Assembly: GCA_022822185.1 (NCBI GenBank)
Contig: JAJECE010000062.1
Coordinates: 1 to 40,134, forward strand
From: Rhodothermales bacterium
GTDB lineage: Bacteria; Bacteroidota; Rhodothermia; Rhodothermales; Bin80
Direction: 5' to 3'
Length of the DNA: 40,134 bases
In this document: piece after piece, positions 1 through 40,134 of the stretch
Position numbering within the stretch: position 1 is the stretch's first letter
Layout: every line of letters starts with the position of its first letter
Translations under genes and position numbers: made by a program
The notes under the pieces: model-generated
The model's input: the letters and a program-made list of their open reading frames with translations, nothing else
What the model was told of the DNA's origin: nothing
Database searches by the model: none

Positions 1-391
1 CCGTCACCTATTCGCCTTACGGCATGTGCAACCGTAATTTCCAGGGCCAGTTGCCCCTTGCCAATAAAAAGACCGGCCTGCCGGAGCCCAGAACTTGCAA
101 CCGGTGACCAGGATCGCCTGGTCAAGTCGGAAAGAAATTCAAGACTTTCAGTCATAACGATTCAAGTGGCCGTATTTACCGTGTACTCAAACTCATCTCC
201 GTCGGGAGAAGATTGTTTTGAGAATCAAAGACAGAAACCGTATAACTCTGGCAGGGAACGCGTGTTGCTGACTGAATCCTTCACCTCCTGACACGATCAA
301 ACGGGAACTATGTCCATGGAGAACCACAGACTATGGAACGGAAAGGCGGCGGCATGAGGTGATCGGCAGGCGCAGTGGCACCGCTTAGCAT
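1..391. other. No supported gene at the left edge
   Basis: This stretch holds no coding region I can support. A 77-codon open frame on the plus strand (58-291) has no recognisable domain, a low-complexity Ser/Arg-rich translation and no clear ribosome binding site, so it is left out. The stretch lies downstream of the minus-strand ATPase gene, whose TGA stop is at 392-394. No convincing hairpin with a T-tract was seen. Confidence 0.5.
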
Positions 392-1597
392 TCACTGAGT
401 GCCCGGGGCGGAGCCGTAATTCCCCAGCAGCCAGTCGTACATGGCCGGGTCCTGCATGATGTAGAGTCCGTTACGCATCGCCAGAGCCCCACACTGGAGT
501 GCCTGACGGAATGCGGCATCTCGTTCCTGCTTATCCGCACATACTTGGGCCAGACAGTCCTTGATTACCTCTCTATCCTGTGATCCATCCTCTTCCTGCG
601 TTATCATCAACGCTCTGGCAATCGCGGCCCTGTGCGCCTCTGCCAGCCCGTCCAGACACGCCTCATAGAACCGTGCCCGCTTTTCCCGTCCCGCCGTGAT
701 CACCGCTTCCAGCCCTTGCTCGGTCATCTCCCCGGCATCGGACTTTACCTGCTCCACCGCCAGCACCGCATAATCGGATATATGCCGGGGCCACCCGTAT
801 GTCTCCGGTACCAGCGCATCAATCCAGGGGGTGGTATCTCCCTGTGCACCTCCTTCCTTGCGGAGCCAGCCATCCAGGATGCTCCGCGCCGCTTCCGAGT
901 CTACCTCCTGCAAGTCAATGACGCTACCCGAATTAAACCGTGCTACCCCCAGATCATCGAATATCTGCCGTGTCCAGTGCATCCCGGTGGAGACCATCAT
1001 GATGGGATGCTTCACCCGTTCATTATGTACCATGTCAATGAAACTTACCGCCTCTCCTATCTGCCTGTGGGACATCCCTGGAAATGAATCAAAAATCTCA
1101 TCGTAGAAAACCCGCCCGGCGGGGCGCATCGTGTGCATGTCATCCAGCAGGAGCATGACGGGGCGCTTCGTGGCGATCAGCATGTCGTCAGAGAAACGGG
1201 AGAACGGGACCGCAGGGAACGCCTTGTGCAGTTCCTCTGGATCATACAGTGCCGCCGTGGAGATCGCACCCACCGCCCATCCCCGTGCTTCGCCCAGTCG
1301 TGCACACTCCGCAAGCAGTGCACTTTTGCCTGCACCGTGCGCTCCCTGGAACAGGATGTTGGTTCCCACATAGTAACTCTCTTTATCTTCCGCCCAGTCC
1401 ATATGCGTCTGGACGGTTCTCAGCATTCTTCTTCTCCCGTGAAAGTGCTTCGCGTGAGGTGGGATTTTTATATTCGGATCCTTGTTGACAGAGTTGCTCA
1501 TGAATACATTAAGATTGAGCCCACTCTTAACCAAAGCCAGACCAAAACGGTTCCCGTGACCCATAAATTCGTTGAACCTCCGCGCTCCAGTTCCCAT
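392..1597 (-). CDS. AAA-type P-loop ATPase, function unknown
   Basis: A soluble protein of up to 401 residues with a complete P-loop ATPase core. Walker A is GAHGAGKS (residues 85-92), Walker B is VMLLLDD (147-153), and GWPRHI (268-273) sits where TniB/ExeA/ORC-like AAA proteins carry a sensor-2 arginine. The C-terminal 100 residues look helical and could be a winged-helix or lid region. There is no membrane segment. The ATG at 1597 is preceded by GGAGG at about 9 nt spacing, the strongest SD in the area; an ATG at 1501 (MSNSVNKD) is an alternative that would drop 32 poorly conserved-looking residues. A different minus frame just upstream (to 1683) also reads plausibly, so a frameshift near 1590 is possible. 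It is divergent to the ATPase/NACHT pair at 1921-7382, suggesting but not proving a shared role. The exact family is not recognised. Confidence 0.75.
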   Translation of the reverse strand: MGTGARRFNEFMGHGNRFGLALVKSGLNLNVFMSNSVNKDPNIKIPPHAKHFHGRRRMLRTVQTHMDWAEDKESYYVGTNILFQGAHGAGKSALLAECARLGEARGWAVGAISTAALYDPEELHKAFPAVPFSRFSDDMLIATKRPVMLLLDDMHTMRPAGRVFYDEIFDSFPGMSHRQIGEAVSFIDMVHNERVKHPIMMVSTGMHWTRQIFDDLGVARFNSGSVIDLQEVDSEAARSILDGWLRKEGGAQGDTTPWIDALVPETYGWPRHISDYAVLAVEQVKSDAGEMTEQGLEAVITAGREKRARFYEACLDGLAEAHRAAIARALMITQEEDGSQDREVIKDCLAQVCADKQERDAAFRQALQCGALAMRNGLYIMQDPAMYDWLLGNYGSAPGTQ

Positions 1598-1879
1598 GCT
1601 TCGCCCCCTCCGGGCGTGAGCAGTTCCGGCAGATTGGCGAGGTGCGGGATCACGGGGCTCCCGTCACATTCATCGTTGCTCACCGATCTAATCTGTGATC
1701 AGAATGAGACCGTATACATTTCCACGGAGCCACTATCATTAACATGTCCGTCAGGCATGTAAATATCTCCCGTCCTTTGCTTTTTTTCAAATGTTCGCAT
1801 AGTTTGGAGAAATCATACCCCAAGCCCTCATGGTAGGATTAAAACCCATTTTAGAACCATTCATATTACAATAGGTACT
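1598..1879. other. Divergent intergenic region
   Basis: This spacer separates the minus-strand AAA ATPase from the plus-strand ATPase/NACHT pair. It becomes clearly AT-rich from about 1750. A TACAAT at 1867-1872 resembles a -10 box (5 of 6) for the plus-strand pair, but no good -35 lies 16-18 bp upstream. A short minus-strand open frame (1498-1683) overlaps the ATPase start region and may be a frameshifted N-terminus of that gene rather than a gene of its own. Confidence 0.4.
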
Positions 1880-1903
1880 CTATTGAACAAATTTGTTCAA
1901 TAG
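1880..1903. promoter_or_regulatory. Perfect 24-bp palindrome, candidate operator
   Basis: Bases 1880-1903 read identically on both strands: a 12-base arm CTATTGAACAAA followed directly by its reverse complement, with no mismatch and no loop. It ends 17 bp before the ATG of the AAA_14/DUF4143 gene and starts 8 bp after a -10-like TACAAT (1867-1872). It would therefore lie around the transcription start, a usual place for a repressor site. It could instead form a hairpin at the 5' end of the mRNA. The symmetry is directly seen; the operator role is inferred. Confidence 0.6.
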
Positions 1904-1920
1904 AAAAATCTGGAGTGTAA

Positions 1921-3195
1921 ATGTATCAGCGACCTCACGTAAATCGCCTCTTTAAACGGCTGTCAAGAGGATCAAACATGCGCATTGCCGCCATCATCGG
2001 CCCCCGGCAGGTTGGCAAGACAACGATTGCCCTTCAGGTCCGCCGGAAATTGATTGAAGGAAAATTTCCATGCTGGTATGTGTCCATGGATAACATAGAT
2101 GCCAGTGAAACAGGCTGGCCTGATATGCAAAAGATCCATGATGATGCGCAGCTGAGAACCGTACATAATGCCGAGATGCTTGCCGAAATATGGATGCAGG
2201 CCCAACGGGCTTCCCAGGAGTCTGATCAAGGCCTGGTGCTGTTTCTTGACGAAATTCAAACGATTCCACGCTGGTCAAACATTGTGAAAGGGTTCTGGGA
2301 TACAGATCGAAGGCGAGGGTATCCCCTTCGCGCAGTCATCTTAGGATCCGCCGCCTGGCGAATGCTGGTTGGACGAAATGAAAGCCTTGCCGGGCGTTTT
2401 GACCCCATTCGGGTCACCCACTGGTCGCTTCCTGAAATGATCCAGGCATTTGAACTGACGGTTGAGGAATTTATGTTCTTTGGCGGTTATCCCACTCCCT
2501 TCAACGATAAATCAGGACCTATCGTACTTGAAGCATGGCAGAAGTACATTTCTGTTTCAGTTTTGAAGCCTATTATTGAACGGGACATTATGGGACTTAC
2601 ACAGATCAGAAAGCCTGCCCTGATGCGCCAACTGATTGATCTTGCATCAAGCTATTCAGGCCAGCTCATATCCTATAACAAGCTCCTCGGCCAACTCAAG
2701 GATGCAGGAAATGCGACAACCTTGGCAAATTATCTGGATCTGCTATCCGATGCGGGCTTGATGGTTGCACTCTCTCCCTACACAGCATCTCCACACCTAG
2801 GTAGGTCACGTTCCCCAAAACTTAACGTATTGAATACGGCACTCATGACGGCGGCACCCGGTTATTCATTTCAGGAAGCAAAGTCTGACCGGTCCCTTTG
2901 GGGCCGTATTGTGGAGAGCGCAGTAGGCGCACATTTATATAACACTCGTAATGTCTCAACCCGCATTCATTTTTGGCGTGACAAGAGTGGTGCGAATGAG
3001 GTTGACTTCGTGATCTCACGCGGTCCACATCTCGTGGGATTGGAGGTGAAAAGTGGAAGAATACGGTCACATTCTGGGCTGGCCTGCTTCAAAGATCGCT
3101 TCCCTAATGCCAAAACAATGATCGTCGGGCCAGACGGTATTTCATTCGAAGATTTTTTTTCCTTTACCACCGACGAATGGATTGAGCGACTATGA
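1921..3195 (+). CDS. AAA_14/DUF4143-type ATP-binding protein
   Basis: A 424-residue member of the AAA_14 + DUF4143 architecture. The N-terminal ATPase has Walker A GPRQVGKTT (27-35) and Walker B LVLFLDE (105-111), followed by the EIQ typical of the family. The C-terminal DUF4143 part keeps the PD-(D/E)XK-like signature: an acidic residue in RIVESAVGAHL, EVDFVI near residue 360, and LEVKS near 377. Most members have no assigned function, although the nuclease-like fold is well conserved. The ATG at 1921 has a GGAG about 7 nt upstream and fits the usual N-terminus. Its stop overlaps the start of the next gene (ATGA at 3192-3195), so the two are probably translationally coupled and work together. 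The pair looks more AT-rich by eye than the sterol and TonB genes, hinting at separate acquisition. Confidence 0.85.
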   Translation: MYQRPHVNRLFKRLSRGSNMRIAAIIGPRQVGKTTIALQVRRKLIEGKFPCWYVSMDNIDASETGWPDMQKIHDDAQLRTVHNAEMLAEIWMQAQRASQESDQGLVLFLDEIQTIPRWSNIVKGFWDTDRRRGYPLRAVILGSAAWRMLVGRNESLAGRFDPIRVTHWSLPEMIQAFELTVEEFMFFGGYPTPFNDKSGPIVLEAWQKYISVSVLKPIIERDIMGLTQIRKPALMRQLIDLASSYSGQLISYNKLLGQLKDAGNATTLANYLDLLSDAGLMVALSPYTASPHLGRSRSPKLNVLNTALMTAAPGYSFQEAKSDRSLWGRIVESAVGAHLYNTRNVSTRIHFWRDKSGANEVDFVISRGPHLVGLEVKSGRIRSHSGLACFKDRFPNAKTMIVGPDGISFEDFFSFTTDEWIERL

Positions 3196-6100
3196 GACCA
3201 ATTGTAACACGTTCGGTTCGCCTGATCAACCCGGAAGATGATCCGCATCTTGAACAGGACTCGCTATCGCTGATCGACTTTGAATCTGACCATGGTTATG
3301 TACTCATCGGCGAGCCAGGAATCGGAAAGACTACGGAATTCAACAAAGAAGTTCGCCGGGTTCATGCCCCTCCCACAGTCTCTGCACGTCAATTTATCAG
3401 CCGAAATCTTGATAATCATCCCGAGTGGCAACAGGGGCCCCTTTTTATTGATGGGCTGGATGAGGTGCGTACGGAGGATGGGGATCCAAGGGGGGCGATG
3501 GATAAAATCATCCACCGCCTTGAATCCCTGGGAAACCCCCGGTTCCGTATATCGTGCCGGTCCATCCATTGGCTGGGAGCCGGAGACCGGAGAGAACTCA
3601 GCACACTCTCAGACTCCAAAGAGATCCCAGTGCTACAACTGAATCCACTGGGGTACCACGATATTCGGGAAATCATTCTTGGGCAGGAAGCCGATGAATT
3701 TATCCGGCAGGCCTATGAGCACAATATGGAAGGCTTTCTTGGAAACCCACAGTTGCTAAACGTACTGCTAACATCTTTGAAAAATGGCGGCTGGCCGGAC
3801 AGCCCAACGAAGACCTTCAAGCATGCCTGCCGGGAACTCATCCGAGAACGGAACTGTGAGCACCGAGATGCCCGATCATCTAAAATTCTCCCGACCCATG
3901 AAGCTATCCTGAGTGCAGCCGGTCAACTTTTTACACTCATGCTGATTGCCAATCAGTCTGGCTGGTCAATAGATGATACGCAGGTTCCCGGAATTCTCTC
4001 TTTGCGAGATGTGGAGATTCAAGATCCTTCTGCACTTCGCGCAGCATTGAACTCGGGACTCTTTAAGGGGCCCCCTGACTGCCGGACTCCAATCCATCTA
4101 CTCCTTGCTGAATTCCTGTCGGGCCGGTATCTGGCCGGCCATATCCAGGATGAACTGAGTAGGCGGCGGATCTTAGCCCTTCTCACTGGGCCTGATGGAG
4201 TTCCTTTTCCTGATCTGCGGGGGCTCACGGCCTGGCTCGCAACCTTTAATCCCCAGGCACGAACAGCTTTAATCCCAGTTGATCCGGTTGCGGTAGCGTT
4301 CAACGGCGATGCAAGCGTATTCAGTCATGAAGAACGGAAGGAATTACTCACTCATCTTGAGAAAAGGATTGAGCTCAGTTGCGCATGGCCTTCAGCAGCC
4401 GCTCTGGGCGCTTTGGCCGGGCACCAGAGCAGGTCACTTGTCTGGAAATTGACGGACTCGCCTGAACGCTCAGATCATCGGCAACAGCTTGTTTATGCGT
4501 TGCTCCGCGGTATTTCAGAAAGACACTCTAATCTGCCCCCCCATGGGAAGCATCCTTCAGGAATCCAGTCAAAAACCGACCGCGAACACTTACTGAAAAT
4601 CATCTCTGATTCCAGTTGGGATCCCGATATTCGCCGTCAGGCACTTCGTGCATTGAACCAGATGCTCATCGGATCTCCAAATTGGGCAGCCACTCTACGA
4701 AAGATTCTCGTAGACTTGAACGAAAACCGTCTGCAGGATGCGAGAAATGATCTAAGAGGGGAGTTGCTGGACATCCTGTATTCATCCGAACTGCAACCCT
4801 CGGAAATATGGGACTACCTCGTAGACGGAATTCTGCCATATGGCTGCAACATCTACTTGAAATTCTGGAATCGTCTGGCAGACCGATCCCGGAAAAATCA
4901 GATCAAAGAACTGCTTGACTCGCTTTGTGATCATGCTTTCGAAATAATTCCGAAATTGGCCAAGAACAGATTGGCAGATACGGTTCTAACGCTCCTTGCA
5001 AGAGGACTGGACTTATGTGGAGATGAACGGTCCATCCCAGACCTGTATCGGTGGTTCGAACTGATTGAGTTTGATTTTAGCACATCTAAGCTAATTCCAA
5101 TACATAGTTCAGACTCAGCACATAATCGGCGGAGGGACAGCAAGGCGAATGAAGCAATCCGTAACTGGTTGAATGAACGAAAGTCCATTCGACTTGCACT
5201 CATTGAACACGAACTGACTGCATGGGAGTCTAGAACTAGAAATAATGGACGCAAACATCTGACCGGCTTTAAGTTCGTGGGAAAAGATGCACCGGTCGGA
5301 TTTCGTTTATGGTGTCTCACTCGTGCAGGAGAGATATGGAATTCCCATCCAAAAGCCGCAGAGAATCTTGCGTTTTGGTCTGTCTGGAAACGGGAAGGAT
5401 GGGAGAAACCGCTGTCTGATGACCAAGTGGAGCAAGCCGTGTCAGGGATACCGGGCTTACTTGAATGGAACCGCAACCGCATCCGTGCCCGTAACCACTT
5501 TGAAAGGAAGGAATCGGAATGGGAAAAAGAACGAGCACAGTCCGAAAAAACGTTTCGCACAGAGAAACAGAAAGAACTTGAGTATCTGCGAAAGCACAAA
5601 ACCGAATTAGCCGCCGGCAATTGCTCACCTGTACTGCTCCATGATCTTGCTACTATCTATTTTGATGGCTATTCTGCGGAAAATGACGATCCCGTCCGTC
5701 ATTTGAAATCCTATTTAGACAATGACAGGGAACTCTTGCAGGCAGCATTGACAGGATTTCGGAGCCTACTGGATCGGGACGACTTGCCGGATATTGGCGA
5801 GATTGCCCAACTCCATCAAAATAAAAAGCGATCTCTTTTCTCACGACCATTTCTTGCGGGAATGGAGGAAGAAAATGTTAATGTACTGGAACGCCTGTCG
5901 GAGGGGGGACGGCGAAGGGCCATCGGGTTTTACCTTGTCACAGGCATACCTCGCCGGGACTCAAATAACATCTTCATCATCAATAACCATCGCCGACCTC
6001 CGTGGTATGAGCAGGCAATTATACATTATCCAGAGGCCGTGGCCGATTCAATGGTTTTCATCAACAGAGCCTGTGTTCGCGCAAAATTTTCACCGGTACA

Positions 6101-7382
6101 GGATCTGTTTAAGATGGCCTTTGATAAGCAGTATGCGCAAATTGCGCCGCTCGCTGTGCGCCGGATGTTTTCTGTTTTTCCAACTAGATGCACTAAGCCG
6201 CAACTGGAATCGCTTCGCGTGATTCTCTGGAGTGCGATTCTCGCCAACGGCATGTCCAACGAAGAATTGCAGAAGATTGCCTTAGCACGCCTGAATCGTA
6301 AAAAAATGGACATTGCCCAGAGAACCCTGTGGCTCTGTGCAGGAGTCTATGCTGCCAGAGATCAATGTCTCCCGCTGCTGCCAAAATTTCTTTCAGAAGG
6401 TCAGGAGTCTCGCCTGCACCGTGTACTTCGTTTTTTTGTCCCGGATGGTCAAAACTTCATCCTGCAAGACAAGGACGACTGGAGTTCTAAAGAAATGTCC
6501 CAACTCATTCAGGCATTCGGAAAGCAGACACAACATCCAGCTTTTCAATATGGCCCACACCTGCTTAGCGCGAAAGAAACCAGTCGGAACAAATTTTTGT
6601 CCATTCTCACACCATGGCTCCAGAAACTTGCACAGCGCGACAAAGATGCCGTAGAAGCTCTTGAATCGTTGGCAACTGATCCCTGCCTGACTGCCTGGAT
6701 GCCCGAAATCACACGGGTACAGGAAGAACTAGGCCGGAGACTCCGTACAGCTGTGCGGCCGGAACTCAATCTGGAAAAAATTCAGAACGCACTCCAGTGC
6801 GGCCCCCCGGCAAATGCCGCAGACCTTACTGTATTAACAACGGACACCCTTGAACAATTAGCAGACCAAATACAGAGCGGGAGACACAATCTTTGGCGCT
6901 ACTATTGGCACCGGGATCCGAAAACGAACACCCCCATCAAACCCCTGCACGAAAACGAATGCCGCGATATATTGCTCTCACACTTGGCAAGCGAACTCCG
7001 AAAATATCAGATTGATGCGCAGCCAGAGGGGCAATATGCAGAGAAAAAAAGAGCAGATATTCGTGTATCCTTTGGTGCTGACCTTGCAATTCCGATAGAG
7101 ATCAAGAAAAACTGTCATCGTGACATCTGGCGTGGAATCTCAGAGCAGCTCATATCCAATTATACCCGGGATCCAGAAGCCGATGGTTTCGGAATCTATC
7201 TGGTGCTCTGGTTTGGTCCCGGTTACATGAAAAAACCTATAGCCCCGCAGGAACGACCCCCGAAAAGGCCAGAAGAATTGAAAAGTCTACTTGAAGAGCA
7301 TCTTGATCCTCCCCGCAGCGAAAAAATCCGTATCGTAGTGATAGATGTGAGTCCAAAAGGGGGATCTGTGGATTCAGGTTGA
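3192..7382 (+). CDS. NACHT-like STAND ATPase with C-terminal PD-(D/E)XK-like domain
   Basis: A 1396-residue multidomain protein. Near the N-terminus it has Walker A GEPGIGKTT (40-48) and a NACHT-style Walker B LFIDGLDE (84-91), then FRISCR (118-123) as a sensor strand. Residues of about 130-1230 are mostly helical and could be HEAT/TPR-like sensor repeats, with a charged coiled coil around 760-805 (EKERAQSEKTFRTEKQKE). The last 140 residues resemble a PD-(D/E)XK nuclease: ADIRV near 1288-1292, IPIEIKKN near 1300-1307 giving the ExK pair, then a conserved-looking QLISNYTRDP and a hydrophobic strand. NACHT/STAND proteins act as regulated switches, and many bacterial ones are phage sensors coupled to nucleases. 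A defence role here is inferred from architecture only. The start overlaps the upstream stop by four bases. No secretion or membrane signal is seen. Confidence 0.8.
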   Translation: MRPIVTRSVRLINPEDDPHLEQDSLSLIDFESDHGYVLIGEPGIGKTTEFNKEVRRVHAPPTVSARQFISRNLDNHPEWQQGPLFIDGLDEVRTEDGDPRGAMDKIIHRLESLGNPRFRISCRSIHWLGAGDRRELSTLSDSKEIPVLQLNPLGYHDIREIILGQEADEFIRQAYEHNMEGFLGNPQLLNVLLTSLKNGGWPDSPTKTFKHACRELIRERNCEHRDARSSKILPTHEAILSAAGQLFTLMLIANQSGWSIDDTQVPGILSLRDVEIQDPSALRAALNSGLFKGPPDCRTPIHLLLAEFLSGRYLAGHIQDELSRRRILALLTGPDGVPFPDLRGLTAWLATFNPQARTALIPVDPVAVAFNGDASVFSHEERKELLTHLEKRIELSCAWPSAAALGALAGHQSRSLVWKLTDSPERSDHRQQLVYALLRGISERHSNLPPHGKHPSGIQSKTDREHLLKIISDSSWDPDIRRQALRALNQMLIGSPNWAATLRKILVDLNENRLQDARNDLRGELLDILYSSELQPSEIWDYLVDGILPYGCNIYLKFWNRLADRSRKNQIKELLDSLCDHAFEIIPKLAKNRLADTVLTLLARGLDLCGDERSIPDLYRWFELIEFDFSTSKLIPIHSSDSAHNRRRDSKANEAIRNWLNERKSIRLALIEHELTAWESRTRNNGRKHLTGFKFVGKDAPVGFRLWCLTRAGEIWNSHPKAAENLAFWSVWKREGWEKPLSDDQVEQAVSGIPGLLEWNRNRIRARNHFERKESEWEKERAQSEKTFRTEKQKELEYLRKHKTELAAGNCSPVLLHDLATIYFDGYSAENDDPVRHLKSYLDNDRELLQAALTGFRSLLDRDDLPDIGEIAQLHQNKKRSLFSRPFLAGMEEENVNVLERLSEGGRRRAIGFYLVTGIPRRDSNNIFIINNHRRPPWYEQAIIHYPEAVADSMVFINRACVRAKFSPVQDLFKMAFDKQYAQIAPLAVRRMFSVFPTRCTKPQLESLRVILWSAILANGMSNEELQKIALARLNRKKMDIAQRTLWLCAGVYAARDQCLPLLPKFLSEGQESRLHRVLRFFVPDGQNFILQDKDDWSSKEMSQLIQAFGKQTQHPAFQYGPHLLSAKETSRNKFLSILTPWLQKLAQRDKDAVEALESLATDPCLTAWMPEITRVQEELGRRLRTAVRPELNLEKIQNALQCGPPANAADLTVLTTDTLEQLADQIQSGRHNLWRYYWHRDPKTNTPIKPLHENECRDILLSHLASELRKYQIDAQPEGQYAEKKRADIRVSFGADLAIPIEIKKNCHRDIWRGISEQLISNYTRDPEADGFGIYLVLWFGPGYMKKPIAPQERPPKRPEELKSLLEEHLDPPRSEKIRIVVIDVSPKGGSVDSG

Positions 7383-7985
7383 CCTACTTGGTATTTGATG
7401 ACACTCGCCCGAGATACGTAAGCATTGGGTATTGCCCGAGGTGTCAAACATTTGAATGAATCTTCAACATGGCTGTGTCTAACCTAGACTCCCATCGGAC
7501 AGAGTACAAAACGATTCCTCCAGATCTCGGAGAAACCCTGAAAAGACAACCGCACGATTCATTTATCGCCTCAGATTAACCCGAATCTCCCGCCTCCATA
7601 CCCTATATCCTCAGTTACCTGCAAATCATAGAATGGGAATTCAGTCTGAGTATCTATCAGGCGGGAAGTTTGGACCGGAAGAGAGGGTATCGGGTGGATT
7701 CCGCTCGATAAAATAATTATCGTCCAATATCCCCGGCGAGCTCACAACCCCTGCTCATGAATGCCGAATGCCACAAAATAAATATGCCAATCCCCCGGCT
7801 AAACAACAAAAGCCTCCGAATTGAGTTCGCATGAAAGTCACCTGCAATTTTCCCGATGGGAATCCAGGCTAACGATTCGAAAAAACGCTGGAAGATCTTG
7901 ATGCACCCTTCTACATGAACCGCAAGAGTGCTTCCCCGTCCGAAAAGCAGTATTTTAGGGGAGGCCTTCAACCCTGACATCTTCC
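7383..7985. other. Gene-poor spacer
   Basis: About 600 bp without a convincing gene. An imperfect hairpin can be drawn at about 7399-7445 (GACA/TGTC arms with an inner CTCG/CGAG pairing), 16 bp after the NACHT gene stop, but it has no T-tract and a long loop, so it is only a weak terminator candidate. An 87-codon minus-strand frame (7717-7980) has no domain and is probably chance. This spacer may mark the boundary of the acquired ATPase/NACHT module. Confidence 0.4.
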
Positions 7986-8960
7986 ATGATGCGTGTTTCT
8001 ACAACAACTTACTCAAGATTCCAGATCTGCGATCAGAAAAAAAATCTATATTTCGGCGTACTGCTCTTCGGTGCATCCATTCTCTTAACCACAGCTTCAT
8101 CGGCGCAGCAGACGGCAAAGCTCTATATCGGCGGCTCTGCCGGGCTCTCCCGGTCCCCTGATGTTACGATGATCGGGGACGGGAATGATCGCAGCAGTGT
8201 CTGTGATGAATTTATTAACCCGCTGTATGCTGCGCTGCCGGAATGCACGGCCCCCAATCGCGGGGAAGGAGACACCTGGGCCGTACCTTTTGATGCCACA
8301 TGGGGCACATTTGGAAGTGCTTTTGCCGGGTATCGGATTACCTCCCTTATTCGTGCAGAACTGGAGTATGTCCTGCGGATCAATAACTATGGCGAACGAT
8401 CTCCGGTCACCACTGCACAGGGCGTGAATGCAGACAAACTCAGCGATGAACTTTTTCTCGCGGAAGAATGGCTGGGCACCGTATCATCGCTCGGACTCCT
8501 TGCAAATGTGCACTTTGATCTGAACCTGATTGAAGGCCCGATTTTACCCTATCTGGGGGGCGGGATTGGATTCGGAGACACCAAAGTTGACTATGGCAGC
8601 GTATGGTCAAGGAGTCCGGACCCTGATGATATCCGTACCGGACGGGACCAGCCCAATGCAGAAGAGATTGCGATGAATCTAGCCGGTGTAGCCAGCAGTG
8701 GACACGCTACAATGCGGGAGACCCTGCTTGTATTTCAGGTGATCGCCGGGGCGGAGTATTTTGTTCAGGAAAAAATTTCCTTTGATCTGCGGGCCCGCCT
8801 GATGCTGTCGCAGGAGTTCCGTGGAATCATCGTCTGGGATCCACTGCGGAGCCATGTCCCGAATATACGAAAAGACGGAAGCGAACCCGTCCGCGGTATA
8901 ATGACCACAGACGATCTCTCGGCGCTGGTACTCAGCTTCGGGATGAAGTATTATTTCTGA
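7986..8960 (+). CDS. Outer-membrane beta-barrel protein
   Basis: A 324-residue exported protein. An N-terminal signal peptide has a hydrophobic stretch at about residues 22-36 and a likely cut after TTASSA, giving a mature start QQTAKLYIGG. The rest is rich in alternating hydrophobic strands and aromatic residues, ends in MKYYF with the terminal Phe typical of BAM substrates, and resembles the OmpA/OprF-like transmembrane-barrel (OMP_b-brl) class, though with unusually long extracellular-type loops (about residues 58-90 and 205-240). A Cys pair (CDEF and PEC, about 15 apart) could form a loop disulfide. No periplasmic OmpA domain follows. Two adjacent ATGs (7986 and 7989) can both serve as start. 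Specific function is not recognisable. Confidence 0.75.
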   Translation: MMRVSTTTYSRFQICDQKKNLYFGVLLFGASILLTTASSAQQTAKLYIGGSAGLSRSPDVTMIGDGNDRSSVCDEFINPLYAALPECTAPNRGEGDTWAVPFDATWGTFGSAFAGYRITSLIRAELEYVLRINNYGERSPVTTAQGVNADKLSDELFLAEEWLGTVSSLGLLANVHFDLNLIEGPILPYLGGGIGFGDTKVDYGSVWSRSPDPDDIRTGRDQPNAEEIAMNLAGVASSGHATMRETLLVFQVIAGAEYFVQEKISFDLRARLMLSQEFRGIIVWDPLRSHVPNIRKDGSEPVRGIMTTDDLSALVLSFGMKYYF

Positions 8961-9106
8961 CCCGCAAACATGGATCAGGGAATGATGGGGCGTGTTGATC
9001 GTTATCCGTTCGCAGTGAATCCGGGTTCACGCATTCTATATCCCGGAGGAATTGGTGATTCCAGAACTGCGTGTGCGCCAGGAGAAATCCGTCTTCCCGG
9101 ATAGGC

Positions 9107-9859
9107 ATGCTGCAACGTACCGAAGGCATTGTACTCCGATCCGTTCCCTACAAGGAAACCAGCCGACTTGCAACACTCTATACAAGAGACCTTGGGAAAC
9201 TGACGGTCATTGCACATGGTGCCCAGTCGCTCAAGGGCCGCTTTGGATCCACCCTGCAGTTACTGTCGCATGTTCAGGCGGTCATCTATATCCGCCCGAC
9301 ACGATCAATCCAGATCCTGTCAGACTGCTCACATGTGCGGATCTACAAAGGGATTGCAAAAGATCTGAAGAAATTGGCCATTGGGCAGCGCATGTGTGAA
9401 CTTGTGCTGTCCCTCACCGAAGAGGGACAAAGTTTTCCAGACATCTTTGAACTGATCGTCCGCGTACTGAACGCTCTGGAGAACCCGGAGGTGGATGCAG
9501 TCCTGCTCAAATTGTATTTTCAACTCCAATTGACGGCGCTGCTGGGATTCGCGCCTGCCTTCAGCCGGGAATCCGTGGAGAGCATTGACAATGCCGGAGG
9601 ATACCTTACACTGGAGGATGGAACGATCTCGACTCAGATGCAGGATGAAGCCGCCGCATTGTTTGCATCCAGAGGCGCACTGCGATCCTTTGCAATCCTC
9701 CATCGGGCGGACTTTGATTTTATCCTGCGCTTTAAAATTACCGCAGCGCAGCGCAGGGAACTCCATACACTGATCACGAATTTTACGCGATATCATGTGC
9801 CGGATACCTATCCCGAACGTGGACAGAACGTCATTGAGCAACTGCTGGACTCATTGTAA
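9107..9859 (+). CDS. recO: DNA repair protein RecO
   Basis: A 250-residue RecO. The N-terminal OB-fold reads MLQRTEGIVLRSVPYKETSR and continues with the KLTVIAHGAQ(S) and GRFGSTLQLLS segments characteristic of the family; the helical C-terminal domain follows. RecO works with RecF and RecR to load RecA onto SSB-coated single-stranded DNA and anneals strands. The CxxC zinc-binding cysteines found in some RecO proteins are absent (only two Cys in total), as in several other lineages. The reading frame extends upstream to a GTG at 9071, but the ATG at 9107 puts the conserved MLQRTEGIVL at the true N-terminus. It is convergent with the SGNH hydrolase gene at 9917. Confidence 0.93.
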   Translation: MLQRTEGIVLRSVPYKETSRLATLYTRDLGKLTVIAHGAQSLKGRFGSTLQLLSHVQAVIYIRPTRSIQILSDCSHVRIYKGIAKDLKKLAIGQRMCELVLSLTEEGQSFPDIFELIVRVLNALENPEVDAVLLKLYFQLQLTALLGFAPAFSRESVESIDNAGGYLTLEDGTISTQMQDEAAALFASRGALRSFAILHRADFDFILRFKITAAQRRELHTLITNFTRYHVPDTYPERGQNVIEQLLDSL

Positions 9860-9916
9860 AACAATGGCCCGGTGCCCAGTTTCAATGTGCCTCGCCCCAT
9901 CCCCGTCCAAGGCCGG

Positions 9917-11620
9917 TCACCGGCCCGATCGTGCCGCTTGCTGGTACCTCCGAAAATACACCTCTGCATTCAGGGTATCTCCGGTCTGGACCAGATAACG
10001 GGCCATGTTGTACAGCATCACTGGAGATTCAGGGTACGAAACTTCAATCTCCTGTAACAGGATCTTCGAAACCCGGAACGCTCTCTGACGGAGCCTTAGC
10101 GCGGCCAGAATGTTCAGGTTCGTCTCCGAGGGGGCTCTGGCAACCACCAGCTGCATGACCTCTCCGGCCAGATTATCGGACTGCCTTGCGGCAAGTTCCG
10201 CCGCCTGCGTGTGCAGACGTTCATTGAACGGCTGCCAATACAACAGGGCACGCATGTGGGACAATGCCTGCAGCGTATCCAGACCTGCAAGGTATTGTGT
10301 CTTAGCTTCCAGCAACGCTTCATAGATGGGAACCTGAAGCATCACCGCCAGCGCTGCAAGAGAATCCGCAGGCCTTCCCGACTCCCGGTGAGCATCCACG
10401 ATCCGCTCAAACCGACGCATTTCTTCGTCTTCCGTGAGCCCCTCCGTAAACGGAAAACCCAACCGGAGCCTGGCAATCAGCAATCTGGCATATGCGGCAT
10501 CCAAAGGAGACGGTTCCGGGTGCATCAAATCCAGTCCACCTTCCTCCCTGTTCTTATCCATTGCAGAGACGAACGCCGCTGCAATCAGATCATAGCCCCG
10601 CGCAGTCGGATGAAGATGGTCGGTGAAGAGCGAGTCGGTGTGCGCCGAATCAAAGGACGGCCCTGTATTCACCAGAGTTGCACCATGCCCCGCTGTCAGA
10701 CGCTGGATCACCTGATTCATTGCCTCTGGAGCACGAAACCTGACCGGATCATGCTCTTTTGCCTCCACGAACGCATCCATCGCGGCGGCGGTATCCCCTG
10801 CTGCCCAGCGCTCCGTGCCGCGCTCCCATGCGCGACGGGCAGCGGGACTGATTCCCAGAGGCGGCTGGCCACGAAGATTGGCAGCCAGTGTGCCAACATA
10901 GGTCTGAATTCCTGCCTGCCCCAATGACCGGAGAATGGCCGCCAGATTTTCTTCAAAATTCTCTATGCCCGCATCGTATACCGGACCATCCCGGTCAATG
11001 GAAACATCCGTAGTCGACTGCGCCATCATCGTCCGGCTGGACCGGTTCGGGGGTGAAATAATCCGCTCAAACCTTCGGAACAGAACACTTTTCTTGAACC
11101 AGAAAAGCATCCGAACCAACCTGCGGTTCCGAGTTGCGCCCCCCGCGCCATATGCTCCATAGTATTCATTGTGCCCTGCATAGATCAAAATAATATCCGG
11201 CTCCATCCGGATTACATGAGGCGTGATGTCTCGCAGTACATGACTGCTGAGGGCCGTCATGCCCAGATTGATCATTTCAATCGGGCGCGTCGGTTCCGCT
11301 GCACGCAGCCGTGCGGCAACCCGCTCTGGAAATCCAACATAAAACGGATAGGGATAGCCCGCGGTTGAAGATCCGCCAAGCGTCACAACGCGAAGTATGG
11401 TATCGGGCTTCTGCTTCAAAAAAGGATTATAGGCAACCTGCGGTACAAACCCCCGAAAATAGCGACCCGAATAAGCCGGATTCACGGTCTGGTATTCGGG
11501 TTCACCCGGTACAGGAATAAGAAACGGTTCGTTCTCAAAAAGGCGAACGCCCCCCTCCGCTGCGACCAGAAGTGCCAGCGGAAGCAGGACTGCGAAACCC
11601 TTGAACAGCGTTGTTCTCAT
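9917..11620 (-). CDS. SGNH/GDSL-family hydrolase with helical C-terminal extension
   Basis: A 567-residue protein with an N-terminal hydrophobic segment (residues 6-22; signal anchor or signal peptide), then an SGNH hydrolase domain. Block I is GGSST (82-86, nucleophile Ser), block III is GHNE (149-152), and the catalytic Asp/His are in DHLHP near residue 340. About 200 residues after the hydrolase are helical and contain TPR-like stretches at the C-terminus (for example NMARYLVQTGDTLNAEVYF). Such enzymes are usually lipases, esterases or acetyl-hydrolases acting in the periplasm or on envelope glycans; the substrate is unknown. The ATG at 11620 follows an AT-rich leader without a strong SD. 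It has no obvious link to the sterol genes beyond adjacency. Confidence 0.85.
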   Translation of the reverse strand: MRTTLFKGFAVLLPLALLVAAEGGVRLFENEPFLIPVPGEPEYQTVNPAYSGRYFRGFVPQVAYNPFLKQKPDTILRVVTLGGSSTAGYPYPFYVGFPERVAARLRAAEPTRPIEMINLGMTALSSHVLRDITPHVIRMEPDIILIYAGHNEYYGAYGAGGATRNRRLVRMLFWFKKSVLFRRFERIISPPNRSSRTMMAQSTTDVSIDRDGPVYDAGIENFEENLAAILRSLGQAGIQTYVGTLAANLRGQPPLGISPAARRAWERGTERWAAGDTAAAMDAFVEAKEHDPVRFRAPEAMNQVIQRLTAGHGATLVNTGPSFDSAHTDSLFTDHLHPTARGYDLIAAAFVSAMDKNREEGGLDLMHPEPSPLDAAYARLLIARLRLGFPFTEGLTEDEEMRRFERIVDAHRESGRPADSLAALAVMLQVPIYEALLEAKTQYLAGLDTLQALSHMRALLYWQPFNERLHTQAAELAARQSDNLAGEVMQLVVARAPSETNLNILAALRLRQRAFRVSKILLQEIEVSYPESPVMLYNMARYLVQTGDTLNAEVYFRRYQQAARSGR

Positions 11621-12130
11621 TTTTTAAACCACCAATGCCTGACAGGATTCCAGCTCTACCTCTGATGCCAGAGATGACCGAACCAGATTAAGAGAATGTA
11701 CATCGGACTCTGAACATGACTTCGGTATAAAAATTAAGCAACCCGGACGAATCGTGAGAAAATCAATTGCATCGGCAGGGGAACCGGGGTCACGGCTTCA
11801 GACTGATCCCATGTTGCGGGTCCATCCTGACTCTGAAAAAACATTACAGATCAGGGGATTCAAACCGGAATTCCCCGCAAACCGCGGGGGGCTCATTGAG
11901 TATTTTCCGGAGATCCGCCACCGAACAGAAAAATACGCCCCGACCCGATTACCTGAACGGATTGATCCTGCGGCAGGACAGATTCCGCCCGCCAAATACA
12001 CAATGGAGCGTAACCCTGTACCGCCTTGTGCGTTATATGTCCAAATTTGGCTATCTTTACCCGGTTCACAGGCGCTCCGCTTGCATGACCTGTCCTTTAT
12101 CATATACCATTTCTGACCCTACTAGGATTT
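11621..12130. other. Divergent spacer upstream of the sterol methyltransferase
   Basis: About 510 bp between the divergent SGNH hydrolase and the methyltransferase. Overlapping frames of 101-124 codons on both strands (11754-12141) lack domains and are probably chance. Near the methyltransferase a TTGCAT (12081-12086) and TATACC (12103-12108) are 16 bp apart and could be a weak sigma-70-type promoter. An AGGA five bases before the ATG at 12131 is the likely ribosome binding site. Confidence 0.4.
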
Positions 12131-13144
12131 ATGTCCAATAAAGCCGATTCCCGTTCCCGTATTTATAATGCTCCCGAAGAAGTAAATCCTGTGGTGACGC
12201 GCTATAAAGATATTCACGAGACTGAACTTGAAGAGCGACAGGACAAGTACAAGATCCTAGTCAATGACTACTACGACCTCGTAACAGATTTCTTTGAATG
12301 GGGATGGGGGCAATCTTTTCACTTTGCGCCCCGCCGCCGAGGCGAATCCTTCAAAGAATCGCTGCTCCGGCATCAGCGCTTCCTTGCCAGCCAGTTATCT
12401 CTAAAGCCGGGCATGCAGGTACTGGATGCAGGTTGCGGTGTGGGGGGGCCTATGGGGAATTTTGCCCGATGGTTCGGGGCCAGTTTTGTCGGAGTCAACA
12501 TCAATCAATACCAGATTGAGCGCGCCAAAAAGCATACCCGGGATGTCCATGAACTCTGCCGCTTCCTCCACACAAGCTATATGCAGATTCCCGAGGAAAA
12601 CGACCGATATGATGCTGCATTTGCCATCGAATCCATGCCGCATGCCCCGGACAAGACGGGAGCATTCCAGGAGATTTTTCGTGTGCTTCGGCCAGGAGCC
12701 TGTTTTGCAGGCTATGAATGGTGCCTCACCGATGACTTTGAACCCGGAAACAGCGAGCACCTGCACATCAAGCAGGATATCATGGTGGGCAATGGACTCC
12801 CCGACATTACTTCCACTCACGAGATCTGCAACGCGCTGCGTGATGCCGGTTTTGAGATTCTTGAAGCCCGGGACATGGCTTCCGATTCGGACCCGGAAAC
12901 CCCGTGGTATCGCGCTCTCCAGGGAAGAGACTTCACGCTCTCTAGCATCCCGCGTACCCCGATTGGCCGATTCTTGACGAATCTGACCTTGCGGGTTGGC
13001 GAATGGTTGCGGCTAGTGCCGAAAGGATCAAGGGCCGTCAGTACATTTTTGAATACAGGGGCGGATGCTCTGGTCAAAGGCGGAGAATCCGGTGTATTTA
13101 CGCCAATGTTTTTCTTTCTGGCCCGGAAACCCGAACAGACGTAG
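12131..13144 (+). CDS. smt: Sterol 24-C-methyltransferase (ERG6/SMT family)
   Basis: A 337-residue SAM-dependent methyltransferase that would transfer a methyl group from SAM to C-24 of the sterol side chain. All hallmark SMT regions are visible: the aromatic sterol-binding motif EWGWGQSFHF (56-65), the SAM loop LDAGCGVGGP (98-107), NINQYQIERA (123-132), HAPDK (171-175), YEWCLTD (195-201) and GVFTPM (321-326) near the C-terminus. The length is slightly below that of the fungal and plant enzymes. The eukaryotic TCHAP segment reads MPHAP here, a deviation next to the active site. The motif set argues against a cyclopropane-fatty-acid or ubiquinone-type methyltransferase. The gene is tail to tail with the fused cyclase gene (3 bp between stops), forming the plus-strand arm of the sterol locus. 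AGGA sits 5 nt before the ATG. Confidence 0.92.
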   Translation: MSNKADSRSRIYNAPEEVNPVVTRYKDIHETELEERQDKYKILVNDYYDLVTDFFEWGWGQSFHFAPRRRGESFKESLLRHQRFLASQLSLKPGMQVLDAGCGVGGPMGNFARWFGASFVGVNINQYQIERAKKHTRDVHELCRFLHTSYMQIPEENDRYDAAFAIESMPHAPDKTGAFQEIFRVLRPGACFAGYEWCLTDDFEPGNSEHLHIKQDIMVGNGLPDITSTHEICNALRDAGFEILEARDMASDSDPETPWYRALQGRDFTLSSIPRTPIGRFLTNLTLRVGEWLRLVPKGSRAVSTFLNTGADALVKGGESGVFTPMFFFLARKPEQT

Positions 13145-13147
13145 CGT

Positions 13148-16100
13148 CTAGAGATGTAGATGCAGACCTGGGAGTTTGGGAATCACACCATTGGACGCGT
13201 GGGAAGGCTTTAACTTCAGACGGTCCCGATGCCGCTCGGCATAGAGCCCCAGTGCATGCAGCGGGAAGTACTGCCGGTATAAAGTATAATCCAATAATGC
13301 CGTACGGAAAAAGACCCCTGCCATGTCCTGCTTCGGCCAGGTTCCATCCTCGTTCTGCATATCCATTAAAAACTGGATCCCCCGCGTAATTGCAGTCCAG
13401 TTTGAGTCATATGCCTCAAGAAGTGCAATGAGCGCCCATGCCGTGTGAATGACCTGACTCTCCGGATGCGGTACATATTTTCCTGGCAGGCTGCCACTGT
13501 AATGCTCCCCCCATCCGCCATCTGATCGCTGCTGTTCCAAAAGCCACTGACAGGACAGCCGAACCGCTGAATCACCAGGGGCAGAACCGGCGGCGAGAAG
13601 GCCTCTGACCCCGAACAAGGTGCCATAAATGTACTGGATCCCCCATACCCCCCGCCATCTTCCATCCATCATCTGGACAAAGCGAAGCCAATTCTCCCCT
13701 CTTAAGATCGCTCTGTCCACCTCCCTGCCCACAACCTGCGGGAAGTGCGTCCTGCACGCGGCAAGGGCCGCAAGGCACGATGCCGTGCATTCAACATAGG
13801 AATGCTCCGTCATGGACTCCCCAAACATTTCTGCGGGATTTAACCATTCGAGGCCCACCCTGGATCGCCTGGGTTCATAGCTGCCAAAGCCGCCATCACG
13901 ATTCTGTCGAAGCAGGATGAACCGGACTGCGTCACGGACTGCCGATGCACGGATTGCATTGGGGTCCGCGGCAAGAATCCCCAGAAGCGCTTCCGCCGTA
14001 CAGTCAGATACCGGCCAGCCATGCCATGCTCCGGGGAAACACCAGCCACCTTGGGGATCCGTCCGAAACGCCTCCTCAAATCCCTCAAAACTCTCCGAAA
14101 TCTGCTGCTCTACCAGAAAGTTGGCCCCACGCTGAAGCGAGCGCCTGACACCATCCATCTCACGCACAGTCGCCAGCGCCTGCAAGGAAAAACCCGTGTC
14201 CCATGAGGAACTCCTGGCCCCCGTCACGCGAACACCATGCTCCTCGTCTTCCCAGATCCAATCCTCCAGCCTTTCAAATGCCTTCCGGCAATCTTCATCC
14301 TCCGGATCATGGAGCCATAAGGCAAGAATATTCAGAAAACCACTGACTGGAGAAATATTTGTATGGTTGGTCGTCCGCAATTCCCAGCGGATACGCCGAA
14401 GCATATCTTCCAGACAGCGTGCGCGTAATTTTTTGCTGTGAAACCGTTCAATCATCTGCGCCAGCTCGTACCCGCCCCGCAGCCAAAGGCTCGGCGGCGC
14501 AAAAAGATCCTTCTGCCGCAAACGATTGCGCCCCGCAGAAAAATTCACGCGATCATAGCCCTCAGGAAATAATTCTTCCCGCAGACATGCGATCACAGGC
14601 TTTACCGGAACCTGATGCCGATGCTCATAAACCGAGGCGACTCCCATGTAAATAAGCCGGGTATGGCAATACCAGTTTGCGGGATGCAATGGAACCCGGC
14701 GGGGCAGGATCCACAGTTCGGGGAGCATTGCATTGACCCCTTTCCAACTGTACAGGTTCAGAATTGCCAGCCAGAATTTGCCCCATGTCGGAATATTGAT
14801 GACTCCCTCGGTTTGCAGAAACTCTCTGGCCGGCCGGATCAGTGGATCCTCCCGGTCTACGCCAAGCAATCGGGCTGCAACATACACCAGTGTGGTCACA
14901 AAGAGATGTGACTCGGAATGCGCATGCATCCCCCAGGCTCCCCCTGAAAGGCGGGTATGTGCAAAGGAACGAAGAATACGGCGGCAGCGGTCAGTATCTA
15001 TCGGACGGCCCAGAATATAATGGAGCAGCACATATTGCGCGGTAAGCATTGGACACCAGACCATCTCCCCCTCCCATTCCCCCTTTTCTCCCTGAAGACG
15101 CATCAGACAGTTCCCCGCACGATCCAGCACCGCGCTCACCTCCAGAAATGCCGATTTGCCAGAACCGTTCCGGTTTGCCTTATTCACACCGGATGGCATC
15201 GAGACCAGAAGCGCACGGGAAAGAGAATCCCAAATCCGACCCTCATCATGATACTGATCCGCGTTTTTGAGTTTATTGAGATTCCAGACTCCACGGGCGA
15301 GCCAGTTCAGTCGAACTGCAAGCGAGTAAATCACCCCCCATGTCCGGCGCCAGGCAAACCGGTTGAACGACCGGGGCAACTCAGATCCCAAAGTCCGAAA
15401 CATAATCCCTCCCCCCTCAAACGCCATCAGGGTTGACGACTTTGCCTCACAGGCAAGTAAGCGCATCGTATTGTCGCGGAACGAAGCACTCGCACGCCAA
15501 CGACGATAAACCGAGTGGCGGACCGAAGCCGCCTCCGCCCGGTAGTCTGCAAATACCTCGTAGATCTCCATTGCAAGGATTTCCGGCGTTCGCACCTCCT
15601 TGAATCGTCTGGCGACAAAATTATGAAAATCATCCGCCTCTGCAAGAGCTAATGCATCCCCAAACCCAAGGGTCATTCCCACGGCAGTCAGAGGATGATA
15701 ATGCCCCGCTGCATCACCAATAATGACATGATCCGATGTGCCATAGGTAATACGCGGACTTAATGCGTTTGCGGCGCTGTGAAATTCTCCCTCACGGATG
15801 GATGCATTAAATGCCTCCCGAATGGATTCCGGCAAAAACTGGGCAGATACATCGAACAGAAAACCAACCCGGTCCTTGGGATTCCAGTAATGAAGCGGGA
15901 TGTCAACAATGACCCGAATCTGCTCCTCTCCCAAACGGTACATAAAAATCGGACCGGGGGCTCCGCACAACAGATGTCCGTAACCTTCCTCGGGCAAGGC
16001 GGCCCCCTTCACGGTAACCCCTACCATTCGGGAAGAACTCGTTTGCTTTATTTTTACCGGTAGTCCCAATGATCGACGTACGACTGAACCCCGCCCGTCA

Positions 16101-16567
16101 GCACCCACAATACGATCCGCAACCAGAGAATACATATCGCCATCCCAGGAATATTCAACACGATGATCGGCAACGGACCGGACCCGGGCCGTGATAAAAT
16201 CAATTCCCGATTCTTCCTGTACGGCGGCCCGCATCGCTGCGACAATCTCAGCATGTTCACATGCCAATCCGCAGCCTCCGTTCGCGTAAGGAAGGACGAT
16301 GAAATCCGATCTGTCTTCCGGCAATACCACAAATCCCCTGCCCCGGGAGCTATGCGGCTGTGCGTCAAGTTGAATGCCCAGATCTTGTAAAATTTTCACT
16401 GCCGGGGGATGAAGCCATTCCCCGGCCATCCGTTTGGTAGATCCAGGATTCGCTTCAAGCAGTGCAACACGCGCACCTCTGCGTGCATGAGCAATCGCAC
16501 ACAGGCTGCCTACGGGCCCGGCACCAACGATTGCGATATCATAGTGAGGGGCAGCCATGGAACTCAC
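13148..16567 (-). CDS. Squalene monooxygenase-oxidosqualene cyclase fusion
   Basis: One uninterrupted 1139-residue protein carrying two successive enzymes of sterol synthesis. Residues of about 8-400 are an FAD monooxygenase: GAGPVG (15-20), GEWLHP (49-54), the DG motif GADGRG (155-160), and GDAAGHYHPLTAVGMT (284-299), whose HPLT.xGMT is typical of squalene epoxidase. Residues of about 450-1139 are an oxidosqualene cyclase: WYCHTR (632-637), catalytic VSDCTAE with Asp855, YVECTAS (924-930), QW-type repeats (GGFGSYE, GGWGEHY, DGTWP), and the C-terminal YRQYFPLHALGLY. DCTAE instead of DxDDTA marks an oxidosqualene, not squalene-hopene, cyclase. It would epoxidise squalene with O2 and cyclise the product at the membrane. 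The start is GTG 16567 (overlapping the CYP51 stop) or ATG 16558. It is the last gene of the operon. Confidence 0.93.
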   Translation of the reverse strand: MSSMAAPHYDIAIVGAGPVGSLCAIAHARRGARVALLEANPGSTKRMAGEWLHPPAVKILQDLGIQLDAQPHSSRGRGFVVLPEDRSDFIVLPYANGGCGLACEHAEIVAAMRAAVQEESGIDFITARVRSVADHRVEYSWDGDMYSLVADRIVGADGRGSVVRRSLGLPVKIKQTSSSRMVGVTVKGAALPEEGYGHLLCGAPGPIFMYRLGEEQIRVIVDIPLHYWNPKDRVGFLFDVSAQFLPESIREAFNASIREGEFHSAANALSPRITYGTSDHVIIGDAAGHYHPLTAVGMTLGFGDALALAEADDFHNFVARRFKEVRTPEILAMEIYEVFADYRAEAASVRHSVYRRWRASASFRDNTMRLLACEAKSSTLMAFEGGGIMFRTLGSELPRSFNRFAWRRTWGVIYSLAVRLNWLARGVWNLNKLKNADQYHDEGRIWDSLSRALLVSMPSGVNKANRNGSGKSAFLEVSAVLDRAGNCLMRLQGEKGEWEGEMVWCPMLTAQYVLLHYILGRPIDTDRCRRILRSFAHTRLSGGAWGMHAHSESHLFVTTLVYVAARLLGVDREDPLIRPAREFLQTEGVINIPTWGKFWLAILNLYSWKGVNAMLPELWILPRRVPLHPANWYCHTRLIYMGVASVYEHRHQVPVKPVIACLREELFPEGYDRVNFSAGRNRLRQKDLFAPPSLWLRGGYELAQMIERFHSKKLRARCLEDMLRRIRWELRTTNHTNISPVSGFLNILALWLHDPEDEDCRKAFERLEDWIWEDEEHGVRVTGARSSSWDTGFSLQALATVREMDGVRRSLQRGANFLVEQQISESFEGFEEAFRTDPQGGWCFPGAWHGWPVSDCTAEALLGILAADPNAIRASAVRDAVRFILLRQNRDGGFGSYEPRRSRVGLEWLNPAEMFGESMTEHSYVECTASCLAALAACRTHFPQVVGREVDRAILRGENWLRFVQMMDGRWRGVWGIQYIYGTLFGVRGLLAAGSAPGDSAVRLSCQWLLEQQRSDGGWGEHYSGSLPGKYVPHPESQVIHTAWALIALLEAYDSNWTAITRGIQFLMDMQNEDGTWPKQDMAGVFFRTALLDYTLYRQYFPLHALGLYAERHRDRLKLKPSHASNGVIPKLPGLHLHL

Positions 16568-17943
16568 GGGAAGATTACCGGCTCTGATCGGCGTTTGTAC
16601 GCAAGTGTGCAGGGCAGTTCAGGGCCGGTTACCCAACTTCCGTAGTGCGGGGCGGGAACCCCGTTCGTCTGAAAATCAAACCGATCAACGAACACCGTCC
16701 AGATCGCCTTGAGCTGTAAGTATGCAAAATGCTTTCCCATGCACCGATGCTTTCCTCCCCCAAACCCGATGAGTGCATAATGATGTTGCCTGTGCTGGTT
16801 ACGGGGCGGCAAAAACCGCTCCGGTAAAAATTCATCCGGGCGGTCAAAAAATTCGGCTAACCGATGCGACACCGCAGGCGAAACCATCGCAAGCGAGCCT
16901 GGACGGATTTCCTGATTCTGATAGCAGATGGGCTGAAGGACTTTGCGGATCAACAGAATTAACGGCGGATGCATTCGTTCATTTTCCCGAACAACACTCT
17001 CCAGAATCACCTGTTTTTTGAGCGTTTCAAAACCAACGGTCGAATCCGGGTCACGGTAGATATGCTGCATTTCGTTGCGCACCTCCTGAAGGTGGGAGGG
17101 AGAATTGAGCAGTTCCAATCCCATCCAGGTTGCCAAGACCGCACTGGTATGCTGACCCGCAAAAAGAAGTGTCAGCAGAATTCCTGCAATCTCCTGATCG
17201 GTCAGTGCCCGCCCCTCCTTATAACGAACATGCATCAATTTCTGCATAAAGTCATCCGGGTTCGCACCGGACTTTCTGCGTCCCTCCATGATCCGGTTAA
17301 AAATACGGGAGATCCTGCGGCGGGCACGATCCCGCTTGCGGTGGGCTTTGGTGGGGAGTTTGGGAAGAAAAAATCCAAGAAGGTTGATTCCATTCTCCAG
17401 ATCATGATACGCTTCGGCGAATCCTTCATCGACCTGCGCACGTACTTCCTCACCAATAAGACAGTGGCTGGCGATCCTGACGGTGAGTTCATTCATCGCC
17501 TTCGGCAAATCCAGCACCCCCTCATCCCCAAGCTCATCTGCAAACTGATTTGCCTCCTGATACATGATTTTCGCAAATCGGTGCATGGCGGCCTCTCGCA
17601 GCAGCGGAACCAGAAACCCCAATTGCTCAGACATAATCTCCGGCTCCACATCATAGGCAACTCCCTTGCCAAAGATCGGAACGGTAAACCGGTACACAGA
17701 TCTGGCATCCAGGTACTGATCGGATGCCTTAAAGTAAACATCATGGGCATCCGGGCCGGAAAAAAGTACACATTCCTTGGGGCCCAGCCGAAATCGGGTC
17801 AGATCGCCATGTTCACGCCAGCCGCGTCCCATGGTTAAAACGGGATCCTTTATAAACTCCATAAGATGCCCAAGCACCGGCCTTCCGCCTGCAAGTTCCG
17901 GCACCGATATGGAGGTGCCTCCATTTACAGATTCATTCGCCAT
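16564..17943 (-). CDS. cyp51: Sterol 14-alpha-demethylase, cytochrome P450 family 51
   Basis: A 459-residue P450 from the ATG at 17943; the frame stays open to 18030, but that would run into the upstream gene. It has the CYP51-specific B'-helix signature YRFTVPIFGKGVAYD (84-98), the I-helix AGQHTS (262-267), ENER as the ExxR motif (320-323) followed by HPP, PERF (374-377), and the heme loop FGGGKHRCMG with Cys401 as ligand. The enzyme removes the C-14 methyl of lanosterol-type sterols in three O2-dependent steps, leaving a C14-C15 double bond for the neighbouring reductase. There is no N-terminal membrane anchor, as in soluble bacterial CYP51s. No redox partner or fused ferredoxin is seen in the window. 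It lies 8 bp after the sterol reductase stop and overlaps the fusion gene start by up to 4 bp, so it is co-transcribed. Confidence 0.95.
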   Translation of the reverse strand: MANESVNGGTSISVPELAGGRPVLGHLMEFIKDPVLTMGRGWREHGDLTRFRLGPKECVLFSGPDAHDVYFKASDQYLDARSVYRFTVPIFGKGVAYDVEPEIMSEQLGFLVPLLREAAMHRFAKIMYQEANQFADELGDEGVLDLPKAMNELTVRIASHCLIGEEVRAQVDEGFAEAYHDLENGINLLGFFLPKLPTKAHRKRDRARRRISRIFNRIMEGRRKSGANPDDFMQKLMHVRYKEGRALTDQEIAGILLTLLFAGQHTSAVLATWMGLELLNSPSHLQEVRNEMQHIYRDPDSTVGFETLKKQVILESVVRENERMHPPLILLIRKVLQPICYQNQEIRPGSLAMVSPAVSHRLAEFFDRPDEFLPERFLPPRNQHRQHHYALIGFGGGKHRCMGKHFAYLQLKAIWTVFVDRFDFQTNGVPAPHYGSWVTGPELPCTLAYKRRSEPVIFP

Positions 17944-17951
17944 AGTTCCAC

Positions 17952-19046
17952 TTAATAGATGAACGGGATCATAGAAAAACGTGCACGCTGCTTGTACTGC
18001 TCCCACAATGCCCCATACTTCGCACTGCACCGACGTTCATCACGCCATGAGCGGTGCAATAACAGCCCCACCAGCCATGCAGTCAAAAGAAACGGCACCC
18101 ACGAGGTAAAGCCAGTCGTGAGCACAAAAGCAAAATAGACACAAATTTCGCCGGTATAATTCAAATGCCGCCCAATCCCCCAAAATCCCGACACCAATAA
18201 GCGTCCCTGAATGGTCTGGGCGGGTTTTCCCCAGATTGAGATCTGCGGATCACGCTTGAAGCGATGTTTTTGCTGGTTCGCCCCCCGAAAAAGCCAGAAT
18301 CCAAACACAAATAACAGAACGAGTGCAACCGCGGCGGGAGTGGACAGCGGGGGGGATGAATGGAGCAGCCACCACCCCGATATACAATAAAAGAATGGCA
18401 CCAGCACATAATCCCCCCAGATCAGCATCCAGCCAAAACGCTCACTCACCAGATCCCAGGTATGAATCATTCCATACTCAAACTGGAAATAATTGAACAC
18501 ATACAGAAAGGTAAACCCCTGATACAGTATCATCGCCAGGGTGAGCTGCCCACTGGCCTCATACTGGGTCACTGCGAAGGAGACATTAAACAGTGCCAGT
18601 GCAATGAGCGATGGGCGGTAACTGAAGAGTTTTAGATTGACTCCAAACCAGACCGGACTATGCTCCACCCCAAAGAAATATCCCCCGAAAAATCCCTGGG
18701 GAGAATCCTCCGTACGGGTTCCTCGCCAATAAAGCCAACCCGCAAGCAGGAAGGCAAACAGATTGGTCACCACAAACAGCGCAGCAAAATGGGTCTGCAG
18801 CGTGGACATCGAAAACAGCCCCGTGAACTGCGCAAGCCCTGCCAGCAGCATGGTGAGCAAGAACAATAAAAGTCCGTTCAGTTTGTAGGCGGGGACCTGC
18901 CCATTCACTGCCGGCCCCTCAAGGACACGCCCCGGCAGCACCATGGAACCCAGAAACAGAAGCAGAATGAAACCGCTCATCATCGCCGCCGCCTCCATCA
19001 AAGAGGTGGTGGATAATTGAGCGGCTATGGACGGAAACGCAGGCAC
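17952..19046 (-). CDS. Sterol reductase, ERG4/ERG24 family (probable C-14 reductase)
   Basis: An integral membrane protein with about eight to nine hydrophobic segments. The C-terminal half carries the family signature LLVSGFWGIGRHLNYTGE, then HRSWRDERRC and the terminal RFSMIPFIY, all typical of sterol C-14 reductases, DHCR7 and C-24(28) reductases. The more N-terminal family motif (GREL-NPR in eukaryotes) reads GVEHSPVWFG here, so Arg of NPR is missing. C-14 reduction of the CYP51 product is the best guess from its position just upstream of cyp51; C-7 or C-24 reduction cannot be excluded. The frame opens at a GTG at 19094, overlapping sdmA by 43 bp. GTG 19046 is preferred because it leaves a 5-bp gap and has AAGGGG 8 nt upstream; ATG 18998 is also possible. 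Confidence 0.85.
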   Translation of the reverse strand: MPAFPSIAAQLSTTSLMEAAAMMSGFILLLFLGSMVLPGRVLEGPAVNGQVPAYKLNGLLLFLLTMLLAGLAQFTGLFSMSTLQTHFAALFVVTNLFAFLLAGWLYWRGTRTEDSPQGFFGGYFFGVEHSPVWFGVNLKLFSYRPSLIALALFNVSFAVTQYEASGQLTLAMILYQGFTFLYVFNYFQFEYGMIHTWDLVSERFGWMLIWGDYVLVPFFYCISGWWLLHSSPPLSTPAAVALVLLFVFGFWLFRGANQQKHRFKRDPQISIWGKPAQTIQGRLLVSGFWGIGRHLNYTGEICVYFAFVLTTGFTSWVPFLLTAWLVGLLLHRSWRDERRCSAKYGALWEQYKQRARFSMIPFIY

Positions 19047-19051
19047 AGCAC

Positions 19052-20167
19052 TTACCCCTTTTTCTCCTTTTCGCGTTCCAGATACTCTCTCCACTTGCGT
19101 ACCGTCACTTTTTGAAAGGACCGTACCACGGGATTCACCTCAATGGGGGCAGAGTCCCAGAATTTGTCGTAGCCTGCCTGTTCGGCTTCCACCGCTACAC
19201 GGTCCTCTGAAAGCAGTGGCGTAATCAGTTGACGATTTGCAATCTTCAAGACCGTGATCATTGCCCAGCGTGGAATACGGATGGGTAGAAGTGGAATCTT
19301 TAACGACCTAAAATAAAACAGGAAAAATGCACGCGTCGTCCGCTCATCCACCGGAAGCACAAAGAGCCAGTGTTTAATCTCATTATCGGTGTTGGACCAC
19401 TGATAGGGATACTCATAACAGAGTTCCATGGAGTTCGTATCAATCCGGTCATGCTCAACAAACAGGCCGGAAATTTTCCCGCGTCCGACCTTCGTATTAT
19501 AGGAAAGGTGCACATTGTCCCCGACAATCTCGTGATGGAGCAGGTCTGCACCTTCGAACGGGCGGTATTTCCGGTGCAGGTAGGCATGTGAAAAATCACT
19601 GACATTGTCGATCACCATGGAATGGTGTGCACAGCAGTCCATGGTAATCGGCACGCAGGCCCACCGGTCCGACCCTTCCAGTTCGGGGATGTCCGGAATC
19701 TGGCGCGTCTCCGCCAATTCCGGATCCCCGGGAAAGAGCCATACCAACCCGTATCGCACCTTGACCGGATAACTTCGAATTCCCAGTCTGGGGACTTTTT
19801 TACGTCCAAAGAGATCGGGAATGCCGACAACGCGGCCTTCCCCGTTATACTCCCATCCATGGTATTCACACACCAGGTTACACCCTTCTACATTCCCAAG
19901 AGAAAGTTTGAGTTGTCGGTGCAGACAGCGATTCTCCAGTGCATGGAATGATCCATCTTCCCCGCGATAAAGGGCAATGGAGCGCTTCCAGAAGACGATT
20001 TCGGTCGCGGTACCCGGCTTCATCTTACACACCTCCTCCACCGCATACCAATAATTGGGGTCCATGCCTGCAGCACGTGCCTGCTGACGCAAATTGCCCC
20101 CCTCTTCAAAGAGAGGCGGCGGGTTCGGGGGAGGGGTTGCCTCAAGTATAGACTGAGTTTTTCTCAT
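19052..20167 (-). CDS. sdmA: Rieske oxygenase, SdmA-like sterol C-4 demethylase component
   Basis: A 371-residue Rieske non-heme iron oxygenase. The [2Fe-2S] ligands are Cys81-x-His83 and Cys100-x2-His103, and the mononuclear iron ligands are probably Asp191, His194 and His198 in DFSHAYLH. In Methylococcus capsulatus the Rieske enzyme SdmA with the reductase SdmB removes one C-4 methyl from sterols. Here an oxygenase and a 3-beta-HSD-like reductase are adjacent within a sterol operon, which makes this the most likely role. Residues 12-25 (PPPNPPPLFEEGGN) are encoded by a palindromic REP-like repeat, so either this repeat is translated or the true start is Met35 (20065), just before the conserved WYAVEEV. 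It lies 12 bp after the sdmB stop. No dedicated ferredoxin reductase is present. Confidence 0.85.
   Translation of the reverse strand: MRKTQSILEATPPPNPPPLFEEGGNLRQQARAAGMDPNYWYAVEEVCKMKPGTATEIVFWKRSIALYRGEDGSFHALENRCLHRQLKLSLGNVEGCNLVCEYHGWEYNGEGRVVGIPDLFGRKKVPRLGIRSYPVKVRYGLVWLFPGDPELAETRQIPDIPELEGSDRWACVPITMDCCAHHSMVIDNVSDFSHAYLHRKYRPFEGADLLHHEIVGDNVHLSYNTKVGRGKISGLFVEHDRIDTNSMELCYEYPYQWSNTDNEIKHWLFVLPVDERTTRAFFLFYFRSLKIPLLPIRIPRWAMITVLKIANRQLITPLLSEDRVAVEAEQAGYDKFWDSAPIEVNPVVRSFQKVTVRKWREYLEREKEKKG
20091..20138 (-). repeat. REP-like palindromic repeat in the 5' end of sdmA
   Basis: On the minus strand this segment runs from a C-rich stretch (ACCCCTCCCCCGAACCCG) into CCTCT-loop-AGAGG at 20101-20116, then a G-run and AATTT. 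Its look matches the small extragenic palindromic repeats of several Bacteroidota and Cyanobacteria, which when translated give runs like NPPPLFEEGG. Only one copy is seen in the window, so its repeat nature is inferred from resemblance rather than shown by multiple copies. Confidence 0.5.
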
Positions 20168-20179
20168 TTGCCTTGATGT

Positions 20180-21253
20180 CTAAGGGATTGGGGATCTGTC
20201 ATCCATGCGTGGAGGTTTTGCACGGGGATTCGTGATAGCCTTGCGTCTGCAATGAAACGCATACGCATCATGGACGGCATCACGGATCGTGGTTGGCTTG
20301 AAATCAAGCTCTCGCTGTGCCTTTGTGGTATCTGCATGGCGACATTGTCTAAGCAGGCGAATGGCTCCCGGCGTAAACCGCTGCGGAACCTGTGGATGAA
20401 ATTTGCTCAGGTAGGCACTTATGGCCTCCGAGAACAGCAGCATCAGTTTGGAGGGAATCCGCCGGCTTGACCGCCTGATACCGGTCACTTCCTCGAATAG
20501 GTCCAGGATTTCGGAGATCGTTTTATACTCGCTGCTAAAGATGTATTTCTCACCAGAACGCCCCTTATGCATACACAAGAGGTGTCCTTCCACAATATCT
20601 CGTACCGCAACAAAGTCAAACCCGCCATCCACATACGCACGAATCTTACCTTTGGTATGATCACACAGGGTTCTGCCCATTCGTGAAGGTAAATAGTCAT
20701 GACCGCCAATGACTGCGCAGCAGGTTGCGACAATCACATCCTGCCCCTTGGCTGCCGCCTTCCAGCACTCCATCTCAACCAGCGACTTGCTGCGCTCATA
20801 GGGCATCATCCTTTCCATGGGATAAAACAGCATCTCCTCGTTACTCGGAGCCGATGGATCATCCAGATCATACCCGACTGCACTGAATGACCCCGTCACT
20901 ACAACCCGCCCCGCATCTACTTCTCTGGCAGCCTGCAGCACATTGCGGGTTCCCACCACATTACATTCAAATACTTCTCTGCGATGTGCCCGATTGCCCT
21001 CAATCGTTGAAATCTTGGCCGCCACATGGTAGACTCCCTGACAGCCTTCCATCGCCCTTCTGGTCGCCTCCAGATCCCGAATATCCCCGTAAACACGCTC
21101 TACCTCAAGACCCTTTACCCCTTCATTGTTATCCTCACGGCGCAGTAATACCCGCACCCGCACCCCGTCTTTCAGAAGCCGGCGTACCAGATTTGCACCT
21201 ACATGCCCTGCCGATCCCGTCAGAAAAACGGGCGGTAACAACGAACCATCCAT
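20180..21253 (-). CDS. sdmB: NAD(P)-dependent 3-beta-hydroxysteroid dehydrogenase-like reductase, SdmB-like
   Basis: A 357-residue extended short-chain dehydrogenase. The nucleotide-binding motif is TGSAGHVG (12-19), the active site is Tyr152/Lys156 (YERSK), with Ser in VTGSFSAVG (119-127). The fold and length match the 3-beta-HSD/isomerase group that includes SdmB and eukaryotic C-4 decarboxylases (ERG26/NSDHL). Beside the SdmA-like Rieske oxygenase it would catalyse the decarboxylation/3-keto step of C-4 demethylation. The ATG at 21253 is chosen because the frame upstream opens only at a TTG (21316). This is the first gene of the sterol operon; AGTATA at 21304-21309 (TATACT on the coding strand) is a -10-like box about 50 bp upstream, without a good -35. 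Confidence 0.87.
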   Translation of the reverse strand: MDGSLLPPVFLTGSAGHVGANLVRRLLKDGVRVRVLLRREDNNEGVKGLEVERVYGDIRDLEATRRAMEGCQGVYHVAAKISTIEGNRAHRREVFECNVVGTRNVLQAAREVDAGRVVVTGSFSAVGYDLDDPSAPSNEEMLFYPMERMMPYERSKSLVEMECWKAAAKGQDVIVATCCAVIGGHDYLPSRMGRTLCDHTKGKIRAYVDGGFDFVAVRDIVEGHLLCMHKGRSGEKYIFSSEYKTISEILDLFEEVTGIRRSSRRIPSKLMLLFSEAISAYLSKFHPQVPQRFTPGAIRLLRQCRHADTTKAQRELDFKPTTIRDAVHDAYAFHCRRKAITNPRAKPPRMDDRSPIP

Positions 21254-21490
21254 CCTCAAATTTTCCAGATCATTTTTTCGGAAGTCAGTCTGAATAGAAA
21301 GACAGTATATCAACAATACTCCGCTTGAACGAACTCCTCAAATAATTGTTTTCAAAGTGCCTGTCATCCCATGTCCAAGGGCACGACGGCATCAATCAGA
21401 TCAAGGGAACCATGGACCATGACCGCTTAGAAGACGGCCGAACTCAACCCTGATGCTCCATGTCCGCCCCGAAAGCCCCTTGCGGGACAT

Positions 21491-21697
21491 CTAGCAGCCT
21501 GTGGATAAAGTCCAGAAAAATCTGAGGAACGCTTTTCGGGTTGGTCTTTGGAGATTAGATTGCTCAAAATAGCCATAGAAGAGAGGTTTTTCGCCCCTTG
21601 GAGTCTCAAAAAGGGCGAAAAATAGATGGTTTGGCCATCTACGACACGCAGTTGTGCTGTCTAATTCTGTGATCATACTTTATCCACGGGCTGCTAG
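21491..21697. mobile_element. MITE-like element, about 207 bp
   Basis: Inverted ends of 21 bp with one mismatch: 21491-21511 begins CTAGCAGCCTGTGGATAAAG, and the complement of 21677-21697 begins CTAGCAGCCCGTGGATAAAG. The CTAG at both outer edges could be a 4-bp target duplication, which would make the element 21495-21693. Inside there is a second inverted repeat (TTTTTCGCCC and GGGCGAAAAA around 21589-21624). The 60- to 66-codon frames here are not a transposase. It is thus a non-autonomous miniature element or an IS remnant, sitting about 240 bp upstream of the sterol operon start. Confidence 0.75.
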
Positions 21698-22023
21698 CCG
21701 CCCGCGGATCCAACGGTAGAGGATGTGCAAGAGCCGAGATTGAAGTGGCTCCTGTCTTAAGCTGTGCAGAGCAAGATTTTTTTCATCACTTGCTGAAAGA
21801 CTGCACCGCGCCCATTCAGCAACACAACCCGTCGATGGCCGCCCCTGGAAGGAACCGGAACCGCATCTCCCCGCAATCACATGCCGCTAATTTAAACCCA
21901 ATCCTCGCATGTCGAATTAACCTGTAATGGTACTTATAAAGTGTTGCAAGGCTGGTGGCTTTCCAGGGCTCCTAACACATCCTGAACTGATTGGCAGAGA
22001 TTCTCACACGGGTCTAAATGATC
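21698..22023. other. Spacer upstream of the LacI gene
   Basis: No supported gene. TATAAA at about 21938-21943 with TCGAAT 17 bp upstream could be a weak promoter. Short minus-strand frames (21680-21880, 21934-22131) have no domains. The stretch lies between the MITE and the palindromes ahead of the LacI-family gene. Confidence 0.35.
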
Positions 22024-22053
22024 GCGGTCTTGACCGCAAATGCCATTAATTAA
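22024..22053. promoter_or_regulatory. Two palindromes upstream of the LacI-family gene
   Basis: GCGGTC-TT-GACCGC (22024-22037) and the perfect 12-bp palindrome CATTAATTAATG (22042-22053) lie four bases apart, 50-80 bp before the regulator ATG at 22104. LacI-family proteins bind as dimers to such dyads and often control their own gene. The dyads are seen; the binding is inferred. Neither has the central CG usual in LacI-type operators. Confidence 0.35.
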
Positions 22054-22103
22054 TGCAGTTTGAAGTATTATTATCCTTGTTGCTTTGTGTTTTTCTTGCT
22101 TTA

Positions 22104-23120
22104 ATGGACTCAACTGTTCGTGATGTAGCACGCCGTGCTAACGTATCTATTTCCACCGTATCCCGTGTACTCAATAATTCTGCCCCCGTCAGTGAAGCCA
22201 AAAAGAGACGGGTATTGAAGGCCATCAAGGAACTGCAATTTACCCCCAACCCGGCGGCCCGGAGCCTCTTAGGACAGGCTACGGGCACGATTGGAGCGAT
22301 CCTCCCCCATATTACAGGGGAGTTTTTTGCCGATCTGCTGAGCGGACTTGACGCGGCAATCAAAAAGCATGACTATCTGTTAATGGTCAGCGCCTCCAGA
22401 CGCCTGGAGCGTGATTTTATTACTGCACTTCGCGGAATGTATAAACGGGTTGACGGACTGATCATTATGGCCCCTGAACTTTCCGCTGAAAGGGTGCTTA
22501 CACTGATTGATTCTACGGTCCCCGTCGTATTTCTCAATACACACTCCGCCACCGATGGAATGTTCTCGATAAATTTCGATAACCGTGACGGAATGGTGAA
22601 AATTGCGCGGCATGTTGCCGACCGCGGACATACATTTGCTGCATTTATCGGGGGCCCGAGCGATGCATTTGATGCACAGGAACGCCAACATGCATTCCTG
22701 GAAACCGTCCCGGACGGACTCAGGGTAATCTGCTATCCCGGCGATTTCACCTTTGAATCCGGTTACAAAAGCGGGCAGAAAATTCTCAGCCTGTTCCCGC
22801 GACCGACCGTGATTGTCGCGGCCAATGATCTGAGTGCGCTTGGGGCAATGCGGGCGCTCCTGGAAAATGGAGTCAGCGTACCCGACGAAATGGCCGTAAC
22901 CGGCTTTGACGGAACCAGAGGGGCGCATTTTTCCACTCCTTCGCTCACAACCGTGAACGTTCCGATTGGAGAATTAGCCGCCAATGCCGTCAGGATTCTG
23001 GTAAGTCAACTCTCGGAGGAGCCAATGGAAACTCCTCCTGAAATCACCGCAGACCTGGAACTGATCGTCAGAGAATCTTCCCTGAAACAGTACCATCCTG
23101 ATTCACATGCAGTCGTTTAA
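22104..23120 (+). CDS. LacI-family transcriptional regulator
   Basis: A 338-residue regulator. The N-terminal helix-turn-helix and hinge helix are clear: TVRDVARRANVSISTVSRVL (4-23), then PNPAARSLLG. A periplasmic-binding-protein-like sensor domain follows, with typical segments GTIGAILPHI, DGLIIMAP, FNTH-type strand, and DEMAVTGFDG near residue 265. It would bind DNA as a dimer and respond to a small ligand, usually a sugar or nucleoside. The ATG at 22104 is chosen over the frame opening at 22053 because the upstream 17 residues are hydrophobic and precede the conserved HTH start. It precedes the CRTAC1/TonB locus in the same direction, which makes that locus the likely target. Confidence 0.92.
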   Translation: MDSTVRDVARRANVSISTVSRVLNNSAPVSEAKKRRVLKAIKELQFTPNPAARSLLGQATGTIGAILPHITGEFFADLLSGLDAAIKKHDYLLMVSASRRLERDFITALRGMYKRVDGLIIMAPELSAERVLTLIDSTVPVVFLNTHSATDGMFSINFDNRDGMVKIARHVADRGHTFAAFIGGPSDAFDAQERQHAFLETVPDGLRVICYPGDFTFESGYKSGQKILSLFPRPTVIVAANDLSALGAMRALLENGVSVPDEMAVTGFDGTRGAHFSTPSLTTVNVPIGELAANAVRILVSQLSEEPMETPPEITADLELIVRESSLKQYHPDSHAVV

Positions 23121-23515
23121 CCCATGCAGTCAGGACTAGCAGACAGATCCTCAAATCAACCTCTGCATCAAATGTATGGAGTCGTCGTACCGGGAGTCCC
23201 TTCGCGACGGTCTGAAGCCCTGTAAGATGCACCTTCGTATCCCCCAGTGCTGTACATATTCCGCCCGCAATCTCAGGAGGCACCGAATGGCATCATGCTC
23301 CTGTTATTCTGCAGCGCGTGGATGAGAGCATGGGGACACCTTTTGACACATCCCCGCATGCAAACCGTTCACTGCGGAGCGCAGCAGCGCCGCGCCTGAA
23401 CCCGCCGTCCGACTGATTTGTCCCTGACGTGAAGCACGCATCTCCCCATCGTTGTAACCATCTGCAGCAGCTGCCCGGAAACTATCCTCCTGCTCCGCTC
23501 TTCCGATTACCGATC
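23121..23515. other. Spacer between regulator and CRTAC1 gene
   Basis: About 395 bp without a supported gene. A perfect -35 hexamer TTGACA is at 23343-23348, but no matching -10 lies 16-18 bp downstream. The CRTAC1 reading frame is open from a GTG at 23429, but the segment before 23516 does not look like a signal peptide. No dyad matching those ahead of the LacI gene was found. Confidence 0.35.
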
Positions 23516-25147
23516 ATGCATACACCCAAACACCTGATCTGCGTACTGGCGTGTTGGGGATTGCTGTACACAGGCTGCACCTCCCCCGAACCGGAATGGA
23601 CATTCACCGAAATCACCCAGCAGGCCGGACTCGGCGAATTCAAACATATCAATGGCGCACAGGGCAACTGGTATATGCCGGAAACTTTCGGCCCCGGCGG
23701 AGCATTCCTGGACTATAATCAGGACGGTCTTGTTGACCTTGCACTGGTCGGGGGACAAGCCTGGCATGATTCCGCGGGCCGTGGAATCTGGCTGTATCAG
23801 GGCACGGGCGATGGAAACTTCACAGATGTGACCGACGCCATGAACCTCTCCCCCATCACGGGCTACGGGATGGGGATCATCGCAGGAGATATGGACCGGG
23901 ACGGAGATGAGGATCTCTATCTCACAAACCTTGAAACGAATTATCTGCTGATCAACGAGGGAGACGGATTTCGGGATGCAACGCTGGAATCCGGTCTGGG
24001 CACAAACTCGGAGTGGAATGTGTCGGCAATTTTTCTGGATGCCAATCGGGATGGCTGGCTGGACCTGTATGTGACCGGGTACGTTGACTGGTCCATCAGC
24101 GCGGACCTGACCTGTACCCGTGACGGCATACAAAAACGTTATTGTACCCCTGAACTCTATACCGGCACCCCCGGGCGCTTCTACCTCAACCGCGGGGATG
24201 GTACATTCATGGAACAAACCCATGCCTCCGGACTTTCGGGATCCGGGAAGACCTTAGGGGGCATCACGATGGATATCAACCGGGATCAGTGGCCGGATAT
24301 TGTCCTTGCAAACGACACAGATCCTGATCAATTATTCCTGAATCTTCAGGATGGTTCGTTTGAGGAAGTAGGGCTTTCCCGCGGGATGGCACTGGATCCC
24401 CGGGGTCGTGCGAGAGCAGGGATGGGCATCGATGCAGGGGTTGTAGATTCCACGGGACAGCCGACCATTTTTATTGGCCACTTTTCGGACCAGATGAACG
24501 GTGTATACCGATACACCCCCGCAGGTTTTTTTGAAGAAAGAGGCGGCAGCAGCGGGATCGGCCCCTTGAGCCTTCCTGCACTCACCTTCGGAATGGCGTT
24601 ACTGGATGCGGATCTAGATGGCGATCTGGACCTGCTGGCCGCAAACGGTCATATCAATCCCCAGACAGGCGAGCGAAGCGATCTAGAGAGTTACAAACAA
24701 CTCCCGCAGCTTTTCCTGAATGACGGTCATGGAGGATTTACCAACGAGGCCCAAAGACTTGGGCTGACGCTTCCGATGGTCGGACGAGGTGCGCTCACCG
24801 CAGATATTGATCTGGACGGGGATGTAGATATTCTGATCACAGAAAATAACGGGGGTGTCCGATTGTTTCGAAATGATCTGCCGCCTGAAACGAACTACCT
24901 GCGCGTCCATCTAGAAGGCATGTCCATCGATGCAACCATTACCCTGCAAACGGGATCACAGAAACAGTTCCGCCGGATTCGGGCCGGGCACAGCTATGCA
25001 TCGCAGTCCGAAAAGGCGGTCACCTTTGGGCTGGGGAACGTCCAGCCTGTTGATACGCTCACCGTATTCTGGCCAAGCGGAGCCGTTACGCGGCAAACCG
25101 ATGTCGCGGCGAACCAAACCCTCCGGTTACGGGAACCGATCCAATGA
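23516..25147 (+). CDS. CRTAC1-family lipoprotein with FG-GAP/VCBS repeats and ASPIC/UnbV domain
   Basis: A 543-residue lipoprotein: after the ATG at 23516 a short signal peptide ends in the lipobox LLYTGC. The body carries at least six Ca-binding FG-GAP/VCBS repeats with DxNxDG or DxDxDG cores (DYNQDGLVDL, DMDRDGDEDL, DANRDGWLDL, DINRDQWPDI, DADLDGDLDL, DIDLDGDVDI), predicting a beta-propeller. The C-terminal 80 residues are an ASPIC/UnbV domain with a WPSG motif. Such proteins are abundant in Bacteroidota-like bacteria near TonB receptors; their biochemical role is not established, and adhesion or substrate binding at the cell surface is a common guess. Its stop overlaps the next start (ATGA at 25144), so the two are coupled. 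Confidence 0.9.
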   Translation: MHTPKHLICVLACWGLLYTGCTSPEPEWTFTEITQQAGLGEFKHINGAQGNWYMPETFGPGGAFLDYNQDGLVDLALVGGQAWHDSAGRGIWLYQGTGDGNFTDVTDAMNLSPITGYGMGIIAGDMDRDGDEDLYLTNLETNYLLINEGDGFRDATLESGLGTNSEWNVSAIFLDANRDGWLDLYVTGYVDWSISADLTCTRDGIQKRYCTPELYTGTPGRFYLNRGDGTFMEQTHASGLSGSGKTLGGITMDINRDQWPDIVLANDTDPDQLFLNLQDGSFEEVGLSRGMALDPRGRARAGMGIDAGVVDSTGQPTIFIGHFSDQMNGVYRYTPAGFFEERGGSSGIGPLSLPALTFGMALLDADLDGDLDLLAANGHINPQTGERSDLESYKQLPQLFLNDGHGGFTNEAQRLGLTLPMVGRGALTADIDLDGDVDILITENNGGVRLFRNDLPPETNYLRVHLEGMSIDATITLQTGSQKQFRRIRAGHSYASQSEKAVTFGLGNVQPVDTLTVFWPSGAVTRQTDVAANQTLRLREPIQ

Positions 25148-26322
25148 GAATTTTTGTGCCGACCATCCTGCTGACCCTTATTGGCTGTACCCCATCAGAC
25201 ACGCAGAAGCCCGATGTCTCTCAGTTTATTCACCGGAGCACTGAAGCATTTCAGGCGGGCAATTACACGGATGTGCTGCGGCTGACCGATTACGCACTGG
25301 CACACAATTCAAATTCCGCGGACGCATACTTCCTGCGCGGGCGGGTTTACTTTGAGCTGGAGCAGTGGCAGAAGGCAGAGGCCGCCTATCTCTCTGTAAT
25401 GGATCTTGAACCGGCTTACCCGGGAGTCCTGCACAATCTTGGGAATGTCTACTATTTTCAGAGGCAGTATCGAGACGCACTGGCACAATTTCTTCAGGCC
25501 GTAAAAGTCAATGCCGCCCCGAACTCGTGGCATGCAGTCGGAGCCGTGTACAACGCCCTGTCCCGCCCCGACAGCGCGGCCGCTGCATTTGAGCAGGCCA
25601 TCCGTCTGGACTCCTCGTACGCACCGGTGCACAGCAGTTTTGCTGATTTCCTGGAGGAGCAGGGACATTATTCCGAGGCCCTGACCCGTAATCAGGCTGC
25701 CCTGACACTGCGCCCCGCCCATCTTCCTGATCTGCTCCGGCAGGGAAGGCTTCTGTTACGGATGGGACATTTTGAGGAAACCATTGCATTTTTGCAGCCG
25801 ATTCCCGCCGAATATCCGCACCATGCCGAGCCCCGGTTTCTTCTGGCGCAGGCATTACAGCAGTCCGGTCGGCTGGATCTATCGGCAAGACTCTTTTCGG
25901 AGGCAGACTCGCTGCGGGAAATTGCGCAAAGGCGTGGACAACTGGCCAATGCTGCAGAATCTCAGCCGGATCATTTTCAGATTCAGGTGGATTATGCCGC
26001 TTCACTCCGCCGCTCCGGCCTTCATGAAGAAGCCATGAAGCGGTACCTCATTGCACAGGCACTCCGTCCGGAAAACCTGAACCTGCAATTTCACATTGCA
26101 ACCCTGGAGATTGACCTTGAACGGCTTGCAATTGCAGAGGAACGGTTACTGCGGATTTTAGCGGCCGACTCGAACTATGTGCTTGCCTGGCTGAGCTTAG
26201 GCACCGTGTACGGAAAAACCAACCGCGCAGACCTGGCAACGGATGCCTACGGGCAGGCCGCCCGTATCAACCCGAATCACCCGGCAGTGCAACAATTCCT
26301 TCCCCGAACGCCTCCCCCGTGA
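25144..26322 (+). CDS. TPR-repeat lipoprotein
   Basis: A 392-residue protein with a lipoprotein signal peptide (lipobox LTLIGC, Cys15) followed by about nine tetratricopeptide repeats. Clear TPR helices include SADAYFLRGRVYFELEQWQK, PGVLHNLGNVYYFQRQYRDA, SYAPVHSSFADFLEEQGHYS and VLAWLSLGTVYGKTNRADLA. TPR arrays are protein-interaction scaffolds. Coupling to the CRTAC1 gene suggests the two act together in the envelope, a pairing also common in other FCB genomes. No catalytic domain is present. A 285-bp gap with a possible promoter follows before the next gene. Confidence 0.88.
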   Translation: MRIFVPTILLTLIGCTPSDTQKPDVSQFIHRSTEAFQAGNYTDVLRLTDYALAHNSNSADAYFLRGRVYFELEQWQKAEAAYLSVMDLEPAYPGVLHNLGNVYYFQRQYRDALAQFLQAVKVNAAPNSWHAVGAVYNALSRPDSAAAAFEQAIRLDSSYAPVHSSFADFLEEQGHYSEALTRNQAALTLRPAHLPDLLRQGRLLLRMGHFEETIAFLQPIPAEYPHHAEPRFLLAQALQQSGRLDLSARLFSEADSLREIAQRRGQLANAAESQPDHFQIQVDYAASLRRSGLHEEAMKRYLIAQALRPENLNLQFHIATLEIDLERLAIAEERLLRILAADSNYVLAWLSLGTVYGKTNRADLATDAYGQAARINPNHPAVQQFLPRTPPP

Positions 26323-26480
26323 TTATTATGGAGATAGAACTGCTGACGATCTGCCGACCATTCCGTTTGCCGGAACAGACCATATTGATCTCCGAGGGAA
26401 TGAAGGACTCAAGAGACCAATCATCAGACGCAATTCCCTATTATCCCCCCTGGCCTACCGTAAAATCTCCAATTGATGTG

Positions 26481-26509
26481 TTGCATGAAAAGGTTTTCTT
26501 ACGTATATT
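26481..26509 (+). promoter_or_regulatory. Possible promoter for the secreted-protein/TonB operon
   Basis: TTGCAT (26481-26486) and TATATT (26504-26509, 5 of 6 to TATAAT) are exactly 17 bp apart, about 100 bp before the ATG at 26608. A near-palindrome GAAAAGGTTTTC lies in the spacer, where a repressor such as the upstream LacI-family protein could bind. This is a by-eye match; the promoter consensus of this lineage is unknown. Confidence 0.35.
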
Positions 26510-26607
26510 AATGATTCGCTGGAGTATTGCAGCCTGTTTCGTTGTAAATTTACTCGCAGTCTGCTCTACTCTGGAGGATTTTTTTGCAAAACCAAATTGG
26601 GAAACCC

Positions 26608-29478
26608 ATGAAACATTTACTTACCCCATTCCTCACACTTGCACTCGTACTTGCAGGAGTTACGCGTACCTACGCACAGGATGCTGGCCCGGCGCTTGGT
26701 GACGACTTCATCTTCTTTGTCAACGAGGTTAACACGATGGTGCCGATGGCAGATGGCAATGTGGTTGACGATCCCGCGGATGCCACGAACAAGGTCATTG
26801 AATATCCATACAGCGATTTTTTCTTCGGTGCATTCCGTTTCCCCTCGGATGTAGGAGTGGATATGTCCAAGAACCGCATGGACGGCGATGTCCTTCATGC
26901 CCGAATCTGGGTCCATCCCGATAATGCCGGTAAGGGAAGGGTTCATATCATGTTTGAGGACAAAACGGATGGCAGCGGTGCGGATGACGGTTCAGCGGAC
27001 CTGCCCTTCCGTCTGGTCTGGCAGATCCCCGAAAGTATGCGCAATGGTATGTGGCACGAAATCTCAGTCCCATTCCCACCAGCTACCTACGCCGAACTGG
27101 AAGCGGCAAAAGCCGCCAAAGAACTGGATGGGCTGGACAGCCTGTGGGTTTACGCCGGTGCGTGGTCCAGTGGGCAGTTTTCGGTTGGACTTTTTGACAG
27201 ACTGGGCCCCAACACCACCGAGAAGCCTGAACTCTGGAAAGAATTTGAGTGGACGAATGTGCAGAACCTTGGAGTGCAATTTGACCATAATACAGGTGGA
27301 GGACCGATTTATATAGACGATGTCTATATCGGAGATAAAGATCTGGACATTTCTGCGACCCCCGGCCCGGCGCTCGGCGACGACTTCGTCTTCTTTGTGG
27401 AAGGAGTCAATACCATGGTTCCGGAATTCAATGGAGCGATTATTGACGATCCCACGGATCCTGACAATAAAGTGATGCAGTACAACTACGAAAACTGGTC
27501 ATTCCAGGCATTCCGCTTTCCCCCGGCGGTCGGGGTGGATATGTCAAAGAACCGGATGGACGGCGATGTGCTTCACGCACGAATCTGGGTTGACCCCGCA
27601 AATGCAGGACAGGAAAGGGTACAGTTGATGATGGAGGATAAGGCCTTTCAGCACCCAACGGATGCCGCAGAAGATGATCTGCCCTTCCGTCTGGTCTGGC
27701 GGATTCCTGAGAATATGCGTGATGGCCAGTGGCATGAAATCTCCGTACCTCTCCCCCCTGCCACCTACACCGAACTGGAGGATGCAAAGTCAGCCATGGA
27801 ACTGGATGGCTTGGACAGCCTCTGGAAATATGTCGGTGCATGGTCAGGCCGGGGAGCAGACTTCTCTTCCGGGGTGGAAGACGAATTAGGACCCAATACC
27901 ATGCATAATCCTGAGTTGTGGAAAGAATACGAATGGACGAATGTGCAGAACCTCGGGGTCCACTTTGACAATAACACGGGTGGTGGACCGATTTATCTGG
28001 ATGATGTCTACATCGGCGCGAAGGATCTGGATCTGTCCGGCAATATTGCACCGCCACCACCCGCAATGGGCGTATCTGCGACGGCAATGGCCGACAGTAA
28101 TGTCGTTTCCTGGGCAAGTGTCGAAGGCGCAGGCGGGTATAAGGTCTATTACAGCCTGACAGCAATCACAGATGTGGAAGCCGTCAGTGTCGGACTTGTG
28201 GCACAGGTTGACGGCAATACCACCTCCGCCTCCCATAAATTCAAACTGCCCCATTCATCACTCGGACCGCTTACGTTGCATTATGCGGTCACCACACTGA
28301 ATGACTCGGGCGTTGAGAACAACGACATTTCCATGAGTACCGCCAGCGTTGCGAATGAGAACCTTCCGACGCAGGGCTACATAACGGAACTCACCGAGGA
28401 TCAGGCAAATCACCTCAGTGATCTGCTGTTTGACGATTCCTTTGAGGATATTGCGGACGGGTTTCCAGAGGATTATAAGCCCATTGTCATCAATATGGAA
28501 AATTCGAAACCTGGAGACGGCGGTATGCTCAGTGAGGATGACGACCTTAGCGGCAAACTGTGGGCAGGCTACAGCGCGGATCCTCCGGAACTCTATCTCT
28601 ATGTCGAGGTCACCGATGATCAGATCTCGCTGCAGGCGGCCGGCGGGAATCCCGCTGACGGCTGGCAGCATGACAGTATTGAATTCGGATGGGGCAATTA
28701 CGACGTACGAAAGGTGCCACTTGGTGGAATCTTTACCGGCTCCCCGCACACGAATATTGCACGTGGCGAGTTCGCAGACTACCAATTCCGTATCGGTGGA
28801 CTCGGAGATGGGACAAAGGCAGGCACGGAAGCCTATGCATATGTGGGCTGGAGTATTGATGCGGCTCCGCAAGGCGGAGGGGCAATCTATGATCAACGCA
28901 TGGATGCAAGCGGGGCGGTCGCGGGATACAAAATCCTTTCCCTGTTCCCCCTGGATCAGATCCAAAGTGTAGACAGCATGGATGCCGTTACCCCCCTGCC
29001 TACAGGAGATGAAATCGGCTATTATCCCTTCAACTTCGTCCTGAATGACGGGGACGGAGGAAACCGGGATAACCAGATCCAGTGGTCGATTAAAGCCAAT
29101 GCCGATGGCCAATGGTGGAATACGCCAGCACAGTGGCCCGCGGTCGCACTGGTGGGCATGGCCATGGAGGATACCACCCGGGTGGACATTGCCGTTGAAG
29201 AACTCCCGGGAGAGATTGTTCTGGACCAGAATTATCCGAACCCGTTTAATCCAACCACGTCCATTCAATTCTCGCTTCCCGCTGCCGAAACCGTCACCCT
29301 GCGCGTATTTGATTCGCTGGGACGAACCGTAACAACGCTGCTGGATCGAAAACCGCATATGGCCGGAAAACACATGGTTCAGTTTGATGCAGAGGGACTG
29401 GCCTCCGGTGTCTACTTCTACCGGCTTGAAGCAGGTTCGTCGGTACTGATGACCCGACGCATGCTCCTGCTCAAATAA
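26608..29478 (+). CDS. Secreted multidomain protein with tandem modules and C-terminal sorting domain
   Basis: A 956-residue exported protein from the ATG at 26608, with a signal peptide ending at TRTYA-QD. Two tandem modules of about 225 residues (coded roughly by 26690-27350 and 27364-28040) are close copies, both with PALGDDF, NTMVP, VGVDMSKNRMDGDVLHARIW and GGPIYxDDVYIG; they resemble beta-sandwich carbohydrate-binding modules. A fibronectin-III-like stretch follows, then a DOMON/CBM9-like domain (WQHDSIEFGWGNYD). The end is a Por/T9SS-type A sorting domain beginning NYPNPFNPTTS and finishing SGVYFYRLEAG. It would be exported and attached at the surface or released, probably binding a polymer. 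It precedes the TonB receptor with a 1-bp stop/start overlap. Confidence 0.85.
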   Translation: MKHLLTPFLTLALVLAGVTRTYAQDAGPALGDDFIFFVNEVNTMVPMADGNVVDDPADATNKVIEYPYSDFFFGAFRFPSDVGVDMSKNRMDGDVLHARIWVHPDNAGKGRVHIMFEDKTDGSGADDGSADLPFRLVWQIPESMRNGMWHEISVPFPPATYAELEAAKAAKELDGLDSLWVYAGAWSSGQFSVGLFDRLGPNTTEKPELWKEFEWTNVQNLGVQFDHNTGGGPIYIDDVYIGDKDLDISATPGPALGDDFVFFVEGVNTMVPEFNGAIIDDPTDPDNKVMQYNYENWSFQAFRFPPAVGVDMSKNRMDGDVLHARIWVDPANAGQERVQLMMEDKAFQHPTDAAEDDLPFRLVWRIPENMRDGQWHEISVPLPPATYTELEDAKSAMELDGLDSLWKYVGAWSGRGADFSSGVEDELGPNTMHNPELWKEYEWTNVQNLGVHFDNNTGGGPIYLDDVYIGAKDLDLSGNIAPPPPAMGVSATAMADSNVVSWASVEGAGGYKVYYSLTAITDVEAVSVGLVAQVDGNTTSASHKFKLPHSSLGPLTLHYAVTTLNDSGVENNDISMSTASVANENLPTQGYITELTEDQANHLSDLLFDDSFEDIADGFPEDYKPIVINMENSKPGDGGMLSEDDDLSGKLWAGYSADPPELYLYVEVTDDQISLQAAGGNPADGWQHDSIEFGWGNYDVRKVPLGGIFTGSPHTNIARGEFADYQFRIGGLGDGTKAGTEAYAYVGWSIDAAPQGGGAIYDQRMDASGAVAGYKILSLFPLDQIQSVDSMDAVTPLPTGDEIGYYPFNFVLNDGDGGNRDNQIQWSIKANADGQWWNTPAQWPAVALVGMAMEDTTRVDIAVEELPGEIVLDQNYPNPFNPTTSIQFSLPAAETVTLRVFDSLGRTVTTLLDRKPHMAGKHMVQFDAEGLASGVYFYRLEAGSSVLMTRRMLLLK

Positions 29479-32243
29479 TGCAGACTCTATCGGGGCGCAG
29501 GCATACTGGATTCAGCATAATCCTGCTGTTGCTTTGTATTGGCGGGGCAGGCAGTCTATCTGCCCGCCCCGCCAGCGGCCCGACCGGCAAGATTGCCGGG
29601 AGAGTTCTTGAAGCAGGCACCGACCTGGGATTGCCCGGGGTGAATGTGGTCATTGAGGGGACATCCATCGGCGGGGTCACCGATGTAGACGGATATTATC
29701 ATATCCTGAATGTTCCGCCCGGTACCTACAGCGTCCAGGCTTCTTTTATCGGGTTTGCAACGGTGACCACACAGAATGTGCGCGTCGTTCAGGACCAGAC
29801 CTCCACCGTAAACTTTGAACTGCGGGAAGAGACCATTGAAGGGGAAGAACTGGTCGTGGTGGCCGAACGCCCCATTGTCGAAATGGATCGCACCACAACC
29901 ACATCGGTGATTGATGCCGAGCAACTTGAGGTGCTGCCCGTTACCAATGTACAGGATGCCATCAACCTGCAGGCAGGGGTTGTGGACGGGCATTTCCGGG
30001 GCGGGCGCACCGGCGAGGTGACCTATCTGGTCAATGGTGTCCCCATTACCAATGCCTTCAGTAAGGATGCCGCATTTGATATTGAGCAGAATATGGTGGA
30101 AAGCCTGGAGGTCATCAGTGGGGTCTTCAATGCGGAATATGGTCAGGCGACCAGCGGTGTCGTGAATATCGTCACCAAAGATGTCCCCGACAAATGGAGC
30201 GGCTCCCTGCTTGCCTACGCAGGCGCAATCGCAAGCAACCGGAATCTGGAATTTGTCAACCGGACGACATCCCCCGGACCGGCACTCTCCTACTCCGACT
30301 TTGCCCCGGATACAATCTCTTATGCCGATGCCGCCAGCCTTCCCAATCTGGTGGATGTTCAGGCATCTCTCGGAGGCCCCATCATTCGTGACCGTTTCGG
30401 GATTCAGGGAACCGTTCGATACCTGCAGGATAACTCTCACTTTATCGGACGAAATTTATTCACCCCGTCAGATTCATCCCAAAACCTGAATACCGGATTA
30501 CCCCCAGAGGCATGGATCATCGCCTCCTCAGGAGACGGAGACTTTGTGCCCCGGAACCGTACAGATCGCGTATCCGTGAATGCGACCCTCGGCTACTCCC
30601 TGACTTCCCGGCTGAAGTTTGACTACAATGTGTTCCTTCAGTCCGGCACCTTTAAGCCGTACAGTCATTTTCGAAAGTACACGCCGGACGGGATTAATAC
30701 CGTTCACTTTTTTAATCAGACACACATTCTGGGAATCCGTTACACCATTGGCAATAGTGCATTTGCCAATCTGTCCTACAGTTATCTGCATGACAAGACG
30801 GATGTCTATCTCTATGAATCTCCCTTTGATGAACGCCATGTGAGCAGTGATTTTGGGTTTTTGCAGGGAGCCAATGCATTTGCGGTGGGCGGCAATGATC
30901 TGTCCAACAGCGACCAGCTCACAGCAACGCATACCATTGTCGCCGACTACTCCCATCAACTCAACCGGGTACATCTGGTCAAAATCGGTGTCCAGACCCG
31001 CTGGCATACACTGGATAATCGGGATTTTGGCATTGAACGCTCCTTCCGGACCGGAAACCTGCCGCAGCCCTCCCCTGACCAGTTCGCGGACAATCTCCTC
31101 CAGGCAAAACCGGTGGAGATGTCCGCGTACATCCAGGATAAAATGGAGTTTACAGGACTGATCGTGAATGCAGGCCTGCGTTTTGACTACTTTGATCCGG
31201 ATTATTTATCTCCCATTGACTGGGGACAGGGAGAACTTGACGAAATCCCCGACCCGGACAACCCGGGCAGCACACGCTCCAACCGTGAGCCCGCCAAAGT
31301 GGATATGCAGCTTAGCCCTCGCCTCGGGGTGGCATTCCCGATTTCGGAGACAGGTGTGATGCGTTTTTCCGCGGGACTCTTCTTCCAGATTCCCTCATTC
31401 GGGCTCCTCTACACCAATCCTGAATATGAGGTCAATCCGGCTTCCCTCTCGAACTCATTCGGCAACCCCGGTATTAATCCTGAACGCACCCTCTCGTTTG
31501 AGATCGGATTGCAGCAGGGTTTCACCAGCCGCATTGGAATGGAGATCACCATCTTTTCCAAGGATGTGCGGAACCTGACCGGACAGGAAATCTCCCGAAC
31601 TCCGCAGGGCGACTTCGTGATCCGGTGGATCAACCGGGATTACGGGACGATCCGGGGCCTCACATTCTCCCTGTTCCAGCGGCCGGGCGGCCGCCTGAAC
31701 TGGACCATTGACTATACCCTGCAGTTTGCAGAGGGAACCTCCTCCAGCCCCGGAGAGGCGTTCGGCCGCCAGCAGGCCGGACTGGATGAAATCCTCTCCC
31801 TTGTTCGCCTGGACTGGGACCGCCGACATGTACTCAACAATACGATCACACTGGAACCTGTCTCCGGGCTCTCCATCACGTTCATCAACCGGCTGCAGAG
31901 TGGTACGCCTTACACAACGGTGCGGGAATTTATTCGCTCCGTAAAAAAGAATAATGCGACCAAACCGCTCATCTTCGGGACAGACGTACGCATGTATTAC
32001 CGTATTCCCGGAATCGGCCCGAACGTACAATTATTCCTGCAGGCACAGAATGTCTTTGATACCGTTCAGGAAGTTGGCGTATACGAAGATACCGGCCGTG
32101 CCGATGAATCCGTTACTCTAGAACTCTTCCGGCGGACCGGTGCACAGGTCGGCGGACTCAACAGTCTGGATGAATTCTATTATCGGCAGGAAAATTTCGG
32201 GGCACCCCGCAAGGTCAGTATTGGGCTCAACTACCGTTTCTGA
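29478..32243 (+). CDS. TonB-dependent outer-membrane receptor with CarboxypepD_reg-like domain
   Basis: A 921-residue TonB-dependent receptor. A signal peptide (to about LSARPA) is followed by a CarboxypepD_reg-like beta-sandwich (GKIAGRVLEAGTDLGLPGVN), the plug domain (VLPVTNVQDAINLQAGVV, then SLEVISGVFNAEYGQATSGV), and a large beta-barrel ending in NYRF. This is the SusC-like architecture used in Bacteroidota to take up oligosaccharides, peptides or other large nutrients, but no SusD partner is present; the neighbouring 1125-residue secreted protein may replace it. Start and stop codons overlap on both sides (TAATG and TGATG), so it sits inside an operon. Confidence 0.93.
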   Translation: MQTLSGRRHTGFSIILLLLCIGGAGSLSARPASGPTGKIAGRVLEAGTDLGLPGVNVVIEGTSIGGVTDVDGYYHILNVPPGTYSVQASFIGFATVTTQNVRVVQDQTSTVNFELREETIEGEELVVVAERPIVEMDRTTTTSVIDAEQLEVLPVTNVQDAINLQAGVVDGHFRGGRTGEVTYLVNGVPITNAFSKDAAFDIEQNMVESLEVISGVFNAEYGQATSGVVNIVTKDVPDKWSGSLLAYAGAIASNRNLEFVNRTTSPGPALSYSDFAPDTISYADAASLPNLVDVQASLGGPIIRDRFGIQGTVRYLQDNSHFIGRNLFTPSDSSQNLNTGLPPEAWIIASSGDGDFVPRNRTDRVSVNATLGYSLTSRLKFDYNVFLQSGTFKPYSHFRKYTPDGINTVHFFNQTHILGIRYTIGNSAFANLSYSYLHDKTDVYLYESPFDERHVSSDFGFLQGANAFAVGGNDLSNSDQLTATHTIVADYSHQLNRVHLVKIGVQTRWHTLDNRDFGIERSFRTGNLPQPSPDQFADNLLQAKPVEMSAYIQDKMEFTGLIVNAGLRFDYFDPDYLSPIDWGQGELDEIPDPDNPGSTRSNREPAKVDMQLSPRLGVAFPISETGVMRFSAGLFFQIPSFGLLYTNPEYEVNPASLSNSFGNPGINPERTLSFEIGLQQGFTSRIGMEITIFSKDVRNLTGQEISRTPQGDFVIRWINRDYGTIRGLTFSLFQRPGGRLNWTIDYTLQFAEGTSSSPGEAFGRQQAGLDEILSLVRLDWDRRHVLNNTITLEPVSGLSITFINRLQSGTPYTTVREFIRSVKKNNATKPLIFGTDVRMYYRIPGIGPNVQLFLQAQNVFDTVQEVGVYEDTGRADESVTLELFRRTGAQVGGLNSLDEFYYRQENFGAPRKVSIGLNYRF

Positions 32244-35200
32244 TGCAGTGCACAAAACTTCAATACATCCTGATTGGTCTGGGCTTGCTCTATATCCTGC
32301 CCGCGATCACGCAGGGGCAGAATATTCCTGCTGACCTCAGGGGAGACGAAGATCTGATTGCACGCGGGGTACTGGACGGAAACCTGATTGAAACCAACTT
32401 CCGGAATCACGGCGAACTTGCGCGATGGAATGACATCCCGTGGGGGATCTGGCCGCGCGGCATCGGCGGGCGTCATATTGATGGCGTGGGAATCATGGTC
32501 GCCGGACAAGTTCCCGGGGAGCGTCTCAAATGGCCGGATTTTTTTCCTGGAGCCCGAAGCGATACCATCCTGAATCCGGTCATCCTGACGTACCGGGATT
32601 TTGGCAAACGGTTAAGTCCGGATGGCTCCCTCTGGGGATGGACTCCGCTCCCGGGCTTCATGAATGAGAATCGCCTGGATCCAATTACCGGTCAGCGAAC
32701 GCCAACCCCCGCCCTTAGCGATGACCCCACCTCCTGGCCCCAATTCTGGCCTGACCGGCTGAACAACCCGGACGATCCCGGCTGGCCGGGAAACTGGAAC
32801 GGCTTCTTTGGGCGGAGCGTCTTCAATGCCGATCTGGAAAGTTTCTATGTGATGGATGACTTTACAGATCTCGAGTATGCCATTGATTCCGAAACCCGGC
32901 GCCCGAACAGTGAATACGGCGTGTATTATGCAAGCAGCGCAGACTCCACCATCGGAGGAATGGGATTGCAAACCCAGGTTCGTCTGTTTCAGTGGGCGAA
33001 TGTGCTGGCCGAAGATCTCATGTTCATTCTCTATCGGATTTCAAACGTCACCAATAAAACGCATACGGATCTTTATCTGGGACAAATCATGGATTATGGC
33101 CTCGGCAATGAGGAGGGCGACGAGAATGCTGCATTCAACCCGCAGCAGGATGTTGCCTATGGATGGGATCAGGACGGGATTGGCACACGTCCGACGGGAG
33201 GCAACTACGATCTGGGATACACCGGGTTTGCATTCCTTGAGAGCCCGGCCCGGGCGAGTGATGCACTGGATAATGACGAAGACGGCATGACCGATGAATC
33301 CCGGTTTAACGGACCCGGCACCCTTGTGGAGGGGCAGCAGCAGATCCTGGGAGTTGCCAACTCCATGTACAACACGGCAGATTTTGAGGCCTATTATGGC
33401 CCCATTGAGTCACGCCCGGCCTATATTGCCGGACGCTGGTGGACCGGAGATGAGAACATGGACTGGGTTGGCTTTTCCGATGAAAATGACAACGGAGTTC
33501 TGGATCCCGGCGAAGCACTCAATAATGATGTAGGCCGGGATGGCCAGGGACCCTTTGATCTGGGATACCCCGGGCCGGATGACGGAGAGGCGGACGGAAT
33601 TCCAACGCTTGGAGAGCCCAATTTTGATGAACTGGATGTAGACGAGTCTGACCAGGTTGGCCTGACCGGGTTTGATTTGCAGACCCGCCCCTTTTATGAA
33701 AGCGGAGACAACCTGCGTGATGACGCGTGGATGTGGGATCGAATCATTAATAATGCCCAGTTCCCTCTGGGAACCAAACCCGAAGAATTCAAAGCAGATC
33801 TGGAACCCTTCATCCTTTTCTCGTCCGGCCCGATTGGCCTTGAGTCCGGCGGAACCGACTTCTTCTCCACGGCCTGGATCTTTGGAGAAGATGAGCGTGA
33901 CTTCTTTAAGAACCGTCGTACCGCCCAAAGCATCTTTAACGCGGACTATACGTTTGCCCAGCCCCCATTCCTGCCCGCACTGACCGCTGTTCCCGGTGAT
34001 GGACGCGTTGTGCTTAGCTGGGACACCGTGGCCGTCCGAAGTTTTGACCGCTTTACTCAGGAATTCGACTTTGAGGGATTCAAACTCTACAAAGGGACCG
34101 ATCCCCTGCTCTTTGATGCACGCACCATTACGGACATAGACGGTACCGCCACCTTCTATAAGCCCATTGCTCAGTGGGACCTCGATAATGATATCCAGGG
34201 GCCCGTCACCGTTCTAGAAGGAGAGGCGGTCTACAATCTAGGGGACAATACCGGACTTCAGTTTTATTACATTGACGAAGATGTCACCAACGGGATTACC
34301 TACTATTATGCGCTCGTGGCCTATGATCGGGGATTTGGGGATCCTGATGATCTGTCAAAAGAATCCATTGATCCGCAGGAGAACTCCTTCAATGTCAGTG
34401 TAAATCAGGCAGGACGCTTAACCGGGTTCTCACGCAATGCGGCCGTTGTTGTCCCCCGATCTGCCCCTGTCGGATATGTTGAGGGCGGCGCAAATGAGGA
34501 TCTGAGCCGCGTGACCCAGGGGCTTGGATCCGGATCCATTCATGTTCGGGTGATCCAGGAACTGCAAGCTGACTTTGACGGGATCTACCGGATTTCTTTC
34601 TTTAGCGAACCCATATCCGAAGTTTCAGATCTGTACCGGACAAGGGCCTATGATGTGATCAATATCGTTTCAGGTGAAACGCTCATTGATCCCTCTCCAA
34701 TCATTGATGCGACTCCTCCTGCAGGTGGATTTATCATTGACATCAACAACATTGAGTGCCCTGCCCCACTGGGCTGCGAATTGGATGCACTGCAAACGGG
34801 CTTCCTGGCCAATGAAGGGACCGAAAATGAAATTTATGACCTGGATCCGCGCACTCTGGATGGGTACTCCACCAACTGGATTGCTTCGGTAGACCGGGAT
34901 ACCACATCGGCCTTCAGTGCATCACCGGACGACTATCAGCTCATCTGGGTATCCCCCAGTGATTCTCTTTATCGTCCGCCGCGATTCTTCGGTTACCTGC
35001 GGGATGAGGTTCCTGTTTTCACCATCAACAAAACCAAAAACACCCCTGCAGAACTCTTTATGCAGGACACAAATGACAGCGGAGTATTTGATGCCGGAGA
35101 TCAGGCGATTATTGCGGAGCGGCCCGGAAATCGCGGCCCCTGGCGTTTTCGTTACCGGATCAAATTCAACTCTCCTGACGGGAGTTCCAATCCTCCTTCT

Positions 35201-35620
35201 GCCGGGAATTCCTTTCATATAAGTAGCAGAAAACCGTTCGCAACTGGAGATTTCTTCCAGTTCACCCTGCGTTCATCGCAGATTGATACGGATCTGGCAC
35301 GCAGCGAGCTGGACCGGATTGCCGTGGTGCCCAACCCCTATGTAGGCACCTCTTCGTTTGAGCCAAGGAGCCAGATTGAAGGCCGGGGGGAACGGCGAAT
35401 ACAGTTTATTAACCTTCCACCCCAGTGCACCATACGCATCTTTAACATCCGTGGAGAACTGATTCGCACCCTCCATCATGATGGGGGCACCAGTGATGGG
35501 GCCGAGTGGTGGGATCTCCGAACGGAAGAGCAGCAGGATATTGCCTACGGCGTGTATGTGTTCCATGTTGAAGCCCCCAACATTGGTGAGCATGTGGGAA
35601 AATTCGCCCTTGTTAAATGA
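32243..35620 (+). CDS. Large secreted partner protein with C-terminal sorting-like domain
   Basis: A 1125-residue exported protein: signal peptide ending near ITQGQ, then a large region without a recognised catalytic domain. It has acidic Ca-binding-like stretches (DNDEDGMTDE, DENDNGVLDPGE, DGEADGIPTLGE), a fibronectin-III-like segment around residues 570-700, and a C-terminal FlgD/Por-like sorting domain (RIFNIRGELIRTL, then YGVYVFHVEAP). Proteins of this type follow TonB receptors and precede PorV-like barrels in Rhodothermota, Ignavibacteriota and related genomes. A surface or receptor-partner role is inferred. It overlaps its neighbours by 1 bp (start) and 4 bp (end). Confidence 0.8.
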   Translation: MQCTKLQYILIGLGLLYILPAITQGQNIPADLRGDEDLIARGVLDGNLIETNFRNHGELARWNDIPWGIWPRGIGGRHIDGVGIMVAGQVPGERLKWPDFFPGARSDTILNPVILTYRDFGKRLSPDGSLWGWTPLPGFMNENRLDPITGQRTPTPALSDDPTSWPQFWPDRLNNPDDPGWPGNWNGFFGRSVFNADLESFYVMDDFTDLEYAIDSETRRPNSEYGVYYASSADSTIGGMGLQTQVRLFQWANVLAEDLMFILYRISNVTNKTHTDLYLGQIMDYGLGNEEGDENAAFNPQQDVAYGWDQDGIGTRPTGGNYDLGYTGFAFLESPARASDALDNDEDGMTDESRFNGPGTLVEGQQQILGVANSMYNTADFEAYYGPIESRPAYIAGRWWTGDENMDWVGFSDENDNGVLDPGEALNNDVGRDGQGPFDLGYPGPDDGEADGIPTLGEPNFDELDVDESDQVGLTGFDLQTRPFYESGDNLRDDAWMWDRIINNAQFPLGTKPEEFKADLEPFILFSSGPIGLESGGTDFFSTAWIFGEDERDFFKNRRTAQSIFNADYTFAQPPFLPALTAVPGDGRVVLSWDTVAVRSFDRFTQEFDFEGFKLYKGTDPLLFDARTITDIDGTATFYKPIAQWDLDNDIQGPVTVLEGEAVYNLGDNTGLQFYYIDEDVTNGITYYYALVAYDRGFGDPDDLSKESIDPQENSFNVSVNQAGRLTGFSRNAAVVVPRSAPVGYVEGGANEDLSRVTQGLGSGSIHVRVIQELQADFDGIYRISFFSEPISEVSDLYRTRAYDVINIVSGETLIDPSPIIDATPPAGGFIIDINNIECPAPLGCELDALQTGFLANEGTENEIYDLDPRTLDGYSTNWIASVDRDTTSAFSASPDDYQLIWVSPSDSLYRPPRFFGYLRDEVPVFTINKTKNTPAELFMQDTNDSGVFDAGDQAIIAERPGNRGPWRFRYRIKFNSPDGSSNPPSAGNSFHISSRKPFATGDFFQFTLRSSQIDTDLARSELDRIAVVPNPYVGTSSFEPRSQIEGRGERRIQFINLPPQCTIRIFNIRGELIRTLHHDGGTSDGAEWWDLRTEEQQDIAYGVYVFHVEAPNIGEHVGKFALVK

Positions 35621-36672
35621 TCCCTGTCATCCGCATCCTGATCCGCCAGTTTGTACTGCCGATACTCCTGCTCTTCGGCAGTTCAGATCTCGTGTTTGCA
35701 CAAAGCCGTACGGGAACCACTGCCGCCAGTTTCCTGACGCTTGGAACCGGTGCACGGGGACAGGCACTAGGGCATGCCTACACCGCCGTCGCAACCGGTG
35801 CAGACGCACTTTTCTGGAATCCTGCCGGTGCAGCCCGTTCCTACGGGAATCATGGTTCGGGAAGCGTATTCCTCTCCCATTCGCGCTGGTTTGCAGACAT
35901 TGACTACAATGCTGCAGGAGTGGTTGTGCCAGTATTTGGGGATCGGATCCTGGGACTGAGCGTCGCCGCCGTGAACTACGGCGACATGATCGTACGGACC
36001 GTCGCATTGCCTGAAGGAACCGGGGAAACCTTCCGTGCAAGCGATTTCAGTTTAGGTCTCACCTACGCACAGCCGCTCACCCAGTCCTTCTACTTTGGCG
36101 GGACCGCCAAGTATGTGCGTCAACAGATCCGGGATATGACCGCCAGTACGATTGGCTTTGACTTCGGATTTGTGTTGCAGTCCGAATATCTGCGTGGGTT
36201 GATTATTGCAGCCTCTATCCAGAATTTTGGCGGGAAGATGCAGATGACCGGTGTCAACAGCATTGTATTTGTTGACATTGACGAGACGATCAGCGGCAAT
36301 AACCCCGATATCCCGGCCCGCATTGAGATGGATTCCTGGGATTTGCCGCTCTCTTTCAAGTTTGGCATTGCCATGCCCGTAGTGAAGGCCGGCATGATTG
36401 AGTTATCTGCTCTGGCGGATATACAGCAGAGTAACGATAACAGTTTGAACGCAGATGCGGGAGCACAGTTACGTGTCCGCAACCGAACCTTTAATTTTGA
36501 TCTCCGGGGCGGGTACAAGGATCTGTTTCTGGACAATGTAGACAGTCACCTGACGTTTGGCGCTGGAGTAGATGTGCGCACCTTCGGTGTCCGGCTTGGC
36601 TTTGATTATGCATATACGCCATTTGATCTTCTTGGGCAAACGCAGGTGGTGGATTTTCGGGTCTACTTCTGA
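35617..36672 (+). CDS. PorV/PorQ-family outer-membrane barrel protein
   Basis: A 351-residue protein with a signal peptide (cut near DLVFA-QS) and the N-terminal PorV/UPF0164 pattern LTLGTGARGQALGHAYTA followed by ADALFWNPAGAA. The rest is beta-rich and ends in VDFRVYF, typical of an outer-membrane barrel. In the type IX secretion system PorV shuttles sorting-domain proteins to the attachment complex; PorV-like paralogues lie next to dedicated cargo in many FCB genomes. The two upstream secreted proteins with sorting domains fit as its cargo. Its ATG overlaps the previous stop by four bases. Confidence 0.88.
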   Translation: MIPVIRILIRQFVLPILLLFGSSDLVFAQSRTGTTAASFLTLGTGARGQALGHAYTAVATGADALFWNPAGAARSYGNHGSGSVFLSHSRWFADIDYNAAGVVVPVFGDRILGLSVAAVNYGDMIVRTVALPEGTGETFRASDFSLGLTYAQPLTQSFYFGGTAKYVRQQIRDMTASTIGFDFGFVLQSEYLRGLIIAASIQNFGGKMQMTGVNSIVFVDIDETISGNNPDIPARIEMDSWDLPLSFKFGIAMPVVKAGMIELSALADIQQSNDNSLNADAGAQLRVRNRTFNFDLRGGYKDLFLDNVDSHLTFGAGVDVRTFGVRLGFDYAYTPFDLLGQTQVVDFRVYF

Positions 36673-37912
36673 GTGCAGGGGGATTTTCCTGCTCTTAATT
36701 TTACTTGCCGGTTGCTCCACGCCGCATAGCGAACAGGATCAGGCGCTGGCACACATTAACGGGCATACGATCACAGTCGGCGATTTTGAGCGTTCCTATG
36801 TTCAGGATCTAATTCAGCGCGGCCACAACGATACCCCGGAAGCCCGTTATGCCCATCTTGACCTGCTCATTGAACAACACCTCTGGTATGAGGAGGCGCT
36901 GCGCCGTAATCTGGACTCCGACTCCCTGCTCTCTGCATTCACCGACCTCGCCCGTAAGCGTGCAATCGGCGGGCGTTACTATGAACTTGAATTTCTGGAA
37001 CAGCTTCCAGCGATAACGGGCGCAGAAATTCGTCAGGCCTTTGCCCGGTACAAGCAGCCGGTGATGGCACGTCACCTCTTCTATCGTAATGAAACAGATG
37101 CTCGTGCTGCACATGCACGAATAGAGAGTGGTACCCCGTTCCTTGACGAGGCGCAGACTACCTTTGGAACCGAACATTTTGATTCCACCGCAGGCTGGCT
37201 CGGCGAAATACGATACTTTCAGGTGGATGATGCCTTTGCAGAGGCCGCCTTTGCATTATCTGTCGGGGACTACTCCGAACCTGTTCGGAGCCGGCAGGGC
37301 TGGCATATCATCCGGGTTGAGGACCGCTTAAATACGCCCATTCTCACTGAATCGGAGTTCCAGAATCGGAAAAACGGGATTGCAGGCCTCCTGCGGATCC
37401 GCCGAAGACGATTGGAAGGAGACCAGTTTGTTCGCACCTTCATGGAAACCCGAAATGTGCAAATCAATCCCGAAGGAGCCCGTTCACTGCAAGCCGCACT
37501 AAGCCGGATCACAGGTATGTCCGTCTCTCTTAACAACATGTATGATACGGCGGCTCTCCCTCTTACACCAGATACACCGCTTGCGACCTTTACCCTGAAT
37601 GGACGCACCCATACCTTTACCGGTGATGACTATTTCTTCTGGTTCTCTGAACTTCCGCGATCAGAAATGACCTCCAATACAATGGCCTCACTTGGACGTG
37701 CACTCCGCAATGAAGCTTTTGCACTGGCAGGATTGGAATCAGGACTTGAGGATGATCCACTTGTTCAGGAAAATACTGCCGAGGCTATCCGAGGCTACCT
37801 TGCGAACTCTATGCAACAACGGCAACCCGACAGTACACGATTGCCTGCACTCAAATCCGTTGCGTCTATCCGCATAGACACCCTCCTCTTTCAGCAAATT
37901 ATGGTCCACTGA
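36608..37912 (+). CDS. Parvulin-type peptidyl-prolyl isomerase lipoprotein
   Basis: A 434-residue protein with an N-terminal hydrophobic segment and lipobox LLAGC, then a SurA/PrsA-like helical N-domain and a parvulin domain at about residues 155-240 (ARHLFYRNE, then FGTEHFDSTAGWLGEI and SRQGWHIIRVEDR). It would assist folding of exported proteins in the periplasm. The reading frame starts inside the PorV gene; no start codon lies between the PorV stop and the signal peptide, so the ATG at 36608 (65-bp overlap) is chosen. The basic KRRWW before the hydrophobic segment fits a signal peptide n-region. As the last gene of the operon it may be a dedicated chaperone for the locus. Confidence 0.82.
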   Translation: MHIRHLIFLGKRRWWIFGSTSECRGIFLLLILLAGCSTPHSEQDQALAHINGHTITVGDFERSYVQDLIQRGHNDTPEARYAHLDLLIEQHLWYEEALRRNLDSDSLLSAFTDLARKRAIGGRYYELEFLEQLPAITGAEIRQAFARYKQPVMARHLFYRNETDARAAHARIESGTPFLDEAQTTFGTEHFDSTAGWLGEIRYFQVDDAFAEAAFALSVGDYSEPVRSRQGWHIIRVEDRLNTPILTESEFQNRKNGIAGLLRIRRRRLEGDQFVRTFMETRNVQINPEGARSLQAALSRITGMSVSLNNMYDTAALPLTPDTPLATFTLNGRTHTFTGDDYFFWFSELPRSEMTSNTMASLGRALRNEAFALAGLESGLEDDPLVQENTAEAIRGYLANSMQQRQPDSTRLPALKSVASIRIDTLLFQQIMVH

Positions 37913-38042
37913 CGGTTAGCATCAGGTGTGCATCCAGATGAATTCAACATTCTTCTTCGTTGCACCTCACGCTATACACAGGATCTTGGGGCTATGTTAT
38001 GTTGGATCCGGTTCCCTCATGTTAGCATCCACCCTGATGCAT
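37913..38042. other. Convergent intergenic region with related short repeats
   Basis: The sequence TTAGCATC occurs at 37917-37924 (continuing AGGTG) and again at 38021-38028 (continuing CACCCTGATGC), and the second copy also contains the complement of GCATCAGG. The two ends can thus pair over about 110 bp (GCATCAGG with CCTGATGC). This could be a weak bidirectional terminator between convergent genes or a decayed small element. No T-tract hairpin is evident. Confidence 0.35.
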
Positions 38043-39287
38043 TCATGTCGTTTCCGCCGAGTAAATGGTCAGTAAGAGTTCAGCATCATCAATGAGTTCA
38101 TACGTCGGCTTTTTTTTCGAAAGTCTTTCGCTCTCATCCAATATGATTGGAACTCCGTCCCCTCGTTTTTCTATGTAGGAACTACGTTCTATATCCCCAA
38201 CTGACTCTGCAATCGGTGTTTCTGAAAGCAAACTGGCAATCAATTCATTCCGCGTTGACTGACGAAGGTGTATGTTGTCAACCGTCAACGTATTGGGAAG
38301 AGCACCCGGTGAATAGATTTCCAGCCGATCATCAAACATGAAGAACCGTATCTTGGACCCATACATTGAATAGTCCCGATGGGCTACGGCATTAACCACA
38401 GCTTCGAATACGGCTCGTTCGCTGAACTGAGGCTTTTCAACACGATGAGGCTGTTTAATGGCACCAACCGTTTGATTCTTTTTCAAAAAAATCATGGTGT
38501 CCCTGATCTGACGATCAAGAGGCCCACAAATCTTTTTCGCATCCATCTGATAATTGGAATCCTGCCTTGTTCCCCTGTACCGCACAGCCTCAATAAACGC
38601 GTTGGGCAAAAATCTCTCTGGGTGTTCACAGCAAGACAATATGCCTGCTACCGAGACAACCAGACTCCCGTTGTCCTCTTCGACCAACAACGAACGTTTT
38701 AAGAGAACGACATCAGGCCTTTCATTCGAACGTGTGATGTATCTTCTCCGTAGTTCCGTGTGCAAATTATCGATGCCTGATCGGGGAACCGGTTGTTCTT
38801 CAAATCTGATCAACCGGGCTTGGCTTCGCTGCTGAAACAGGCGGGCAAGGACTTCCGGCGACATTTTTCGCACTGAACTGCCCTTTCGATGAAAATAGCC
38901 GCCCGAACTTTCGTGAACAAAGAGGCTGCGCGGAATCTCAATCTTGAGGATAATCTTTGAAGCGCCTGTACTGTCAGGGAGTTCCATTCGAAATGAATGA
39001 AAAGAAACAGGAGGGGTAATGCTGTCGTCACAAATTTCGCACACATAGCGCTCAACAGCATCCAAACGCTCTAACGGGATGCCAATGATTTCACGAGTTT
39101 CATCGTCCACGCCTAGAACAAGCACGCCGCCTTTTGCATTGGCCATGGAGGCAAGTTCGTTGGCTAGTTTGTCTTGCTCTGGACCAATAACCCGTTCTCC
39201 TCTGAACCTGACAGTTTTAAGCGTAAGCGGACTGTCCTCCCCGAGACGTATTTTTCGCAGCAGTTGTTCCGGGCTATTAAACATCAT
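38043..39287 (-). CDS. AlbA_2/HATPase_c_4 (RecG-C-like) ATP-binding protein
   Basis: A 414-residue protein of the COG2865 type. The N-terminal Schlafen-like AlbA_2 domain includes LANELASMANAKGGVLVLGV followed by the conserved glycine-rich strand; the C-terminal HATPase_c_4 domain reads FSERAVFEAVVNAVAHRDYS and then IRFFMFDDRLEIYSPGALPN. These proteins are annotated as putative transcriptional regulators or helicase-like ATPases and are frequent in defence and mobile regions; their biochemical activity is poorly known. The frame extends to a TTG at 39323, but the ATG at 39287 (MMFNSPEQLL) matches the usual N-terminus. It is convergent with the parvulin gene. Confidence 0.85.
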   Translation of the reverse strand: MMFNSPEQLLRKIRLGEDSPLTLKTVRFRGERVIGPEQDKLANELASMANAKGGVLVLGVDDETREIIGIPLERLDAVERYVCEICDDSITPPVSFHSFRMELPDSTGASKIILKIEIPRSLFVHESSGGYFHRKGSSVRKMSPEVLARLFQQRSQARLIRFEEQPVPRSGIDNLHTELRRRYITRSNERPDVVLLKRSLLVEEDNGSLVVSVAGILSCCEHPERFLPNAFIEAVRYRGTRQDSNYQMDAKKICGPLDRQIRDTMIFLKKNQTVGAIKQPHRVEKPQFSERAVFEAVVNAVAHRDYSMYGSKIRFFMFDDRLEIYSPGALPNTLTVDNIHLRQSTRNELIASLLSETPIAESVGDIERSSYIEKRGDGVPIILDESERLSKKKPTYELIDDAELLLTIYSAETT

Positions 39288-39328
39288 CTTTTCCGGGTGC
39301 AATGCGACGGGAACGGTCTTCAAATGCT

Positions 39329-39589
39329 TTACTTCCTCCCTTCATAATCGTGCAGATATGTTCCCTCCTTTTTTCGTCTGAAGATATCCATTATAGTCTT
39401 TTTTATTCCCCCGCAATGCGGAGAAAGAGCCATAACCAGTTCCGAATCATCATTAACAATTATGTTAGCATTGGGAATGTAGTCATATTCACTCAAAATC
39501 CCCGCACTTCGGATCACTGTTTTTGGATAAAGATCCATCTTTCTCTTTGGCTGCCACGTACGAACCAAACCTGTCTTCCCTTCGTTCAT
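39329..39589 (-). CDS. Small hypothetical protein
   Basis: An 86-residue frame starting at ATG 39589 with GGAG about 12 nt upstream, directly ahead of the AlbA_2 gene in the same direction (41-bp gap). The sequence is polar and balanced (YDYIPNANIIVNDDSELVMA) with a basic C-terminus (FRRKKEGTYLHDYEGRK). No known domain is recognised. The frame continues upstream to 39688, but that part overlaps the divergent gene region and looks non-coding. It could be a small partner of the AlbA_2 protein or a chance frame. Confidence 0.4.
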   Translation of the reverse strand: MNEGKTGLVRTWQPKRKMDLYPKTVIRSAGILSEYDYIPNANIIVNDDSELVMALSPHCGGIKKTIMDIFRRKKEGTYLHDYEGRK

Positions 39590-39708
39590 GTCACTGATTT
39601 CTTCTCCATAGCAGTCTGATCCGGCATCTCCATGAGTTCTATGCGGACGATCCCGCGTCCTGTTCGGTGTCCACAAACCGCTGTGCACGTCTTATCTTGA
39701 CGGAATCC

Positions 39709-40134
39709 ATGCCGACGAATACAGAAAAGACGGTCAACACCAAACTCGCCGAATGCCTGCGCAGCAAGCATCCAGGCTGGACGATTGGTGCAGAACAGGC
39801 CGGAGTATTTGTGGAAAAACTTAAGCAGCCGGATATCGTCATCTCGCATGAAAATGGATTGACGGTCATTGTGGAAACGGAGTATGCTCCTGCGCGGACG
39901 GTTCGGGCAGATGCAAAGTCGCGGCTGGGTAAGAAAATTCAACGGACCGGAGAAGAGATCGAAGTGTGCCTTGCGGTCCGGCTTCCGGCCTCTCTTCGTC
40001 AGACTGCGCAAAAAGATCTGGATACGGCGGTTCAAACGGCAACCTATTCCTTTGTTCTGTTTCTGTATGGAGGTGAAGAGGGGGCATTGGCCCGCATAGA
40101 GCAATGGCCAGGGGACGGATGGCTTGAGGGGAGT
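39709..40134 (+). CDS. Partial gene, nuclease-like N-terminal domain (runs off window end)
   Basis: An open frame from ATG 39709 to the last base with no stop, at least 142 codons. It starts MPTNTEKTVNTKLAECLRSK and contains QPDIVI (residues 39-44), then TVIVETEYAPARTVRADAKS (51-70). The Asp and Glu-x-Glu arrangement on adjacent strands resembles the PD-(D/E)XK nuclease fold, with Glu in place of the usual Lys. I recall similar N-termini on long bacterial proteins of restriction-like or unknown function, but cannot name the family with certainty. GGAA lies 5 nt before the ATG. It is divergent to the small hypothetical and AlbA_2 genes, suggesting a defence-type neighbourhood at this edge. A long minus-strand frame here (39586-40104) is its shadow. 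Confidence 0.65.
   Translation, partial: MPTNTEKTVNTKLAECLRSKHPGWTIGAEQAGVFVEKLKQPDIVISHENGLTVIVETEYAPARTVRADAKSRLGKKIQRTGEEIEVCLAVRLPASLRQTAQKDLDTAVQTATYSFVLFLYGGEEGALARIEQWPGDGWLEGS

Follow-up and report, generated by a model that had tools for sequence, protein, structure and literature searches.

Does this stretch of bacterial DNA hold a whole route from squalene to an alkylated sterol, and how did such a set of genes come to lie there? The window, by which we mean the whole analysed stretch of 40,134 nucleotides, comes from a Rhodothermales bacterium. A sequence-only reading had placed six adjacent sterol genes at 12131-21253 and ascribed them to an FCB-group bacterium. All six genes were placed as stated, with Pfam scores above the curated cut-offs, and the nearest named relative is a Rhodothermales MAG, in keeping with that group. 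We conclude, with a probability of roughly 85%, that the locus is an msb/CSG-type cassette, probably horizontally acquired. Its genes predict that squalene is converted into a C-24-methylated sterol and that epoxidation and cyclisation are both performed by a single fused protein. Neither the single open reading frame for epoxidase and cyclase nor a horizontal transfer was part of the earlier reading.

Five of the genes lie on the minus strand. From 21253 downward, these are an SdmB-like NAD(P)-dependent reductase/decarboxylase (20180..21253), an SdmA-like Rieske oxygenase of C-4 demethylation (19052..20167), an ERG24-like sterol reductase, probably of the delta-14 type (17952..19046), a CYP51-like sterol 14-alpha-demethylase (16564..17943), and the single-frame fusion of squalene monooxygenase and oxidosqualene cyclase, of 1139 aa (13148..16567). 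The sixth gene, encoding a sterol C-24 methyltransferase-like protein (SMT) of 337 aa (12131..13144, plus strand), is convergent with the operon, and 3 bases separate it from the fused gene. This arrangement, with five genes on one strand and the SMT gene at the 3' end on the opposite strand, is that of the msb/CSG operons, and epoxidase and cyclase are joined in one protein as in MsbE. Inspection of the starts gave ATG at 21253 for SdmB, GTG at 19046 for ERG24 and ATG at 17943 for CYP51, the last being likelier than the longest-ORF start. The longest ORFs extend to 21316, 19094 and 18030, respectively. With the likely starts, the five minus-strand genes are tightly packed and the big overlaps of the longest ORFs disappear.

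A separately assembled contig (L002) carries the identical six-gene order, with 95-98% identity to the window genes; L002 and the genome G003 appear to be one assembly, since their proteins are identical. The synteny with L002 speaks against a eukaryotic or chimeric contig, and this reading was rejected. An Rfam scan of the window gave no matches at the gathering cut-offs, and ARAGORN found no tRNAs. An element of 207 bases, bounded by terminal inverted repeats of 21 bases that are 95% complementary, lies upstream of the operon at 21491-21697 and is mostly missing from L002. The genome contains 49 copies of its 20-base end motif at no more than one mismatch, versus 0 in a reversed control. This element is probably a MITE.

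In profile searches, every gene exceeded its Pfam cut-offs, and the enzyme families named beforehand were recovered. The SMT protein carries Sterol_MT_C (PF08498; 82.1 bits, cut-off 21.7) after a SAM methyltransferase domain. The CYP51-like protein matched p450 (190.7, cut-off 22.8), and the top 18 PDB matches were all CYP51 structures. The ERG24-like protein matched ERG4_ERG24 (PF01222; 222.7, cut-off 27), its nearest solved relative being the delta(14)-sterol reductase 4quv (E 1.1e-67). For the C-4 demethylation pair, Rieske (74.6, cut-off 20.3) was found in the first protein, and Epimerase (115.2, cut-off 20.9) and 3Beta_HSD (67.2, cut-off 22) in the second. The best matches agreed in direction with SdmA and SdmB, but the scores of 412.6 bits (NF052579) and 297.6 bits (NF052578) were both under the cut-off of 600. 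Therefore, we call the proteins SdmA-like and SdmB-like, not equivalogs.

The fused protein contains SE (PF08491, squalene epoxidase; 73.4, cut-off 20.1), SQHop_cyclase_N (168.1) and SQHop_cyclase_C (177.2; cut-offs about 26 each). Its cyclase half scored 499 bits with the squalene/oxidosqualene cyclase model TIGR01787, above the cut-off of 322.7. The top-scoring model was the 2,3-oxidosqualene cyclase TIGR03463, with 745 bits over positions 4-633 of 634; since this is less than the cut-off of 851, the cyclase was not filed under that model. The hopene-cyclase model gave 245 bits against these 745, and a hopene cyclase was rejected. No second match to PF13243 was found elsewhere in the genome. 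The motifs named for the six enzymes were also found in the translations: HPLTAVGMT (residues 291-299), WPVSDCTAE, YRFTVPIFGKGVAYD, CLH/CEYH and WGWGQSFHF. As the earlier reading supposed, an aerobic lifestyle of the host can fairly be inferred.

The distribution of the gene set was analyzed by a scan with six short peptide patterns over one genome per species (84,980 species). Eighteen loci were obtained. The order SdmB-SdmA-ERG24-CYP51-fusion was found in 11 of them, from Rhodothermales, Acidobacteriota and Gammaproteobacteria, and a convergent SMT gene lay within the flank in 3 of those 11 (L002, L003 and L007). L019 gave no CYP51 match, the fusion stood alone on three short contigs (L011, L014 and L017), and L018, from Methylococcaceae, has separate genes in reverse order. 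The two longer loci of Gemmatimonadota (L004 and L006) carry the fusion with no other sterol-gene match of at least 120 bits within 10 kb on either side. The fusion was detected in 7 of 195 genomes of relatives, the window's own included, and in 4 of 394 genomes drawn across the phylum. Two plasmid clusters were also observed. That of Planktothrix agardhii (L032, NZ_LR882940.1) combines four P450 genes and an SDR gene with genes for a monooxygenase, a squalene synthase-like enzyme and an oxidosqualene-cyclase-like protein (54% to the window). In that of Streptomyces sp. YIM 121038 (L031), a cyclase, a squalene/phytoene synthase and an FAD oxidoreductase are encoded by separate genes, with transposase genes at the bounds of the stretch.

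The predicted pathway would start from squalene, probably supplied by a squalene synthase gene on another contig. Three SQS/PSY genes are present in the genome, and the best model of the one on contig 82 is squalene synthase TIGR01559 (130 bits, below the cut-off of 286.75). The N-terminal FAD domain of the fused protein would epoxidise squalene, and its C-terminal domain would cyclise oxidosqualene to lanosterol. The CYP51-like enzyme would then remove the 14-alpha methyl group, the ERG24-like reductase would reduce the delta-14 bond, and SdmA/SdmB may strip one or both C-4 methyl groups; excerpts of PMC10202945 describe removal of one in Methylococcus and of both in Calothrix. The SMT is predicted to methylate C-24 of a delta-24 sterol, which would be left for it because no delta-24 reductase-like gene is among the six. 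An EBP isomerase search of the genome gave no matches, and a delta-8 sterol is therefore the likely end point. One gene of the fatty-acid-hydroxylase/sterol-desaturase type was observed on contig 86, and on contig 95 (L020) a polyprenyl synthase is fused to a phytoene/squalene-type synthase in a protein of 629 residues.

The end product might instead be a secreted or host-directed triterpenoid, such as a sarasinoside-like norlanostane or a compound that serves the sponge as a substrate, and not a membrane sterol. Sarasinosides were the products proposed for the twin msb locus (PMC7074536, in excerpt), and the nearest named MAG bears the isolate prefix jk18x, common to 11 of the 18 scan loci with itself included, which we take to be sponge MAGs. 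However, the gene set matches a plain sterol pathway, and a Pfam scan of five neighbours in the window gave no glycosyltransferase. We regard a host-directed product as a less likely alternative, and a C-24-methylated sterol as the predicted one.

The sterol genes are enclosed in a block (11621..22038) that is missing at the same site in the congener G006. In blastn, homology between the window and G006 ends at 11620 and restarts at 22039, and in G006 (L043) as in G002 (L049) the LacI-type and GDSL-type genes of the two flanks are direct neighbours. RecG of G006 is 87% identical to that of the window's genome (G000). The block lies at the same site in G000 and G003. The fused protein of the window is 62-65% identical to those of the congeners G001 (a 681-residue piece), G002 and G005, for which RecG identity is 72-79%, and 67% identical to those of G029 and G060, members of another family (f15) with a RecG identity of 51%. 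With the empty site, the closeness of the sterol genes to those of the other family despite a far more diverged RecG makes horizontal acquisition likely. Thus, a transfer between families likely brought the block into the window's genome. Here, RecG is the only species signal outside the genus, and inside the genus RecO broadly agrees with it. Conflict among gene trees of CSG genes has already been reported (PMC9531527, in excerpt). At the block ends, the flanking repeats were limited to matches of 8-13 bases (E at least 0.14), and thus no insertion mechanism was identified.

The cassette could also have been ancestral in the genus and have been lost precisely from the site in G006 and G002, with no transfer between families. 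Within the subgroup G001/(G002,G005), descent of the operons looks vertical, since fused-protein identity (73-76%) closely parallels that of RecG (72-75%). In the 63-row tree described below, the fused proteins of Rhodothermales make up a single clade in which family f15 branches outside the genus. Against this stand the tree paths. In the five-gene tree, the path between G000 and G029 (about 0.53 substitutions per site) is no longer than that between G000 and G002 (about 0.65), whereas in the RecG tree the corresponding paths are about 2.4 and 0.46. Moreover, the sterol operon of G002 sits on another contig (L044) while the window's site there is empty, and the PF13243 cyclase is missing from 5 of the 10 genomes of the genus. 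An ancestral cassette is thus unlikely, and horizontal acquisition is the reading retained here.

An SMT-type match was found in all 10 genomes of the genus, as pieces only in G005 and with stops in both copies in G002, and a PF13243 cyclase in five. The SMT-type genes of genomes without this cyclase are L055/L068 (G007), L069 (G004), L070 (G006), L071 (G009) and L074 (G008). Their identity to the window SMT is 81% in G007 and 43-45% in the other four. Such genes in cyclase-less congeners may alkylate host-derived sterols. In G004, G006, G008 and G009, the SMT-type gene has a GPP34-P450 gene no further than about 7 kb away, and in G006, the one of these four that was examined for it, a KshA-type Rieske gene is also near. 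The GPP34-P450 gene was considered as a sterol-modifying partner of the SMT-like gene of G006; since it occurs in 17 of 59 relatives, the window's genome included, it is not specific and was rejected. The SMT gene beside the operon of G002 (L044:12461-13315) and that of G005 (L073:9664-10610) are broken into separate frames, and both genomes keep the cyclase operon despite the broken SMT.

The fused protein consists of a squalene monooxygenase at about residues 1-440, a junction at about 459-476 and an oxidosqualene cyclase at about 476-1117, and both active-site motif sets are intact. The monooxygenase half shows the FAD GxGxxG, DG and GD motifs and the SQLE fold, besides its SE match. In a protein search, the best 120 of 666 matches were all of 1077-1179 aa and held both domain sets, which rules out the fusion as an assembly or sequencing artefact. 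Named hosts among the listed fused homologues were Nitrospira, Bacteroidetes, Rhodospirillales and an uncultured bacterium. The frame is open in six genomes of the order (G000, G002, G003, G005, G029 and G060); the copy of G001 is interrupted by two contig ends and is uninformative on this point. A structure model built from the window and 52 of the 120 listed proteins has moderate confidence (pLDDT 76.9, pTM 0.72), with several cyclase loops below 50. Judged solely by fold, human OSC ranks slightly below 2sqc, a point that runs counter to the rejection of a hopene cyclase by profile scores.

Conservation was analyzed in 121 sequences, i.e. the window and the 120 listed homologues. The FAD glycines, D157-G158, G284-D285 and the cyclase aspartate D855 are kept in 120 or all 121. 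Alignment to 1w6k showed that the equivalents of human D455 (the catalytic Asp), H232, Y503, W387 and W581 are present in 121 of 121. Human T381 and C/Q449 correspond to A784 and H849 of the window, and human V453 to V853. One fused protein inside the Rhodothermales clade, P0049, carries isoleucine in place of this valine ahead of the catalytic motif and would be predicted to form cycloartenol. Banta et al. reportedly described arborane production by a bacterial OSC. Another cyclase product (cycloartenol, parkeol or arborane), with a different pathway, is nevertheless quite improbable: only one of the three classical lanosterol residues agrees in the window and P0049 carries I453, but V453 is found in 120 of the 121 fused sequences, it is the one classical position that holds among bacterial cyclases and alone accompanied lanosterol in those tested (PMC4919349, in excerpt), and the adjoining CYP51-, ERG24-, SdmA/B- and SMT-like genes fit a protosterol. 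V853 thus predicts lanosterol as the product of the cyclase half. The span across the junction is nearly constant (60-68 residues in the 121 sequences), which suggests a fixed arrangement of the two domains. Such an arrangement might keep oxidosqualene between both sites at the membrane.

The origin of the fusion was analyzed with a quick IQ-TREE tree of 63 rows (41 fused and 22 split) with Planktothrix as outgroup. All 41 fused rows fell in one clade (SH-aLRT 95), in which two split pairs were nested, and the remaining 20 split rows, the outgroup included, fell outside it. The fewest changes on this tree are three. Therefore, one fusion followed by two fissions is the simplest reading, although not proof. 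A FastTree tree of 89 rows also required three changes; in this tree, L009, from a Gammaproteobacterium, grouped with its split counterpart apart from the main set of fused proteins, which counts against a single fusion event.

Steranes alkylated at C-24 are taken to mark early animals and other eukaryotes. A bacterial cassette for C-24-alkylated sterols that is compact and transferable would widen the list of possible bacterial sources. More speculatively, and with considerable doubt on our side, a whole-pathway cassette founded on a single epoxidase-cyclase fusion, which would convert squalene to lanosterol without releasing oxidosqualene, may have jumped into empty sites across bacterial families and phyla. 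Sponge-associated Rhodothermales would in this way have gained C-24-alkylated sterols, while the SMT-type gene of cyclase-less congeners would act on host sterols. The fused enzyme offers one natural protein for testing the hand-over of oxidosqualene, and a genus in which some members have the cassette at a defined site and others lack it there offers a natural comparison for sterol function in bacteria.

The sequence-only reading had regarded so many steps in one locus, side-chain alkylation among them, as striking. This novelty does not hold against the accessible parts of the literature: the gene set, fused enzyme and SMT included, has already been printed (PMC7074536), similar operons are known from 11 classes in 10 phyla, Rhodothermia included (PMC9531527), and bacterial SMTs have already been assayed (PMC10070321). 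The msb locus (msbA-F), reported in 2020 from a gammaproteobacterial symbiont of the sponge Melophlus, has the same genes including the fusion and the SMT (PMC7074536, in excerpt). It belongs to a different phylum from the window, and its host has glycosyltransferases at another locus. Its excerpted description reports no assay. A literature search, with most subscription papers outside its reach, found no assay of the fused enzyme.

The CSG operons were reported in 2022 in 115 of 537 sponge MAGs (PMC9531527, in excerpt). As in the window, the operons of the Ircinia symbionts have an ERG24-CYP51-LSS core with a 'DFR' gene and a hypothetical protein gene 5' of it, and an SMT (or FDFT1) gene 3' on the opposite strand. 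From their position, we infer that 'DFR' and 'hypothetical' are SdmB and SdmA. The last gene is named LSS (an alignment of 3765 positions), and the accessible text makes no mention of a fusion. In the SMT clusters of PMC10070321, as far as excerpted, SMT genes accompany sdmA/B and OSC as in the window; those enzymes were assayed in vitro, and fused SMO/OSC homologues were trimmed according to the methods. Calothrix NIES-4105 and Methylococcus resemble the window in SdmA/SdmB C-4 demethylation with an OSC, and the Calothrix cluster also in CYP51-type C-14 demethylation; an SMT is not mentioned in the accessible part of that paper (PMC10202945). Unlike the window's fusion, an OSC of Calothrix (strain NIES-4071, P0240) is a stand-alone protein of 673 aa. 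The locus is thus a real, coherent gene set of a kind already described and is not new as a kind. What our analysis adds to the known systems is that the fusion is named outright and given a phylogeny, that its junction is near constant in length, that the site is empty in two congeners, and that SMT and cyclase do not match within one genus.
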